From Pseudomonadota bacterium (GTDB lineage: Bacteria > Myxococcota_A > UBA796 > GCA-2862545), in assembly GCA_023954855.1 (NCBI GenBank), contig JAGSGY010000002.1:1-64000 (forward strand): DNA of 64,000 nucleotides. The letters run 5' to 3'. Positions 1 through 64,000 of this stretch are shown here, piece after piece (the first letter of the stretch is position 1; every line of letters begins with the position of its first letter). Position numbers and translations under genes: made by a program. The notes beneath the pieces were generated by a model. The model was not told where the DNA came from and made no database searches. It worked only from the letters and a program-made list of their open reading frames with translations.

Positions 1-2
1 CG

Positions 3-2165
3 GTGCTCCAGCACCTCTGGCCGCAGCTCGTGCCCGAAGAGGGACTCGAGGACCGGCTCGCATGGCTGTCGCTCATTCAGGGAGGGGCCACCGTCATCGC
101 GGCCTTGGCCTGCCTGACCTTCCCGGTCACGGTGCAGTTCGAGCAGCCCCCGGTGCACTACGGCGAGCGCAGCTCCATTGCCTGGAACCTGGTCGACCCG
201 CTCTGGTTCACGGCGCTCATGGGCGTCCTCGCGGTGCCCTTCGCGGTGGTGGGCCTGTCATTCGCGGGCGTGTTTCAGCGTCGCAAGGAACACATCGGCC
301 TGATCTACGGCGCGGACCTGATTGGCGGTGCCGTCGGTGGTCTTGCGTTCATTCCGCTCCTCTACCTGCTGCCGGCCCCTGACGTGCTGTGGATCGTGAC
401 CGCGGTCACCGCGGCGTCTGCGGCGGTGCTGTTCCACGTCACCGGAGCGATGCGCAACCGGATGGTCGCGGCGGTGGCGTTGATTGCGTCGCTTGGCCTC
501 ACGGGTGCGGCCGCTGTCGGAACCGAGGTGCTGCACGTGCGCTTTGCCGCCGGCTACTCCGAAGAGAACGTGACCTATACGCGGTGGACGCCACTCACGC
601 GTCTGGCCGTGCACGAAGACGACCGCGGCACCTTCATGCTGCTCGACAACAGCTCGGCCTCCGAGGTGGTCAAGACCAAGGACCGGCAGAAGTTCATGGC
701 TCGGTCCGCTGCCCGCGCGTTCGTGTACCGCATGCACGAGCCGGGAGCGCGCATCGCCATTCTCGCCGCATCGGCGGGTCCCGAAGTGGCTGCGGCCCAA
801 GCGGCTGGCCACCACCACATCGATGCCGTCGACATCGCTGCTGAGATTGGCGACATCGTCTCGACGCGCTGGCCCGACTCGGACGTGAACCCGTACGTGG
901 TGGGCGACACCCGGCGCATCTGGTCCGATGGACGCGCGGCCATTCTCCACGCCGAGGAGCCCTACGACATCATCCACATGGTGCACGCCAACCTGCACTC
1001 GAACGCGGGCCTGATGGCGAATGCCTGGTCGCCGAACCTGCTCCAGACCAAGGAGGCCTTTCTCACCTACCTGGACAGCATCACCGAAGACGGCACCATC
1101 TGCTTCGCCGCCCAAGGCCAGACCCGTCACTTCGTCCGCGCGGCCGCCGAGGCCCTCAAGGAAAGGGGTGCCGAGCGTCCAGGTGACCACATCCTCTTCG
1201 TGGGCGGAAACCAGATCTTCATGCTGCTGAAGAAGCGCCCGTTCACGCCGGCCGAGCAGCAGAAAGCGGCGCGTCTCGTGAAGAGCTGGCCTGGTAATCA
1301 GTACGTGATCAGCGACCCGCTCGCGCGCGACCTTGGCCAGCGTCAGAAGTACCTGTGGACCGGTCCGGTGATGACCGACAATCGCCCGTACCACGAGTCC
1401 ACCGAGGTGTTCTTCGAGTCGATCGACCGCTCGTGGCGCTACCTAACCGGCGACCCCTCCGTCGAGGCTGAGCCGGTCGACATCATCTACAACTCGCTGC
1501 TGCTGCAGGCGGCGCTCGCGGTATTTGCCGGATCGCTGCTCGTGCTGATTCCGCTAGCCCGACGCGGACCGGCGGGACTGAGTGACGTCAGCGGAGTCGG
1601 GTGGGGCCTGATCTACGCCTGCTGCCTCGGCTACGGCTACCTCGGCGTCGAGACCGTGCTGATTCACGAGTTGGTGCTGTTCGTGGGCCACCCGGTCTAC
1701 GCGGTCACGGTGGTGATCTGCACCATGCTGCTGTTCTCTGGGCTCGGGAGCATTGTCGTTGGCCGACTCGAGGCCGATGGGCTGGTCAACCGACTTCGCG
1801 CCGTCCTGGTCGCGGTCGTGGCCCTTGGTTTGTTCCAGGCCTACGTCGTGCCGGCTGCCCTGTACGGCAACGCGCTCGGCATGCCGATGGGCGTTCGCAT
1901 TGGCCTGACTGCCGTCGCGCTCGCACCACTCGGATTCCTGATGGGCATGCCCTTCCCGATGTTCCTTCGCGTGCTGCGCCCCGAGGCGGGCGGCATGGTG
2001 CCCTGGGCTTGGGCCTTCAACGGCTGGATGAGTGTGGTGGCCAGTCTCGGCACGGTGTTCGTGTCGCGCCTGTACGGCTACCACCAGGCGTTCACGGTCG
2101 CGATTGTCGCGTACGGCATCGCCCTCGCAGTCTCGGGCTTCTTGCCGAAGATCGGACGGCGGTAG
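3..2165 (+). CDS. Membrane protein with spermidine-synthase-like domain (5' partial)
   Basis: The gene enters from the left edge, so its true start lies outside the window; the first in-frame GTG at 3 looks internal because a hydrophobic helix is already under way. Order in the visible 720 residues: membrane helices (about 25-165), a soluble Rossmann-like domain (about 185-430) with a glycine/alanine-rich SAM-type loop (ILAASAGPEV) followed by an acidic HIDAVDI strand, then further membrane helices (about 500-715). This is the layout of membrane-embedded spermidine synthase-like proteins. Substrate and reaction cannot be told from the sequence; true polyamine synthesis is only one possibility. 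The next gene begins 115 bases downstream and is probably a separate unit. Confidence 0.72.
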   Translation: MLQHLWPQLVPEEGLEDRLAWLSLIQGGATVIAALACLTFPVTVQFEQPPVHYGERSSIAWNLVDPLWFTALMGVLAVPFAVVGLSFAGVFQRRKEHIGLIYGADLIGGAVGGLAFIPLLYLLPAPDVLWIVTAVTAASAAVLFHVTGAMRNRMVAAVALIASLGLTGAAAVGTEVLHVRFAAGYSEENVTYTRWTPLTRLAVHEDDRGTFMLLDNSSASEVVKTKDRQKFMARSAARAFVYRMHEPGARIAILAASAGPEVAAAQAAGHHHIDAVDIAAEIGDIVSTRWPDSDVNPYVVGDTRRIWSDGRAAILHAEEPYDIIHMVHANLHSNAGLMANAWSPNLLQTKEAFLTYLDSITEDGTICFAAQGQTRHFVRAAAEALKERGAERPGDHILFVGGNQIFMLLKKRPFTPAEQQKAARLVKSWPGNQYVISDPLARDLGQRQKYLWTGPVMTDNRPYHESTEVFFESIDRSWRYLTGDPSVEAEPVDIIYNSLLLQAALAVFAGSLLVLIPLARRGPAGLSDVSGVGWGLIYACCLGYGYLGVETVLIHELVLFVGHPVYAVTVVICTMLLFSGLGSIVVGRLEADGLVNRLRAVLVAVVALGLFQAYVVPAALYGNALGMPMGVRIGLTAVALAPLGFLMGMPFPMFLRVLRPEAGGMVPWAWAFNGWMSVVASLGTVFVSRLYGYHQAFTVAIVAYGIALAVSGFLPKIGRR

Positions 2166-2280
2166 GGGACAGGGCTTCGAGAGCGCCCCTTGGCGCGAGC
2201 ATCGCAGCGTCGAATGCAATAGGCTTGCGGCCCCGAACGGAGCGCGTCCCGCTCCCGTCCTCTTGCCTACGAGTCTTGCT

Positions 2281-3789
2281 GTGAACGACGCACCCTCGAA
2301 CCTCGCCGCTTTTGCTGACCTGCTCGACCTGTCCTCATCGGCGGTCGGAGCGGTGGCTCTGCTGGCCAGCGACGACTTCTTTGCCGAGAAAGAGAACCTG
2401 GTTCTCGCCGAGCCTCCGGTCTTCGACCCGGATGCCTACACCGAGCGTGGCAAAGAGATGGACGGCTGGGAGTCCCGTCGTCAGCGCATTCCCGGGCACG
2501 ACTGGTGCATCGTCAAGCTCGGCATCCCCGGACGCATTCGCGGTGTCGATATCGACACCAGCTTCTTCACCGGAAACCAGCCGCCGTACGGTGCCTTGTA
2601 CGGGCTTCGCGTCTCGGGACCCGTCACCGCCAAGGCCCTGCGCGACTCGACGAACTGGGTGCCGCTCACCGGCCAGGTGCCGCTGCGTCCCGGCTCGCAC
2701 AACCTCTTCGCCACGACCTCGGGCGAGGTGTTCACGCACGTGCGCCTCGACATCTACCCCGATGGCGGCGTGGCGCGGCTTCGCTGCTATGGCGAGCCGG
2801 TTCCCGAGGCCTCGGACGAGCGCATCGACCTTGCGGCATCGCTGCACGGCGGGCGAGCGATTGCGGCCAGTGACCGCTTCTACTCCCCGCCAGACAACCT
2901 GCTCGCCCCTGGCTTGCCGAAGAACATGGGCGGGGGCTGGGAGACGCGCCGTCGTCGCACCGATGGCAACGACTGGGTCGTGGTGGCCCTGGGAGAGCCC
3001 GGCGTGCTCGACGCCTTGGTGGTCAACACCACCCACTACAAGGGCAACTTCCCCGATCGCTGCCGCGTGAGCGGCATCTGGTGGCCAGACGCACCGACGA
3101 CGGCGCTGCTCGCGAGCGACGAGTGGGTCGAGGTGCTGGTCGAGTCCAAGCTGCGCGCCCACGAAGCCCACATGTTCCCGCACCTCGAGAGCCGTGGACC
3201 GTTCACACACCTTCGGGTGGACATCGTGCCCTGCGGCGGCCTGGCCCGGTTCCGCGCGCTCGGCACGCCTGGTGTGCCCGACATTGCTGCGGACCCCGTC
3301 CTCGTCGCGGTCAACGGCGAAGACAGCGAGGAGCGCTTCTTCGCGTGCTGTGGTTCGCGGGCCTGGGCCAAGCAGATGGCGGCGCAGCGTCCCTACCAGT
3401 CGCGTGCCCAGCTCCTCGGCACCGCGGAGCACGTGTGGTGGCATCTCGGCGAGGGACATTGGCGCGAGGCGTTTACGCATCACCCGCGCATTGGCGCCGA
3501 TGTGGCGTCGTTGCGGGCCAAGTTCGCGACCGCCGAACTCTCGGCAAAGGAGCAGGGGCAGGCGATGGCGTCGGCCTCCGAAGAGACGCTGCGTGAGCTC
3601 GCGCTCAAGAATGCCGAGTACGACGAACGCTTCGGCCACCTGTTCATCGTGTTCGCCACCGGAAAGTCCGCCGCCGAAATGCTCGAACTGCTCGAGCAAC
3701 GGCTCGACAACTCCGCCGCCGCAGAGATCCGCATCGCGGCAGGCGAGCAGGCCAAGATCACCCGCAACCGCCTGGAGACGCTGGCATGA
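2281..3789 (+). CDS. Allantoicase fused to OHCU decarboxylase
   Basis: A two-domain purine-catabolic enzyme of 502 residues. Residues about 10-335 are an allantoicase (allantoate to ureidoglycolate plus urea), with the family signatures SDDFFAEKENL and ERGKEMDGWESRR and the typical duplicated jelly-roll. Residues about 337-502 match 2-oxo-4-hydroxy-4-carboxy-5-ureidoimidazoline (OHCU) decarboxylase: the catalytic-loop motif HPRIG sits at 401-405 and the conserved RFGHLFIV follows. The GTG at 2281 is chosen because it lies just ahead of the conserved allantoicase start; no good ribosome site is visible. The stop overlaps the HIU hydrolase start by four bases (ATGA), so the two are translationally coupled. 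The fused activities are separated in the pathway by the allantoinase step, which is encoded at 7894-9210. Confidence 0.93.
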   Translation: MNDAPSNLAAFADLLDLSSSAVGAVALLASDDFFAEKENLVLAEPPVFDPDAYTERGKEMDGWESRRQRIPGHDWCIVKLGIPGRIRGVDIDTSFFTGNQPPYGALYGLRVSGPVTAKALRDSTNWVPLTGQVPLRPGSHNLFATTSGEVFTHVRLDIYPDGGVARLRCYGEPVPEASDERIDLAASLHGGRAIAASDRFYSPPDNLLAPGLPKNMGGGWETRRRRTDGNDWVVVALGEPGVLDALVVNTTHYKGNFPDRCRVSGIWWPDAPTTALLASDEWVEVLVESKLRAHEAHMFPHLESRGPFTHLRVDIVPCGGLARFRALGTPGVPDIAADPVLVAVNGEDSEERFFACCGSRAWAKQMAAQRPYQSRAQLLGTAEHVWWHLGEGHWREAFTHHPRIGADVASLRAKFATAELSAKEQGQAMASASEETLRELALKNAEYDERFGHLFIVFATGKSAAEMLELLEQRLDNSAAAEIRIAAGEQAKITRNRLETLA

Positions 3790-4115
3790 AGAGCCCGATC
3801 ACCACCCATGTTCTCGATACCGCCACCGGGCGTCCTGCAGCGGGCTGTCCGATCACGCTCTCTCGCGGAGACGAGGTGCTAGCGTCCGGCATCACCAACG
3901 CCGATGGGCGCATCGCCGACTTGCTCGCACCCGGCACGCTCACGCCCGGTCTGTACTGCATGACCTTCGACACCGCCGCCTACTTTGCGGCGAGCGGCAC
4001 GGCGGCCTTCTACCCGGTCGTTCCCGTGCACTTCGAGATCACCGCGACCGACGAGCACTACCACGTGCCCCTTCTTCTCTCGCCTTATGGCTACTCGACC
4101 TACCGGGGAAGCTGA
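3786..4115 (+). CDS. uraH: 5-hydroxyisourate hydrolase (transthyretin-like)
   Basis: A 109-residue protein of usual length for the family. It shows the N-terminal ITTHVLDTATGRPA signature, the HFEI and HYHVPLLLSPYGYSTYRGS C-terminal block, and the diagnostic ending YRGS. It hydrolyses 5-hydroxyisourate, the product of urate oxidation, to OHCU, which the decarboxylase domain of the upstream gene then converts to S-allantoin. No signal peptide is seen, so it should act in the cytoplasm. It overlaps the previous gene by ATGA and the following gene by TGATG, which places three purine genes in one translationally coupled unit. Confidence 0.97.
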   Translation: MKSPITTHVLDTATGRPAAGCPITLSRGDEVLASGITNADGRIADLLAPGTLTPGLYCMTFDTAAYFAASGTAAFYPVVPVHFEITATDEHYHVPLLLSPYGYSTYRGS

Positions 4116-5455
4116 TGCCTGCTCGACTCGATCCCGCACTCGTCGCGAAAGTCCTCAACACGCTCGGGGATGCGAATCGCGCCTTCGAGGCCGCCTACCC
4201 GGGCGAGCCCGAGGCGCGTCAGCCGCTGCACACCGTCTACGGCGGCGGCCAGCTGTTCACCCACGACACCACCGTGAAGCTCGGCAAGCTCGCGCTGCGC
4301 TCGCTGGCGACCTACGCGCCCGACGCGGCCACTCTCGCTGGCGCGCTCGATCTGCCTGGCGATGCGGCGCTGCACCAGACGGTCTACGACCGGGTCGTCG
4401 CAAAGCTCGAGCGCGAGCCTGTCGAGGACTTCCGCATCGACTTTGAAGATGGGTTCGGCAATCGCCCCGACGCCGAAGAAGACCACCACGTCGAGCGCGC
4501 CGCCCTCGAGGTCGCCAAGGGCATGGAGCTCGGCACGCTGCCTCCGTTCATCGGCATTCGGGTGAAGCCGTTCACGGAAGAACTCAAGGCCCGCAGCGCG
4601 CGTACCCTCGACTTGTTTGTGTCGACGTTGCTCGGGGCTACCGGCGGGAAGCTGCCCGAGAACTTCGTCATCACCCTGCCGAAGGTCCCGATTCCGGAGC
4701 AGATTGACGCCTTTGTCGTGCTGCTCGCCGCACTCGAGCAGGCCCACGGTCTCGACGCGGGAACCCTCAAGATGGAGTTCATGGTCGAGCTCACGCAGAC
4801 CATCATCGGCGAGGATGGGCGCACTCCGCTCCCGACCTTACTGCGCGCTTGCCAGGGGCGCTGCACCGCCGCGCACTTCGGCACCTACGACTACACCGCA
4901 TCCGCCCAGATCACCGCCGCCCACCAGGTCATGGACCACCCGGCCTGCGACTTCGCGAAAGAGGTGATGAAGAACGCCCTCGCCGGCACCGGCATCTTCC
5001 TCTCCGATGGCGCCACCAATGTCATGCCGGTCGGACCCCATCGCGGCGAGCTCACCGACGCCCAGAAGGACGAGAACCAGGCGGTCGTGCACGCGGCGTG
5101 GAAGCTCGCGTCGAGCCACATCGAGCACAGCCTCATCGGCGGATACTTCCAGGGCTGGGACCTTCACCCCGCCCAGCTGCCCGTGCGCTACGCGACCTGC
5201 TTTGCCTTCTTCCTCGAAGGACACGCAGCGGCGTCCGAGCGGCTCAGCAACTTCATCGACAAGGCGGCGCAAGCGACGCTGGTCGGCGATGTCTTCGACG
5301 ACGCTGCCACGGGCCAGGGCTTGCTGAACACCTTCCTGCGCGCGCTCAACTCGGGCGCCATCACGATGGAAGAGGTGCGTGAGACGGGCCTGACACTCGA
5401 AGAGATCCAGAGCCGCAGCTTCGTGCAGATCTTGAAGGGACGCCGCGCGATCTAG
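4115..5455 (+). CDS. CitE/HpcH-type lyase-like protein of the urate operon
   Basis: A 446-residue protein whose ATG shares one base with the HIU hydrolase stop. It resembles the HpcH/HpaI aldolase-citrate lyase beta superfamily (TIM barrel). Candidate metal and substrate ligands are in IDFEDGFGNRPD (about 105-116), GIRVKP, the glutamate in MEFMVELTQT and the aspartate in FGTYDYTAS. It is longer than ordinary CitE (about 290 residues) and looks like the DUF6986 group, which, as I recall, also sits beside urate genes in actinomycetes. The role is unproven. Context suggests handling of the ureidoglycolate or glyoxylate released by allantoicase, for example a malate-synthase-like condensation, because no ureidoglycolate lyase is seen in this window. 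Confidence 0.8.
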   Translation: MPARLDPALVAKVLNTLGDANRAFEAAYPGEPEARQPLHTVYGGGQLFTHDTTVKLGKLALRSLATYAPDAATLAGALDLPGDAALHQTVYDRVVAKLEREPVEDFRIDFEDGFGNRPDAEEDHHVERAALEVAKGMELGTLPPFIGIRVKPFTEELKARSARTLDLFVSTLLGATGGKLPENFVITLPKVPIPEQIDAFVVLLAALEQAHGLDAGTLKMEFMVELTQTIIGEDGRTPLPTLLRACQGRCTAAHFGTYDYTASAQITAAHQVMDHPACDFAKEVMKNALAGTGIFLSDGATNVMPVGPHRGELTDAQKDENQAVVHAAWKLASSHIEHSLIGGYFQGWDLHPAQLPVRYATCFAFFLEGHAAASERLSNFIDKAAQATLVGDVFDDAATGQGLLNTFLRALNSGAITMEEVRETGLTLEEIQSRSFVQILKGRRAI

Positions 5456-5460
5456 CGGCG

Positions 5461-7200
<1,740 letters not shown>

Positions 7201-7282
7201 CCGAGAACACTGGAAAGCCAGAACTGGACTTTCGTACCCTCCCGCTGGCCCGCCGGCCAGTGGTGCGTCCCGAGGAGTCATG

Positions 7283-7897
7283 ATGCGCAAGCCCATCACC
7301 GCTGTCCTGGTCGTCGTGTTCGGTCTGTTGGTCAGCGCTTGGTTTCTGGTGCAGCCCACCGAGCCAGCGGCGCAGCCGGCCGCTCCCGAGGAGGCCCGAC
7401 GTCAGGTCATCGAGGGTCATGCACCGGTGGCGAGCGGGCACGACCACGAACACACCGCGGCCGAGACGCAGCAGGGAAGGGTGGGGGACAATGGCATGCC
7501 CATCGCCGATGACGCGCCGGTGAAGACGGCCGGGTTCCCAAAGGTCGAGCCCGTTCGGCCGCTTGATAGTCCCGGAGATTGGGTCGGTGTGCGGGCCGAG
7601 GCCCACGAGAAGTGGGTGCGGGCGTCGATGGATGCACTCGAGATCTACGGGGATCGCGAGCAGCTGTCGGAGTCAGACTACGCGGCGCTTCAGGCGAGCT
7701 TTGGCCAGCTTCACTCCACGGTCGAGGAGACCCGTCGGAGCATCGAGGCCGGAGAGATGCTCCCCGCCGAGGGACGCGAAGTGATGAAAGCCGCTCGTGA
7801 GACGGTCGCGTCCGAGCTGACCGAACTGTTTGGCGAGCACGAAATGGAGATGCTGCGCCTCGAGATGGTGAAGCGCGTTCCCGCCGGTGGTTTCTAG
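7283..7897 (+). CDS. Hypothetical membrane-anchored helical protein
   Basis: I do not recognise this 204-residue protein. A short positively charged start (MRKP) leads into one hydrophobic helix (about 5-23), followed by a low-complexity linker with a His cluster (GHDHEH) and a helical, glutamate-rich C-terminal half (about 95-200). It is probably anchored in the inner membrane facing the periplasm. A GAGGAG ribosome site at 7272-7277 favours the ATG at 7283 over the one at 7280. Its TAG interlocks with the TAG of allantoinase on the other strand (CTAG at 7894-7897). Confidence 0.75.
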
Positions 7898-9210
7898 GAC
7901 CGCAGAACCGGGCGGCCGGTCGCGGTTCCGAGGGGTTTCCCGTGGCTCGCGACCTTCTCGCCGCGCAGCCAGGTGGCATGCACGACGCCGCGAAGGGTGT
8001 GGTCGCGGTAGGGCGTCACCTTGTGGCGATGCAAGAGCGCATCGGCGTCGACGATGAACTCGCCGTCGGGGTCCCAGGCGACCAGGTCGGCGTCGGCGCC
8101 CACGGTGAGCGTGCCCTTGTGCTTCAGCGAGGCGAGCTTGGCGGGATGTTGGCTCATCCAGCGAGATAGATCCGCGATCGAGAAGCCACGGGCCGAGGCC
8201 TCGGTCCAGATCGCGGACAGGCCGAGCTGAAGCGATGCGATACCGCCCCATGCCTCGAGAAAGTCACCGCGTTCCGGCAGCTTGAGGCCGGGCACGCAGG
8301 GGCTGTGGTCGCTGACCACCTGATCGATGATGCCGTCGCGAAGGCCCTGCCACAGCGCGTCGCGATTCGCTTCCTCGCGGATCGGCGGGCAGCACTTGTA
8401 CGAGGTGTCGCCCACCGGAACCTGCGCTGCGGAGAGGCATAGGTAGTGGGGGCAGGTCTCGACCGTGATCGGCAGGCCCTCTGCTCGGGCTGCGGCGAGG
8501 GAGGGTAGGGCGCTGGCCGACGAGAGGTGCACGATGTGCGCGGGGCAGCCCGTCTCGCGGACGAGCTCGATGACCAATGCAATCGCGTCGTCTTCCCACG
8601 ATGCGGGCCGCGAGGCGAGGAAGGTCGCGTAGTCCCGAGGGTCACCGGGAGGATGCAGGTCCGACTCGAGCTCGGCGTGCACCAGCAGCGGAACGCCGGC
8701 AGCGCGCAGGGTGGCCATCGACGGACGTAGGTTCTCGGGCGTGGAGGCGGGGAAGTCGTCGATGCCCGAGTGACACAGGAAGCACTTCGCGCCGACCACA
8801 CCGGCCTGCACGAGCTCTTCGAGGTCATCGACGTTGTCGGGAACCACACCTCCCCAGAATGCAGCATCGACGTGGAGCTCGCCCTCGAGGGCCGCCAGCT
8901 TGGTGCGGAGCGCATCGGCGGTGGTGGTCACGGGAATGCAGTTCAGGGGCATGTCGACGATGGTGGTGATGCCCCCGACCGCCGCGGCCTGGGTCGCAGT
9001 CACGAAGCCTTCCCACTCGGTTCGACCTGGCTCGTTCACGTGAACGTGCGCGTCGACCAATCCCGCCATCAGCACGAGGTCACCGAGGTCTTCGACGGTC
9101 GCGCCCTCTGACGGTGCGCCAATCGCGATGATGCGCCCGTCTTCGATGCTGACGGCCCCGTCGACCCAGCCCTTTGGGGTGAGGATGCGGCGGCTCCGGA
9201 GGGCGATCAC
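7894..9210 (-). CDS. allB: Allantoinase
   Basis: A 438-residue cyclic amidohydrolase that opens allantoin to allantoate, feeding the allantoicase encoded on the opposite arm. Metal ligands are all visible: HVH at 55-57, the carboxylated lysine in GAKCFLCHSG (Lys142), His178 (LLVHAELE), His228 (HIVHLSS) and the aspartate in VSDHSPC. Length and motifs fit AllB better than dihydroorotase or hydantoinase, and the operon supports this. The GTG at 9210 overlaps the urate oxidase stop as GTGA, so it is chosen over upstream in-frame codons that would run far into that gene. Confidence 0.95.
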   Translation of the reverse strand: MIALRSRRILTPKGWVDGAVSIEDGRIIAIGAPSEGATVEDLGDLVLMAGLVDAHVHVNEPGRTEWEGFVTATQAAAVGGITTIVDMPLNCIPVTTTADALRTKLAALEGELHVDAAFWGGVVPDNVDDLEELVQAGVVGAKCFLCHSGIDDFPASTPENLRPSMATLRAAGVPLLVHAELESDLHPPGDPRDYATFLASRPASWEDDAIALVIELVRETGCPAHIVHLSSASALPSLAAARAEGLPITVETCPHYLCLSAAQVPVGDTSYKCCPPIREEANRDALWQGLRDGIIDQVVSDHSPCVPGLKLPERGDFLEAWGGIASLQLGLSAIWTEASARGFSIADLSRWMSQHPAKLASLKHKGTLTVGADADLVAWDPDGEFIVDADALLHRHKVTPYRDHTLRGVVHATWLRGEKVASHGKPLGTATGRPVLRS

Positions 9211-10790
9211 TCGCTGGCCTTGAATGCAAAGTCGGCGGTGGTACTTCCCTTCGCCGTCACCGTCACCTGGCTGCTCTGAAGTCCGAAGACCTCGTGCCAG
9301 GCCTCGATGGTGTAGTCGCCGGGCGGTAGTCCCGTGATTTCGAACTGACCGTCTGCGGCCGAGATGGCCCACGCGTTGTGCGGCACGACGCCGAGGTAGG
9401 TCTGCATCCAGGGATGCACGTCGCAGCGCGCGTTGACGGTCACCTCGGGCATGCGGAACACCTTGTCCTCACGCTGGTTCACGGCTGGCATGTTGAGGTT
9501 GAATCCCTCGTTGGCGGTGCTGACCGTACGCACGTTGTGGAAGGTGTCATCGCTGTTGATGAAGGTCACGGTCTGACCGACGCGGACGCCGAACAGGCGC
9601 TTGTCGTAGATGCAGCTGGACTGATCGACTTCGACGGCCGCCTCGGGGATGGGGCCCGGGTCGTAGCCCTCGAGGCCAGCCGTCACCGAGACGAAGACAT
9701 TCTGGAGCCCGCCGTCCGTGACGAGCACGGCGTCCGACAGGACCTCGCCCTTCTGCAGCGCGGCGCAGGCGCCGTACATCTTCAGGGGCTCTGCGGGGGG
9801 CACGTCACCGACGAACGCGATTCGGCCGGTCACCGAGCCCGCCGTGGCGGCGTCGATGGTGGGCAGACCCTCTGCGACCGGAACGACGGGCATCGGCGTT
9901 TCCGTCTTCGGCACGGTGAGGGTGACGAGCAGGCCGAGGGACGCGAGTGCGGTGATATGGATGGCGGGATGGGCCTTGATGCCGTCGTAGACGTACTGGC
10001 GAACGGCCACGCCCAACGCGATGAAGCCGAGAAGAATCGGGGTCTTCAGGTCGTGGCCGTACAGGGCCGGGTAGTGGTTGCTGATCATCAAGAAGATGAT
10101 CGGGAAGTGCATGTAGCCGTTGTGAACCGAGCGCTGGTGGGCCACGGCGCCGAGAGAGGGGTCCGGCTCTTGCCCTGCGATCAATGCGGCGATCGACTTG
10201 CGGCTGTTTGGCAGGATGCGCATCCACACATTCGCGGTCATCAGGGTGCCCATGAGCGCGCCGACGTGGAGAAACGCTGCGCGACCCGAGAGCAGCTCGG
10301 GCAGTGCGATGCACGCAGCGAGGAACATGGCGGCGGTTCCAGTCGCGGCGACCGGTCCACCGATGCGGGCCCAGAGGGTGTCGTAGATGGCCCAGCCACC
10401 GATCAACGTGCCGAGGCTGATGCCGATCGCAGCCGAGCTGCTGATGCCGGCTGCAGGGTGGGTCAGCATCATGCCGCCACCCATGTAGAACGTGGCGATG
10501 AGCAAGAAGAAGCCGGTCACCCAGGTGCCGAGCGACTCGTACTTGAACCACTTGAGGTCGCCGGTGAACACCTTGGGCAGCACGCGGGTCTTCTGCATGC
10601 GGAAGAATCCGCCGCCGTGCACCATCCACATCTCGCCGTTGACGTCGGGGTCGACATCATCGACCTCGGGCCTCTTCAGGTTGTGCTCCAGCTCGTGGAA
10701 CATGAAGGCGTGGCCAATCCAGGCGATGGCGAAGGTCACGTGAAGCCAGCGGAAGGCCAAGCCGGCCCACTCGGTGAGGTATTCGATCAT
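9207..10790 (-). CDS. puuD: PuuD-type membrane urate oxidase with C-terminal cupredoxin-like domain
   Basis: 527 residues. Residues 1-295 form the multi-helix membrane domain of PuuD-type urate hydroxylase (DUF989), with the typical start WLHVTFAIAWIGHAFMFHELE and the MWMVHGGGFFRMQK segment. The known PuuD protein carries a C-terminal cytochrome c domain; here no CxxCH haem motif is present. Instead residues about 315-527 form a beta-rich domain with a plausible type 1 copper site: His418 (DDTFHN) and Cys456-x2-His459-x2-Met462 (CDVHPWM), then a carboxypeptidase-regulatory-like segment (TGLPPGDYTIEAW). The inferred role is urate oxidation at the membrane with electrons passed to copper. It lies 35 bases after a SCO-like gene and overlaps allantoinase by GTGA. 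Confidence 0.9.
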   Translation of the reverse strand: MIEYLTEWAGLAFRWLHVTFAIAWIGHAFMFHELEHNLKRPEVDDVDPDVNGEMWMVHGGGFFRMQKTRVLPKVFTGDLKWFKYESLGTWVTGFFLLIATFYMGGGMMLTHPAAGISSSAAIGISLGTLIGGWAIYDTLWARIGGPVAATGTAAMFLAACIALPELLSGRAAFLHVGALMGTLMTANVWMRILPNSRKSIAALIAGQEPDPSLGAVAHQRSVHNGYMHFPIIFLMISNHYPALYGHDLKTPILLGFIALGVAVRQYVYDGIKAHPAIHITALASLGLLVTLTVPKTETPMPVVPVAEGLPTIDAATAGSVTGRIAFVGDVPPAEPLKMYGACAALQKGEVLSDAVLVTDGGLQNVFVSVTAGLEGYDPGPIPEAAVEVDQSSCIYDKRLFGVRVGQTVTFINSDDTFHNVRTVSTANEGFNLNMPAVNQREDKVFRMPEVTVNARCDVHPWMQTYLGVVPHNAWAISAADGQFEITGLPPGDYTIEAWHEVFGLQSSQVTVTAKGSTTADFAFKASE

Positions 10791-10825
10791 TCGCGCACAC
10801 TAGCGCGTTTGTGTCGGCTGTGTGA

Positions 10826-11737
10826 CTACGGCCGGCGACTCGGTGCGCTGGCAAGGGCGACCGTCCAGCGCCCTTCTGAGAGTTCAGCTTCGAGCTGCCC
10901 TGGGGACCAGCTCGTGATGCCGCGCACGACGGTGCCCCCACGGTGCTCGCCTGGGCGGTAGGCCCAGCCATCCGTACCCGGAAACAGCGTGTTCACCTGC
11001 TCGCCCATCGGCCCGCCGACACCAGGCTTGTCGAGGAGCAGTCCCCACGCGCCCTCGTCGCCCTGCGCACACAGGGCGACGCTGTGGTGTTCAAAGGCGC
11101 TGGCCGAAGGCCCCGAGCTGGCCTGTAGAACGCCGAGGCTGCAGGGCAGGGGATCGTGCATGCGTGCGAGCATGTGCTCGACCGAGATGGCGTCGTCGGA
11201 CCACCAGCTGACCGCACGCCCCCCTGGCTCGATGAGCACGATGCGCACGGTGTGATCGAGGGTGTCCTCGGGGCCGTCGAGGGCGACGACGTTGAACAGG
11301 GAGGGCAGGTCTTCAGAGACGAGTGCCGCGTCACCCGTGGCGAGTCGGAACCGCTCGGGGGCGGCGCCAAAGCGCGACCCGTAGGCCTTCAGCTGCTCGG
11401 GGCCGTCGTGGCCGGGGTCGAGGGTCACGGCAAGGAGCGAGAGCTTTCCGGCGGGATTGGCCTGGTGCGCGGCGTCGAGGGCGACAAGCTTGCCCATCGT
11501 CATCGGACAGGCCTCGGCCTTGGGGCAGCGCGTGTAGATGAAACCGAGGGCCAGCCAGCCGTCCCGGGTGTCCGCCAGTTGGAACGCGTTGCCCTCCTGG
11601 TCAGTGAGCGGAACGTCGGGAATCGGGTCGCCGAAGGACCAGGCCTCCATCTCGCTGCGCCATGCGGGCTCGGCAATCGGGGAGGGGGTCGGCTCGGGTG
11701 AGCCGCAAGCGAGGAGGAACGCGAGCAGTGTGAACAT
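10826..11737 (-). CDS. SCO1/SenC-like lipoprotein (putative copper chaperone)
   Basis: 303 residues with a lipoprotein signal (lipobox LLAC, Cys at about 11). Residues about 35-190 are a thioredoxin-like SCO domain. The copper motif is TRCPKAEACPMTM, that is Cys-x5-Cys rather than the classical Cys-x3-Cys; this wider spacing occurs in one branch of SCO proteins as I recall. The distal histidine of the site is probably in DHTVRIVL. An extra C-terminal domain of about 110 residues is not recognised. SCO proteins load copper into cupredoxin-fold sites. Being first in the urate oxidase transcript, this one is a natural candidate to metallate the copper-like domain of the downstream protein. The ATG at 11737 is directly ahead of the signal peptide. 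Confidence 0.85.
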   Translation of the reverse strand: MFTLLAFLLACGSPEPTPSPIAEPAWRSEMEAWSFGDPIPDVPLTDQEGNAFQLADTRDGWLALGFIYTRCPKAEACPMTMGKLVALDAAHQANPAGKLSLLAVTLDPGHDGPEQLKAYGSRFGAAPERFRLATGDAALVSEDLPSLFNVVALDGPEDTLDHTVRIVLIEPGGRAVSWWSDDAISVEHMLARMHDPLPCSLGVLQASSGPSASAFEHHSVALCAQGDEGAWGLLLDKPGVGGPMGEQVNTLFPGTDGWAYRPGEHRGGTVVRGITSWSPGQLEAELSEGRWTVALASAPSRRP

Positions 11738-11845
11738 GCACTCCTCTAATGCTCACGACCGGTGCCGTCCCGAAGGGTCAACAACCGCCTCTCAGGTCTG
11801 CGATGCGTACGATCAACGGGTATGATGCTCGTCCCGGGGAGACGT

Positions 11846-13579
11846 GTGTCTGCAGTTCGCTACAGTCTGATCGTGCTGGCGGTGTTGGCCGGCTGTGAAG
11901 ATCCCGGTCCTGTGCTGCCCGAGGACTCTGGTGACGACGTTCCCGTGCAGCTCGAGTTCGAGCTCGCACCGCCGCGCGGTGGCGTCGGCACGAGCATGCA
12001 CGTGCGGGTCGAAGCCAATGTCTCCCGCTTTGTCTTCGGCGACTCAGATCTCTCCCTCGGTGAGGGGATCGACGTCGTCTCGGTCACCGTCATGGACGGG
12101 TGGACCCTCGACGCGGCAATCGACATCGCCCCGGATGCTGAGCTCGGCTTTCGCGACGCCCTGATTGGGGTCGAGGGGACAGAGTACGAGCTGCCGAGCT
12201 CCTTCATGGTCGTGGCAGAGGGACTCACCGTGATTCCCGACAATGGGCGCATGGGCGAGCTTCTCGACGTCGAGCTCATTGGCTCCGGCACGACCTGGTC
12301 GGACGGAAACACCTGGGCATCCTTCGGCGATGGCATCGAGGTCGTCAACGTCGACGTGCTCGATGAGCAGCACGCCAGCGCCACGATCTCGATCGCACCC
12401 GATGCGGTGCCCGGCATGCGCGACGTGAGCGCGCAAGACCCGCCAGATGTCGTCACCGCCTGGGATGGGTTCACCGTCGATCGCGCGGTGCTCTCGGCGA
12501 TCTGCTCCATCGACCCGCTGTTGACCGGCGGACGGGCACCGCTCCGCGTCGACGCGCTCGGAGACCTGTTCCACCCGTCGATGACCGTCGAGCTCTGGGA
12601 TGACGCCGGCATCACCAACGACGTCTTCCTCAACGAGATCTTGGTCGGCGACCCGACCTGGATGGAGGCTTGGGTTCGGGTCTCGAATGCGGCACGGCCG
12701 GGGACCCGAGACCTCTACATCGAGGTCAATGGCGACCGGCTGCTTGTGCCCGACTGCATCACCATCACCGAATCGGTCGTCGATCCCATGACGGTGCGCG
12801 GGTACACCTACTTCACGGTGAGCCGCACCATTGACCCCGAGACCGGGGGCATCGGCGAGAGCGTCAGCGCCTACGCGCAGTTCTACATTCCTCTCGACCC
12901 GCCGTGCTTCGGTCAGGGGGGCTCCGGCTCCGGCTTTCCGATTCCCTTCGACGTCAACGGCGTCTGGGCATACCCCGAGCCCGGTCAGCCCGGCGACTGT
13001 CCCAGTCCGCGTATGGTCTCGGCTGGAGAGCATGTCTGGTTCGAGGCGAGCTCGAACATCGTGACCCTCGATCGCCGCGAGCGTCCGGCGCGAAACCAGG
13101 TCTGGTACACGGGCCGCGACCTGCGTCTCGCCGACTATGTCTTCGACAATCTCTACGACCTGCGACTCGAGGGCGATGAGCACGGCTTGCCCGCCGCCTA
13201 TGTCGAGGATGTGCAGCCCACGGTTCCGGCTGACTACCAGATCCTCGAGCCTAACTTCGCGGGCTTCGTGCAGTCGCGCGCCGAAGACCTCGACTTCGCC
13301 TGGACGCCCGCCCAGACCTACCCGGATGGCCAGTTCCGAGTGTTCATGTACGGGCAGCTCGCCGACGGAAACGGGGGCTTTGCTGGCGCCATCCCCTGGG
13401 ACGATGGTCAGCACCAGTGGCGCTCCAACCACCTATCCGAGTTTGCGCCGGGTCCGTTGGAGTGGCGCTTTGAGAGCCGCCTCTCTGGGCCGCGGTGGGC
13501 GCTTCCGTTCTCTGAGCCGCCGCAGTACAGCCGGTCCTTCACTGCGGTCCGGTACAACACTGAGTTCGTGCTTGAGTAG
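11846..13579 (+). CDS. Large surface lipoprotein, beta-sandwich repeats, function unknown
   Basis: About 577 residues. The GTG at 11846 is preferred because GGGGAGA lies at 11836-11842 and it opens directly on a lipoprotein signal (SLIVLAVLAGC); ATGs at 11822 and 11825 are alternatives. The first half contains at least three similar units of about 85 residues, each with a phrase like ASFGDGIEVVNVDVLDE and IAPDAVPGMRDV, suggesting TIG/IPT-like beta sandwiches. The second half is a unique domain with paired cysteines. It is likely exported to the outer membrane. I cannot name a function. Confidence 0.83.
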   Translation: MSAVRYSLIVLAVLAGCEDPGPVLPEDSGDDVPVQLEFELAPPRGGVGTSMHVRVEANVSRFVFGDSDLSLGEGIDVVSVTVMDGWTLDAAIDIAPDAELGFRDALIGVEGTEYELPSSFMVVAEGLTVIPDNGRMGELLDVELIGSGTTWSDGNTWASFGDGIEVVNVDVLDEQHASATISIAPDAVPGMRDVSAQDPPDVVTAWDGFTVDRAVLSAICSIDPLLTGGRAPLRVDALGDLFHPSMTVELWDDAGITNDVFLNEILVGDPTWMEAWVRVSNAARPGTRDLYIEVNGDRLLVPDCITITESVVDPMTVRGYTYFTVSRTIDPETGGIGESVSAYAQFYIPLDPPCFGQGGSGSGFPIPFDVNGVWAYPEPGQPGDCPSPRMVSAGEHVWFEASSNIVTLDRRERPARNQVWYTGRDLRLADYVFDNLYDLRLEGDEHGLPAAYVEDVQPTVPADYQILEPNFAGFVQSRAEDLDFAWTPAQTYPDGQFRVFMYGQLADGNGGFAGAIPWDDGQHQWRSNHLSEFAPGPLEWRFESRLSGPRWALPFSEPPQYSRSFTAVRYNTEFVLE

Positions 13580-13615
13580 CCGTGCCCCGTCCCACGTGAC
13601 GCGCTAGCTGGCCCC

Positions 13616-14191
13616 ATGATTCGGCTCACCCTACGATCGGGGCGCGACGGACGCTTTCTCGCTCGAGTCATCGAGCAGAATGGCTTTCCGTATGTGTTGG
13701 ACTTTGGCGATGAGCGCATCATCGACGACGTCGGACAGCGGCTGCACCACGGCTTCACCATGTGGCGATTCGGACGCCTGGTGACGGCGGCCCCCGGCGA
13801 CCCGGACCTGTTGCTGCTGCTGTCGGAGTTCTATTCGGGAGAGGGACTGCTGGTGTTCCTGGATGAGCCCGGCTGGATTGGGCGGGAGGTCGAGCTCCCC
13901 GTGAGTGGAGAGCGCACCGACCCCGCGGGATTCGCCGTTCCCGAGCTCGACGACCTGGGTGACAAGGACCCCGAGACCGAGTGGGCGGAGCCCGAGACCG
14001 AGATCGTCGATCCCTCCAGCCTGTCGAGTGAGGTGGCGAAGGCTCTGGGCATGCCCGACCCGGAACTCGAGGCGCTGATGGAAGCGCCCGAGCCGAGACT
14101 CCCGATCTCGGAGCGGTTGTTCTTGCCGGATCTCGAGTTCGACGACCCGGCGACCGAAGAGCTGCCGACGCTCGAGCTCGACGACGACTAG
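13616..14191 (+). CDS. Hypothetical protein with acidic tail
   Basis: 191 residues, unrecognised. An N-terminal globular part (about 1-105) is beta-rich with FPYVLDFGDERIIDDVG and LLLLLSEFYSGEGLLVFLDEPGW. The last 85 residues are dominated by Glu, Asp and Pro and are probably disordered. There is no signal peptide, so it should be cytoplasmic. It starts 36 bases after the lipoprotein gene, and its TAG interlocks with that of gluQ on the opposite strand (CTAG at 14188-14191). Codon usage matches its neighbours, which supports it being a real gene. Confidence 0.72.
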   Translation: MIRLTLRSGRDGRFLARVIEQNGFPYVLDFGDERIIDDVGQRLHHGFTMWRFGRLVTAAPGDPDLLLLLSEFYSGEGLLVFLDEPGWIGREVELPVSGERTDPAGFAVPELDDLGDKDPETEWAEPETEIVDPSSLSSEVAKALGMPDPELEALMEAPEPRLPISERLFLPDLEFDDPATEELPTLELDDD

Positions 14192-15018
14192 GCCGGCGCG
14201 TTCAGAGGGCCGAGCGGTCCCTTGTCCGGTGTAAAGGCGCTGGCGTTCATGATGCTGCCGCTCATGCCCAGAAACGGCAGGACGATGCGCCAGATGTCGG
14301 CGGGGCGTGCGCCCTGGTCGCGCAGTACACGGATGCTCGCGCTTCCATGCGACTTCGAGAGCTTCTGTCCATCCGAACCCAGCACCATCGGGCTGTGGAG
14401 CCATGTAGGCGGAGTGGCCCCGAGCAGCTCCCAAATCCGGATCTGGACAGCGGTGTAGTCGAGGAGGTCGGAGCCTCGGACGACTTCGGTCACACCGTCG
14501 CGGATGTCGTCGGTGACGACCGCGAGGTTGTAGGTGTGCAGGCCGTCGCGCCGCTGCAGGACGGGATCGCCAAAGCTGGAGGGGTCGACGGTGCGCATGC
14601 CCCAGCGACGGTCGGCGAAGGTGACCGTACCTGGCGTCAGGCGCAGTCGAAGTGCGCCCTCCTCGTGATGTGCGTCACGACACGGATTGGGGCCGGACTG
14701 AGCCTTGAGCTGCGCGCGCGTACAGATGCAGCGGTAGGTATGCGGGCGAAGGGCGGCGACGGCCGGGGCGTAGTCGCGTGCCGACTGACGAGGCGTCTCT
14801 TCATCCCAGTCGAATCCGAGCCACTCGAGGTCCTCGCGCTGATGCGCCTCCACCTCTTCACGTGCCCGCTGGGTGTCCACGTCTTCCATGCGAAGCAGCA
14901 CGCGACCACCGACCCTGCGGGCCGACATCCATGCGGCTGCAAAAGCGGTCACATTACCGAGATGCAGCTCGCCCGACGGGGTCGGAGCAAGGCGACCGAC
15001 TTCAGTAGTCGAAGCCAA
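14188..15018 (-). CDS. gluQ: Glutamyl-Q tRNA(Asp) synthetase
   Basis: About 276 residues, a truncated GluRS-like enzyme without an anticodon-binding domain, as expected for GluQ, which attaches glutamate to queuosine in tRNA-Asp. The class I signatures are PTPSGELHLGN (HIGH variant) and KLSKS. Zinc ligands are seen in YRCICTRAQ and NPCRDAHH (Cys-x-Cys and a later Cys). No ATG lies near the conserved start; the TTG at 15018, just inside the end of the porin gene, is the best candidate and gives only a short N-terminal extension, but the exact start is uncertain. It is last in a subtilase-like - porin - gluQ transcript. Confidence 0.9.
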   Translation of the reverse strand: MASTTEVGRLAPTPSGELHLGNVTAFAAAWMSARRVGGRVLLRMEDVDTQRAREEVEAHQREDLEWLGFDWDEETPRQSARDYAPAVAALRPHTYRCICTRAQLKAQSGPNPCRDAHHEEGALRLRLTPGTVTFADRRWGMRTVDPSSFGDPVLQRRDGLHTYNLAVVTDDIRDGVTEVVRGSDLLDYTAVQIRIWELLGATPPTWLHSPMVLGSDGQKLSKSHGSASIRVLRDQGARPADIWRIVLPFLGMSGSIMNASAFTPDKGPLGPLNAPA

Positions 15019-16474
15019 TCTGCCCGCCGAGCACGTAGAGGTTGCCGCCAAATGGAATCGCGTCGGCTTCGACGGGGAATCCGGGCGTCGGCGTATCGGC
15101 GCTGCGCGGGATCGCGCCCTTGGCGAGCACATGGTACTGCCCAAAGGCATCGAGGCGGACGGGCGCATCGACCAGCTTGAGCGGGTCCCAAAACTCGAGT
15201 CCCGCTCCGAGCGAGAAGGTCAGCCGGTTGGTGTCGAGCAGTGCACTGCTCTCGCCTTGGCCGACCAGCGGGGTGGGCACGTAGGCGAAACCTCCGCGGA
15301 CTGCGATCTGGGCGTACTTCCACCGCGACTCGAACTCCTGCCTCGGTAGCTTGAGCTCGGTGCCAGCGGCCACGGAAACGGTCGACTTGAACGCGGCTTC
15401 GAAGCTGTTGCCGTCGACGACCGAGTCGCTGATGTCGATGAGCGGGGAGGTGATCGTCGGATTGACGATGTGAGCCACGTTCAGGTTCTCGGACAGCGGC
15501 TTCCAGTTGGTCCAGCGCAGGTCTGCGTAGGCCGTCAGGGTGTCATCCGTACGCCACGCCGCGCCGAAGCTCGCCACCGCGGGGACGTAGTGGTCGTAGA
15601 TCGAGACGCCGGTGTCGATCACCGCCGCCATGATGAAGGGGTCGAGATCACCGATGTCTTCGGCGTTGATGTTCGCCTGGATGTTCAGATTGATGTCGAT
15701 GGGCAGCCCGACGCTTCCCCGGTACATGGCGCCGATCACCAGCCCGTCGAGCGGCTCGAACCAGCGGCCCACCTCAAGCTGTATGCCGAGGATGGGCGCG
15801 AAGCCCGGTACGACGTCGAGGGACATCTCGTGCGTGTCGATGCGGATCTCTGTGAGCAGCTCATCGATTCCCTGGGCGTCTTGGCTGCTGGTGGCCGTGA
15901 CGTCCATGGTCATGTTCATCGCGAACACGACCTGGGGCACGAAGTCGACCGACGCGCCGATGCTCACACCGCGGACGATCTCGCCACCGACTCCAGCGGC
16001 GAGCGTGTACCGCTGCTGGCGGTTGGTGTACATGAAGTAGTTCGGCAGGTCGGGCTCGAAGGTCGCCATGCGAAAGAGACGAGCGGCGGGCATGTAGCCG
16101 GAGATGCCAATGCCGAACTTGCCGCCGACCTGTCGTCCGACGTGGAAGTTGAACCCGACGGGGTCGTCCATGTCGGCCGAGACGTTGAGCGGCGTGTCGC
16201 GGTCGTCGACCACGCCGTCTCGATTGGTGTCCCACCAGAGTGGGGGAATGTCGGCGAGCGACTCTTTGCCGGCCATGATGCCGATCGCCGCCTGTGGCTG
16301 ACGAACGCGGCCGAGGCCAGCGGGGTTCTGGTAGGCCGCGGTGCCGTCCTCAACGAGGGCAACACCGCCACCACCCATGCCCCGTGAGCGGGCTCCTGGG
16401 CCGTACTTGTCCGGAACGGTCGCGTGCGCCGGCAGCGCCAGCAGTAGCGCTAGGCCGGTGACCGCGGTGCGCAC
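15002..16474 (-). CDS. FadL/OmpP1-family outer membrane transport protein
   Basis: 490 residues. The signal peptide ends in ALPAHA and is followed directly by the FadL hallmark GARSRGMGGGGVALVEDGTAAYQNPAGL, shown here in parts: GARSRGMGGGG and then AAYQNPAGL. The rest alternates beta strands suitable for a 14-strand barrel and ends in an aromatic residue (QIGFDY), as outer membrane barrels do. The family moves hydrophobic compounds such as long-chain fatty acids across the outer membrane. The GTG at 16474 overlaps the stop of the upstream subtilase-like gene (TAGTG), fixing the start. Confidence 0.9.
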   Translation of the reverse strand: MRTAVTGLALLLALPAHATVPDKYGPGARSRGMGGGGVALVEDGTAAYQNPAGLGRVRQPQAAIGIMAGKESLADIPPLWWDTNRDGVVDDRDTPLNVSADMDDPVGFNFHVGRQVGGKFGIGISGYMPAARLFRMATFEPDLPNYFMYTNRQQRYTLAAGVGGEIVRGVSIGASVDFVPQVVFAMNMTMDVTATSSQDAQGIDELLTEIRIDTHEMSLDVVPGFAPILGIQLEVGRWFEPLDGLVIGAMYRGSVGLPIDINLNIQANINAEDIGDLDPFIMAAVIDTGVSIYDHYVPAVASFGAAWRTDDTLTAYADLRWTNWKPLSENLNVAHIVNPTITSPLIDISDSVVDGNSFEAAFKSTVSVAAGTELKLPRQEFESRWKYAQIAVRGGFAYVPTPLVGQGESSALLDTNRLTFSLGAGLEFWDPLKLVDAPVRLDAFGQYHVLAKGAIPRSADTPTPGFPVEADAIPFGGNLYVLGGQIGFDY

Positions 16475-17223
16475 TATGCGTACTCGGGCGGGACGGGTAC
16501 GAGCCCGCGATCCTTGAGCGTGTCGATGAGGGTCGACAGCGGGTGACCGTCGAGTGCTTCTGCGAGACAAGCGGCCTCACCGGCGAGGTAGGCGGTGGCC
16601 ATACCGGAGCCACGCCACTTTCCGCCTGCGCCCATGGCGAATCCGTGGGTGAGGAACTTGCCCGAGAGCGTGCCCCACTCCTTGCGACGGAAGCGCTTGG
16701 GGTTGAAGTAGAAGTAGCGATCGGCGGGGCAGTCGGGATGTGCCTGCACACCCACCGTTTCGGGAAGGTCGGCGGGGTAGGCCACCTCTCCGCGCGGGTG
16801 GGCTGCGGCAAACACGACCGAGCCAGACTCTTCGGCGTTCGCGCAGCAATCGCGAAGCAGCAGGGCCTTGCCCATCTTGGCGGTGCCGAGCGAGAGGTTG
16901 ATCACCGTCGCGCTGTTGCGGGTCGCCGTCTCGATGCCAGCGGCCATGAGCTCAGCGGTGGTGCGAAGCTTCTTGCCCATGATCTTGATCGCGAGCAGCT
17001 TGGCGTCGGGGGCTCTGGCGCGAACGGCCGCGGCGATCTCGGTGCCGTGTCCATTCTCATCGGTGAAGTCCGACGCGAGCAGAGCGTGCCCGGTGGCCCC
17101 CAGCTGAATGGACCAGCCCTCGATTTCCGCCCCCGCAAGGCGAGGATCGTTGACATTGATGCCGGAGTCGATGATGGCGATAGTCACGCCCTTGCCGGTG
17201 TATTCCTGTCCCAGGTAGCGCAT
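16474..17223 (-). CDS. Subtilase (S8)-fold protein with degenerate active site
   Basis: 249 residues with no signal peptide or prodomain. The catalytic Asp (IAIIDSGIN, Asp19) and His (DENGHGTEIA, His59) blocks are intact. The serine block reads WRGSGMATAYLAG where active enzymes read GTSMA: the nucleophile position is Gly207, with a Ser one residue earlier. The oxyanion Asn block (AAAGN in active enzymes) reads AAAHP, so that Asn is also lost. The fold is therefore clear, but activity is doubtful. It could be a scaffold or a binding protein. The gene starts at an ATG 94 bases from the divergent M28-like gene and is coupled to the porin gene downstream. Confidence 0.85.
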   Translation of the reverse strand: MRYLGQEYTGKGVTIAIIDSGINVNDPRLAGAEIEGWSIQLGATGHALLASDFTDENGHGTEIAAAVRARAPDAKLLAIKIMGKKLRTTAELMAAGIETATRNSATVINLSLGTAKMGKALLLRDCCANAEESGSVVFAAAHPRGEVAYPADLPETVGVQAHPDCPADRYFYFNPKRFRRKEWGTLSGKFLTHGFAMGAGGKWRGSGMATAYLAGEAACLAEALDGHPLSTLIDTLKDRGLVPVPPEYA

Positions 17224-17317
17224 GCGTCGCGGTCCTCACGGTTCGAGACGGCACGATAGGCCGTGCGTAGGCCACCGGGCAAGCCCGGTTCGGGGTAGGC
17301 TCCCTCAGGGAGTCTCG

Positions 17318-18529
17318 ATGAGCGATGCGCGCGAGCGGATGGGCGCCGACCTCGAAGCACTTGCTGCGGTGCAGGGGCGGTACGCTGGATCGGAAGGGGA
17401 GCGCGAGATGCTTCATGCGGTCCAGCAGCGCTTGGATCCGCGTGCAACGGCAAAGACCGAGGGCTTCGTGGCCCACTTGAGTCCTGCCTTTTCGATCGGC
17501 ATGCACGCGAGCTTGCTGCTTGCTGGCGGCATTCTCGGCTTCTGGAAGCCGTACCTGGGTGTGCTCCTGACGGCGTTCGTGACGGCTTCGCTTCTTGGTG
17601 AGGGCACGGGCCGCTACGCGTTGTTGCGTTGGCCCTTCCCCACGGCAGCCTCCTACAACTTGGTGGTGCGTCAGCCTCCCGAGACGCCAGCGATTGGTGC
17701 GATCGTGATCGCGGCTCCCCTCGATGCGCCGCGGTGGCGCGCGATGGATCGGCGCCGATGGCCGAGCTGGCGGCCCATGAAGCTCGTTTTTGCGGCGGCG
17801 CTGGTCGTGCTGACCCTCAACACCCTTCGGACCTTTGGCGAGGTGTGGGGCAGTCGCACCCTCGAGATCTACGTGGTGGCGCTGCTGGTACTGGCCGCCA
17901 CCGTCGCTTTTGGTGCGGTGTCGCATCGCGCTGGCGACGGAAAGGATGACGCCTCGGCGCCTGTTGTCGCGCTCGAACTCGTGCGGCGGGTCATCGAGCA
18001 TCCGGTCGCTGGCCTCGACGTCTACGTGGCATTCACGGGCTGTAGCAAGGCTTTTCAGGGCGGCATGTCGGCATTCCTGCAGCTGCACAGGAACACGCTC
18101 CCGGAGCCCTGTCTGGTCGTCGCACTCGACGACCCTGGATCCGCACCGCTTCTGGCGGCTGTCAGCGAGGGGTCGCTGTTCGCCCAGCATCATCGGCCGA
18201 CGGGACCCGCCCTGGTCGAGCGGCTGAGCTGGGCTGGAGTGCGGGTTCCCGGTGTCGACCGCGGGGGGGCGACGGATGCTCGGGCCGCGAGCAACGCCGG
18301 TTACCGGGCCTTGGCCCTGGTGGGTGGCGGGGGAGAGCCCGACGTCGAGAGCGCAGAGCACGCGGCCAACGTAGTGGAGACGCTCGTCCGTTGGTACGCG
18401 CACGACCTGGCGCGAGTACCCGAGGACCGCGAAGCCCTAGCGGAGCTCGCGCGCTTGAATGAAATCATGCGTTCGCGCAAGAGAGCTCCGGACACCGCGG
18501 AGGTCGAAGCCGATCAAGAGGCGTCGTGA
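17318..18529 (+). CDS. M28-like membrane protein, probably non-catalytic
   Basis: 403 residues. The ATG at 17318 follows AGGGAG (17307-17312) at good spacing. Hydrophobic pairs lie at about 58-90 and 148-195, and the segments between and after them resemble a zinc aminopeptidase (M28) alpha/beta fold. IVIAAPLDAP stands where the family has a metal-binding AHYDS-type motif, and LVVALDDPG replaces the later DMIG strand. The usual zinc ligands (His, Asp, Glu-Glu, Asp, His) are not evident. The fold is inferred from pattern only; an unrelated membrane protein is possible. Its stop overlaps the next start by GTGA. Confidence 0.68.
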   Translation: MSDARERMGADLEALAAVQGRYAGSEGEREMLHAVQQRLDPRATAKTEGFVAHLSPAFSIGMHASLLLAGGILGFWKPYLGVLLTAFVTASLLGEGTGRYALLRWPFPTAASYNLVVRQPPETPAIGAIVIAAPLDAPRWRAMDRRRWPSWRPMKLVFAAALVVLTLNTLRTFGEVWGSRTLEIYVVALLVLAATVAFGAVSHRAGDGKDDASAPVVALELVRRVIEHPVAGLDVYVAFTGCSKAFQGGMSAFLQLHRNTLPEPCLVVALDDPGSAPLLAAVSEGSLFAQHHRPTGPALVERLSWAGVRVPGVDRGGATDARAASNAGYRALALVGGGGEPDVESAEHAANVVETLVRWYAHDLARVPEDREALAELARLNEIMRSRKRAPDTAEVEADQEAS

Positions 18530-20283
18530 CCGCCCTTTGGCTTGGGCTTGCGTTGGCCGGGCCACTCGAGGGGCGTGTGACGGCACCCGGGGGCTTGGGT
18601 GTGGAAGGGGCCCAGATCGTCGCTTACGACCACCGCTTCACCTATGGCACGGCGACCACCGATGCCGACGGTGCCTTCGCAATGAAGCTACCGGCCGGCG
18701 AGTACCGCGTTCGAGTCCTGCCACCCGACGACGTCAACCTCACCGAGACCTGGCTGCCGGGCCTGCTGGACATCTGCCCAGCGGAGCGCTTTGAGGTCGG
18801 AGACGCACTCGCACCGCAGGCCTCGATCGAGCTTCAACCCGGTGGGATCCTGGAAGGCGTCGTGGTCGACGACTTTGGCGACCCGGTCGCCGACGCAGAG
18901 CTCATCGGCCGAACCGAGCTCGACACGGCACTCGCCGTCCCGCGGCGCACGCTGAGCGATGCCGATGGGCAGTTTCGCCTTCAGGGGCTGCCGATCGATG
19001 CAGGGTCCTCTACGGCCTTCGCACTCGAGCTTCGCGCTGAGGGCGTTCCGACCCAGTTCCTCGGACAGTCCTACGCACGCGATCAGGCCCTCTCCTGGCC
19101 CATCACCTCGGGTGAGGTCGAAGCCATCGGCGCGCACGAGCTGCTCCCTGGCGTGGTGGTTTCGGGCGCGGTGGATGGGCCTGATGGACCGATTCGCTTG
19201 GGCCAGGTGAGCGCGTACTCGCCCTCGGAGCTGGTGACGGCGAGCATTCAGGACGGTCAGTACGTGGCGATGGGACTACCACCCGGAGATGTGCTGACGT
19301 GGGCCCGGGTTCCTGGATTCGCGACCACCTATCTCCCCGATTCGGACCGCCCTGGAGAGCGGGTGAACGTCCCCGATGAGGGGGCCATGGTGACCGGACT
19401 CGATCTGTCGCTCCCACTGGAGAGCCGTGTGTCTGGCCGCTTGGTCGGGGATGCGTCTCTGGAGGGCGCTTCGGTGTTGCTCTACAACTCCGACGAGTCA
19501 GTTGGGGTGGCGGGCGTCTGTGACGAAGATGGCTCCTTTGTGGTCGAAGCGCTTCATCCCGGTCGCTACACCCTTGGCTTCTATGCCTCGGATGAGGGCT
19601 TTCTCGACGCCCGCTGGACCGACGAGGATGGGGAAGTGGTGTGGATCGACGCGCTCGAGGGCGACACCGACGTCGGCGAGATCCCGCTGGTGGAAGGGGC
19701 AAGCGTCACTGGAACCGTGACCGACCCGAGGAGCGGCGCTGGCGTGTACGGCATGACGGTCTATGCCTTCAATCCGGACGAGGGGACCACGGCTCAGGCC
19801 ACCACCCTTAGAGACGGTCGATACACCATCTCGGCACTGGCAGCGGGGCGATGGGAACTCTCCGCCGTCTTCACCTCGTGGTGTGAGCAAGATCCAGACT
19901 TCGTGCCCGTCTACTACCCCGACCTGCGAGAGCCGAGATTCAGCCCGCCCGTCAGTCTGGTGGCCGGACAAGCGTTTGAGTGGAGCCCGGTGGCCGGTCC
20001 GGACTTCGATCACGACGGCATGGATGACCTCTGGGAGGAGGCGTTTGGACTGGACCCGACGCGGGATGACAGCGCAGAAGATGCCGATGGGGACGGCTAC
20101 ACCAACTACGACGAGTATCTTTTGGACACGGATCCGTCGGTTCGCGTTTCACGCGGGTGCGCCTGCAGCGGGGTTTCGCAGCCTTCTCGTTGGTTCTGGG
20201 CGTTGACAGCGCTTTCACTTCTGTTGCCGCGCAGGTACAGTCGTGGTGCGTATTCTCCCAGAGAGGACCCCTCATGCGACTGA
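18526..20283 (+). CDS. Secreted multi-domain protein with regulatory-like repeats and MYXO-CTERM-like tail
   Basis: 585 residues. A short signal sequence (ALWLGLALAGPL) is followed by about five carboxypeptidase-regulatory-like beta domains, each with a pattern such as TDADGAFAMKLPAGEYRVRV, SDADGQFRLQGLP or CDEDGSFVVEALHPGRYTL. Residues about 490-535 carry calcium-type loops (DFDHDGMDDLWEE, DADGDGYTNYDEYL). The end (CACSG, a hydrophobic stretch from about 547, then Arg-Arg) has the Cys/helix/basic layout of MYXO-CTERM sorting tails. It is probably displayed on the cell surface. The GTG start overlaps the preceding stop, and its end overlaps the next gene. Confidence 0.8.
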   Translation: MTALWLGLALAGPLEGRVTAPGGLGVEGAQIVAYDHRFTYGTATTDADGAFAMKLPAGEYRVRVLPPDDVNLTETWLPGLLDICPAERFEVGDALAPQASIELQPGGILEGVVVDDFGDPVADAELIGRTELDTALAVPRRTLSDADGQFRLQGLPIDAGSSTAFALELRAEGVPTQFLGQSYARDQALSWPITSGEVEAIGAHELLPGVVVSGAVDGPDGPIRLGQVSAYSPSELVTASIQDGQYVAMGLPPGDVLTWARVPGFATTYLPDSDRPGERVNVPDEGAMVTGLDLSLPLESRVSGRLVGDASLEGASVLLYNSDESVGVAGVCDEDGSFVVEALHPGRYTLGFYASDEGFLDARWTDEDGEVVWIDALEGDTDVGEIPLVEGASVTGTVTDPRSGAGVYGMTVYAFNPDEGTTAQATTLRDGRYTISALAAGRWELSAVFTSWCEQDPDFVPVYYPDLREPRFSPPVSLVAGQAFEWSPVAGPDFDHDGMDDLWEEAFGLDPTRDDSAEDADGDGYTNYDEYLLDTDPSVRVSRGCACSGVSQPSRWFWALTALSLLLPRRYSRGAYSPREDPSCD

Positions 20284-21206
20284 ACACGGTGCTTAGCTCG
20301 ACCCTTCTCTTCGGCCTGATGGCCGCGGCGGGCTGTGCAGACGACACCACGCCTACTGATTCCGATTCCGGCACGCCGGTGGACACTGGCAGCGGCGGGA
20401 CTGACTCCGGTCTCAACACTGGCCTCGAGAATGCTCGGGTCCGGATCGTGCACACGGTGTACGACCCGCTCAACGGCGAGGACGGCAACAACCTCTACGC
20501 CAACCTGCAGCTGAACGGCGCGATCGTGGTCACCGACCAGGCGATGCCGACGTTCCTCTCCACGGGCTACACGACGTTGCCGCCCGCGACCTACTCGGTG
20601 CAGTTGCTCAACGCGATGGCGGACAACGCGCAGGTGTACGACACCAACATCATGCCGGTCGGCAGTGGCGAAGATGTCACCACCTTGCTGTGGGGCTTCA
20701 AGCCCTTCCCGGCGGGTCGCGGCGGAGTGCCGCAGCTTCCTCCGGTGGCGCATACGACTCGCGTCGATGACAACACGCCCCCCGGCACGGACATGATGCG
20801 GATCAGCGTGTTCAACGCGTCTGCAAACTCGACGGTCTACGGCGGGTTCACGGTCGGCGTCGACGCCACGCCTACCGAGGCCAAGCTGAAGTACGGCGAG
20901 TTCGGCGCGAGCTACACCGAGGTCAGCACGGCTGGCGGCTCGATGGTGTGGTTTGACGACGACGGTGACACCGCACCCGATGGGGCGTTCTTCCTGCCGT
21001 CGCACGCAGACCTCGCGAAGTGCGAAGTCGACCTGACCGGCAACGGTACCCCAGACCTCGTGCTGCCTTCAGACGTCGATGGGCAGTACCTCGGCGTGTT
21101 CGTCGACAACCCGTACTTCGGACAGTTCGGTCCGACGGCCGGTGCGCTGTTGGTCTACAGCTCCAACTGCCCCTTCCCCGACTTGGTTCCGCTTCCGCAG
21201 GGCTAG
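20274..21206 (+). CDS. DUF4397-like lipoprotein
   Basis: 310 residues. The ATG at 20274 has GAGGA at 20262-20266. A lipoprotein signal ends in MAAAGC and is followed by a Thr/Asp/Ser/Gly tether (PTDSDSGTPVDTGSGGTDSG). The body starts with ARVRIVHTVYDP and has NLYANLQLNGAIV and LPPATYSVQLL, then a second similar unit (MMRISVFNASANSTVYGGFTVG), which fits the two beta units of DUF4397 surface proteins. Its function is unknown. It overlaps the end of the preceding gene by ten bases and is followed by a strong terminator. Confidence 0.82.
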   Translation: MRLNTVLSSTLLFGLMAAAGCADDTTPTDSDSGTPVDTGSGGTDSGLNTGLENARVRIVHTVYDPLNGEDGNNLYANLQLNGAIVVTDQAMPTFLSTGYTTLPPATYSVQLLNAMADNAQVYDTNIMPVGSGEDVTTLLWGFKPFPAGRGGVPQLPPVAHTTRVDDNTPPGTDMMRISVFNASANSTVYGGFTVGVDATPTEAKLKYGEFGASYTEVSTAGGSMVWFDDDGDTAPDGAFFLPSHADLAKCEVDLTGNGTPDLVLPSDVDGQYLGVFVDNPYFGQFGPTAGALLVYSSNCPFPDLVPLPQG

Positions 21207-21221
21207 TCGCCGTGGGTGAGC

Positions 21222-21255
21222 AAGGGTCGACCCTCGGGTCGGCCCTTTCTGTTTG
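21222..21255 (+). terminator. Rho-independent terminator after the DUF4397 lipoprotein
   Basis: Arms 21222-21232 and 21237-21247 pair over 11 bases with one G-U, closing a four-base loop, and the right arm runs into TTTCTGTTTG. It lies between convergent genes and probably ends transcription of the plus-strand operon from 17318. Confidence 0.85.
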
Positions 21256-21273
21256 TGGAGGCCGGATCCGCGT

Positions 21274-24200
21274 CTACAGCTTTCGGACCTCTTCCCAGCT
21301 CTTCTGTGCGAAGTGGCCGACCTCGGTAAGAAGGGCTTCGAAGCCCGCGAAGTCCGCGTCGTCCCATGTGTTGATCGCGAAGAACTCGCCGGTCTCGGTG
21401 TAGTAGAGCTCACCGCGGACCGTGCGTGCGTCTCCGTGCGCGCGCAGGACCCGCCGTGCAGCCCAGCCGTACGCGAGGAGCTGGCTGGCGTGGTGCATGG
21501 ACGCAAACATGGCGCCCTTGGCCTTCATGCGCTCGGACTTGTAGTCGAGCACGACCCACTCGTCGGCCTCGCGGTCGAGCCAGAGACGGTCGATCTGGCC
21601 TCGCAAGATCACGTCGCCGTGGGCCAGACGGAAGTTGAGCTCGGCATAGCCGGTGGCGTCCAGGGCCCGGCGCAGGCGCTTGTCCTCGGCAGCAACGACT
21701 AGATGCTTGCGTAGATTGCGAAACAGAGAGGAGACCTCCCCGGGTGAGAGGCCTTCGGCGTGGGCGCGTGCTGCCCAGCGTGCCTTCGCGACGTCGAGGT
21801 CGTGGGCGAGGTCGTCCTCGAGCAGCGAGTGGATCACCTCACCACGGGCTGCCGCGATCGCTCTTCCCCGGTCCTGTCGGGTCGCCGCTGACTCGGGGAT
21901 GCCGAGCACATGGGTGCGGTACCAGGTCTTCGGCTGCTCTGTGTACAGGTCCAGGCTGGACGGGCTGATCTCGACCTCGGCCGGAGGCTCGATACGTGCG
22001 AGGGTCTCGCGTGCGTCCGTAGGCGGCGGAGGCAGCGCGTCCGGGGGCAGAAGGGGAGCGGGCTCGAGGTCGAGGGCCTCTTCGAGCTGTAGGACTTCGA
22101 GCCCATCCCGCGACAGCAGCGCCTCGGTGTGGTGCATCTGCACCAGCTCCATCCACGTCTTCGGGTTGCCGGTCGGCTTCGCCCGCTGGCCCACGAGTAC
22201 GAGGTGGTCGCGGGTACGGGTCACGGCAACGTAGAGCAGGCGGCGATGCTCGGCGAGCTCCTCGTCTTCGGTCTGGACTCGGATGGCGTCCAGCAGACCG
22301 GGGCGCGCGGTGTCGCGGACCTGCGCGGTCGGATCGGGGACCGGACAGGCGACCTCGATACTGCCGCAGCGGATCCGTCCAATCCGCGTTCGGTCGCTGC
22401 CCATGTACACCCTGCGGTGGAGGTCGGGGACGACGACGACCGGAAACTCGAGGCCCTTCGAGGCGTGGACGGTCATCAGCACCACCCTTGCTCGGTCGGG
22501 CGTGACCGCCGCCTCGGCTTCTTTTGCAGACACGGCGATCTGTCCGAGGAACCAGTCCGCCACGTCCTGAAGTCCCTCTGGCCCCTTTCCGTCAAAGGTG
22601 GCGGCCATCTCGATCAGGCGAAGCGCATTCTGCTCGGCGGCACCCCAGTCGTCTTCGAGGGCCCACAGGTGAGGAGCCGCGGCGACCTGCGCAATCTCGC
22701 GAAGGAGCGACGACACGGGAAGGCGGTCACGCAGGGCGATGAGGTGGCGGTAGCGGGTTCGGGCCTCGGCGAGTCGAGGTCCGCAGGCGCCATCGGCGAG
22801 CCAGTCCCGGATCGCTTCGAATGCCGACTCGGCGGGCTTGAGCCAGTCCTGCAGCTCCTGGTCGGGCACCCCGAAGAGCGGGGATCGGAGGGCGCCGACG
22901 ATGGACATTGGGTCGTCGGTCGCCAGCGCGTGCACCGTGTTCGCCAGGTCCAAGATCTCGGGCCGGCTCCAGAATCCGGTGCCCTTAGCGACGATGAACG
23001 GGACGCGGTGTCGCTGCAGCGCCTGCTCGAACAAGCGTAGGTGGGTGCGGCTTCGCAGCAGGATGGCGACGGGCGGGGCCGGATGCACGGCGCGATCGAG
23101 GAACTGCTCACCGGCGTAGCGGCCGTGACCGGGCAAGATCTGGCCAGCGATCAGGCGTGCGATGCCCTCAGCCTCGTCGTTGGTTCCGGGAAGGCCGTCC
23201 GTGTCGTGCACGTAGAGCACCGCTGAGCCGCCATCCTCGCCTCGTCCAGCGACCAGCTCGTGGTAGGGGGCCTCCCACTTGCGTAGCCCCTCGCGTGGGG
23301 GCCCCAGGATTGTGCGGAACACCGCGTTGAACCAGTCGATGAGGACCGTGCGGCTGCGGAAGTTCGAGTGCAGTACGACCGGCTCGGTGCTGAGTTCCTC
23401 GGTCGCGGTTCGGAAGACCGTGACGTCGCCTCCGCGGAACCGGTAGATGGCCTGCTTTGCATCGCCGACCAGGAAGATGCGGTCCAATGGGGCACCGGCC
23501 GGACGACCGATGGCACGGACCATCGACCACTGCTGGGTGTCGGTGTCCTGGAACTCGTCGACCATGAGGTAGCGATAGCGACGCTGAAGGGCCTCGCGCA
23601 GCGCCGGTTCCCGGTCTACAGCCCGGACGGCGCGAAGCAGCATCTCGTCGAAGTCGATGACGTGGCGCTCATCAAAGGCCTGCTCGAGGCGGTGGATCGC
23701 GTCAATGGCGACGCGGCATGCGATGCGCAGGACGTCGAGTAGCACTTCGTCGGCACGGCACGGCAAGGTCCGCGCTTGTCGTCCCATCTTGGGGAGGTTG
23801 GTGCCGAGTCCACGAATCATTCCGCGCAGGGCGTCCTCGGCTTGCCACCGGTCGGCGCCCGCCCAGTTTCGCGACTGGCCCATGAATCGCCAGTCCACGA
23901 CCTCACGGGCTTGCCAGCCGTCCCGGGTGGGAAAGCTCAAGATGTCCATGAGCTCGCGGTAGTACTCGAAAGCTTCGATCGCGTCGTCGGGGCGGCCTCG
24001 GTCACGCAGCGCGACCATCCGGAGGTAAGGCTTGCGATCGGAGCGTCCGCCGATGGTCTGGACGATGCCGTCGACCAAGTCGAAGCCGCGACGCTGTAGC
24101 CACCCAAGCGTGGACTCGAGAGTGGGCAGAGACTTGTCGATCAGGTCGTCAATGCCGACCTCTCCGGCGGCATGGGCCTCGAGTCGCTCGTGGAGCTCTC

Positions 24201-24852
24201 CGCGCCGACCGACGATCTCTGCGAGGGAACTCAGCGTCTGCTGTCGGTTGCCCATCGCGTCGAGCAGCAGCGACAGGGCGTTCGGGTCTCTGTCGCCGAG
24301 CGCGCCCAGCGCAGCTTCGCAGGCTCGGCTCCGCAGCGGCACGGCCTCGAGCGGGTCCAGGGCTTCATAGGCGGGGTCGGTGTGCGTCTCGGCCGGGAAC
24401 TCGCGCAAGATCTGGCCGCAGAACGAGTGGAAGGTGCTGATCGTGGCCCGGTCGAAGGTGTCGAGTAGGTGGTCCACCGCTGCAGAGAGGCCGGCGCCGA
24501 AGCCATCGCCGTAGATGGCGAGAGCCGCCTCGTTCTGGCGAACCGTCTCGGAGAGCGCGAGCAGTCGCCGGTAGCACCGGTCGGCCATCTCTTCTGCGGC
24601 CTTCTCGGTAAAGGTGAGCACCAGCACCGCATCGACCGCAGGCCTTGGGTTGCGCGGGCTCTTCTCGACGGAGCGTACGGCCAGGTCGAGCAACAGCGCT
24701 ACATAGCGAAGCGCCAGTGTGTGGGTCTTTCCCGCGCCGGCGCCGGCAGTGACGACGATCTCGCGGTCGAAGCGCGTCGCCTCGATCTGCTCGTCGGTGA
24801 GCATCTCGCGCAGATCGAGGGCCGCCCGCTTGCCGGTGAGATCAAGCTTCAT
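21274..24852 (-). CDS. addA: AddA-type UvrD/RecB helicase-nuclease
   Basis: 1192 residues. Residues about 20-50 carry the Q-like region and Walker A (TAGAGAGKTHTL). Later helicase motifs include VLTFTEKAAEEMADR (Ia), DEFQDTDTQQW (Walker B, II), FLVGDAKQAIYRFRGGD (III), VHASKGLEFPVVVVPDL (V) and LYVAVTRTRDHLVLVG (VI). The C-terminal PD-(D/E)xK nuclease is marked by GQIDRLW and VVLDYKSER. This is the AddA subunit of a double-strand-break resection complex, working with the AddB-like subunit encoded just upstream and overlapping it by four bases (ATGA). The length is normal for AddA (about 1200). Confidence 0.94.
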   Translation of the reverse strand: MKLDLTGKRAALDLREMLTDEQIEATRFDREIVVTAGAGAGKTHTLALRYVALLLDLAVRSVEKSPRNPRPAVDAVLVLTFTEKAAEEMADRCYRRLLALSETVRQNEAALAIYGDGFGAGLSAAVDHLLDTFDRATISTFHSFCGQILREFPAETHTDPAYEALDPLEAVPLRSRACEAALGALGDRDPNALSLLLDAMGNRQQTLSSLAEIVGRRGELHERLEAHAAGEVGIDDLIDKSLPTLESTLGWLQRRGFDLVDGIVQTIGGRSDRKPYLRMVALRDRGRPDDAIEAFEYYRELMDILSFPTRDGWQAREVVDWRFMGQSRNWAGADRWQAEDALRGMIRGLGTNLPKMGRQARTLPCRADEVLLDVLRIACRVAIDAIHRLEQAFDERHVIDFDEMLLRAVRAVDREPALREALQRRYRYLMVDEFQDTDTQQWSMVRAIGRPAGAPLDRIFLVGDAKQAIYRFRGGDVTVFRTATEELSTEPVVLHSNFRSRTVLIDWFNAVFRTILGPPREGLRKWEAPYHELVAGRGEDGGSAVLYVHDTDGLPGTNDEAEGIARLIAGQILPGHGRYAGEQFLDRAVHPAPPVAILLRSRTHLRLFEQALQRHRVPFIVAKGTGFWSRPEILDLANTVHALATDDPMSIVGALRSPLFGVPDQELQDWLKPAESAFEAIRDWLADGACGPRLAEARTRYRHLIALRDRLPVSSLLREIAQVAAAPHLWALEDDWGAAEQNALRLIEMAATFDGKGPEGLQDVADWFLGQIAVSAKEAEAAVTPDRARVVLMTVHASKGLEFPVVVVPDLHRRVYMGSDRTRIGRIRCGSIEVACPVPDPTAQVRDTARPGLLDAIRVQTEDEELAEHRRLLYVAVTRTRDHLVLVGQRAKPTGNPKTWMELVQMHHTEALLSRDGLEVLQLEEALDLEPAPLLPPDALPPPPTDARETLARIEPPAEVEISPSSLDLYTEQPKTWYRTHVLGIPESAATRQDRGRAIAAARGEVIHSLLEDDLAHDLDVAKARWAARAHAEGLSPGEVSSLFRNLRKHLVVAAEDKRLRRALDATGYAELNFRLAHGDVILRGQIDRLWLDREADEWVVLDYKSERMKAKGAMFASMHHASQLLAYGWAARRVLRAHGDARTVRGELYYTETGEFFAINTWDDADFAGFEALLTEVGHFAQKSWEEVRKL

Positions 24853-27800
24853 GTCTCACCGCCTTCTTCAGGACGTCGAGGCGCGTGGCAGTGGGTACCC
24901 GACTCGAGGATCCGCAGGCTGCGTTCCTCGTCGAGGCGGCAGATCCGGCGGAAATCGCACGTCCGGCAGTTGGCGTCGCGCGGCTCGGCGGTGGTGGTGT
25001 GGAACAGGCCTTCGGCGATGTGATCGACCGCGACCTCAGCGAACTGCACGAGTTCATCGAGATCCGAGGCCTCCATCACCTCGCCCCAGCGCTCCTTGTA
25101 CAGACCCTTGAGCATGCGCTGGGGTCCGACAAAGCCCTTGCGCTTGATCTCGTTTGGGCGCCCCACCAGGCTCCAGGCGGTGACCACCGGCTCGCCAGGG
25201 TGCTCCTGCCCGATCGCAGCAGCGTAGAGTACCGGCTGCATCGCGAGCCCTCGCAACAGCAAGCCCTTCTTCGGCCAGCCGCCCGTCTTGTAGTCGAGCA
25301 CCAGCAGGCCGCCGCCCGCCTGATTGACGCGGTCGACGCGGTCGATGCGGGCCTTGATGCGCGTCTCGCCGAGCTGAATGCTGTACTCGTCTTCAATCGA
25401 CATCGGGCGGCCGCGGGTGAAGTCCCGGATCTCGGAGTTCAGCCACTCGGGCAACACGCCTCGGGGGCCAACGCCGTCGAGGCCGCTCGTCCAAACCCGG
25501 CGGTCGTGTTCGAACAGCGCTTCGTCGAAGCCCTTCTTTTCTTTGACCTTGGCGATGACCTCTTCGGCGATGCGCTTGAGGATGGGACGCAGTGCGTCGG
25601 CATCTTGATCGGTGAGCGGCTCATCCGGATGCAGCTCACGGAAGGCCTCGACGAAGTGTTGGAGGATGTCGTGAAGCGCGATGCCGCGGCGCTGGGGTCC
25701 GAGCTCTGGGTCCCACTCCTCCTCTTCGGTCAGGCCTAGGTCCTTGCGGAGCCAGAAGCGCATGGGGCACTTCACGTAGGTGTCGAGCTGCGAGACGGAC
25801 AGGGTCTTGGGTCGGGGGGAGGGATTGTCGAGCACGGCGTCGAAGCGGCCGAAGACCTCTGCTTGGCGCTCGGCATGGTCGGAGGACTGGCGGGCCAGCG
25901 TGGGGCCGAGGTCGCCAGCGAGGTTCAGCCAGGCGGGTTCTTGTGCCGCGCCCCGCAACAGGTCCGAGGTGGCGAGGGGTTTGTCTGGAGGGCGCGGGGT
26001 GTCGACGAGCCAGTCGCCGAGGAGCTTCCCAGAGGTGGTGGTCGGCACGGCGAGCAGGTCTGCCAGGACGGGAGCGGGTGGCACGGTGCGCCCCCGCAGC
26101 GTGGTCGGCCACGACAAGGTCAGCGACTGCATGTTCGGGTCGTCGAGCGCGTTCCGAATCAGCGAGCAGAACAGGTAGCGGGCCTCGGCCAGGCGATCGA
26201 TGGGCTCCAGGGTGCGCTGAACCTGGCTTGGAACCAGGAAGGGCTTGCGCGTTCCCGCCGGGAAGGTGCCGCGGGCGAGTCCGCCGAGCCAGGTGTGCTT
26301 CGGCGTCAGGCCGCGAAGCTCGAGCACGCCGACCACTTGGACCTGGGCCATCGAGTGCCGCCCTGAGGTGTAGGTCGCCTCGTGCAGCACGCGGTCGAAG
26401 TTCTCGGCCAGGGCCTCAGCCGTCCACGGTCCCGTGTCGACGATCTGGAGGTCGCGGACGAGGGTCTCGAGGGTTCGGAGTGCTGCGCCCCACGCGAAGA
26501 GGTTGTCGGCGGCGACCTCGGGGGCTTCGGCGCAGGTCGCGATGCGCTCGGTGAAGTCGAAGAGGCCAGAGACCTCGATGAGGCGTTCGGCCCAGTCCTC
26601 TGGGGTGGCTGGAGCGAGCATCATCCGCAGCGGCAAGATGGCGGTGACGACGGCGTCGATGGCCTCTTTGGCCTCGGCCGTGGTGACCTTGGACCGCCGG
26701 CCCTCTCGACCGATCCACTGACCAATGGCGCTGAGCCAGGTCTCGGGCTCACCCCCGGATATGCCCGCTGCCCGGCACCAGCTCAGCAGGCGGGCGCAGT
26801 CGAGGCCTTCGGGGGTGGCAATGAGGTCCGATCGGAGCAGCGGCAGGAGCTCGTCGACCCGCCAGCCATGGAGCGCCACGGTGGTGAGGCGGCGCAGGGT
26901 ATTGGCGACGGGAGAATGGGCCAGGCGTGAGCCTGCAGAGAGTGAATAGGGGATGCCGTGGTCGTCGAAGACTGCCTTGAGGGCGGGGCCGTAGGTCGAC
27001 AAGTCGGGCAGGGCGACCACGCAGTCTCCTGGTCGCGCGCCGTCGAGGAGGGCCTGTTTCACCCCGCGCGCGATGAACTGCAGCTCGGACTCGGCGTCAG
27101 CGCATCGGACCAGCGAAACGGTGTCGTCGAGGAGTGCGCGCGCTGCGGCCTCGTCCTCCACCGGGCATGGCGCCGAAGCGTAGATCCAGTCCGACAGGTC
27201 GAGAGCCTCGACCGTCTCGGGTACATCCGCCGGCTCGAGGCGAAGCACACCTTCATCCAGGCCCACCAAGATCTCGCCGTCGCCCTCTGCCACGAGGTTG
27301 TCGAACAGCTCACGGCGTAGGGCCCGCGTCGCGGCAAACGGCTTGAGGGGGTAGGCGACGTCGTCGACATCGTCGTATCCGAAGAACAGGCCGGCTTCGC
27401 GGCCTCCCAAGTCGCGGCCGGTCTCGAAGGCGACCACCACGTGGGTTCCGACGGTGTCCCACGCCCGGCACAGAGCCACGAGCAGGGCCCGCCTGAGCGG
27501 CGAAGGCATCAGGATGTCGTCGAGCACGACGCTGTGGGTGCTGCGAAGCCACTCGGTGAGCGCTGGGGGAGGGGCGTCGAGCAACGCGAGCAACGCCTCG
27601 AGGGCGGCGGCTTCGCGGATATGGCCGGGAACGCGGTCGAGCCGGCGGGTGAGGGCCTGGAGCGCCCGATGCAGCTCGTCGGCACGCGGAAATGCGCCAA
27701 GCTTGGTGCGACGGGCCTCGGAGGCGGTTCGCAGAAGGTCTGCTAGGGCAGCACCCACCGCAGAGCGTCGTCCGAGCGAAGAGAGCCATGGAAAGGCATC

Positions 27801-28112
27801 GGCCTGTTCCGTGAGCAGGCGCTCGGCCGCGAGGGCGCACGCCTTCCGGCTCAAGATCGCCTTGCCCGTTCCGTGCCGCGCCCAGAGGTCGGTGAGCACA
27901 TCGGAGAGCACCCGAACCTCGGGCGCAAACACCGGAGCCTCGCGCCGGTATTCGAGGAACTCTCGCTCGACGACCGCGGCCTTTCGCTGGGTGTCGGTGA
28001 CGTAGAGAAAGGTCGGGCGACCGTGGGGGTCAATACCCGACAAGGCCTCAGCTGGAAGCGCGCGACGGCGCCTTCGGCGCGACTTCCCAAGCAGCAGCTG
28101 AATGGATCCCAA
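24849..28112 (-). CDS. addB: AddB-like helicase/nuclease subunit with Fe-S nuclease domain
   Basis: 1087 residues. The N-terminal part lacks a good Walker A (GKSRRRRRRALPA), so the helicase fold is probably non-hydrolytic. The C-terminal nuclease has TRIKARIDRVDRV and LLVLDYKTGG. Four cysteines suited to a 4Fe-4S cluster frame it: one in VKCPMRFWLRKDLG and three in CRTCDFRRIC, the pattern of AddB nuclease domains. It partners AddA in repairing double-strand breaks. The start is a TTG at 28112 preceded by GAAGAG; no in-frame ATG or GTG is closer to the conserved region. Sequence identity with classical AddB appears low, so the symbol is by architecture and linkage. Confidence 0.88.
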   Translation of the reverse strand: MGSIQLLLGKSRRRRRRALPAEALSGIDPHGRPTFLYVTDTQRKAAVVEREFLEYRREAPVFAPEVRVLSDVLTDLWARHGTGKAILSRKACALAAERLLTEQADAFPWLSSLGRRSAVGAALADLLRTASEARRTKLGAFPRADELHRALQALTRRLDRVPGHIREAAALEALLALLDAPPPALTEWLRSTHSVVLDDILMPSPLRRALLVALCRAWDTVGTHVVVAFETGRDLGGREAGLFFGYDDVDDVAYPLKPFAATRALRRELFDNLVAEGDGEILVGLDEGVLRLEPADVPETVEALDLSDWIYASAPCPVEDEAAARALLDDTVSLVRCADAESELQFIARGVKQALLDGARPGDCVVALPDLSTYGPALKAVFDDHGIPYSLSAGSRLAHSPVANTLRRLTTVALHGWRVDELLPLLRSDLIATPEGLDCARLLSWCRAAGISGGEPETWLSAIGQWIGREGRRSKVTTAEAKEAIDAVVTAILPLRMMLAPATPEDWAERLIEVSGLFDFTERIATCAEAPEVAADNLFAWGAALRTLETLVRDLQIVDTGPWTAEALAENFDRVLHEATYTSGRHSMAQVQVVGVLELRGLTPKHTWLGGLARGTFPAGTRKPFLVPSQVQRTLEPIDRLAEARYLFCSLIRNALDDPNMQSLTLSWPTTLRGRTVPPAPVLADLLAVPTTTSGKLLGDWLVDTPRPPDKPLATSDLLRGAAQEPAWLNLAGDLGPTLARQSSDHAERQAEVFGRFDAVLDNPSPRPKTLSVSQLDTYVKCPMRFWLRKDLGLTEEEEWDPELGPQRRGIALHDILQHFVEAFRELHPDEPLTDQDADALRPILKRIAEEVIAKVKEKKGFDEALFEHDRRVWTSGLDGVGPRGVLPEWLNSEIRDFTRGRPMSIEDEYSIQLGETRIKARIDRVDRVNQAGGGLLVLDYKTGGWPKKGLLLRGLAMQPVLYAAAIGQEHPGEPVVTAWSLVGRPNEIKRKGFVGPQRMLKGLYKERWGEVMEASDLDELVQFAEVAVDHIAEGLFHTTTAEPRDANCRTCDFRRICRLDEERSLRILESGTHCHAPRRPEEGGET

Positions 28113-28163
28113 ACACTCTTCCAGTGCCCCCAGTCTAGCGCGTAGGAGTCGGCTGGGCTCGGC

Positions 28164-28865
28164 CTACATTGCGGATGCAGTCGCGGTCGCGAGCGCCTTG
28201 ACTTGGGCCTCGTTTTCGCCGACTCCGAGGATGCGCCAACCGGACTCGACCTGCACGATGACGGCCGTCACTGTGCCGAGTGCTCGCCCGTCGGCAATCA
28301 GTTCAACCGAGCAGGGGACCAATGCCACATCGGTGCCAATCATCAGGGGTAGGGCCGTCGGAACCAGGCTCCACTTCGAGCGCGACGCTTGGGCGTAGAT
28401 GCCCGAGCCACGAAGTCCGCTCGAGCCCACGAGGTTCTCGGCCCATCCCGCAGCGGTGAACGCATTCTGCGCTTCTTCCGGGCTGGTTCGTGCAACCGCG
28501 CGGGCGAGCTTCGAGAAGGGCACGAGAGCGGCGTCGGTGTCGGCAGGACAGCCCCGCGGGCCGGCTTGATCCGGGCAGGGATCGGTCGCGTCCGTCAGGC
28601 CATCGCCGTCGTTGTCTGGATCGGGGCAGCCGTCGCCATCTTCATGCGCGTCGAGGTCTTCCGCCTCGATCGGGCACTTGTCCTGAGTGTCGGGCACGCC
28701 ATCCAGGTCGTTGTCGGGATCGGGGCAGCCGTCGCCATCCTCGAAGCCGTCGCGATCTTCGACGGCGGTCGGGCAGGCGTCGCTCTGGTTCAGCACGCCG
28801 TCGCCGTCGCCATCCGTTGAAGCGAGGGTTGCACTGAGAAGAACTGCGATGAGAATCGAAGCCAT
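28164..28865 (-). CDS. Secreted calcium-repeat (thrombospondin type 3-like) protein
   Basis: 233 residues. A signal peptide (to about ATLAS) is followed by three to four Asp-rich repeats (DGDGDGVLNQSDACP, DNDLDGVPDTQDKCP, DNDGDGLTDATDPCP) with regularly placed cysteines, as in thrombospondin type 3 repeats that bind calcium. The C-terminal half (about 115-233) is an unrecognised alpha/beta domain ending in WRILGVGENEAQVKALATA. It should be periplasmic or surface-exposed. It lies eight bases downstream of the LEA-type lipoprotein gene and is likely co-transcribed with it. Confidence 0.84.
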   Translation of the reverse strand: MASILIAVLLSATLASTDGDGDGVLNQSDACPTAVEDRDGFEDGDGCPDPDNDLDGVPDTQDKCPIEAEDLDAHEDGDGCPDPDNDGDGLTDATDPCPDQAGPRGCPADTDAALVPFSKLARAVARTSPEEAQNAFTAAGWAENLVGSSGLRGSGIYAQASRSKWSLVPTALPLMIGTDVALVPCSVELIADGRALGTVTAVIVQVESGWRILGVGENEAQVKALATATASAM

Positions 28866-28873
28866 GCTGCAGT

Positions 28874-29725
28874 CTACTGGAGCTGGACCTTGCCGGTCTC
28901 GTCGATGCTCAACGGAATCACTCCGAGCGGGGTCTTCACGTTGAGGCCGGCTCCGAGGGAGAGGTCGATCTTCTCCTTCTTGGAGATGGCCTGGACCACG
29001 GTTGCGCCCATCTCGAGCAGATTCAGCTCGATCGGAAGGGTCACGAGTCCGGTCGTGCCTGCCTCAACCGAGGCCAGATTGTCGACCAGGCCAGAGGCAA
29101 TGCTTCCGCCGTTTAGGCCGACGTTGTAGTCGAACTGCGAGAAGTCCAGCGTGGCGCCCTGTTCGTGGGTGACCCCCAGGTCGATCTCGAGGGTCGCCTT
29201 GTTCTGCAGAGGCTTGAACTCGGCGACGCGCGCGCCCGCGATCGCGATTTTCGGCAGGCGGAGCACGGGCAGTTCGCCCGCCTCGTCGTAGGGAACCTTG
29301 ACCACTCCGAGTGGGGTGTTGAAGCCGAAGTCTCCCTTGAGTGCGAAGGGGATGGTGTCGCTTCCGGCCACAGCTTGGGCCGTCGAGATGGCGTCGGTGA
29401 ACTTGATCGACACGGGTAGGACCAGCTCCGTGTCTCCCTCGGAGGCGAGCGCCATGCCGTCGTCGTTTGTGCCACTGAGGAATGGCTGCTCGGACAGCGC
29501 CAGGCCGTACGAAAAGGTGGCGACCTTGACCTCCACGGGGTTGGGGTTGCTCACTTGGAAGACGAAGTCAGCGGTGGCGGTCTCCCAGTTCACGTCGACG
29601 AGCTTCACGGTGTCGAAGCTCAGCTTCGGCGTGTACTTGTCCAGATTGACCATGTTTCCGAGGTCGCCGAGCTTGGGGCAGCCGGCGAGTGCCAGAACTG
29701 GAATCAGCGCGATAGCGTTTCTCAT
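28874..29725 (-). CDS. LEA type 2-family lipoprotein
   Basis: 283 residues with lipoprotein signal VLALAGC (Cys16). Residues about 35-275 contain two copies of an immunoglobulin-like LEA14/WHy fold. The first copy has VNWETATADFVFQVSNPNPVEV in which SNPNPVEV is diagnostic, and the second has KATLEIDLGVTHEQG. The family is linked to desiccation and stress tolerance in plants and occurs in many bacteria as a periplasmic lipoprotein; the molecular role here is unknown. The ATG at 29725 starts the signal directly, and a divergent gene begins 116 bases away. Confidence 0.87.
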   Translation of the reverse strand: MRNAIALIPVLALAGCPKLGDLGNMVNLDKYTPKLSFDTVKLVDVNWETATADFVFQVSNPNPVEVKVATFSYGLALSEQPFLSGTNDDGMALASEGDTELVLPVSIKFTDAISTAQAVAGSDTIPFALKGDFGFNTPLGVVKVPYDEAGELPVLRLPKIAIAGARVAEFKPLQNKATLEIDLGVTHEQGATLDFSQFDYNVGLNGGSIASGLVDNLASVEAGTTGLVTLPIELNLLEMGATVVQAISKKEKIDLSLGAGLNVKTPLGVIPLSIDETGKVQLQ

Positions 29726-29841
29726 GCAGCACCTTCCTTGGTCCGTGTGCTAGCACCGGGGGTAGACGCGGGTTCGCCGGTGAAACGCGACTGTAAGTTC
29801 GGTCGGGCCCAGAATCGGTGACACCCCTCATGGAGGAACTC

Positions 29842-30642
29842 ATGCGAAACCTACTCTGCGCCCTAGCGCTCATGCCCTCTCTCGCTTTCGCTGGCCCCAA
29901 GGTTCCGAGCAAGGACCTTGCCAGCATTCCCGCCGAGGCCGCAGCTGGTTTGGCGGCCCAGGAGGCGGAGCTCCAGGCCGTCGAAGCCGAACTCGCGGCT
30001 GCGCAGTCCGAGCTCGACGCTGCTGAAGCCGCCCGAGAGGCCGCCAAGGCCGAGACGTCCACCGCCAAAGAAGGTGTCGGCACGGCCAAAGAAGGCGTCA
30101 CCGCCGCGAAAGACCACGTGGACGAAGTGAAGGCCCACGGGCGTGCGCGTGTCGGCGAGGCTGAAGCCGCCGTCGATGCCGCGGACCAGGCCCTCGCGGC
30201 CTCAAAGGATGCGGTGTCCCAGGCCAAGACGGCCATGAAGGAGCGCAAGGATCAGCTCAAGGCCGCGAAGACCGCGCTCAAGGAGGCCAAGGCCGCCGCG
30301 AAGACCGATGAGGGCGCGGCTCGAGAGGGCGTGGCCGAGGCGAAGGACGGTGTGGCCGAGGCGAAGGACGAAGTGGCTGGCGCGAAGGACGAGATCGCGG
30401 GCGCGAAGGACGACGGTGCGCTCGCCAAGGCTCACATCAGCATGCTCGAGGCCAAAGTGAAGCTCAACGAGGCTGAGCTCGAGCGCGCTCGGGCCACCGC
30501 GGTCAAGGACGGTGGGGGTGCGATCGACACGGCGCCCTTCGAGGAGGCCGTGGCCCTGGCCGATTCGAAGTACCAAGAGAAGCGCCAGAAGTACGAAGAG
30601 ATGCGCGCGGAGCAGGCGGAAGAAGAGTCTGCCGAGGAGTAG
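29842..30642 (+). CDS. Periplasmic coiled-coil protein
   Basis: 266 residues. GGAGG at 29832-29836 decides for the ATG at 29842. A signal peptide ends at LAFAG. Almost all of the rest is Ala/Glu/Lys-rich heptad sequence: AAQEAELQAVEAELAAAQ, then an 11-residue-like alternation (TAKEGVGTAKEGV; VAEAKDGVAEAKDEVAGAKDE). It is predicted to be one long coiled coil, possibly a periplasmic spacer. It has superficial likeness to LEA group 3 repeats, which is interesting beside the divergent LEA type 2 gene. No catalytic domain is seen. Confidence 0.83.
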   Translation: MRNLLCALALMPSLAFAGPKVPSKDLASIPAEAAAGLAAQEAELQAVEAELAAAQSELDAAEAAREAAKAETSTAKEGVGTAKEGVTAAKDHVDEVKAHGRARVGEAEAAVDAADQALAASKDAVSQAKTAMKERKDQLKAAKTALKEAKAAAKTDEGAAREGVAEAKDGVAEAKDEVAGAKDEIAGAKDDGALAKAHISMLEAKVKLNEAELERARATAVKDGGGAIDTAPFEEAVALADSKYQEKRQKYEEMRAEQAEEESAEE

Positions 30643-30736
30643 GGCCCACTCCCGGGCTTGATGGGGCCCCTCGCGCCAAGGGGGCCTGCGATGCCACCTG
30701 CTGCGCCTCTTCTGTTAGAACGGTCGGGGAGGCGCA

Positions 30737-31060
30737 ATGTTCGCGACGACTGTGCAGGAGAACATGGGCTGGCTGCCCACGTACTTCAGGATCTTCATCC
30801 CGCTCGCGGCCTTTACCGGTGGACTGGTTGTGGTGAACCTGCGGGCCCAGGAACCGCTGCACACCAACTGGTACACGTTTAGCCTGGTGACCTCGATTCT
30901 CGCGGCCCTCGGCTCGTTGCCTGGCATCGCGCTCTGCATGACGGCAGAGGACGTTCCTGCCGCCTTCCTCGGGCCATTCATCAGCTTGCTTCTCGGCGCG
31001 ATCTTGCTAGCCTACCAGGCGGCGGCGAACCAGCACTCTCGCGAGAACTCGGTCGACTAA
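30737..31060 (+). CDS. Small three-helix membrane protein, unknown
   Basis: 107 residues. The start is supported by a GGAGG just upstream. Three hydrophobic helices can be seen at about 16-35, 46-68 and 77-95, with a short charged C-terminus. I do not recognise the family. The stop interlocks with that of the convergent epimerase gene (CTAA at 31057-31060). Confidence 0.72.
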   Translation: MFATTVQENMGWLPTYFRIFIPLAAFTGGLVVVNLRAQEPLHTNWYTFSLVTSILAALGSLPGIALCMTAEDVPAAFLGPFISLLLGAILLAYQAAANQHSRENSVD

Positions 31061-32040
31061 CGAATACGGCCGATCGACCGCAGCCACGCTTCCGATCGAC
31101 GCATGCCTTCTTCGAGGTCTACCGCCGGTGTCCAGCCCAGCAGGCGCTCGGCCTTGGTGGTGTCGAAGCGGAGCCGGTTCTGTGTGATCGCCAGGCGCAT
31201 GCGGTTGAGCGGCAGCCCGAGCGGTAGTTTCTCGGCGGCGAATGCGACCAGGCGTGCCACCGGCATGGGTAGCGATCTGGGCTGTCGGCCGCACATTTGG
31301 CCGAAGTGTTCGAACCATGCCCTCCAGGTGGCAGACCCGTCCGCGAGGTGGATGGCCTCGCCGTTCACGCCCTCCGCTGTCCCAGCCGCGACCAAGGCGT
31401 CGATGAGGTTGTCGATGTAGAGCGGGTAGCAGAGGCCGTCCCCGGCGCCGAAGATGCACGGTGTGCCGCTGCTCACGAGCTTGTACATGCCGACCGTCCA
31501 GCCCGGTGAGCCGGGGCCGTAGACCATGGCGGGGCGGATTGCGGTGAGCTCGACGCCGGATGCGAGCGCGGTGGCGAAGGCGAGCTCCTCGCCGCGTGCC
31601 TTCGTCGAGCCATACACGTCGGGCTGGTCGATGCAGATGGGCAGTGTCTCGTCGTACTCCTGGCGTGCGGTGAGGTCGTAGACGGCGACGGTGCTCACGT
31701 GGACGACCCGCGTGACGCCCGCGGTCGCCGCTGCCTTCACGATGGCTTCCACGGCGTGGACGTTGAGCGGCTCGGCTAGGCTCTCGCTCGTCGTGTCGAC
31801 CCACGCAGCGACGTGAAAGAGCACCTCCACACCCTCGAGCATCTGCCCAAAGCTCGTGGGGTCGGTCAGGTCGAAGTCGATAGGGATGCCGCCGGCCGAG
31901 ACCAGCTGGGGAACGCGCTCCGCGACCCGCCGACCTGCCAGGACGACCTGTGCGCCGTCGGCGATTAAGCGCTCTGCGAGGGCGCCTCCGACGAATCCCG
32001 TCGCACCAGTCACGGCGACGCGGGTGCCGTTCAATCCCAT
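31057..32040 (-). CDS. NAD(P)-dependent epimerase/dehydratase (extended SDR)
   Basis: 327 residues. The N-terminal Rossmann motif is VTGATGFVGGALAE (10-23), the catalytic Ser region is HVSTVAVY and the YxxxK pair lies in DVYGSTKARGEE. Later blocks IRPAMVYGPG and FGAGDGLCYPLYIDNL fit the extended SDR family that acts on sugar nucleotides, sterols or dihydroflavonol-like substrates; the 3-beta-hydroxysteroid dehydrogenase branch is the closest by eye. The substrate is not predictable. It is last in the operon that starts with the hybrid sensor kinase, nine bases after the CPBP gene. Confidence 0.88.
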   Translation of the reverse strand: MGLNGTRVAVTGATGFVGGALAERLIADGAQVVLAGRRVAERVPQLVSAGGIPIDFDLTDPTSFGQMLEGVEVLFHVAAWVDTTSESLAEPLNVHAVEAIVKAAATAGVTRVVHVSTVAVYDLTARQEYDETLPICIDQPDVYGSTKARGEELAFATALASGVELTAIRPAMVYGPGSPGWTVGMYKLVSSGTPCIFGAGDGLCYPLYIDNLIDALVAAGTAEGVNGEAIHLADGSATWRAWFEHFGQMCGRQPRSLPMPVARLVAFAAEKLPLGLPLNRMRLAITQNRLRFDTTKAERLLGWTPAVDLEEGMRRSEAWLRSIGRIR

Positions 32041-32049
32041 GTTCTGCTC

Positions 32050-33021
32050 CTAGAGGCGGCCGCCGAAGCGCATCGCAAAGATTCCCGTGCTCGGATCGCG
32101 TGCCATCGACACTGCGGTGATGAGCAGGTCGTACCAGAAGTGGATGGCGACGGGCGAGGCGAGGTTGTAGCCGGTGCGCTTGTAGGTCCAGCCTAGCCAG
32201 CTGCCGGCGACCGTGATCCAGGGGACGGCGATGGCGATGTAGCTCAGCCGTTCCTCCGGGGGAAGCAGTGCCGCGTTCAGCGCGTGGGTCGCGCCAAAGG
32301 TCAGCGATGCGGCGAGCCAGCCGGGGGTTTCGCCCATCGAACGGGCCAGATCGGACTGGATCAGACCTCTGAAGGCGATCTCTTCGCCGATGGCGACGTG
32401 CTCGAACAGCGCCGTTCCGAGTGCCATCGAGCTCGCCCAGCCAGCGGCTGCCGGTGGCTGTTGACCGAAGAGCTGGGGCGGACCGGGATTGGGGGGTTCG
32501 AGCGCAAAGGTGAGCGCGGTGGCCCCAGCGAGCAGCCCAAGCGTTCCCGCCCAGACCTCTGGCTGCTTCAACACGGCCGGGTTGAACGGGGCGCCGACGA
32601 GGTCGCTGAGGGAGTCCTGTGGAACATAGCGGGCCCGGGACGCCAGTCGACGCTGGAGGGCCACGTCCATGACGCTGTAGACCCACAGATTCTGCGCCGC
32701 CACGAATGGCGTCAATGTGCTCATGGAGGGCTCAACCTCCTCCCGGGCCAGTAGGAGTGCGACCCCGGCGCCGACCTCGACCGCCGTGGTTGTGGCGAGG
32801 ATGGCGGCCTCCTCGGGCTGACCGAGGCAGGCTTGACCGAGGCCGGGCCAGAGCAATGACCAGCCCGCTCCGCACATCTTCTCGGCGAAGCGCTTCTCAG
32901 CGGCGAGCTCGGCCGGCGCGGGCTCGGCCATGGCGTCCAGTCGTGCCGTCTGCAAGGTAGCGGAGCAGGCGGAGCACAGGACGAGTGCGAGGGTGGACAG
33001 GGCTCGGAACAGCGACGTCAT
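32050..33021 (-). CDS. CPBP-family intramembrane protease, lipoprotein-type start
   Basis: 323 residues. The N-terminus (LALVLCSACS) is a lipoprotein-like signal, unusual for this family. Several helices follow. The CPBP (CAAX protease and bacteriocin-processing) motifs are complete: GEEIAFRGLIQ (motif 1, Glu-Glu-x3-Arg), FGATHALN (motif 2) and HFWYDLL (motif 3). It is therefore probably an active glutamic intramembrane protease with unknown substrate. It follows the pcm gene by seven bases. Confidence 0.86.
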   Translation of the reverse strand: MTSLFRALSTLALVLCSACSATLQTARLDAMAEPAPAELAAEKRFAEKMCGAGWSLLWPGLGQACLGQPEEAAILATTTAVEVGAGVALLLAREEVEPSMSTLTPFVAAQNLWVYSVMDVALQRRLASRARYVPQDSLSDLVGAPFNPAVLKQPEVWAGTLGLLAGATALTFALEPPNPGPPQLFGQQPPAAAGWASSMALGTALFEHVAIGEEIAFRGLIQSDLARSMGETPGWLAASLTFGATHALNAALLPPEERLSYIAIAVPWITVAGSWLGWTYKRTGYNLASPVAIHFWYDLLITAVSMARDPSTGIFAMRFGGRL

Positions 33022-33028
33022 CGCGGCC

Positions 33029-33634
33029 TCATGAGGTCATGGTGGCGAAGGAGACGGGAAGATCGACCCTCGTGTCGAGGTGTGGACCCTGCCTCTGCAA
33101 TGTGGTGAGCCGCTGGTGTACACGGCCGACGGGAGCGACAATCCTTCCATCGTCAGCCAGCTGTTCGAGCCAGGCAGGCGGAGGGTTTGCGCAGGCGACG
33201 CCGGCGACGATGCAGTCGAACGGGCCCCCTTCGGGCCAGCCATATTGGCCGTCAGCTTGGCGCAGGTCGGCCTTCAGCTCGAGATCTTCGAGAACGTCCG
33301 CGGCCTGGCGTGCGAGGGGTGCGGAGAGCTCAACGGCGCAGACGTCAGCACCGAGGTGGACGAGCAGGGCTGTCAGGTACCCGCTGCCGGCACCAATCTC
33401 GAGCACGCGCTCCCCGGGACGCACGGAAGCGAGCTCGAGAATCCGCGCGAGGATGTACGGCTGGGATGCGCTCTGGCCGTGTCCGATGGCGATGGCCTCA
33501 TCCTCGTACGCGTAGTCCTCGTGGAGTTCGGGGACGAACAGGTGGCGTGGCGTGGCGCGGATCGCGGCCAAGACACGCTCGTCCGAAACCCCTTCGGCTT
33601 CGATGAGCTCGGCGAGCGCGGCGGGGTCACTCAC
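33029..33634 (-). CDS. pcm: Protein-L-isoaspartate O-methyltransferase
   Basis: 201 residues, normal length. The SAM site is VLEIGAGSGYLTALL, and the family signatures PRHLFVPE, AIGHGQSASQPYI and PEGGPFDCIVAGVA are present. It repairs isoaspartyl residues formed by protein ageing. The GTG at 33634 overlaps the stop of the sensor kinase by four bases (GTGA), so it is translationally coupled to it. Confidence 0.94.
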   Translation of the reverse strand: MSDPAALAELIEAEGVSDERVLAAIRATPRHLFVPELHEDYAYEDEAIAIGHGQSASQPYILARILELASVRPGERVLEIGAGSGYLTALLVHLGADVCAVELSAPLARQAADVLEDLELKADLRQADGQYGWPEGGPFDCIVAGVACANPPPAWLEQLADDGRIVAPVGRVHQRLTTLQRQGPHLDTRVDLPVSFATMTS

Positions 33635-36201
33635 GCGTCGAGCGCAGCGCGTACCGAAGCCGCGATGCCGTGCACTGTGAACGGCTTGGCGACGAAGCGA
33701 GTGTAGGGCGTATCCCCCTTTGTGATCGCGACGGCGTCGTTGCCGAGCCCCGATGTGAACAGGACGGGAAGCGCCGGGCGGAGGGCGCGCACTTCCTTCG
33801 CGAGGTCGGTCCCATCGCCGTCCGGTAGCTGTACATCGGTGAGCAGCAGGTCGAAGGCCGTACCGTTTCGCGCGATCTCGCGGGCGTCAGCAACGGTGGT
33901 CGCGGTGTGAACGACGTAGCCTTGACGCTCCAGCAGCATCCGAAGCAGAAACTCCACTTCCTGCTCGTCTTCGACGACGAGCACGGTCTCGGTGCCGCGC
34001 GGCAGGGCGGGACGGTCGCGTCGTGGTGCCGGAACCGGTGTCTCTGCGACCGTCTCGGTGGGAAGTCGAAACGCGATGCGCGTCGCTGGCTCGACCTGAA
34101 CGTCGAAATGGCCTTCGAGACGGCTCACCACCGACAAGGCCTCGCTCAGGCCGAGTCCGGGCCGGCCCGCCTGGGTCGAGAAGTAGGGCTCGAACATCCG
34201 CTCGCGCACATCTGCAGAGAGAGGGGTGCCCGAGTTGGTAATCGCGACCTCGACATAGCTGCCCGCCGCATACTCGTCGCTGGCCTGGAGCTCGACCATC
34301 CGGGTGCGAAGCTGCACCGTTCCCTTGGGCCCTGCGGCCTCGCGGGCATTGCGAAGCAACGAGGCGATCACCACTTCGAGGGCGGTTCGGTCGGCGGCCA
34401 CGCGTAGGTCCATCTCGGCGGGGAGGGCATCGACCAGGCCTCCACGTTCGTCGGCAGCCTTGGCCGCGGCCCTGGCGGCGTCGGCCAGTTCTTCGAAGCG
34501 AAGCGGCACGGGAGAGAGTGGCTTGAGGCTACCGACCGACTGAAGGCGATTGGTGAGCTCGGCAGCGGCCAGCGCGCTGTGGAGGATGGTCTCGAAGTGG
34601 GCGGCGGCTGTGCCCTCGGGGCTCACGGACAGGCCGATCTCAGCGGTTCCGACGATGGCGGTGAGCACGTTGTTGAAGTCGTGGGCTGCGCCTGCGGCGA
34701 GGCGACGGATGGCGTCCATGCGCTCGGAGCGGCGGGCCTTGGCTCCCAGCTCCAGCGCATCCGAGACGTCTTGCAGGGTACAGACGATCCCGCTCAGGCC
34801 GTGCTCTTCTTCCGAGAGACGGGTGATGTTGACGAGTACCTGGACCTGTCGGCCATCGGGATACAGCAGGCCATACCGGCCTCCGCGCAGGGCGTCGCCG
34901 CCGCGTAGCACCCTCGTAAACGGGAGATCCTCGAAGGGAACCGGCTTGCCGCCCCAGTCGACAATGGTCCACTCGGCCTGCTCGACGAGGCTCTCGCCCA
35001 TGGTGTCGACCGGAATGCCGAACTGCTGTTCGGCCTCCTCGTTCGCGTAGACCATCCGACCCTTTCGGTCGATGACGAGCACCGCGATGGGGCTGGTCTG
35101 CATGATGCTCGCGACGCGCTCTCGCTCATGCCGAAACCGCGTGATGGCCTCGGCGCGGCCGGTCACGTCGATGCCGGAGCACATCGCGCCGACGATGCTT
35201 CCCGCATCATCCCGGACGGCGGCGCAGCGCCAGGCGATGACGCGGGTGCTTCCGTCGGGGGCGGCGAGGGTGCCCTCGAAGGCGGGGCTGACGGTGGTCT
35301 CCCCATCCACCAAGGCGAGTAGAACGTCCTCAGCCATTCGACGGCTCGACTCTGAGAACCCGAGCTCGAGCCACTTGTGGCCAATCAGCTGGTCGAGGGG
35401 GCGCCCCAGCACTGCCGCGGCCTTGCGGTTTGCCGTGAGCATCGTGCCCTGGGTGTCGGTGGAGATCAGCAGGACTTCGGCGACGTCGAGCACCGTGTTG
35501 GCACGGTCGCGCTCCTCTCGGAGAGCTTCCTCCGCGCGCTTGCGCTCGGTGATGTCCTGAACGGCGGACACGGTGTGCGTGACCTTCCCGCTGGCGTCGC
35601 GCATGGCGGCGGCGGTCACCAGGCCCCACGCCACTCGGCCATCTGCAAGGATGTAGCGGTGCTCGTGGCTTACGGGGCCGCGCTGCGAGGACAGCACCTG
35701 CGCGAGACGGGCGGCGTCTTGCTCGAGCTCCGCCGGGTGTGCGAGCGCGTCGATGGAGATGGCGCCGGTGCCCTTGAGGCCCAGCACTTCCGCGAGGGCG
35801 GGGTTGTGCTCGACGATCTGGGTTCGGCCATCTCCGACTTCGGTGAGGGCGACACCGACGGGCAGATGCTCGAAGAAGGTGCGAAAGCGATGCTCGGCCA
35901 ATTGATGTTGGTGGGCGAGCCGCTGCACCTTGACCAAAACGGGGCGTAAGCGTGCGATGGCGAGCGCGAGAAGCCCTCCGATGCCCACCAAACTGACGGC
36001 TACCGCCGGATCTTCAGGTGCCAGGCTGAGGTAGACGCGGACAAACTGCACGCAGGCATGAATCCCCGACAGGAAGATTGCGCCGGTAAGTAGCGCCCAT
36101 CCGGCGCGTCCATGCCGTCCGCGGGCGAGCCAGAGCGTCATCGCGCCCGAGAACGCGTGGAGGACGACGGCGAGCGCTAGGAGTAGGGCGGTCACGGACA
36201 T
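33631..36201 (-). CDS. Hybrid sensor histidine kinase with PAS domains and receiver
   Basis: 856 residues. N-terminal membrane helices (about 1-90), then three PAS domains (about 100-220, 230-350, 360-480), a HisKA helix with phospho-acceptor His507 in AAGAAHDFNNVL, an ATPase domain (N-box LLRNAREAAG, G-boxes in NSGTPLS and GRPGLGLSEALSVV), and a C-terminal receiver (VVEDEQEVE, acceptor Asp789 in LLLTDVQLPDGDG, Lys in FVAKPF). The receiver sits in the same protein and no DNA-binding regulator is adjacent, so output probably passes to a distant partner. It heads an operon with pcm, the CPBP protease and the epimerase. Confidence 0.93.
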   Translation of the reverse strand: MSVTALLLALAVVLHAFSGAMTLWLARGRHGRAGWALLTGAIFLSGIHACVQFVRVYLSLAPEDPAVAVSLVGIGGLLALAIARLRPVLVKVQRLAHQHQLAEHRFRTFFEHLPVGVALTEVGDGRTQIVEHNPALAEVLGLKGTGAISIDALAHPAELEQDAARLAQVLSSQRGPVSHEHRYILADGRVAWGLVTAAAMRDASGKVTHTVSAVQDITERKRAEEALREERDRANTVLDVAEVLLISTDTQGTMLTANRKAAAVLGRPLDQLIGHKWLELGFSESSRRMAEDVLLALVDGETTVSPAFEGTLAAPDGSTRVIAWRCAAVRDDAGSIVGAMCSGIDVTGRAEAITRFRHERERVASIMQTSPIAVLVIDRKGRMVYANEEAEQQFGIPVDTMGESLVEQAEWTIVDWGGKPVPFEDLPFTRVLRGGDALRGGRYGLLYPDGRQVQVLVNITRLSEEEHGLSGIVCTLQDVSDALELGAKARRSERMDAIRRLAAGAAHDFNNVLTAIVGTAEIGLSVSPEGTAAAHFETILHSALAAAELTNRLQSVGSLKPLSPVPLRFEELADAARAAAKAADERGGLVDALPAEMDLRVAADRTALEVVIASLLRNAREAAGPKGTVQLRTRMVELQASDEYAAGSYVEVAITNSGTPLSADVRERMFEPYFSTQAGRPGLGLSEALSVVSRLEGHFDVQVEPATRIAFRLPTETVAETPVPAPRRDRPALPRGTETVLVVEDEQEVEFLLRMLLERQGYVVHTATTVADAREIARNGTAFDLLLTDVQLPDGDGTDLAKEVRALRPALPVLFTSGLGNDAVAITKGDTPYTRFVAKPFTVHGIAASVRAALDA

Positions 36202-36234
36202 TGCGTGTATTGGACCGCGCCCGGGGGAGTCCCG

Positions 36235-37026
36235 TCAACGTGCCGGGTAGAAGAGCTCCTCGATGGCTTCGTCGCCTGTCTCGAGGATGTTGTCGATCGA
36301 GGCTTTGAGCGTCGCGATTGTCATCGAGTCGCTCGCGCCCCCAACCTCACTCTCGGACCACAAGGTCTGGTAGCGCCACGTCGTGCCATTGCCGTCGGGA
36401 AGCCAGATATCGCACGAGTAGGACTGCACGATCGAGCTGCCCCCACTGTTTCCTTCCCAGACTTGGTCGACGTAGGAACGGGCAAAGAGTGCGGGCCCGT
36501 TGTCGGTCTCGACCCAGCGAAAGTCCTTGTAGAGCGTGAAGTCCACGCTGATCAGGAGGTTCTGGCGCTGTACCTGGTTGACGCTGAACAACGGGTTGCA
36601 GGTCTCGTCCAAAAAGCAGGTCGGATCGACGTCAAAGGTGCGCACGTACTCGTTGGCTGAAGGCTCAGCGGGTAGCTGGTCCTCTTCAATCTGGAGCGTG
36701 GCGTGATCGAGGGGGGGGTAGACGGACTGGCGTGCGACCGCGACGCCGAGCGTGGCCGCGGGGTCCTGCTCGGTTGGCCACTCGATGTCCCACAGGTCGT
36801 CCTCGTTCACCGGGGTGAGTTCCCACGCCCTGTCCTGAAGGTTGTCTTCCATGTCGATGGTCTCGAGGAAGGCAATCAGGTTCGAGAAGCCGACCTCGCG
36901 CTCTGCCTCGTCTTCCGCTCCCCACGACCGGTACAGGTAGCGGGAGAGGTCATCGAGCTCAGCGGGGGCTTCGGGGGGGCGCTTACAGGCCGGGAGGAGA
37001 ATCAGGAGCGGAAGCAGGCGGATCAC
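36235..37026 (-). CDS. Lipoprotein, function unknown
   Basis: 263 residues. The signal LLPLLILLPAC gives an acylated Cys14. The body is acidic and mixed alpha/beta with a single Cys pair region (DPTCFLDETCNPLF) and a C-terminal block (DSMTIATLKASIDNILETGDEA in outline). I cannot assign it. The GTG start overlaps the stop of the START-like gene by GTGA. The two are probably co-expressed and may act together at the periplasmic face of the outer membrane. Confidence 0.8.
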   Translation of the reverse strand: MIRLLPLLILLPACKRPPEAPAELDDLSRYLYRSWGAEDEAEREVGFSNLIAFLETIDMEDNLQDRAWELTPVNEDDLWDIEWPTEQDPAATLGVAVARQSVYPPLDHATLQIEEDQLPAEPSANEYVRTFDVDPTCFLDETCNPLFSVNQVQRQNLLISVDFTLYKDFRWVETDNGPALFARSYVDQVWEGNSGGSSIVQSYSCDIWLPDGNGTTWRYQTLWSESEVGGASDSMTIATLKASIDNILETGDEAIEELFYPAR

Positions 37027-37607
37027 GTGCCCTCCGAGGTGGTCTTCACGGTGTCGAGCCAGCCCTTGAGGGCGCGGCCGGTCAGCATGTCCTTGATCCA
37101 GGCCGGCACGCGGCGACCCGAGTTTGTCTTGGCCCAGTAGACCAGGAGCGTCTTGCCGTCGCGCTCGGTGAGCACGTAGTACCCATCGGCCTGCACGAGA
37201 TCAGAGGTCTTATCGGGATCGAGCGTCCACTCGAGGTAGTCCTCGGTCGTGTGGTGCTGACGGTGGATGTAGTAGACCACCTCGGACCAGGCGACGTTGA
37301 GGATGTAGTGGAGCTTGATGGTCCGCACGCCGTTCTCGGTGACGTCGGTGTAGGGGTCGCACTGGCTGATTGTGCCTGAGCTCGATTCGATCAAGTCGGC
37401 GTCGTTCAGTGCGAGCCAGACCTTGCTTCGCTCGGCGGCGATCTCGACGAAGGCGTACATGGCCTGGGGGTCGTTGGGGTCGTCGCGCAGCACGACATCC
37501 CCCTTGGCGACGGCCGAGGACTCGTCCTCGGTGAGCGAGGGAATCGCGGGCTTTGCGGCCATGGCGGGCAGAGCAAAGAGAAGTAGGGCGGCGAGCAGAA
37601 TGCGCAT
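37023..37607 (-). CDS. Secreted START/SRPBCC-like protein
   Basis: 194 residues with signal peptide ending ALPAMA. The rest has the strand pattern of a START-like helix-grip fold: AFVEIAAERSKVWLALND, IKLHYILNVAWSEVVYYI and YYVLTERDGKTLLVYWAKT, ending with a long helix. Such domains bind hydrophobic ligands. It is 226 bases from the divergent thrS gene and first in a two-gene unit with the lipoprotein gene. The family assignment is by pattern and is moderate. Confidence 0.78.
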   Translation of the reverse strand: MRILLAALLLFALPAMAAKPAIPSLTEDESSAVAKGDVVLRDDPNDPQAMYAFVEIAAERSKVWLALNDADLIESSSGTISQCDPYTDVTENGVRTIKLHYILNVAWSEVVYYIHRQHHTTEDYLEWTLDPDKTSDLVQADGYYVLTERDGKTLLVYWAKTNSGRRVPAWIKDMLTGRALKGWLDTVKTTSEGT

Positions 37608-37672
37608 GATGATCTCAAGGATAGCGCCAGACTGGCCCGTGGCGCGCGTTTAAATCTCGACTTGTCGGGGAC

Positions 37673-37833
37673 ACCGCAGAGGAGTGCGGTCTTCCCTGGA
37701 GAGCGTCTGGCCGAAGTGACAGTGCACCTTCGGTGGATTCCGACGCCATGCCCGATTACTCGGTGCGTCGCCGTTGAGGCGAAACACAGTCCGGGCCCGC
37801 CCTCGTAAGGCGGAGCACCCCAAGGAGCACGAG
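37673..37833 (+). promoter_or_regulatory. Structured thrS leader (four hairpins)
   Basis: The leader before thrS contains four inverted repeats in succession: 37673-37678 with 37685-37690 (6 bp, loop GAGGAG); 37711-37716 with 37728-37733 (CCGAAG/CTTCGG, with an inner GTG/CAC pairing possible); 37768-37772 with 37778-37782 (TCGCC/GGCGA, 5-base loop); and the anticodon-like hairpin at 37797-37813. A Shine-Dalgarno AAGGAG follows at 37822-37827. This suggests post-transcriptional control. No T-box sequence is seen. Confidence 0.55.
37797..37813 (+). promoter_or_regulatory. Predicted tRNA-Thr anticodon-arm mimic (thrS operator)
   Basis: Stem CCGCC/GGCGG (5 bp) closes a 7-base loop CTCGTAA. Read as a tRNA anticodon loop it is C32-U33-C34-G35-U36-A37-A38, with CGU, a threonine anticodon, in positions 34-36. 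It lies eight bases before the AAGGAG of thrS. In E. coli, ThrS represses its own mRNA by binding an anticodon-like hairpin just upstream of the ribosome site; the same arrangement is seen here. Binding itself is inference. Confidence 0.6.
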
Positions 37834-39642
37834 ATGGAAGAGCACGAGCTAGGCCGTGATGCGTTCGAGTCGGACGAAGACTTCAAGCTGCACCGCCTTC
37901 GCCACTCCACTGCCCACATCATGGCCCAGGCCATCCAGCGCCTCTGGCCTGCTGCACGCCTGGCGATCGGCCCCACGATCCAGGACGGCTTCTACTACGA
38001 CATCGGCCTCACGGAGACCATCTCCGAGGAGGACCTGCCGAAGATCGAAGTCGAGATGAAGAAGATCGTGAAGGAGAACCAGCCCTTCGAGCGCGAAGAG
38101 TGGGATGCCGAGAAGGCCAATGCCTACTTCTCAGAGCGCGATCAGAAGTACAAGGTCGAGCTCATCGAAGGTCTCGGTGACCAGACCATCTCGGTCTACA
38201 AGAACTTCTCGAAGAAGGCCGGCACCGAGTTTATCGACCTCTGCCGCGGTCCACACGTGCCCCGCACGGGCAACTGCAAGCACTTCAAGCTGCTCAAGGT
38301 ATCCGGCGCCTACTGGCGAGCCGACGCCAAGAACGACCAGCTGCAGCGCGTCTACGGCACGGTATGGCCCAAGCGCGATCAGCTCGACGCGTACATGTTC
38401 CGCATCGAAGAGGCCAAGAAGCGCGACCACCGTCGCATCGGCCCGGCTCTCGATCTGTTCATGCTGCACGAGTGGGCACCGGGTTCGGCCTTCTGGCTTC
38501 CCAAGGGTGAGCACATCTACAACCTGCTTCAGGCCGAGATGCGCGGCCTGCTCGTCGACAATGGCTACCAGAGCGTCCGCACGCCGCTGGTCTACGACAA
38601 GAAGCTCTTCGAGACGAGCGGTCACTGGCAGCACTACCAAGAGAACCTCTTCCACTTCGCCGAGGGACACCACCTCGAAGGCGACTCGGACGAGGAAGAC
38701 GACAGCCGCATCCTGGCAATGAAGCCGATGAACTGTCCGTGCCACATGATCATGTTTGGGGCCAAGAAGCGCAGCTACCGCGAGCTTCCGATTCGCATCC
38801 ACGATCAGGGCGTGCTGCACCGCAACGAGCTCTCGGGCACGCTCTCGGGCCTCACTCGGGTGCGTCAGTTCCAGCAGGACGATGCGCATATCTTCTGCAC
38901 CGAGGAACAGATCGCCGACGAGGTCTCGGATCTGATGGGTCTCATCGACCGCATCTACGGCGCCTTCGACATGACGTTTGAGGTCTACCTTTCCACGCGT
39001 CCCGACGACAAGCTCGGCGATGACGCGCTGTGGGACCAGGCCGAAGGCGCGCTCAAGGAGGCGCTGACGCGCAGTGGCAAGGAGTTCAAGGTCAAAGAGG
39101 GCGACGGTGCCTTCTACGGTCCGAAGATCGACTTCGACGTCTACGATGCGCTCGGACGTGCACACCAGTGCGCGACCATCCAGCTCGACTTCCAGCTTCC
39201 GCGTCGCTTCGACCTGTCCTACGTCGGCGCTGACAATGGCGCGCACACGCCGGTGGTCATCCACCGGGCCATCTTCGGGTCCTTCGAGCGCTTCATTGCC
39301 GTGCTCATCGAGCACTACGCCGGAAACTTCCCGGTGTGGCTCGCTCCCGAGCAGGTGCGGGTGATGACGGTCTCCGAGAAGTCGCTCGTGCATGGGCAGA
39401 AGGTCTACGAGGCGCTCAAGGCGGCGGGTCTTCAGGTGACCTTCGACGATAGTGACAACAAGATTGGCTACAAGATTCGGGAGTGCCACTTCAAGCGGGT
39501 GCCGTATATGGCGATCATCGGCGAGAAGGAACTCGAGTCGGGCACCGTCTCCGTCCGCTCGCGCGATGAGGGTGACCTCGGTTCGCTCGCCGTCGAAGCC
39601 TTCGCACTACGGGTCGCAGGCGAGGCCAAGGTCCCGTTCTAG
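37834..39642 (+). CDS. thrS: Threonyl-tRNA synthetase lacking the N-terminal TGS domain
   Basis: 602 residues. The ATG at 37834 follows AAGGAG at 37822-37827. The protein begins almost at once with the N2 editing-like domain (LRHSTAHIMAQAI, later CRGPHVP), so the usual first 60-residue TGS domain is absent. The class II core has MNCPCHMIMF (zinc Cys; most relatives read MNCPGH), QGVLHRNELSGTLSGLTRVRQFQQDDAHIFC with motif 2 residues, and YGPKIDFDVYDALGR. The zinc His lies in VVIHRAIFGSFERF, then an anticodon-binding domain follows from about 500. It charges tRNA-Thr. Its stop interlocks with the convergent membrane protein gene. Confidence 0.96.
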   Translation: MEEHELGRDAFESDEDFKLHRLRHSTAHIMAQAIQRLWPAARLAIGPTIQDGFYYDIGLTETISEEDLPKIEVEMKKIVKENQPFEREEWDAEKANAYFSERDQKYKVELIEGLGDQTISVYKNFSKKAGTEFIDLCRGPHVPRTGNCKHFKLLKVSGAYWRADAKNDQLQRVYGTVWPKRDQLDAYMFRIEEAKKRDHRRIGPALDLFMLHEWAPGSAFWLPKGEHIYNLLQAEMRGLLVDNGYQSVRTPLVYDKKLFETSGHWQHYQENLFHFAEGHHLEGDSDEEDDSRILAMKPMNCPCHMIMFGAKKRSYRELPIRIHDQGVLHRNELSGTLSGLTRVRQFQQDDAHIFCTEEQIADEVSDLMGLIDRIYGAFDMTFEVYLSTRPDDKLGDDALWDQAEGALKEALTRSGKEFKVKEGDGAFYGPKIDFDVYDALGRAHQCATIQLDFQLPRRFDLSYVGADNGAHTPVVIHRAIFGSFERFIAVLIEHYAGNFPVWLAPEQVRVMTVSEKSLVHGQKVYEALKAAGLQVTFDDSDNKIGYKIRECHFKRVPYMAIIGEKELESGTVSVRSRDEGDLGSLAVEAFALRVAGEAKVPF

Positions 39643-40265
39643 ATCTTCCGTAGTTTCTGAAGTTCCCGAGGCACATGTCCTCCGCCAACCCGGCGGGCGT
39701 GTGCCTCGAGTTGTTTGGCGATGTCCTTGAGGGAGTGGTTGAAGTGGCGCGACCCGGCGACCGGCAGCTTGAGGGTCTCGCCAGAGCGCAGGCGCAGCTC
39801 CAGGTGGTTTCGATTCTTCGCCAGTCGGGCGCCGCGAAGCTCGGCCCAGGGAATGCGGCGTCCGCCTGCGTCGCTCCAGCTCAGGCCGGCGAGGGTCGCA
39901 GCGAGGCGGTCTGCGGGTGCGCCCGGCCAGTCCACGCCGATGTCCAGATGAGTGGGCCCGAGGGTGAGCAGCAGCTGGGGGCCTTGAAAGCGGGCGTGCC
40001 TCGGCAGTACCCCCACTGCGAACACGAACGCAGCGGTCCCCAGCATCATCGTGCTCGCGCCGCACGCGGGTGGGCCGACGACGACCGACATCATGCCCAG
40101 GGCGACGCCAATGAGGGCGCCGCCAACAGCGAAGCCCAGCGAGACCATCGGGCTGGCGAAGGCATCGGGGTCAGGCAGCCAGCGGGGCGCACGCAGATCC
40201 CAGGTCTGCATGCCGATCCGCCACTCCAGTTGGTCCAGGCCTCGCTCTCGAGAAGTGGGCTTCAT
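39639..40265 (-). CDS. Hypothetical membrane protein
   Basis: 208 residues. Two hydrophobic helices (about 42-64 and 68-88) separate a short N-terminal tail from a C-terminal cytosolic-type domain. That domain has LTLGPTHLDIGVDWPG, IPWAELRGARLAKNRNHLELRL and RHFNHSLKDIAKQL, resembling a membrane-anchored PH-like beta domain. The start at 40265 is the ATG closest to the first charged segment. It lies 16 bases after the ferritin-like gene. The function is unknown. Confidence 0.73.
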   Translation of the reverse strand: MKPTSRERGLDQLEWRIGMQTWDLRAPRWLPDPDAFASPMVSLGFAVGGALIGVALGMMSVVVGPPACGASTMMLGTAAFVFAVGVLPRHARFQGPQLLLTLGPTHLDIGVDWPGAPADRLAATLAGLSWSDAGGRRIPWAELRGARLAKNRNHLELRLRSGETLKLPVAGSRHFNHSLKDIAKQLEAHARRVGGGHVPRELQKLRKI

Positions 40266-40281
40266 GAGCTGAAGCCTATCC

Positions 40282-40998
40282 TCAGGCGGCAGTCGTGGTG
40301 CGTGCCGCAAACCAGGCTCGACCTTCTGTGACGTCGATGCCGACCAGAGAAAGCCCGGGCAGGATCAGGTGCCCACAGGCTTCCTCGAAGCAGGCCCTGC
40401 GCTGCGCACGCCCAAGGCCGCCCCAGGGCTCGAGCTCGTGCCCGCGATCACCTTCGGCGGTGACGAAGATCTCGTCGTGAACGGTTCCTGCGAGCATCAC
40501 CGGGATGTACGGGGCCAGAAAGTCGATGTCGCCGCGCTTGGCCTCGAACACCAAGTGGCCCCATCCGATCCGGCTGTGGGTGATCTCGTCGGTGAGGATG
40601 GCATGCAACGTGCTTCGGACCTGCTCGTCTTCTGCGAGCGAGCGCATCTTGCGCAGTAGCAGGGCGGAGAGCGACTCCATCACCGCACACAACGCGACGG
40701 ACTCGTAGAGCACGCGCTCCCTGGCCTCCAAGTGCGCTGGGGCCGGGCTTGTCGGGATGTGGGCTCGGTTCGGTGGCCTAGCGCCGAAGCGCTCCGCCAA
40801 CTCGCCGGCGAGTAGGCTGTGACGGGCCTCGTCCTCAGCAGACTTGGCGGCGAGATCGACGAGCCGGGCGGGGGCCCCCACTTCTGCAAGGCCACGGCTC
40901 AGGCGTCTGAAGTGCTGCTCGGCATCGAGCTCGAACCGGGCCCGAGCGGCCCAGAGGTGGCCGACGCGGCGCTGAAGCTCAGGGGTCAAGGTGGCCAC
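40282..40998 (-). CDS. Ferritin-like domain protein
   Basis: About 238 residues, nearly all helical. Two motif sets suit a four-helix di-iron bundle: a Glu early (ARFELDAEQHFRRLS), KSAEDEARHSLLAGEL (ExxRH), YESVALCAVMES and LTDEITHSRIGWGHL (ExxH). This fits the ferritin-like superfamily (rubrerythrin or hydroxylase-like). The exact reaction is unknown. No signal peptide. The GTG at 40998 places the start inside the end of the small lipoprotein gene; a TTG at 40989 is an alternative. Confidence 0.77.
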   Translation of the reverse strand: MATLTPELQRRVGHLWAARARFELDAEQHFRRLSRGLAEVGAPARLVDLAAKSAEDEARHSLLAGELAERFGARPPNRAHIPTSPAPAHLEARERVLYESVALCAVMESLSALLLRKMRSLAEDEQVRSTLHAILTDEITHSRIGWGHLVFEAKRGDIDFLAPYIPVMLAGTVHDEIFVTAEGDRGHELEPWGGLGRAQRRACFEEACGHLILPGLSLVGIDVTEGRAWFAARTTTAA

Positions 40999-41266
40999 AG
41001 CAAGGCTCGCAACACTCGCCCGTTGCCCAGCAGCACAGTACGCCGTCGGCGAGGCATGTCGTCCACTGATCGGTGTCCTCGCAGACGGCATCTGCGCAGG
41101 TACCGGTGTTCGTGTCGGTGTCGGAGCTGGTGTCACTGGTGTCTTGCGTGGCGCTGTCAGTCGCCGCGTCATCGGTGGTCGGCGTCTCGTCTTCCTCTTC
41201 GTAGCAGGCACCGAGCAGCGCCCCTTGAAGCACCAGGGCCGTGAACATCTTGTGGTGGTGGGTCAT
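40979..41266 (-). CDS. Small Cys-rich lipoprotein
   Basis: 95 residues. A lipoprotein signal ends in LLGAC, followed by an acidic Asp/Thr/Ser tether (about 22-50). The last 45 residues carry eleven cysteines in a tight pattern: CADAVCEDTDQWTTC, LCCWATGECCEPCCG. This is a disulphide-rich or metal-binding knob on a lipid anchor. It overlaps the ferritin-like gene by 20 bases. No family is recognised. Confidence 0.75.
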   Translation of the reverse strand: MTHHHKMFTALVLQGALLGACYEEEDETPTTDDAATDSATQDTSDTSSDTDTNTGTCADAVCEDTDQWTTCLADGVLCCWATGECCEPCCGHLDP

Positions 41267-41361
41267 CGAGGTCTCCGCGTCCGTGCCTTATGAGCGTGCC
41301 CCGTCCATCGGTCGGGCACTATCTGGCATTCGTCCACGCCATTGTGAAGCGTTTCCACACG

Positions 41362-42210
41362 CTACTCGCTGCAGGCGATGCGCCGCCAGTCTCCAGTCCC
41401 GAGGGTGAACAGCTGTCCTTCGGTGGCCATGCTCGATGCGAGCTGTTGATCGATGGCATAGCAGGCCGGTTCGGTCGCCAGAAGCATGGAGGCACCCCAG
41501 CTCACCTCGAGGGGCAGATCCATGTGCTGGCTCTCGGTCTGGATCTGTACGGCGTGGCGACCCAGGGCTAGCCGAACCGACGTGCTCGCGCCGGCCTCCA
41601 GGGTGTGCGTCACACCATCGATGGACACCGCGGCCTGCTGGTCGGTGGGGTTGTCGAGCCAAACGACCGGACGCGACTGGGTCCACTGCCAGCCGGCGAC
41701 GAGCGCGGCAATCGCGGCAATCGGCACGGCGAGCCCAAGGCGTCCTGTGGTGCGGTCGACCAATGCACTGCCGGACCGAACGGCGGGGCCGCCCTTCGGG
41801 AGCGTGGCGGGTGGTTGCCCGAGTACGTCGACCTCGACTTCGCCGTCTTCGAAGGCGGTGAGAATACAGAGCGGGCGCACCTGAGCGCGGAGTGCGAGCT
41901 CGACAGCGTAGGCCAGAGCGGCGGCGGCAACGGCTGCTGCAATCGCCGCCGCCATCGGCACGTCCGCGTAGCGCCCGACGACGTAGGCCACGACGAGGGG
42001 GGCGAGCTTGGTGGTCACTCCGAGGATGGTGGCCGAGACAAAGCGGCTCCTGTCCTGCTTGCTGTGGGCATCACAGAGGGGAAGCGTCGGGCTTGGCACG
42101 TTCACATGGTCGGCCACTGTGGCGTCGACGCGGTCGGTGGACGGCTCCCCACAGACAAGGCAGACCCCGCTCTCACGAAGGGCGCCGACGGGGTAGCGCT
42201 GTCGGCTCAC
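41362..42210 (-). CDS. Membrane protein with N-terminal zinc-ribbon-like motif
   Basis: 282 residues, unrecognised. CLVCGEP (Cys17, Cys20) and LPLCDAH (about 45-49) could bind zinc. Then come two helices (about 60-108) and a cytosolic segment. A third helix (about 160-175) leads to an external beta-rich domain (WLDNPTDQQAAVSIDG, HTLEAGASTSVRLALGRHAVQIQ) resembling a PEGA-like surface domain. The GTG at 42210 overlaps the previous stop (GTGA), making it last in the TonB-receptor operon. Confidence 0.75.
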   Translation of the reverse strand: MSRQRYPVGALRESGVCLVCGEPSTDRVDATVADHVNVPSPTLPLCDAHSKQDRSRFVSATILGVTTKLAPLVVAYVVGRYADVPMAAAIAAAVAAAALAYAVELALRAQVRPLCILTAFEDGEVEVDVLGQPPATLPKGGPAVRSGSALVDRTTGRLGLAVPIAAIAALVAGWQWTQSRPVVWLDNPTDQQAAVSIDGVTHTLEAGASTSVRLALGRHAVQIQTESQHMDLPLEVSWGASMLLATEPACYAIDQQLASSMATEGQLFTLGTGDWRRIACSE

Positions 42211-42620
42211 AGACCGGTGTCCATGATGGGCTCTTCGGTCCAGATCGGAACGAACCAGGTGGCCGTGCGGGGATTGGTGCGGTGGTCGTCTTCAAGCACA
42301 ATGACGAACGAGGAGGGGGCGAGCAGCTCCTCCTCGGGCGGTACCTGCCACTCTCCCTCGGTGCCATCGGACGGGAAACGCCAGCCTCGGGGACTCTCTG
42401 GCCACCAGACGCGCACCTCGTGACCCTCTTGGTCTTTGACCTCGATCTCGATCTCGAACAGCTCGCCCGGCGTGTAGTACAGAGCCGGCTGCCCCCAGGG
42501 GATACCCTGCAGCCTGCTGACCTCGACGCCGTTGACGCTCATGAGTCGGGGCGCGCTGTTCTGGAGCAGTCCGGGTCCGCAGGCCGGCAGCAGGCACACC
42601 ATTAGCAGAAGTCGCTTCAC
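42207..42620 (-). CDS. Small lipoprotein of the TonB-receptor operon
   Basis: 137 residues with lipobox VCLLPAC. The body contains LYYTPGELFEIEIEVKDQEGHEVRVWW in outline, a beta-sandwich-like strand pattern. The GTG at 42620 is set by a GTGA overlap with the stop of the preceding lipoprotein gene, and its own stop overlaps the next gene in the same way. It has the same theme of polar ligand-type domains as the 42617-43447 protein. The function is unknown. Confidence 0.78.
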   Translation of the reverse strand: MKRLLLMVCLLPACGPGLLQNSAPRLMSVNGVEVSRLQGIPWGQPALYYTPGELFEIEIEVKDQEGHEVRVWWPESPRGWRFPSDGTEGEWQVPPEEELLAPSSFVIVLEDDHRTNPRTATWFVPIWTEEPIMDTGL

Positions 42621-43447
42621 TCGACCTCCAAGGTGAGGATGTCCCAGGCGAGGTTTCCACTCGTCGGGCTTCTCCATCCCCCAGAGTCGGGATCGGCGAC
42701 CACGACGACGACCCGGAGCGGGCCGACGTAGCCGCTGGGAATCGCGAGTTGGTTTCGGGTGGTGTGGCGGTCGCCCTGAAGCCACGTGGTCGTCGTGCGG
42801 CCGGTGTGGTGCAGCTCCCCGGCATCGACGTACCAGCGGAAGTCGACCGGCCCGTCCCAGTCGACGCGGTAGACCAGGCCGATGTCCTCGCCTCGAGCGG
42901 GGTTGCCCTCGAAGGTCAGCTCACGGCGAGCGTCATTGAGGCTGGGCAGGGTCGCGGGCCCGTCTCGAAGCACGCGGACTTGCACCGTGCCCATGCCGCG
43001 CTCTTCGCCTGCGACGCCCGTCGCGCGAATTGGAATCTGCGAAGCGCAGTCGGTGGGGATGCCCGTGTCGACGGGCTCGGCGCTGTCGGCGATACAGTTC
43101 CGTCCAAGCTCGGGGACGGTCCACACCGCCGGGTTGCGAAGCGAGAGTGGCTCAATCAGATCGGGGTTGTTGAAGCACTCCGCCCCCCACAGCTCGGTGG
43201 GCAGGTCTGGGTTCTGCCCGCAGATGTCCAGACTTACGCTATCGACGTTCCAAGGGGAGAGGACCAGCGCCTCGATCTCGACGTCTTCACCTTCGACGGC
43301 GATGGGCGGTGTCAGGCGGATGGCGGGTACCAACACGCGGTCGATCTCGTAGTCCAGGGCGACCTGGCCGATCTCGTCCTGGAAGGCGACGCAACCGAGC
43401 GAGAAGCCGAGCCAGGTGAGCGCGGCGATGGCGAGAAGGGGACGCAT
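42617..43447 (-). CDS. Lipoprotein with Ig-like region, TonB-receptor partner
   Basis: 276 residues. The ATG at 43447 shares one base with the TonB receptor stop (TGATG). Signal FSLGC gives an acylated Cys19. The body has SVSLDICGQNPDLP, paired cysteines (CFNNP, GRNCIADS, PTDCASQIP) and a second half with beta strands (GLVYRVDWDGPVDFRWYVDAG). Coupling to a TonB receptor suggests a surface-exposed substrate-binding partner, but this is inference. Confidence 0.8.
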   Translation of the reverse strand: MRPLLAIAALTWLGFSLGCVAFQDEIGQVALDYEIDRVLVPAIRLTPPIAVEGEDVEIEALVLSPWNVDSVSLDICGQNPDLPTELWGAECFNNPDLIEPLSLRNPAVWTVPELGRNCIADSAEPVDTGIPTDCASQIPIRATGVAGEERGMGTVQVRVLRDGPATLPSLNDARRELTFEGNPARGEDIGLVYRVDWDGPVDFRWYVDAGELHHTGRTTTTWLQGDRHTTRNQLAIPSGYVGPLRVVVVVADPDSGGWRSPTSGNLAWDILTLEVE

Positions 43448-46011
43448 CAGTACGCCACCTCGAGACCGAGGGTTGGCATGATCGGCATCCAGACTTGCGG
43501 CTCGAGCTGTTGGTACGTCGGGTCGTAGGTCGCGAGGAAGAAGTTCTGGTGGTTGAACGCGTTGAAGACGTCCAGGTACAGCGTCCAGCGGGCCTTCTCG
43601 GCGGTCCATGTGTGGTCGACGCGGAAGTCGAACTGCCGGAAGGGCGGAAAGCGCTCGGAGTTTCGCTCGCCCTCGATGGCGCTCCAGTAGTCCGTGTCCG
43701 CGGAGTACACGCCGTACAGCGGGGTGTAGGGCTGGCCAGAGGTGAACCGCATGCGGGCCGAGATGCGCCAGTCCTTAGGGAGCTCGCGGGCTCCGACCAG
43801 GGTCACGGCGATGGGCTGGTCAAAGCTGCCTGCGAAGACCCCATCCTCGTCGATGCGCTGGGCGCGCGACAGCGAGACCGCGGCCCATCCGAACCAGCCG
43901 TTGTTCGGACGAACGCGAAGCAGCGTGTCCAGGCCATACGAGCGTCCTCGCACTGGGGTGAACTCGCTGGAGATGCCGGTGTAGACCGTATCGTCCTCGC
44001 GGCGAAGCACGACGACCTGGTCCTTCACAACCAGGTTCTCCATCCACGTCGCGTAGGCGGTGACGTTGACCTCGACGCCCGACGGCCAGCGGCCCTCGAC
44101 ACCGACCGAGGTCTGCCAGGCTGTGATCAGCTTGAGCTCGGGATTGCCGATGCCTTCGGCGTAGCGGTCAGCGGCGGGCACCTGTGAGAAGCGGCCGGCA
44201 AAGCCGGTGAGCGTCCAGTGATCGCTGACGGGCTGACGAATGGTCAGGCGGGGTTCGCCGGAAGGGGCGAAGCGCCGATTGAACTGGTGGGCGCTCATGC
44301 GCATGCCGAGTCCGATCCAGGTAGTTCCCCACTCGCGCTGCCACTCGGCCCAGGCTCCTCCAGAGAGCACCACATCCCGGGTCGTCTCGACGTCGTCCTC
44401 GGTGAATGCCTCGTCGAAGTCCCGGACCGCGACGGGTCGTGCGATGCCCTCGGCGCCCAAGCGAAGCGCTCCGACTGACGTTCCGAGGTCCACCCGGTCA
44501 TCGCGTCGAGCCATGAAGGTCCACGCCTTCAGCTCACCGACATCGGGTCCATCCGCGAGCATTCCGATACCCGCGAGCAAGTTGCCCTCGGTCTCGGGCC
44601 CCAAGGCGAACCAGGTGCTCTGGTTCCACTTGTCTTTCTGGCGGTCCCAGCGAACGTGGAGGCGGTGGAAGTTCGAGTAGAGCGGCTTGTTCGGGTCGAA
44701 GGGGAGGGTGAGCTCATCTTCTTCCTCGGGGTTCGCCAGGTCGCGCGGAGGATGCAGCACGAACGCGTCTTGTGCGCCGAAGATGGCGATGGTGACCTTG
44801 TCGTCCTCCTTGGCCCACGTGAAGCGCCCCGCGTAGTCGAAGTAGTTGGGTGCCGCCCAGCCGGGGACGTTGGTGCCGTTGCCACGCGCTGCGGCGACCG
44901 TGCGGGTTCCCAGGCCGACCAGACCGCCAATCCAGGACTCGCGAATGGCGGCTTCCCAGGTGATGTGGTCGTTCATCCGGGCCTCGGCCGATGCCGAGAA
45001 GTCGAGGAGATCAACGGAGACGGTGCCGTGCACGCCAAGGCCGATCTCGCGCTCGCCAGTGCGGGCGTTGACGATGGCTTGGGTCACGTTGCCGAAGCGG
45101 GTGGGCATGCCGCCGGGAAAGAACTCCACGTCGTCGAGCAGCGACGGGTTCACCACGCTTCGGCCTACGAAGAAGTGGAACAGGTAGGGGACGGGCACCA
45201 GATCGATGTAGGTGGCGGTGTTCGAGGCCTCTGCGCCGCGTACGACGAGGTCGCCTTCGACGGTGGTGGGACGGGCCACGCCGGGCAGCGACTGCAGGGC
45301 ACGAATCGGGTCGCCGAACGAGCCGGGAACCAGGCGCAGCTCTTCTGCGGTCAGCACGGTGCGGCTCACTTCCTCGCGCACCTTGTCGCCGTACACCACG
45401 ACTTCGCGTCCCCAGGCCCAGCGCTCCACGCGATAGATCACCGTGAGCTGGTCACCGGGGAAGAGTTCTTCGACCTGTGCGGCCTCGAGATGTTCTTCAT
45501 CTTGGATGATGACGGCGCGTCGCCCGGGCGGAAGGGGAAGCAAGAAGGTGCCGTCGGGGCGCACCACTGCGCTGTGCTCACCCGAGACGACCCGCGCGCC
45601 CGCGACCGGCTTGCCCGAGCCGCGCTCGAGGACCTTTCCACGGAGGATGGCCATCGCGGGCGGTTCGGTGGCTGGCTTGGGCTTCAGTTCTTCCGGTGTC
45701 TTCACCGATGCGGAGTCGCCTTCAGGGGCCTTGACCGATGCGGAGTCGCCTTCCGGTGGCGAGGCGGGCCGTGGATCCTCTTCTGTGCTGGGAGGCTCAT
45801 CGCTGTCTTCGGAGGGGGCAGTCGGCTCGACGGCCTGTTCCCCGTCCGCCGGTGGGTCCCTGGGTTCTTTGGTCGCCGTGTCGCCCGCAGGTTCCTCTTC
45901 GGCGGCATCGCCCTCTGTTTCGCTGGGGGTCGCCGCATCCTCGGCCGGCACCTCTCCCGGTTCGGCGAAGCCGGGGCGGGTCAGTGCTAGGAGGATCAGC
46001 CAGGGGGGCAT
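43447..46011 (-). CDS. TonB-dependent receptor with carboxypeptidase-regulatory domain and acidic N-terminal extension
   Basis: 854 residues. A short signal (LILLALTRPGFA) is followed by about 100 residues rich in Glu, Asp, Pro and Ser, which include a 10-residue repeat (EGDSASVKAP, EGDSASVKTP). Then come a regulatory-like beta domain (LRGKVLERGSGKPVAGARV), a plug domain (LVPGSFGDPIRALQSLPGV, DLVVRGAEAS, DDVEFFPGGMPTRFG) and a long beta barrel ending in aromatic Tyr. It resembles receptors that take up large ligands or siderophore-like molecules. The two following lipoproteins and the zinc-ribbon membrane protein are translationally coupled to it. The ligand is unknown. Confidence 0.9.
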   Translation of the reverse strand: MPPWLILLALTRPGFAEPGEVPAEDAATPSETEGDAAEEEPAGDTATKEPRDPPADGEQAVEPTAPSEDSDEPPSTEEDPRPASPPEGDSASVKAPEGDSASVKTPEELKPKPATEPPAMAILRGKVLERGSGKPVAGARVVSGEHSAVVRPDGTFLLPLPPGRRAVIIQDEEHLEAAQVEELFPGDQLTVIYRVERWAWGREVVVYGDKVREEVSRTVLTAEELRLVPGSFGDPIRALQSLPGVARPTTVEGDLVVRGAEASNTATYIDLVPVPYLFHFFVGRSVVNPSLLDDVEFFPGGMPTRFGNVTQAIVNARTGEREIGLGVHGTVSVDLLDFSASAEARMNDHITWEAAIRESWIGGLVGLGTRTVAAARGNGTNVPGWAAPNYFDYAGRFTWAKEDDKVTIAIFGAQDAFVLHPPRDLANPEEEDELTLPFDPNKPLYSNFHRLHVRWDRQKDKWNQSTWFALGPETEGNLLAGIGMLADGPDVGELKAWTFMARRDDRVDLGTSVGALRLGAEGIARPVAVRDFDEAFTEDDVETTRDVVLSGGAWAEWQREWGTTWIGLGMRMSAHQFNRRFAPSGEPRLTIRQPVSDHWTLTGFAGRFSQVPAADRYAEGIGNPELKLITAWQTSVGVEGRWPSGVEVNVTAYATWMENLVVKDQVVVLRREDDTVYTGISSEFTPVRGRSYGLDTLLRVRPNNGWFGWAAVSLSRAQRIDEDGVFAGSFDQPIAVTLVGARELPKDWRISARMRFTSGQPYTPLYGVYSADTDYWSAIEGERNSERFPPFRQFDFRVDHTWTAEKARWTLYLDVFNAFNHQNFFLATYDPTYQQLEPQVWMPIMPTLGLEVAY
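45704..45753. repeat. Thirty-base direct repeat in the TonB receptor extension
   Basis: The 20-mer ACCGATGCGGAGTCGCCTTC occurs at 45704-45723 and again at 45734-45753, a period of 30 bases, giving the 10-residue repeat EGDSASVK-x-P on the minus strand. Two copies are present. Slippage would change the extension by whole repeats. Confidence 0.85.
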
Positions 46012-46188
46012 GGGCGCAGTCTATTGAGTGGGGGAGCTCTTCGCCGCCAGCAAGGCGCATCTGTCTGACTTTGCGGCGGCGAAGGGGGGTTGTGGCGAGG
46101 CGCCTCGAGTGCGCCGGCAACGGCCGATTGGCGCGGCTGCACCGGCTTGCAGTGCCGAATCGCGCGTCTTGTCGCTATGTTGGTCGGC

Positions 46189-47181
46189 ATGCCAGGTGAA
46201 CGCACACACTTCGAACAGCTCACCGTCACGGTTCATGGTGAGCGCTCGGCCGACATCACCGTGGAGCAGGTGCGGATCGACGGGGACTCGCCGCTGATGG
46301 TGGAGCGAGTTCGTTGCGACGTGCCACGTCGCGGAACCGTGCTGCTCGTACATGGGCTTGCCCAGAACCGGTTCACGTGGCGCGTCTCGGGTCGGTCGCT
46401 CACGGCCTTTCTTGCAGAGGCGGGCTACGAAGTGCTCAATGTCGAGCTGCGTGGGCATGGCCGCTCGCGTGCTGCGGGGGCCGGAAACGCGCGGGCCTTT
46501 GGCGAGTACGTCGAGGATGTCGTCCGTGTCGTCGAGGCCCTCGACGAGCCGCCCTTCGCCATCGGTCACTCGCTGGGCGCGGGCGTTCTCGTTGCAGCGG
46601 CGACCCAAGTCGAGCTTCGGGGGCTGGTACACCTCGCGGGCGTCTTCGCATTTGCCCAGCACAACCGCACGCTCCGTGGGCTTGCACGCTTGTCGTTGGG
46701 GCTCGAAGGCTTGCTCACCCTCGCGCCTGTTCGCGCATCGACGGGCTGGGCGGGCGAGGTGATCGGCGCGGCATACAAGCTGACCGACCTCGCCGGCTAC
46801 CTGCTGCCCCTCGCGGGTTGGGTGCCGGGCTCCATCGAACGCGATGTGCTCGAGGAACGCTTGGCGCGGGGGTTCGACTGGACGTCCATCGAGGTCTGGC
46901 TCCAGATGTCGCGGTGGGCCAGGGGCGAGCGGTTTGAGTACGCCGACGCGTTTGGCACCTTGGATGTGCCGTTGCTGGTCATCGCCGGAGATCACGACGC
47001 ACTGCTGCCACCGGGTGACGCCCGGGTGTGCTTCGAGCAGTCTGGTTCGTCGGACAAGCAGTTCTACGAGGCCAACCTGTTCGACCATGGCGCGCACTTC
47101 GGGCACTTGGATCTGATTCTCGGCCGCGAGGCCCCGCGGGTCGTGTGGGAGCCGATTCGGGCCTGGATGCAGGCGCGCTGA
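46189..47181 (+). CDS. Alpha/beta hydrolase
   Basis: 330 residues. Oxyanion block LLVHGLAQ, nucleophile elbow GHSLGAG (Ser128), acid in IAGDHDALLP and His in FGHLDLILG form a complete triad. A helical cap (about 150-245) suggests a lipase- or esterase-type enzyme on a hydrophobic substrate. There is no signal peptide. The ATG at 46189 is used; an ATG at 46177 is an alternative and neither has a strong ribosome site. It is convergent with the parA-like gene, with two bases between stops. Confidence 0.88.
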   Translation: MPGERTHFEQLTVTVHGERSADITVEQVRIDGDSPLMVERVRCDVPRRGTVLLVHGLAQNRFTWRVSGRSLTAFLAEAGYEVLNVELRGHGRSRAAGAGNARAFGEYVEDVVRVVEALDEPPFAIGHSLGAGVLVAAATQVELRGLVHLAGVFAFAQHNRTLRGLARLSLGLEGLLTLAPVRASTGWAGEVIGAAYKLTDLAGYLLPLAGWVPGSIERDVLEERLARGFDWTSIEVWLQMSRWARGERFEYADAFGTLDVPLLVIAGDHDALLPPGDARVCFEQSGSSDKQFYEANLFDHGAHFGHLDLILGREAPRVVWEPIRAWMQAR

Positions 47182-47183
47182 CC

Positions 47184-48038
47184 TCAGCCGAGGCGCTCGA
47201 TGGCCAACTCGGCGAGATCTTTGTACTGCTCTGCACTGCGGCTGGACGGCTGGTAGGTGTAGATGTCCTGCCCCATCAGCTGCGCTTGGGATAGCGCGTC
47301 GTTCACACCGATCTGCACCGGGAGAACGAGCTCTCCCCAGCTGTCGTCCATGAGCTGGTAGACCGCGTCATTGGTGCGTGCGTTGCGGCCGTCCACTCGA
47401 GTCAAGAGCACGCCGAGGGTGTCGAGGTTTGGGTTGTAGTGCTCTCGAACCTCGCGGGTCGCTTCGATCAGACCCGAGACGCCGGCCGCTCCGAGAGCGG
47501 TGGGCGTGGTCGGGATGAGGACCTGATCGGCGGCAGCCAGCGCGTTGAGCGTGAGTGTGCCGATGTTCGGCGGGCAGTCGATGAGGATCAGGTCGTAGTG
47601 GGTACGGGTGACCTCGAGCGCCTTGCTCAGCGCCATCTCCTTGCCGATTCGGCCGGACAGACGGTCTTCGAGCGTCATCAGCTGTGGGTCTGGAGGGGTC
47701 ACGAACAGGTTGTCGACGCTGGTCGATGTGGTGATTTCCTCGACCTCGAGCGCGCCCTTTTCGGCGAGTACGTCAGAGAGGGCACCGCCACCGACGTGCA
47801 CCTGGTCGCGCATCGCGAGGTTGACGTGGCACTGCGGATCCAAGTCGATGATCAGCACGCGCTTTCCGAAGAAGCGAGCGGCTGCTGAGCCGAGGGACAG
47901 GCTCGTCGTCGTCTTGCCCACTCCACCCTTCTGGGCGGCGATGGCGAGCACCTTCCCGGACTTATTGCCGGGCTTGAGCGACTTGACGGGTGCCTCGGGC
48001 TTGACCAGCCGGAGGCTTGCTCCGAGAGACATACGCAT
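47184..48038 (-). CDS. ParA-family ATPase (orphan)
   Basis: 284 residues. Deviant Walker A is KGGVGKTTT (37-45) with the signature lysine, then LIIDLDPQCHVN and LILIDCPPNIGTLTLNAL. A polar N-terminal tail of about 28 residues (with VKSLKPGNK) precedes the fold. No ParB or parS-like neighbour is present, so this is probably an orphan ParA that positions something other than the chromosome, or partners a ParB elsewhere. GAGGAG precedes the ATG at 48038; an in-frame ATG at 48032 is possible. Confidence 0.92.
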   Translation of the reverse strand: MRMSLGASLRLVKPEAPVKSLKPGNKSGKVLAIAAQKGGVGKTTTSLSLGSAAARFFGKRVLIIDLDPQCHVNLAMRDQVHVGGGALSDVLAEKGALEVEEITTSTSVDNLFVTPPDPQLMTLEDRLSGRIGKEMALSKALEVTRTHYDLILIDCPPNIGTLTLNALAAADQVLIPTTPTALGAAGVSGLIEATREVREHYNPNLDTLGVLLTRVDGRNARTNDAVYQLMDDSWGELVLPVQIGVNDALSQAQLMGQDIYTYQPSSRSAEQYKDLAELAIERLG

Positions 48039-48061
48039 GGGATCTCCTCGATCTTCGCGCA

Positions 48062-48090
48062 GTGTCTGACGAGAGGTGTTGCTCTGTCAA
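48062..48090 (-). promoter_or_regulatory. Candidate sigma70-type promoter for the parA-like gene
   Basis: On the minus strand a perfect -35 TTGACA (48090-48085) is followed by a 17-base spacer and AGACAC (48067-48062), a weak -10. It lies 24 bases before the ATG, in the gap after the sulfatase-like gene. The -10 match is poor, so this is tentative. Confidence 0.35.
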
Positions 48091-48098
48091 GAGAGAAG

Positions 48099-49490
48099 CT
48101 AAGGTGATTTCTCGGGATCGACGACGCTGCTCGACGAGTCGTCGTCTTCGGTGGCGTAGCCAAGCGCCTTGAGAGCGGCCTTCAGGTCTCCGTCGACGGC
48201 GCCGCGCTCGGTCCGAGATGCCGCGATGTGGGCTTCTTGTTGCCGGAACCACTCGTCTAGAAGTCCCTGGAGCTCCGGCTGCGGTGGGGCAGGGGACGAG
48301 AAGCCCGCGTCGGCACGGTCGAAGCACGCGGAGGGGAAGTGCGGCTTCTCTTGCTTGGGATGGGCGGGTAGATCCGGCGTGTAGTCGCGCTGGCAGGCAG
48401 TCTCGCGGGTGTAGATCGATGCGCGGTGGGCCGAGCGGAACCAGGTGGCTGTGTAGGCCTGCTCTCTTGGGGTTGCGCCGCGCAACACGGGAACCAGGCT
48501 CTTGCCGACGGTCTTCGCATCGGCCTCGGCAGCTTGAGGAAAGGACACGCCGACGAGCTCGGCGAGGGTGGGCGCGACATCGGTGCCCGACGCGATGCCA
48601 TTGACGACGGTGGCCTCGGGGACGCCGGGTCCCTTCACGACAAAGGGCACGTGAACAGTGCTCGGGTACAGGTACAGCCCGTGGCCCATTCCGTGGTGAT
48701 CGGGCGTGCGCAAGCCCTCTCCGTGATCTGCGACCACGGCGAACACGGTGTTTTGCGTGGTGAACCCTCGCGTCTTCAACTCTTCTTCGAGGCTTGCGAG
48801 CTGGCCGTCGAGCCTGTGAAGCTGCGCTCGGTAGGCGGCGACGTGGTCGGGCAGACCGTCTTCCGCGAAAGCCGCCGTCTCGCGCTTGCTGGCGTCGTTT
48901 GGGGCGTGGGCGTCGACAAACACGAGCTGCAGGAAGGTGGGTTTGCTGGATGGGGCGGCATCGACCAACTGCAGCGCCGTTCGCACGACCTCGGTGCCGG
49001 GGACCTTGGCGAGTCCGCTCCGCCACAAGCCAGAGAGCCCCTCGTAGCGGTCAAAGCCCTGATCGAACTGAAAGGACGCGTTGAGGTTCGGGTTGGCGGT
49101 GGCACCCAGCGTGGTCCAGCCTGCTTCGCTCAGTGCCTCGGCGAGCGTGGTCGCCGCGAGTGGCAGGGCTCGGTCGTTCATCCCCGGCGCCGGCTCGGCA
49201 ATCGCGAGATCGGATGCCGTGCGGCCCGTGAGCAGAGCCGTCGACGCTGCGCGTGTCCAGGGCGCTGTGGCGATGAGCTCCGAGAAGTGCGTGCCCTCGC
49301 TCGCCCAGCGGGCCAGGGTCGGCGTCGTTTTTAGACCGGTTCCGAGCGACGTCTGGTCGGCGCGAACGGTGCAGGTGATGATCAACACGAGGTTCGTGTC
49401 CGCTCGCTGGGTGAGGTCACGCTTGGGAAGCGCGAGCCAGAGGGCGGCGAAAGCGGTGAGGACCACAGCGAATGGCAGGATGCGACGCAC
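48099..49490 (-). CDS. Sulfatase-fold membrane-anchored protein lacking key catalytic residues
   Basis: 463 residues with one N-terminal helix (about 4-22) as signal anchor. The fold is clearly alkaline phosphatase/sulfatase: TNLVLIITCTVRADQTSLG, TPTLARWASEGTHFSE, WTRAASTALLTG, VVADHGEGLRTPDHHGMGHGLYLYPSTVHVPFVV in parts, and GTDVAPTLAELVGV. Yet the first metal Asp (normally in IDTLRAD) is Cys40, and the nucleophile Ser/Cys (normally in TLPSHASL) is Ala82. The later Asp-His-Gly-Glu metal residues remain. It may have lost hydrolysis and kept a binding role. No family-specific substrate can be named. Confidence 0.85.
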   Translation of the reverse strand: MRRILPFAVVLTAFAALWLALPKRDLTQRADTNLVLIITCTVRADQTSLGTGLKTTPTLARWASEGTHFSELIATAPWTRAASTALLTGRTASDLAIAEPAPGMNDRALPLAATTLAEALSEAGWTTLGATANPNLNASFQFDQGFDRYEGLSGLWRSGLAKVPGTEVVRTALQLVDAAPSSKPTFLQLVFVDAHAPNDASKRETAAFAEDGLPDHVAAYRAQLHRLDGQLASLEEELKTRGFTTQNTVFAVVADHGEGLRTPDHHGMGHGLYLYPSTVHVPFVVKGPGVPEATVVNGIASGTDVAPTLAELVGVSFPQAAEADAKTVGKSLVPVLRGATPREQAYTATWFRSAHRASIYTRETACQRDYTPDLPAHPKQEKPHFPSACFDRADAGFSSPAPPQPELQGLLDEWFRQQEAHIAASRTERGAVDGDLKAALKALGYATEDDDSSSSVVDPEKSP

Positions 49491-49576
49491 GCGCTGGCCT
49501 AACGCGCCACATTCGTATCCGGGATGGCACCTTTGAAGCGGCCGGTCGTGCTATGCCGGCGGCACCAGGAGACGCC

Positions 49577-50590
49577 ATGACCGCGCCACAGTTCGAGGAG
49601 GGCACGACCCTCGACCGATTCCTGATGGAGACCCACCGCGCCACGCCCGGTGCGACGGGTCAGTTCGTGAACCTGATGCAGAGCATCGCCCTGTCCGGGA
49701 AGATGATCTCGGCGCGCGTGAACCGCGCGGGCCTTGCCGGAATGCTCGGCGGGACGGGTGACGTGAACATCCAGGGCGAGTTCGTTCAGAAGCTCGACCG
49801 CTACGCGAACGAGACCTTCATTCGAGCCCTCGAGCATCGCGGCCACACCTGCATGGTGGTCAGCGAAGAAGAGGGTGGCGTGGTTCGCGTTCCCTCGCAG
49901 TGGCACAGCGGCCGCTACGTGGTCACCGTCGACCCCCTCGACGGCTCCTCGAACATCGACGTCAACGCCACCATCGGCACGATCTTCGGCGTGTTCCGCC
50001 GCGTCACTCCCGAGGGCGAGCCTGCAACCGACGCCGATGGACTCCGTCCCGGCAAGGAGCTGATCGCCGCCGGCTACATCGTGTACGGCTCTGGAACGGT
50101 CATGGTGCTCGCCACCGAGTACGGCGTGAATGGCTTCACCCTTGATCCCAGCGTCGGGGAGTTCTTCCTCTCGCATCGCGACATCCGCACGCCGGAGCGC
50201 GCGAAGATCTACTCGTGCAACGAGGCCTACTCCGAGGCCTGGCAGCCTGGGGCACGCGAGTTCGTTCGGCAGTGCAAGCAACCGGAACGCAAGCTGACGG
50301 CCCGCTACATCGGCTCGCTCGTCGCGGACTTCCACCGCAACCTGCTCAAGGGCGGCGTGTTCCTGTACCCGGCCACTGCCGACAACCCCGAGGGCAAGCT
50401 CCGCCTGCTCTACGAGGGCTTCCCTCTGGCCTTCATCGCGGAGATGGCGGGTGGAGCAGCGACAAACGGACGTGAGCGCATCCTCGACGTCGTGCCGTCC
50501 GAGCTGCATGGCCGCACGCCGCTGGTGATTGGTTCCAAGCTGGACGTGGCCGAGGCGACGGCGATGATGGCGGAAGACCCTCAGCTATGA
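49577..50590 (+). CDS. fbp: Fructose-1,6-bisphosphatase class I
   Basis: 337 residues. GGAG at 49568-49571 and the ATG at 49577 give the family start. Metal and phosphate sites are VVSEEEGGV (Glu97 region), VDPLDGSSNIDV (119-130), the RYIGSLVADFHRNLLKGGVFLYP block in parts, and the GGAATNGRERILDVVP end. It removes phosphate from fructose-1,6-bisphosphate in gluconeogenesis. It overlaps the next gene by ATGA. Confidence 0.95.
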   Translation: MTAPQFEEGTTLDRFLMETHRATPGATGQFVNLMQSIALSGKMISARVNRAGLAGMLGGTGDVNIQGEFVQKLDRYANETFIRALEHRGHTCMVVSEEEGGVVRVPSQWHSGRYVVTVDPLDGSSNIDVNATIGTIFGVFRRVTPEGEPATDADGLRPGKELIAAGYIVYGSGTVMVLATEYGVNGFTLDPSVGEFFLSHRDIRTPERAKIYSCNEAYSEAWQPGAREFVRQCKQPERKLTARYIGSLVADFHRNLLKGGVFLYPATADNPEGKLRLLYEGFPLAFIAEMAGGAATNGRERILDVVPSELHGRTPLVIGSKLDVAEATAMMAEDPQL

Positions 50591-51711
50591 GCTACCGGCT
50601 CTACGTCTTCGACATCTCCTACTTCTCGGGGAAGATGGAGGCCTACCTGCGCTACAAGGGCGTGGACTACGAGCGCGTCGAGCCGTCGTGGGGCGAGATC
50701 AGCACCACCATCCAGGCGAAGACTGGGTGGATGAAGATGCCGGTAGTCGAGACCCCGGATGGCCGCTGGCTCCAGGACTCCACGCCAATGATCGACTGGT
50801 TCGAGGAGCGGTTTCCGGAGCGGCCTGTCGTACCGTCGGACCCGGTCCAAGAGGCCGTGGTTCGGCTGCTCGAGGACTACGCCGACGAATGGATGTGGCG
50901 ACCTGCGCTGCACTATCGCTGGTCCTACGACAAAGATGCGCTGCTCTACGCCCGCCGCTTCCGCGAGGACTTCCTCCACGACGTACCCTTTCCCGATTGG
51001 GTGGTGAAGAAGCTGGTGTTGTTCCGCCAGCGTCGTACCTACGTGACCCATGACGGGGTTCAGCCCGACACCGTCGCGCACGTCGAGGGCATCTACACGC
51101 GTACCCTCGATACGCTCGAGACCATCCTCTCCGACCGACCCTTCCTGCTCGGGGACTCGCCGTCGCTGCTCGACTTCGGCTTCTTCGCCTCGATGTTCCG
51201 GCACTTCAGTCTCGACCCAACGCCGTCGCGCATCATGCGCGAGCGAGCCCCGGCCGTGTACCTGTGGGTCGCCCGGCTGTGGTCGGCTTCGGCCAGCGAG
51301 ACGCCGCAGTGGGAGGAGGGGATTCCCGAAGCTTGGGCGCCCTTGCTTCAAGACTGTGGTGAGGCCTATCTCGAGTACCAGCACGCCAATGCGGTGGCGG
51401 TTCGCGATGGAGAGCCCCACTTCGATTTCAGCGTGCAGGGCACGACCTACCGCAACCTTCCGGCGGTTCCGTACCGGGCCTGGTGCCGACAGCGTGTGCA
51501 GGGCCAGATCACGGCGCTCGCGGCGCAAGACGACCGAGTCCAGCCGTTCCTAGAGGCCCATGGTTGCTGGGAGCCGCTGTTTCGCGATGGCGCCATCGAC
51601 AGCGGCGTGGACGAGGCCCTCGACATTCCGGAGCGCCAGCCACGGAGCGTCGGATGGGGGGCCTGGGTCAAGGGCTACCTCTGGGGCACGCACTGGCGTC
51701 CGAGGGTGTGA
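50587..51711 (+). CDS. Glutathione S-transferase-like protein
   Basis: 374 residues, longer than a usual GST (about 210). The N-terminal thioredoxin-like domain is seen in YRLYVFDISYFSGKMEAYLRYK, WMKMPVVETPDGRWLQDSTPMIDWFEERFP in parts. There is a helical C-terminal domain (about 90-230 with LLGDSPSLLDFGFFASMFRH), followed by an extra region of about 130 residues. A serine or tyrosine catalytic residue near Ser11 is possible. The role is unknown. Coupled to fbp by ATGA. Confidence 0.87.
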   Translation: MSYRLYVFDISYFSGKMEAYLRYKGVDYERVEPSWGEISTTIQAKTGWMKMPVVETPDGRWLQDSTPMIDWFEERFPERPVVPSDPVQEAVVRLLEDYADEWMWRPALHYRWSYDKDALLYARRFREDFLHDVPFPDWVVKKLVLFRQRRTYVTHDGVQPDTVAHVEGIYTRTLDTLETILSDRPFLLGDSPSLLDFGFFASMFRHFSLDPTPSRIMRERAPAVYLWVARLWSASASETPQWEEGIPEAWAPLLQDCGEAYLEYQHANAVAVRDGEPHFDFSVQGTTYRNLPAVPYRAWCRQRVQGQITALAAQDDRVQPFLEAHGCWEPLFRDGAIDSGVDEALDIPERQPRSVGWGAWVKGYLWGTHWRPRV

Positions 51712-51714
51712 GGC

Positions 51715-52641
51715 CTAGCGGTGCTCCATCTGGGCCGCGCGGCTCATCAGCTCACCGACGGCGGTGAGTGGGTCGGTTCCGTCCCAGATGGCCACCAAGC
51801 CCTCGGTGATCGGAAGCTCCACGCCTCGCGCTTTCGCACGCTCGACCAGTGCCTTGGCGATGTGCGAGGGGCCGGCCTCACGGCGCCCCTGAGCAAGCTG
51901 TACGCCGGCATCGAAGTAGGGTGACCCGGCGGCGCCATGCACAGCGACCAGGTCGCCGACGCCAGCGAGTCCGGCGAGGGTGCTGGAGTCGCCGCCCAGG
52001 GCGCGGGACAGTCGTCCGGCCTCTTCGAGTCCACGAGCGAGGACCATGGCCTTCATGCCGACCCCGGACCCGCGAAGGCCTGCGGAGAGGCCCAGGCCCG
52101 TCGCGAGGACGGGGACAAAGGCGCCCGCGAGCTGCACGCCAGTCAGGTCTTGGCTCTCGTATACGCGGTAGCGGGAGCTGTGCAGGGCCTTGATCACAAG
52201 CTCGCGCACCTCTTGGAAAGGGCTCGCGACCACGCCGGCGCAGAGTCCACCGTTGAGGATTTCCTCGACCGGGGCAGGGCCTGCGAGGGCGCCGATCCGC
52301 ACAGCATCGCACTCCTCTTCGACGACTTGGCCGAGCCACTTTCCGCTCGACGGCTCCAGGCCACGACCGGCCACCACGATGCGGTTGCTTGGGCCGGGCT
52401 GTGCGAGCTGGATCGCGCGTCGCGTCTCGGAAGCCGAAGTGGCCACCAGCAGCAGATCGCAGCTCTCGGCGACCTCAGGGGGGTTCTTCGTCGACTTCAG
52501 CATCTGAGGCGGCTTGACGTCGCGGTAGGCGATGAACGGCTCATTGCCGGCGGCCTTCGCGAGTCGAGCCAGTGCCTGTCCCCAGCGTCCGCCACCGAGG
52601 ATGCCGACGCGAATGCCGTCGTTCTTCTTTCGCTTGGCCAT
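51715..52641 (-). CDS. gpsA: NAD(P)-dependent glycerol-3-phosphate dehydrogenase
   Basis: 308 residues. A glycine-rich dinucleotide loop (VGILGGGRWGQALARLA), a middle region with GRGLEPSSGKWLGQVVEEE, and the C-terminal catalytic block (GLSAGLRGSGVGMKAMVLARGLEEAGRLSRALGG in parts, STLAGLAGVGDLV) identify GpsA. It makes sn-glycerol-3-phosphate, the backbone for phospholipids. The ATG at 52641 shares one base with the stop of the acyltransferase gene (TGATG), so product and user of glycerol-3-phosphate are co-translated. Confidence 0.93.
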   Translation of the reverse strand: MAKRKKNDGIRVGILGGGRWGQALARLAKAAGNEPFIAYRDVKPPQMLKSTKNPPEVAESCDLLLVATSASETRRAIQLAQPGPSNRIVVAGRGLEPSSGKWLGQVVEEECDAVRIGALAGPAPVEEILNGGLCAGVVASPFQEVRELVIKALHSSRYRVYESQDLTGVQLAGAFVPVLATGLGLSAGLRGSGVGMKAMVLARGLEEAGRLSRALGGDSSTLAGLAGVGDLVAVHGAAGSPYFDAGVQLAQGRREAGPSHIAKALVERAKARGVELPITEGLVAIWDGTDPLTAVGELMSRAAQMEHR

Positions 52642-54203
52642 CAGGCCTCCAGGCTGGCCCATGCCAGGCGGTTTCGGTAGTACAGCGCGAGCTTGGGGTC
52701 TTCGACGATCAGGTCACGACCTTCGCGTGCCACGGCACGGGTACGGTGGTAGCGGCCGAACCGGTCCAGCGCAGTCGCGAGGACGCGGTCGGGGTCGTTG
52801 GGGATGGCGAGCTGGCAGGATCCCTTCTCGGCAAGGGCCGCCAGCTCGTCCATGGCTGCACGCAGGGTGCTGTGGAAGTCGTTGTCGCGGACAATTCGAC
52901 CCAAGCGAGGCACGCGGATGACGCGGAAGGGGTCGTCGCTGCCGATCTGGCGAGTCAGGCAGCGCCATGCCACCCAGGCCACCAGATGGGTCTCCATCAC
53001 GTAGCTGCCGCGGGGGTAGGCCTGGGCGAGGGCGGTGGCGAGTCGGTCTGTGTACACCCTGTCGCGCTGCGCATCGACGATGACGTTGCCATCACGGTCG
53101 CAGACGTAGTTGCGGCGGTGCTCGGCTTGGTCCCTGCGCACTGCAGAGTCCTTCGAGACGGGGTTGCCGAGGCAGTCGAGTGGCTCGCCGAAGTGGGCGA
53201 TGCAGCTCGCCTCGAGATCGAGGACACGCCGCCCAAAGGCGAGCACCTCCTTTGGCTTCGCGAACTCGTCGTCGGTGATGATAAAGCGCTGCTTTCCGGC
53301 CTCCGCGAGGTGGTCGGTGGCGAGCGTGTCCGCCTCGAGGGTGAGCTGAAACGACAGCGTCAGAGGGACGACGTAGACCTCGCTGTCCTTGCGCTTGGCA
53401 GCGAGCATCTCTTGCCAGGCGGTGATGCCGGTGCCGAGGAGGCCCTTCTTGAGGTTGGACTCGATCTCGCCGCTTCGGGAGCGAGTGCCGCCGGGGAAGA
53501 ACAGCGAGTGGTGCCGCGTCGTCAGGCTGCGGACGGAGTAGTCCTTGAGCACCTCCTTGTAGAGGCTGGCTCGCTTGGTCCGGTCGACGGTGTAGGCGCC
53601 GAGCCGGCTCATGAAGAAGCCCATGACCGGATTCTTGAACAGGTTCAGGCCGGCCCCGTAGACGAAGGGCGGCAGGCCCGCCTGGTAGAGGGCCAAGCCG
53701 ATGAGCGGGCTGTCCAGGTTCGACACGTGGGTGGGGGCGAGAATGAGGGTCGCCTCGCGGCTCAGCTGCTGAAGCAGGCTCGTGTCGCCCTCGACGCGCA
53801 GTCGCCGGTCCCAGCCTCCGCGGATGTCGCGCATGCGCTTTGGACGTCCGGCAAGCAATCCATTCACGGCGCGGGGGAGCAGGTGCGTTGAGAAGCGGTA
53901 CATGCGGTTGTCGAAGTGACCGTGTACTTCGTCTGCCCAGTGCGCGACGAGGCGCAGGGCCGCCTCGATGCGCAGATATCGGTCTCCGCGGACGAGGGTG
54001 CGCGCGAGGTCGTCGAGAAGGATGTGCTCCTCGTGGCTTCCGCCGTGGTCCGCGAGGCGCTTTCGCTCCTGGTAGAGCGCGTCTTCCAGCACGGGCGTCA
54101 GCGCGCCGTCGGGCATGCCGTCGAGCCGCCTGCGGCTGCGGTCGACGAGATCGTGGATGACGACCGCGCGGGGAGCGGGGTCGTAGAGGCCAGTGTCATT
54201 CAT
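52641..54203 (-). CDS. Glycerol-3-phosphate acyltransferase-like protein (PlsB family)
   Basis: 520 residues. The acyltransferase motifs are APTHVSNLDSPL (HX4D) and SLFFPGGTRSRSG, where most relatives read PEGTRS: the invariant Glu is Gly here. A further block YVVPLTLSFQLTLEA corresponds to motif IV. There is no transmembrane helix. It is likely to acylate glycerol-3-phosphate or a related lipid; the co-translated gpsA supports the former. It overlaps the kinase gene by ATGA. Confidence 0.86.
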   Translation of the reverse strand: MNDTGLYDPAPRAVVIHDLVDRSRRRLDGMPDGALTPVLEDALYQERKRLADHGGSHEEHILLDDLARTLVRGDRYLRIEAALRLVAHWADEVHGHFDNRMYRFSTHLLPRAVNGLLAGRPKRMRDIRGGWDRRLRVEGDTSLLQQLSREATLILAPTHVSNLDSPLIGLALYQAGLPPFVYGAGLNLFKNPVMGFFMSRLGAYTVDRTKRASLYKEVLKDYSVRSLTTRHHSLFFPGGTRSRSGEIESNLKKGLLGTGITAWQEMLAAKRKDSEVYVVPLTLSFQLTLEADTLATDHLAEAGKQRFIITDDEFAKPKEVLAFGRRVLDLEASCIAHFGEPLDCLGNPVSKDSAVRRDQAEHRRNYVCDRDGNVIVDAQRDRVYTDRLATALAQAYPRGSYVMETHLVAWVAWRCLTRQIGSDDPFRVIRVPRLGRIVRDNDFHSTLRAAMDELAALAEKGSCQLAIPNDPDRVLATALDRFGRYHRTRAVAREGRDLIVEDPKLALYYRNRLAWASLEA

Positions 54204-55702
54204 GGGGGGCTCGTCATTCTAAGAATGGCCCCATCCTCGGCGGACTCGATGCGCCCCTCTGCGAAGAGCACCTCGCAGTGGTCGAGGAGGGTGTGTTCGC
54301 CGACGCGGAGGCTTCGGGCGATGTCGGGAAGGCTGCTCGGCCCCTGCTCGGACAGGATAGCGAGGATTTGCTTGGGCACCGCGTCGAGCTGGGCGTCATC
54401 GATGTGCCGGCCTTGGGTGCGGAGCCAGGCACGGATGTGTCCGTGAATCGAGGCGGGGTGGCCAAAGCTGTCGCGCCACCATCGCTCTGCCCGCTCGGCC
54501 GGGGCTCCCCAAGCGACGGCTAGACGCACGGTGTCACCTCGCCCAAGCGGGGGCGGCGTGAACTCGCTGGCGCCCATCTCACGCAGGGCGGGCACGGGGC
54601 GTTCCGTCTGTACGATGAGAAGTGTGGGGCGCGCCGATGCCACCGCTGCTCGGGCCATCTCGGCGGCGAACTCGGGGCTTGCTTCGCCGGTGTGGGCGGC
54701 CGGGGTCTTGCCTTTGGCCGCTTCAAGCTTGTCAGCCTCGACGTACTCGGCCCCCTCCCGCAACGCGACGCGCAGTGCCTCTTCTGCGAGCGTGCGGCGA
54801 CCCGAACCGGGCGGGCCGTAGAGCACGACTACCCGAGTCTCGCCGCTCAGCACTTCCACCGCTAGTCTCCGCAAGGTGTCTCGAAGCTCGCTCATGCCCA
54901 ATACGGGTCGGGCCGAGTCCGTGCCGGAGCCTTCCCACAGCCGGGCGGCGATCACCCGGAGATCGTCGGGCCGATGGATGGGCGAGCGAGCGAGCAGCTC
55001 AAGCAGGACCTCGTCGATCGGGCCGGCGAGTGCGGGGCGATGGCTCGACGGCGGTGGCGGAACCGTCGCGAGCGGCAGGTAGGCGAGTGCTGCCGGGTCT
55101 GGGGGGTTGAAGGGCGGCTCGCCGGCGAGGCTCGCGTAGGCCACCGCGCCAAAGGCGTACAGGTCTGAAGACGGTGTGGGTACGCCACCCTTGAGCAGTT
55201 CTGGCGCAGCGTAGCCAAGGGTGCCGCGGAAGCCGAAGGGCACGGTCTCGTCGAGCTCAGCGGCGAGGCCTAGATCGAGGAGAATCGGCTCTCCGTCTTT
55301 GCGGACCATCACGTTGCTGGGGGTCAGGTCACCATGCACGATCTCCTGACTGTGCAGGTAGTTCAGGGCAGTGAGCACGCGCAGGAGCACCTGCACGACT
55401 TCTTCGAGGGGACGCTCTGCCGCCCACTCGACGAGGGGTAGCCCGTGGATCAGCTCCAGCGCGAGCCAGTCCCCACGCGGGTCGCACGCGACCAGCGTCG
55501 AGAGGCCGGCGTGCTCGAGCTTCTCAAGAAGCTTCGCCTCGTGCAGCAATGCATCCCGTCCGCGAGGGGTCCGTGGGAGCTTGAGGGCGACAATGCCGTT
55601 CTCACCCTGGGCTCGGTAGACTTCCGAGGTGCCGCCGACCGCGATTCGCTCCAGGAGCGTCCAGGGTCCAAGCTTGGTGGCGGTGGTGCGCATGACGGGC
55701 AT
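54200..55702 (-). CDS. Ser/Thr protein kinase fused to a P-loop NTPase-like module
   Basis: About 500 residues. Residues about 10-265 form a protein kinase with glycine loop (IAVGGTSEVYRA), Lys in VALKLP, HGDLTPSNVM (catalytic Asp; HRD reads HGD), LLDLGLA (DFG reads DLG) and GTLGYAAPELL. After about 300 comes a P-loop (VVVLYGPPGSGRRTLAEEAL) with a following AAA-like segment. The last 70 residues resemble a winged helix (SLPDIARSLRVGEHTLLDHCEVLFAEGRIE in outline). An HGD instead of HRD is tolerated in some kinases. The ATG at 55702 is used; 55693 is possible. Coupled to the acyltransferase and gpsA. Confidence 0.87.
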   Translation of the reverse strand: MPVMRTTATKLGPWTLLERIAVGGTSEVYRAQGENGIVALKLPRTPRGRDALLHEAKLLEKLEHAGLSTLVACDPRGDWLALELIHGLPLVEWAAERPLEEVVQVLLRVLTALNYLHSQEIVHGDLTPSNVMVRKDGEPILLDLGLAAELDETVPFGFRGTLGYAAPELLKGGVPTPSSDLYAFGAVAYASLAGEPPFNPPDPAALAYLPLATVPPPPSSHRPALAGPIDEVLLELLARSPIHRPDDLRVIAARLWEGSGTDSARPVLGMSELRDTLRRLAVEVLSGETRVVVLYGPPGSGRRTLAEEALRVALREGAEYVEADKLEAAKGKTPAAHTGEASPEFAAEMARAAVASARPTLLIVQTERPVPALREMGASEFTPPPLGRGDTVRLAVAWGAPAERAERWWRDSFGHPASIHGHIRAWLRTQGRHIDDAQLDAVPKQILAILSEQGPSSLPDIARSLRVGEHTLLDHCEVLFAEGRIESAEDGAILRMTSPP

Positions 55703-55730
55703 GTTATGCAATCTGCCTCGAGAGGTGTTC

Positions 55731-56204
55731 ATGGAAGCGTCTGCGGCGAGTGAAGGCCCGCGAATGGCGCCGGCTGGAGCGGCAGAGCTCGTGGCGCTCT
55801 TCGATGGCGATTGTGGCCTGTGTACCGCCACGCTGCGCTTCATCGAGGCGCGCGACGACAGCGGTCGCATCGAGTGCGGTGACCTGCGGAATCCGTCGAC
55901 GGCGGAACGCTTTCCGAGCTTCACCGCGGAGGCCGTGCGCGCGCAGCTGCATGCGGTGGACTCGGGAGGGACGCTGTACGTGGGTATTGATGCGGTCCGC
56001 GAGTGTGGCCGACGGCTGCCTCGTTACCGGCTGGTGGCCTGGGTGCTCGGGGTTCCCGGCATTCGCTTCGTCGCCCAGAGGGTCTACATGCTGATCGCGA
56101 AGAACCGGCTCCTGCTCAACCCGTTCCTGCCTGCGACCACGCCCGCTTGCGAAGGGGACAACTGTGCGGTGGACTGGGATGCTCTCGAGAAGGGACAGCT
56201 GTGA
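55731..56204 (+). CDS. DCC-family thiol-disulphide oxidoreductase-like protein (DUF393)
   Basis: 157 residues. The DCC motif is FDGDCGLCTATLRFIE (DxxCxxC), followed by a region with DLRNPSTAERFP. The middle has the expected GGTLYVGIDAVRECGRRLPRYRLVAWVLGVPG in parts. A C-terminal CEGDNCAVD adds two cysteines. The family is thought to have thioredoxin-like activity. AGAGG precedes the ATG at 55731. It overlaps the next gene by GTGA. Confidence 0.9.
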   Translation: MEASAASEGPRMAPAGAAELVALFDGDCGLCTATLRFIEARDDSGRIECGDLRNPSTAERFPSFTAEAVRAQLHAVDSGGTLYVGIDAVRECGRRLPRYRLVAWVLGVPGIRFVAQRVYMLIAKNRLLLNPFLPATTPACEGDNCAVDWDALEKGQL

Positions 56205-56665
56205 CTGCTGACCTTCATGTTGTGCTGATGAACCCCGAGATTCCGCCCAACACGGGCAACGTGGGCCGGTTGGTTGTCGGAGTGGAGGTCCCGCTCCACA
56301 TCGTCCATCCGATTGGCTTTTCGATGGATGAGAAGGCCGTGCGTCGCGCCGGGCTCGACTACTGGAACCACGTGGACCTACGCGAACACGAAAGCCCTGA
56401 GGCGTTCTGGAAATGGGCTGAAGGACGCCGCGTGCACCTGTTCTCGACCCAGGGTGATGCGAGCTATGCCGCTTGCGAGTATGAGCCCGGGGACGTGCTT
56501 GTGTTCGGGCGCGAGACCAAGGGCCTGCCGAAAGAGTGGATCGCCGAGCACGGTGCCTGGAAGATCCCGATGACCGGTCCGGTGCGGAGCCTGAACCTCT
56601 CGAACGCGGTCGCCGTCGTGACCTACCAGGCACTCCAACGCATTCGGCCCCAGCTGTTTCGCTGA
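56201..56665 (+). CDS. trmL: tRNA (cytidine(34)-2'-O)-methyltransferase
   Basis: 154 residues, a minimal SPOUT methyltransferase. Motif 1 is NPEIPPNTGNVGRL, motif 2 VFGRETKGLPKEW and motif 3 IPMTGPVRSLNLSNAVAVVTYQALQ. It methylates the 2' oxygen of the wobble base in tRNA-Leu isoacceptors. The GTG at 56201 overlaps the preceding stop (GTGA) and has AAGGG upstream. It is convergent with the acyl-CoA ligase gene. Confidence 0.95.
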   Translation: MTADLHVVLMNPEIPPNTGNVGRLVVGVEVPLHIVHPIGFSMDEKAVRRAGLDYWNHVDLREHESPEAFWKWAEGRRVHLFSTQGDASYAACEYEPGDVLVFGRETKGLPKEWIAEHGAWKIPMTGPVRSLNLSNAVAVVTYQALQRIRPQLFR

Positions 56666-56711
56666 GGCCGAAGGGGGGCCTGGCATTGCCAGACCCGAAG
56701 AGGGGCGCGGA

Positions 56712-58550
56712 TCAGGTGCCGGGCTTCTTCTTGGTGTACATCGCCTCGATCTCGTCGGCGTAGCGGTCGTAGACGACCTTGCGCTTCACCTTGAAGCTCG
56801 CGGTGAGCAGGCCGTTGTCGGTGGTCATCGGCTCGACAATCGTGAAGTACTTGATGGTCTCGTACTTCGCGAGGGTCTCGTTGACGGCATCGATGTGCGC
56901 CTGCACGGCGTTGGCCACGGCCTCGCCGTTCGGGTCGGCAGGCACGCCCTTCTGCTCGGCCCAGGTCTCGAGCTCTTCGGTGTCGATCGCGATGATGACG
57001 GTCACGAAGTTGCGCAGGTCGGCGACGGTGACGGCTTCCTGGACGATGGTCAGGTTCTTCAGGCGGCCTTCGAGCTTGGCGGGCGCAATGTACTTGCCAC
57101 CCGAGGTCTTCATCAGCTCCTTCTTGCGGCCGGTGATCTTGACGAAGCCGTCCTGATCGACGGAGCCGAGGTCACCGGTGAGGAACCAACCCTCGTCGTT
57201 GAAGGCGGCCGCGGTCGCCTCGTCGCGGTTGAGGTAGCCGGGGGTGATGTTCGGGCCCTTGGCCTCGATCTCGCCGTCGGCGGCAATGCGGATGGTGACG
57301 CCGGGCAGTGCGGGGCCCACCGTTCCGACGCGGATGCGGCCGGGCAGGTTGGCGGTCAAGCCGGGGCAGGTCTCGGTCAGGCCGTAGGCTTCGAGCAGGT
57401 CGAGCCCCATGGCCATGAAGAACTCTTGCACTTCGACGTTGAGCGGCGCGGAGCCGGAGAGAAGCACCTTGGCGCGCTCGAAGCCGAGGGCGCCGCGAAG
57501 CTTGGAGAGCACGATGCGATCGGCAATCCGGAACTTGAGGTTCGTCAGGAAGGGCACCGGGCGTCCGGTGCTGCGGTAGGGGATCGTGGCCTTGCCGGCA
57601 GCGACGGCAGCGTGGAACAGGCGCTGGCGGATCGGCGGTGCGCCGGCGACCTTGCCCTCGATGCGTGCCTTCATCTTCTCAAAGACGCGAGGTGCCGCGG
57701 GGAAGAATCCGGGGTTCGTTGCGTTGAGGTCATCGACAAGCGTCGGCACGGCCGAGATGACAATCGGTGCGTCGAAGAACGGTCCGCCGAGCTCGATGAG
57801 CCGGCCGAAGCTGTGCGCGAGCGGCAAGAACAGGAACAGGCCGCTGTCGTGCAGGTCATCGGTGAAGATGGCCGTGGTGCCGATGTTCTCCAGGAACGAG
57901 AGCATGTTCTCGTTGGTCTGGATGACGGCCTTCGGCGGTCCGGTCGTACCGGAGGTGTAGGTGTAGGTGCAGGTGTCCTCGCGGGTGAGGCCCTCGCCAC
58001 GCTTGGTCCGCTCATCGGCGGTTTCGGCGAGCTTCTCGGTCCCGCGCTTCTCGACGTCTGCCAGGGACTCCCAGTCATCGGCTGGCGCGATGCCTTCAGG
58101 GTTCATGACGATGATGTGCTGCAGCTTCACTTCAGAGGCGTCGTACTTCTTGTCGAAGAAGGTGAAGCCGTTGCGCAGCTCGCGAACCTTGGCGAGTTGG
58201 GCAGCGTCTTCGACGATGCTGATGATGCAGCCGGTGTCGACGTGCATGTAGCCGGCTTCTTCCGGTAGCAGGGTGGCGTAGACCGGTACGGTGCGCAGGC
58301 CGACGGAGAGGGCCGCAAAGTCGCAGGCGATCCAGTCTTCGGAGGTGTTGCCGAGAACGGCGACGGCGGCGTGGTGAGGCACATCGTCGAGCGCAGTCAG
58401 CAGGCCGGAGGCGATGGCCTCCATGCGCTTGCCGAGGGTCGCGTAGGTGGTGTCGGCGTAGGTCCCATTGACCTTGGCGCGCACGGCCACGGTCTTCGGG
58501 CTCTCCGAAATACGGCGCAGAATCATCTGGCCAATCGTCTTGTCAGACAT
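56712..58550 (-). CDS. Long-chain acyl-CoA synthetase (AMP-forming)
   Basis: 612 residues. The AMP-binding P-loop is TYTYTSGTTGPPKAV (about 195-209), with EAYGLTETCP, then GWFLTGDLGSVDQDGFVKITGRKKELMKTSGGKYIAP in parts, with the hinge and the lysine-rich end. This fits long-chain fatty acid-CoA ligases of the FadD15 type, which load fatty acids as acyl-CoA. It may relate to the FadL-type porin and PlsB-like enzyme of this window, but that is inference. Its ribosome site lies inside a hairpin (58558-58579). Confidence 0.93.
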   Translation of the reverse strand: MSDKTIGQMILRRISESPKTVAVRAKVNGTYADTTYATLGKRMEAIASGLLTALDDVPHHAAVAVLGNTSEDWIACDFAALSVGLRTVPVYATLLPEEAGYMHVDTGCIISIVEDAAQLAKVRELRNGFTFFDKKYDASEVKLQHIIVMNPEGIAPADDWESLADVEKRGTEKLAETADERTKRGEGLTREDTCTYTYTSGTTGPPKAVIQTNENMLSFLENIGTTAIFTDDLHDSGLFLFLPLAHSFGRLIELGGPFFDAPIVISAVPTLVDDLNATNPGFFPAAPRVFEKMKARIEGKVAGAPPIRQRLFHAAVAAGKATIPYRSTGRPVPFLTNLKFRIADRIVLSKLRGALGFERAKVLLSGSAPLNVEVQEFFMAMGLDLLEAYGLTETCPGLTANLPGRIRVGTVGPALPGVTIRIAADGEIEAKGPNITPGYLNRDEATAAAFNDEGWFLTGDLGSVDQDGFVKITGRKKELMKTSGGKYIAPAKLEGRLKNLTIVQEAVTVADLRNFVTVIIAIDTEELETWAEQKGVPADPNGEAVANAVQAHIDAVNETLAKYETIKYFTIVEPMTTDNGLLTASFKVKRKVVYDRYADEIEAMYTKKKPGT

Positions 58551-58607
58551 GCAAAATCCTCCCAGATCCGACCGGGAGGGTAACGCATCGCCGGGGGTGT
58601 GCCCGGT
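58551..58607 (-). promoter_or_regulatory. Two-hairpin leader hiding the ribosome site of the acyl-CoA ligase gene
   Basis: On the minus strand the arm 58579-58572 pairs over 8 bases (one G-U) with 58565-58558, closing a six-base loop. The GGGAGG of the right arm is the Shine-Dalgarno, seven bases before the ATG. A second hairpin (58606-58602 with 58595-58591) lies upstream. The stem is followed by ATTTTGC, so it may also be a weak terminator for the lipoprotein gene. Confidence 0.5.
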
Positions 58608-58637
58608 CAGTGCAACGTAAGGTTCGAGGCGAGCTGC

Positions 58638-59219
58638 CTAGTCGTCGCGCTCGTCCATCTTGCCGTCGCCATCCGTGTCGAGTCCGGTGCGAACGACCTG
58701 GCCGTCCTTGTCGAACTTCTCCCACATGTCGATCATGCCGTCGCCGTTCGTGTCGCGCTCTTTGCGGCTGACCCGACCGTCCTCGTAGTACGAGAAGACG
58801 TTCATCTTGCCGTCGAAGTCGGTGTCGACTTCGGTCATGACGCGGGAACCTTCGCGGTAGTGGTCCACCCAGTCGAAGGTGCCGTCGAAGTCGCTGTCCA
58901 TCTCCTCGCGCTCGATGGCGCCGGTGTCGGAGAACAGCGTGACGACGTCGATGCGTCCGTCGTAGTTGAGGTCGACTTCCTTGCGAACCAAGAGCCGGCT
59001 CGCAGCACTGCGCTCGCGCAGGAAGTTCACGATCTCGGCCTTTCCGTCGCGATCGAGGTCGATCTCTTGGCGGATGAGTCCATCGCCCGTGGGGCGCTCG
59101 GTGTATTGGTGCGCCGTGATGCGATCGACCTTTGCGGCGGCGGACTGCACGGGCTCGTCGGTGTTCTTTGGGCCACAGGCCACAAGAAGGGGGACGAGGA
59201 TGAGAGCGGCGTAGTTCAC
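58638..59219 (-). CDS. Lipoprotein with calcium-type DxDxDG repeats
   Basis: 193 residues. The GTG at 59219 is set by GGAGG seven bases upstream. Signal ILVPLLVAC gives an acylated Cys. The rest is a chain of about six similar units of about 22 residues, each with an EF-hand-like loop: DLDRDGKAE, DLNYDGRID, DSDFDGTFD, DTDFDGKMN, DTNGDGMID, DTDGDGKMD. It is expected to bind calcium at the cell surface. Confidence 0.88.
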   Translation of the reverse strand: MNYAALILVPLLVACGPKNTDEPVQSAAAKVDRITAHQYTERPTGDGLIRQEIDLDRDGKAEIVNFLRERSAASRLLVRKEVDLNYDGRIDVVTLFSDTGAIEREEMDSDFDGTFDWVDHYREGSRVMTEVDTDFDGKMNVFSYYEDGRVSRKERDTNGDGMIDMWEKFDKDGQVVRTGLDTDGDGKMDERDD

Positions 59220-59320
59220 GTGGGGCCTCCGAAAGGGCGAGCCTGGACCCACGCATCTTACCGGGCACGGTCCCGTCTGCAACCCGGTGACGTGCTAGTC
59301 TTGTCGAAGACGGAGGAGAC

Positions 59321-60478
59321 GTGGAGACGCCGCATCCGGGAGGACGGCTCGTCGTAGTCGACGATGAGCCTGTCATTCTGACCGTCCTACAGTCTGTACT
59401 CGACGGTGAACCATGGGACATCGTCTACGCCCAAGATGGTGCATCTGCGGTTGCAGCGATGGCCGAGGGCGTCGACGTACTGCTGACCGACAAGAACTTG
59501 CCGGACATCAACGGGCTCGATCTCGTGCGCCATGCACGCGAAAAGACCCCCGACGCCGAGGCGATTCTCCTCACAGGCTACGCAAGTCTGGAGACGGCGA
59601 TCGAGGCCGTGAAACTCGACCTGTTCGACTACATCGTCAAGCCGCCACGCGACATCTTCGAAGTCGCGAAGAAGGTGCGCGCAGCCTTCGAACGTCAGCG
59701 CATGCGTCGCGAGAATCGGAGACTGCTCGCCGATCTCTCCGAAAAGAATGCGGAGCTGACGACGGCCCTCGACGAGGTGCGCCGTGCCCAGGGGGAGCTG
59801 GTCCAGTCCGAGAAGCTTGCGGGAATCGGCACGCTCGCCGCGGGGGTGGCCCACGAGATCAGCTCGCCCTTGTTTGGGGTCATGGGCCTGGCAGAGGCGA
59901 TCGTCGACGAGTCCGACCTGGACGAGATTCACGAGCACGCGCGAGAGATCGTCAGCTATTCGCGGTCGATCCGCGAGATCGTGGTCGGGCTGACCGGGTA
60001 TGCGCGCGACGCTCAGACCGTGCACGACGTGGCCTGTGACATGGCAGCTGCTGCGCGAGATGCCTGCCGACTGGTTGCCCATTCGGCGGCGGCGAGAGAG
60101 TCGCAGCTCGAGGTGCGCGCCGAAGGCAGCTTCTGGGTTCTGGCTCGTGCGCCGGAGCTTCAGCAGGTCTTTGTGAACCTGGTCCGAAATGCTGCCGAGG
60201 CGAGTGGGGCGGAGGGCCAGGTCTTGGTCACTCTGTCGAGGCTGGGCGAGTCGGTGGTCGCCTCCGTCGAGGACACAGGACCGGGACTGCCCGCAGGCGC
60301 CGAGCACCAGGTCTTCGATCCGTTCTTTACGACCAAGGCGCCCGGAGAGGGCACCGGCCTGGGCCTGAACATCGTCTACCGCATCGTCACCCGCTACCAA
60401 GGCACGATCGTCGCCGAGAACCGAGAAGACGGCGGGGCTCGCTTTGTGTTGCGACTGCCAGCGACCGAGGCGCCATGA
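59321..60478 (+). CDS. Response-regulator receiver/histidine kinase
   Basis: 385 residues. The GTG at 59321 has GGAGGA upstream. An N-terminal receiver has VVVDDEP and phospho-acceptor Asp57 in LLTDKNLPD, with IVKPP at the end. A coiled linker (about 120-165) leads to HisKA with His178 ([12 protein letters not shown]), then an intact ATPase domain with [10 protein letters not shown] (N-box), DTGPGLP (G1) and [13 protein letters not shown] (G2). The receiver is upstream of the kinase, so phosphate may enter from another kinase. It overlaps the next kinase gene by ATGA. Confidence 0.93.
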
Positions 60479-62268
60479 GGCTCTGGCTGCGTCTGGCGAT
60501 CGCGATGGCCGTAGTGTCCATCGTGCCACTGCTGTTCTCCTCGGTTGTGGCGACCCGCGAGGCAGCGACCAAGGCAGAGCGCTCGTCCGCGGAGATCCTC
60601 GCGCGCGATGCGGGGGCGATTGCCACCTACACGGCCACCTGGATCGGCGATCAGGGCCAGGCGGTCGCCGGTTGGATGCAGCTGTTTCCACTGGAAGCCC
60701 AGTCCGAGGCCCAGCGGGAGGGGCTGCTGCGCGCGGTCTATCGAGCGGTCCCGGCCATTGTGACGGTGGTGCTCGTCGACGGGTATGGACAGCAGGTCCA
60801 GCCCGCCGTCTACCTCGAAGAGGATGCCCCCGCGGGAGACCCCCTCGCCGGGCGCACACAGGGGTCTGACGCCAGGACCGGCGAACTCGTGGCGCGACTC
60901 CCGATTAGCGAAGCCCTGGCACGCCCTGGTGCTGCAGCGGTGGGGACGCCCTACGTTCCAGAGGGCATGCACCGCCCCGTCGTACCCATCGCCGCGGCGG
61001 GTCTGTATGGGGAACGCATGGTGCTCGGCGCCGAGGTGGACCTAAGCGTGCTCATCGCGGTGGTGAACGAACGGTCGAGTGGCGCGCGCGGCATCGCACT
61101 GCTCGACGAGGGCGGGCGCGCCTTTGTGGGGGCGGCTCACCCATTGGTGCAGACCGACGCCGTGACGGCGCTGCTTGGGAACGATGCGAGCGTCAGCTAC
61201 TTGGCTTCGGGCGTCTCTGTCCGGGGCGCTCTCTCGTCGATCGAGTCGCTCGGGTGGGCGGCCGTCGTTGCCGAGCCCGCAGTGATTGCTGAGCGTGGCG
61301 CCAACGAGATCCGCCAGCGAGGACTCGAGGTGGTCATCGCGGCGATGGCCCTCGCCCTGGCGGGCGGATTTCTGATCGCCCGCACGATGTCGGAGCCGAT
61401 CGACCGGTTGACACACACCGCCCTGGCGGTCGCGGACGGCGATCTCGGCCAGACCGTCGTGGTGGAGGGTGAAGACGAGATTGCGCAGCTGGCGCAGGCC
61501 TTCAATCACATGAGTCGCCGGCTGGCTGAGGGGCAGCTGCAGATCACCACTCAGCGCGAGGAAATCGAGGCCTTCAACGCGGACCTACAGCAGCGTGTCG
61601 AAGAGCGGACGGCCGAGCTTGAGCGGGCGCACGAGGCTCTGGTGCGGTCCGGTCAGCTGGCCGCGGTCGCAGAGATGGGTGCGGGCCTCGCGCATGAGCT
61701 CAACAATCCTCTCGCGAGCGTGCTCGGGGTCGCCCAGGTGTTGAACGCGCGCAGCGATGACCCGCTGGTAGACCACCTGGTGGCCGAAGCGGAGCGCTGT
61801 CGCCGTGTGGTGGAGGTGATGACGCGGCTGTCGGCTGCGGATCCCGGGGCGGGTCGGGCTGACGTGCTAGATTTCGCTGAGGTATTGCGCGAAATCCTAC
61901 CGCCCGTGCGAGCTACGGCTCGCCAACGAGGGGTCGTCGTTACGCTGGAAGAACTGCCGGATCCGCTCCGTGTGTGCGTGGATCGCTCCCTCGCGGGGCG
62001 GGCAGTCGTGCAGCTTGCACATGCTCTGACTGCGGGTCTGGGCTCCGGTAGGACCCTCTCGATTGGGGCAGAGCCTTCCGGGGACACGATCCGCGTGCAC
62101 TTCAGCCCGGATGTACCGGTGGACGAGGGCGCACGCCGAGATGACTTTCTCGCGGCAGGCGTATCGCTCTGGGTCGCGCGTAAACTGGTCGATCGCCTTC
62201 AGGGAACACTCCAAGGTCCGACCGAGAGCTCTGTCTCCTGGGTGCTCTCTTTGCCGGTGGCACCATGA
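60475..62268 (+). CDS. Membrane histidine kinase with eroded ATP-binding domain
   Basis: 597 residues. TM1 at about 8-28, a periplasmic sensor domain (about 30-283), TM2 at about 285-305, HAMP (about 306-358), a coiled segment and HisKA with His407 in GAGLAHELNNPLASVLG. After this the catalytic domain is degenerate: the N-box Asn is missing (VVQLAHALTAGLGSG) and the DxGxG motif is absent (FSPDVPVDEG). The last helix AAGVSLWVARKLVDRL lacks the GLGL box. It may accept phosphate from the adjacent REC-kinase instead of phosphorylating itself. Overlaps both neighbours by ATGA. Confidence 0.87.
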   Translation: MRLWLRLAIAMAVVSIVPLLFSSVVATREAATKAERSSAEILARDAGAIATYTATWIGDQGQAVAGWMQLFPLEAQSEAQREGLLRAVYRAVPAIVTVVLVDGYGQQVQPAVYLEEDAPAGDPLAGRTQGSDARTGELVARLPISEALARPGAAAVGTPYVPEGMHRPVVPIAAAGLYGERMVLGAEVDLSVLIAVVNERSSGARGIALLDEGGRAFVGAAHPLVQTDAVTALLGNDASVSYLASGVSVRGALSSIESLGWAAVVAEPAVIAERGANEIRQRGLEVVIAAMALALAGGFLIARTMSEPIDRLTHTALAVADGDLGQTVVVEGEDEIAQLAQAFNHMSRRLAEGQLQITTQREEIEAFNADLQQRVEERTAELERAHEALVRSGQLAAVAEMGAGLAHELNNPLASVLGVAQVLNARSDDPLVDHLVAEAERCRRVVEVMTRLSAADPGAGRADVLDFAEVLREILPPVRATARQRGVVVTLEELPDPLRVCVDRSLAGRAVVQLAHALTAGLGSGRTLSIGAEPSGDTIRVHFSPDVPVDEGARRDDFLAAGVSLWVARKLVDRLQGTLQGPTESSVSWVLSLPVAP

Positions 62269-63113
62269 GGCGGAGCGTACTGGCCTTGCTCGGGGTGCTC
62301 GTCGTCATCGCGACAATGGCCGTCGTGGGCTCGGGGCTTCCGAGTCGCGGGGGCGATGAGCTGGTGCTCGCCGAGGTCTTCGGCGCGGTCGAACTCGACC
62401 GTGATGGCAGCACGCATGATGCAGAGATCGGACGGGTGCTCACCGGCCACGAACGTGTCCGCACCGGTGCGGGTGGGCGAGCCGTCCTCTCGCTGGGAGC
62501 CGATACTCGCATCCGCGTCGGCGCCTCCACGGAGCTCGAGATTGTGGCGGTGGGTGCTGACGGCGTAGACTTGGAGCTCGAAGGCGGCGCAGTCCAGGCC
62601 ACCGTGCGTCCGACGTCGCGTGCGGTGCGCGTCGGGGCGTTGGGCCGGCAGGTGCAAGCGACCGATGCCGACTTCGCGGTCGCGGTGGAAGACGATGTTC
62701 TGTGGATTGAGAGTCGGCGTGGCGCTTTGATGGCTCAGGGGGTTCCGGGCGTGAACACACTGAGCGAGGGTGCCCGCGTTGTCGTCGAGGGCGACGCGAC
62801 GCCAGAGGTTCTACCCATTCCCGAGGACCTCCTTTTGGCGGTCGACTGGCCAGAGGAGCGAAGAACCCGTGCAGAGGTGGCCGAGGTTCGGGGGATGACC
62901 TCTCCGCGTGCTCGGGTGCGGGTACTCGGGGCAGGGGATGCCGTCGAGACTCAGGCCGACGCCGACGGCGCCTTCTTGGCGCGCCTGCCCCTCGATGAGG
63001 GCGAGAACGCGGTTCAGGTGCAGGCCGTCGACCTGTTCGGCGACGAGGTCGAGGTCGAGGTTGTGCTGGTCAGAGATACGCGCGGGCCGGTCTTTCGGGG
63101 CGGTGTGCAGTGA
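62265..63113 (+). CDS. FecR-domain membrane protein
   Basis: 282 residues. One N-terminal helix (about 5-24) anchors the protein. Residues about 32-150 have a FecR-type beta domain: LVLAEVFGAVELDRDG, RVLTGHERVRTGAGGRAVL, ADTRIRVGASTELEIV and IESRRGALMAQ. The second part (about 205-275) has a regulatory-like beta unit with RVRVLGAGDAVETQADADGAFLARLP in parts. It might sense the envelope for the kinase pair it is coupled to. Starts by ATGA overlap with the kinase stop. Confidence 0.86.
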   Translation: MRRSVLALLGVLVVIATMAVVGSGLPSRGGDELVLAEVFGAVELDRDGSTHDAEIGRVLTGHERVRTGAGGRAVLSLGADTRIRVGASTELEIVAVGADGVDLELEGGAVQATVRPTSRAVRVGALGRQVQATDADFAVAVEDDVLWIESRRGALMAQGVPGVNTLSEGARVVVEGDATPEVLPIPEDLLLAVDWPEERRTRAEVAEVRGMTSPRARVRVLGAGDAVETQADADGAFLARLPLDEGENAVQVQAVDLFGDEVEVEVVLVRDTRGPVFRGGVQ

Positions 63114-64000
63114 TGTGGCTGTGGGCCGCTGTGGCCTTCGGAGCCGACGTGCTCGTCGTTCCCATGGACGTCGACATTCGTCCTGGAGTGCAGACGACCT
63201 TGTTGGTCTCGGCCTGGGACGAGAACGGAGCGGTCGAGCCGCCGAGAATGACTGTCGCCGGAGGCGTGCTGGCTCCCGCGGACGTCGCGGTGCCCGACGG
63301 GGTGACCGCCTGGAGCTGGCTTCCGCCCAAGCGTCCGGGACCTGTCGAGCTACGTGTGGGCACCGACCTGACCACTCTGAACGTACGGCTTCCGCAGGCG
63401 GTGCCGTGGACCCTGCCGGTGCAGGTCGACGGTGTGGTCGGGCGCAGCACAACCCTGCGTATCGAGGGAGACGACCTTCCCCAGCCCGACGAACTCGGCA
63501 TTGAGCTGGCAGAAGGGCGAGTCATTGGGGTCGAGGCGAAGAAGGGTGGCCTAGAGGTCGTCTTGGAGCCCGGGCCGGCCGAGTACGCTCGGTTTGTCCC
63601 CATCGGGGTCAGGGACCTGCGTACCGACGAGGCGCCAGCATTCACACGCGTTCGGCTCAGGGCGCGAGCCGCGGTTGCACTCGACACCGAGCCGGGAACG
63701 CGGGCGACCTTCGATGTCGGAGGACGGATCTACGGTCCGGTCGTCGCAGGTGACGATGGCGTGGTGCGTGCGACCGTCGACCAGTACCCCGGCGAGACCA
63801 CGGTCAAGGCACTTCTCGAAGATGATCTCGGCAATGAGACGGTCGGTTCCTTGCCCCTGCGCACTCGTGCGGAGTCGCGGCTACTCGCGGTGGTGGCCGG
63901 GAGTCTGGCCCCCGGAGTGCCAGCACCGCTGTTCTACCTGCACGGCATTCGCTCGGATGGACGCGCTTGGGACGGCGGGGCCCCATTCTGCCGGACGCCG
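63113..64000 (+). CDS. Secreted beta-rich protein (3' partial), unknown
   Basis: The frame stays open from the ATG at 63113 to the window edge (296 codons). The start shares one base with the FecR stop (TGATG). A short signal sequence (MWLWAAVAFGADV) leads into strands and loops typical of Ig- or TIG-like repeats: VQTTLLVSAWDENGAVEPP, VQVDGVVGRSTTLRIEGDDLP and ATFDVGGRIYGPVVAGDDGVV. The end, not seen here, cannot be judged. It belongs to the two-kinase operon and may be its sensed or secreted component. Confidence 0.78.
   Translation, partial: MWLWAAVAFGADVLVVPMDVDIRPGVQTTLLVSAWDENGAVEPPRMTVAGGVLAPADVAVPDGVTAWSWLPPKRPGPVELRVGTDLTTLNVRLPQAVPWTLPVQVDGVVGRSTTLRIEGDDLPQPDELGIELAEGRVIGVEAKKGGLEVVLEPGPAEYARFVPIGVRDLRTDEAPAFTRVRLRARAAVALDTEPGTRATFDVGGRIYGPVVAGDDGVVRATVDQYPGETTVKALLEDDLGNETVGSLPLRTRAESRLLAVVAGSLAPGVPAPLFYLHGIRSDGRAWDGGAPFCRTP

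Follow-up and report, generated by a model that had tools for sequence, protein, structure and literature searches.

PuuD, known from Agrobacterium fabrum (Atu2314; COG3748/PF06181), is a membrane cytochrome c urate oxidase, and its CXXCH motif has been called strictly conserved in all PuuD (PMC4562309). The window analyzed here, a 64,000-nt stretch of bacterial DNA, encodes a PuuD-like protein in which a motif scan of the entire sequence finds no CxxCH, as the sequence-only reading had claimed, and which does not have the usual tail of cytochrome c with a Met ligand. What, then, would accept the electrons taken from urate? Our reading, to which we assign a probability of about 0.8, is that the protein is a PuuD/DUF989-type membrane urate oxidase in which a type 1 copper site, rather than a c-type heme, accepts the electrons in the periplasm. 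The genes concerned are as follows.

2032-3789, forward strand: allantoicase and OHCU decarboxylase fusion (PF03561, 1.3e-87; PF09349, 8.1e-39); longest ORF, with a later start possible
3786-4115, forward strand: 5-hydroxyisourate hydrolase, uraH (PF00576, 4e-37)
4118-5455, forward strand: DUF6986 protein of the purine cluster, encoded downstream of uraH (PF22484, 2.1e-178)
7894-9210, reverse strand: allantoinase (TIGR03178, 1.9e-163), with a GTG start at 9210 that overlaps the puuD stop by 4 nt
9207-10790, reverse strand: puuD-like gene with copper-type tail (ORF of 527 aa, ATG start)
10826-11737, reverse strand: SCO1/SenC lipoprotein with an AlgH-like C-terminus, preceding puuD by 35 nt (PF02630, PF02622)

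Membrane Domain and Tail of the PuuD-Like Protein

By profile search, Urate_ox_N (PF06181) spans residues 4-289 (E = 4.4e-86; 289 bits against a cut-off of 26.9), a full-length DUF989 domain, in agreement with the earlier assignment of a PuuD-type membrane domain. AF2 models (pLDDT 84.6 and 88.4) predict eight helices in it, at residues 2-36, 83/84-102, 118-143, 145-166, 169-204, 211-237/239, 249-269, and 275-292, and the invariant residues of the membrane core are common to copper-tailed and heme-tailed PuuD. Foldseek gave no match to this domain at E ≤ 0.001 and VIA-align none at Z ≥ 8, which does not imply that the fold is novel.

The rest of the protein had been read as a single cupredoxin-like tail (about residues 315-527). 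The cupredoxin stands, but not as a single domain: in the AF2 model, the tail is a cupredoxin nested inside a carboxypeptidase-regulatory-like sandwich. The parts of the protein are arranged as follows, all on the reverse strand.

9915-10790, reverse strand: DUF989/Urate_ox_N membrane domain, residues 1-292, eight predicted transmembrane helices (PF06181, AF2)
9648-9857, reverse strand: CarboxypepD_reg-like beta sandwich, first part, residues 312-381 (carboxypeptidase D domain fold match)
9381-9647, reverse strand: cupredoxin domain, residues 382-470 (plastocyanin/amicyanin fold matches)
9213-9380, reverse strand: CarboxypepD_reg-like sandwich, second part, residues 471-526 (PF13620 and fold match)
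9537-9539, reverse strand: His418, predicted copper ligand, aligned with amicyanin H53
9405-9425, reverse strand: Cys456-Asp-Val-His459-Pro-Trp-Met462, predicted copper ligands, aligned with amicyanin C92, H95, and M98

As a unit, modeled residues 312-526 match a carboxypeptidase D domain (Z 11.0), and PF13620 (CarboxypepD_reg) is found over residues 473-522 (4.6e-9; 36.9 bits against a cut-off of 32.3). Residues 382-470 have a Greek-key cupredoxin fold in the model (pLDDT 84.6) and match plastocyanin and amicyanin at Z 11-12.5 with rmsd 1.6-2.3 Å. At the profile level, amicyanin is recognized from the tail sequence at E = 5e-6, the NCBIfam amicyanin model at 5e-4, and Copper-bind at E = 0.003. 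The four residues picked out by the sequence-only reading as a type 1-like arrangement follow the type 1 order His, Cys, His, Met (H418, C456, H459, M462) and all align with amicyanin ligands; from this alignment and the modeled fold, we infer that the predicted four-ligand site binds copper.

Distribution and Gene Context of the Two Tail Types

The tail types of PuuD (DUF989) homologs, a count that had been suggested as a check, divide into 19 fused copper-tailed proteins (that of the window included) and 112 heme-tailed ones. Together with one split pair, the former make up 20 copper-type loci, in the window's phylum, the Bdellovibrionota, the Acidobacteriota, and one gammaproteobacterial MAG. 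Identity of the fused proteins to that of the window is 35-75%, mostly 35-45%; since the four ligands are invariant in all 19, the observation is well beyond chance, and 19 separate genomes rule out a sequencing or annotation artefact as the source of the copper tail. CxxCH is present in every one of the 112 other intact PuuDs examined and in none of the 19, and no protein in either set carries both tails, so the claim of a cupredoxin in place of cytochrome c holds across the collection. A lack of c-type cytochrome assembly was considered as an explanation of the copper tail and rejected, Cytochrom_C_asm (Ccm/Ccs) being found in 10/10 copper-type genomes.

On the PuuD tree, the AU test rejected one copper clade, and with it one origin for all copper-tailed forms (p = 0.012), which suggests that tails have been swapped more than once; with L127 left out, a single origin is no longer rejected (p = 0.29). 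The tree is evidence for at least one tail exchange beyond the basic split.

In the window, the allantoinase gene is next after puuD, as the earlier reading had it, and the setting in urate catabolism that it supposed is borne out more widely: purine-degradation genes (uraH, uraD, allantoicase, or allantoinase) are neighbors at 18 of the 20 copper-type loci. In several Bdellovibrionota uraH is directly downstream of puuD, and the split-gene version (G374) also adjoins purine genes. The window's genome has uraD and uraH and no uricase by PF01014 search. Among ten copper-type genomes of the window's phylum with a full HGG-loop PuuD, all have OHCU decarboxylase and xanthine dehydrogenase-type proteins, and none has uricase.

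The preceding gene is SCO-like, as previously claimed, with a SCO thioredoxin-like domain (PF02630, E = 5.6e-17; 62.4 bits against a cut-off of 22.8) followed by an AlgH/DUF179-like C-terminus (PF02622, 8.3e-8). Its cysteines lie in CPKAEAC, that is C-x5-C (also present in G001 and G013), and not in the CxxxC copper motif of SCO1/SenC. Whether SCO genes favor copper-tailed PuuD had been put forward as a check; by count they do, with adjacency at 2/20 copper-type loci (the window and G013) vs. 0/112 heme-type (p = 0.022), but these two belong to one family and are not phylogenetically independent. In G001, of the window's genus, the SCO gene is 24 kb from puuD, and outside these three genomes PF02630 searches and local HMM scans found no SCO near copper-type puuD. 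SCO as a general partner of copper-type PuuD was accordingly rejected, and the proposal that it is a dedicated maturation partner is not generally supported. In the window's family, the copper site may be loaded or reduced by the upstream lipoprotein; at the other loci, a general SCO or copper supply would have to do this. Free-standing homologs of the copper domain head ctaB-SCO-cox operons in four genomes, and the domain family is therefore linked to copper and cytochrome oxidase.

Copper as the Proposed Electron Acceptor, and Other Readings

Some bacteria thus appear to break down uric acid by a membrane enzyme in which a copper-binding tail replaces the heme tail. By analogy with the topology described for PuuD (PMC4562309), the membrane domain would convert urate to 5-hydroxyisourate on the cytosolic side. 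Electrons would then cross the membrane to the periplasmic copper site, reducing Cu2+ to Cu+, and be handed on either to a soluble cytochrome c or straight to cytochrome oxidase, while UraH, UraD, allantoinase, and allantoicase would complete the pathway. The mutual exclusion of the tails, together with their exchange on the tree, fits the substitution of one electron carrier for another. The absence of a clear PDB fold match for the DUF989 domain was counted against this reading.

The cupredoxin could instead bind copper in an accessory capacity, for example as a superoxide scavenger or copper sensor, with electrons from the membrane domain going to quinone or oxygen. Superoxide scavenging has been raised as an alternative for the cytochrome c domain itself (PMC4562309), but a strict choice between cytochrome c and cupredoxin, their exchange on the tree, and the place of free-standing homologs in cytochrome oxidase operons make such a role unlikely. 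That the tail is a metal-free CarboxypepD_reg/cupredoxin scaffold, with the oxidase using a separate soluble carrier, seems very improbable: CarboxypepD_reg is usually a binding or stability module and is indeed part of the tail, but without metal the ligands would drift, and the invariant set, including the amicyanin-type C-x2-H-x2-M loop, is kept across several phyla at identities mostly as low as 35-45%. More remote still is a membrane oxidoreductase for some substrate other than urate, near purine genes by chance. In G157 and G167, short DUF989 relatives that have neither the HGG loop nor OHCU decarboxylase are paired with a cupredoxin gene, and the pairing alone is therefore no proof of urate chemistry; the copper-tailed proteins, however, all have the PuuD-type H-G/S-G-G-F loop (19/19), and the gene neighbors and the uraD, xanthine dehydrogenase, and uricase content described above also speak against it.

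A broader version of the copper-acceptor reading, which we consider an even bet, is that DUF989 urate oxidase is a modular redox enzyme in which heme c and type 1 copper acceptors have been swapped repeatedly, and that it is one member of a larger, undescribed group of DUF989-type membrane oxidoreductases whose partners are cupredoxins and cytochrome oxidase and some of which (the short form of G157/G167) act on non-urate substrates.

The copper-tailed form contradicts the view that cytochrome c is present in every full-length DUF989 urate oxidase. It indicates that evolution can exchange the electron-carrying metal and leave the remainder of the enzyme in place, and provides a natural experiment in which heme and copper substitute for each other on one catalytic membrane domain, so that the destination of PuuD electrons becomes directly testable. 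For native PuuD, no overexpression in E. coli was reported (PMC4562309); the copper-tailed form should not need c-type heme maturation and may be easier to express, and its blue color would report urate-dependent reduction. It would be expected to oxidize urate without producing hydrogen peroxide and with no need for heme c. Many predatory bacteria belong to the Bdellovibrionota, in which this form appears to serve purine catabolism.

Comparison with Known Systems

The sequence-only reading knew of no description of a copper form of PuuD, and none was found in the open-access PMC literature; nor was a description of the function of the free-standing cupredoxin/CarboxypepD_reg lipoproteins found in searchable papers. 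These lipoproteins (e.g., L203 7310-8209) share with the window protein a homologous domain and the same four ligands, but are not fused to DUF989 and belong to the cytochrome oxidase gene set. The window's SCO protein resembles SCO1/SenC chaperones in its PF02630 domain, paired cysteines, conserved His, and lipoprotein-like signal, and differs in having C-x5-C instead of C-x3-C and, in the window's genus, an AlgH-like C-terminus. Amicyanin and plastocyanin, which are type 1 copper electron carriers, have the fold of the tail (Z about 12) and its ligand set (His, Cys-x2-His-x2-Met). Amicyanin, which serves methylamine dehydrogenase, is a soluble protein, whereas the window's cupredoxin is attached to a membrane enzyme and sits within a CarboxypepD_reg-like sandwich. 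With A. fabrum PuuD, the window protein has in common the complete DUF989 domain of eight helices and its invariant residues, a C-terminal redox domain, and a purine setting with uraH/uraD and no uricase; it differs in the tail itself, a cupredoxin with four predicted copper ligands where PuuD has a cytochrome c with CxxCH and Met.

The puuD gene of the window and its predicted copper site

9207-10790, reverse strand: copper-tailed puuD, an ORF of 527 residues
start GTG 9210, reverse strand: allantoinase, downstream of puuD and overlapping its stop codon by 4 nt

The encoded protein matches the Pfam membrane domain Urate_ox_N (DUF989) over residues 4-289 (4.4e-86), and inspection of its sequence found no CxxCH; both agree with the sequence-only reading, as does the continuation of the gene set into allantoinase. 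A CarboxypepD_reg match (Pfam, residues 473-522, 4.6e-9) is accompanied by sub-threshold matches to Copper-bind (Pfam) and amicyanin (NCBIfam). The solved structures matched by sequence are cupredoxins, amicyanin foremost (9.5e-4 with the single sequence, 5e-6 with a profile of relatives). His418, Cys456, His459, and Met462, for which a copper-site-like arrangement had been proposed, align with amicyanin residues 53, 92, 95, and 98, its copper ligands.

The full protein was modelled with AlphaFold2 from an alignment of the window protein and its relatives (mean pLDDT 84.6); the model shows eight long helices and, after them, beta structure. Compared with PDB, model residues 382-470 match plastocyanin and amicyanin (Z 11-12.5, rmsd 1.6-2.3 A), while a carboxypeptidase D domain matches the longer stretch 312-526 (Z 11.0); as modelled, the tail is a cupredoxin nested inside a CarboxypepD_reg-like sandwich. 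In the model-amicyanin alignment (29% identity over 87 residues, model 382-469 on chain 17-105, with a one-residue shift), the four residues fall at the copper-site positions. The membrane domain modelled alone (pLDDT 88.4) has no clear relative among PDB structures.

Distribution of copper and haem tails

Among 379 genomes of the window's phylum (G numbers), fused copper-tailed PuuDs occur in nine, from four families (G000, G001, G013, G348, G121, G270, G193, G097, and G319); in G374, the membrane and copper parts are two neighbouring divergent genes. A scan of GTDB species genomes yielded ten more: eight from Bdellovibrionota and one each from an Acidobacteriota and a Lysobacteraceae MAG, organisms being named as in the MAG records. 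The tail count that had been proposed gave 19 fused copper and 112 intact haem tails (CxxCH after the membrane domain), with none carrying both; these are not population frequencies, because the 80 scan loci are the best matches to the copper-type alignment. The histidine and the C-x2-H-x2-M motif are kept in all 19. Other sequences at the examined loci were truncated or broken copies, the split form of G374, and three short DUF989-like proteins that lack the HGG loop. Two CxxCH motifs follow the membrane domain in the haem-tailed PuuDs of three fetched loci, L088, L092, and L094 (G155, G243, and G183), suggesting a dihaem tail.

The membrane-domain tree (68 rows) is unrooted, so the direction of tail change cannot be read from it. 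Several switches between the copper and haem labels are required on it, and for copper versus the rest well-supported branches force at least three. A single copper clade is rejected by the AU test (p=0.012); the signal comes from L127, a Bdellovibrionaceae sequence placed among haem-tailed PuuDs, and without it a single clade is not rejected.

Purine genes and short DUF989 relatives

Invariant membrane-domain residues are identical between copper- and haem-tailed PuuDs. On the opposite strand of the window are allantoicase-OHCU decarboxylase, 5-hydroxyisourate hydrolase, and DUF6986 genes. Each of the ten genomes of the phylum that encode a full copper-type PuuD also has OHCU decarboxylase and xanthine dehydrogenase-type proteins, and none has uricase. 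At 18 of 20 copper-type loci, the fetched stretch includes uraH, uraD, allantoicase, or allantoinase genes, the others being those of G121 (contig end) and G013 (dispersed set).

In most Bdellovibrionota copper-type loci uraH is directly downstream of puuD. A fused ORF of ~1565 aa lies directly 3' of uraH (L123:9912-14603, L125:9986-14695, and their counterparts at further Bdellovibrionota loci); it combines malate-synthase-like, OHCU decarboxylase, serine beta-lactamase-like, and allantoicase parts. Allantoinase was not found in the loci carrying it; the beta-lactamase-like part might therefore fill that step.

The loci of the short DUF989-like membrane proteins, two of them with a cupredoxin gene alongside, are:

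L066:8972-9820 with 9691-10668
L067:8839-9744 with 9608-10549
L071:1532-2521

Their three genomes (G157, G167, and G332) all lack OHCU decarboxylase, and in two of them a cupredoxin gene adjoins the short gene; this form is probably a non-urate relative.

SCO genes and comparison with known PuuD

Directly upstream of the window puuD, across a gap of 35 nt, is the SCO-like gene of the sequence-only reading (SCO1/SenC, 5.6e-17), with an AlgH-like C-terminus. Within the window's genus, the SCO domain is joined to this C-terminal AlgH/DUF179-like segment at:

10826-11737 in the window
L069:8712-9656

The segment is absent from the SCO homologue of G013, the other genome in which SCO directly precedes puuD (proteins 43% identical, both with C-x5-C). 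G001, of the window's genus, has a related SCO 24 kb from puuD and a photolyase-like gene upstream of it. A count of immediate neighbours gives SCO at 2 of 20 copper-type versus 0 of 112 haem-type loci (p=0.022), but both positives are from one family, and none of the remaining copper-type urate loci has SCO in its vicinity.

In four genomes, ctaB-SCO-cox3-coxB-coxA clusters begin with a free-standing lipoprotein that has a homologous cupredoxin domain and the same ligands:

L203:7310-8209
L204:7667-8551
L205:9562-10461
L206:6658-7569

These are possible copper electron donors or copper carriers for cytochrome oxidase. Their setting independently supports a link between the domain and SCO and makes SCO maturation plausible for the cupredoxin domain family; for PuuD itself, loading of the putative copper site by the SCO protein is a hypothesis. 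Given the presumed topology and copper occupancy, electrons would pass from urate through the membrane domain to the type 1 copper site and on to cytochrome oxidase.

Our search of the open-access literature in PMC returned nothing relevant on a copper-containing or cupredoxin-fused urate oxidase. In the only characterising paper found, PuuD of A. fabrum was identified through gene association and a deletion, electrons from cytosolic-side urate were proposed to reach a periplasmic cytochrome c, and CXXCH was reported to be strictly conserved across all PuuD sequences (PMC4562309). The window protein has a copper-type tail instead, and is outside the published definition of a cytochrome c PuuD because a defining feature is missing; its membrane domain and pathway are nevertheless those of PuuD, and it most likely operates in the same way but passes electrons to a type 1 copper site.
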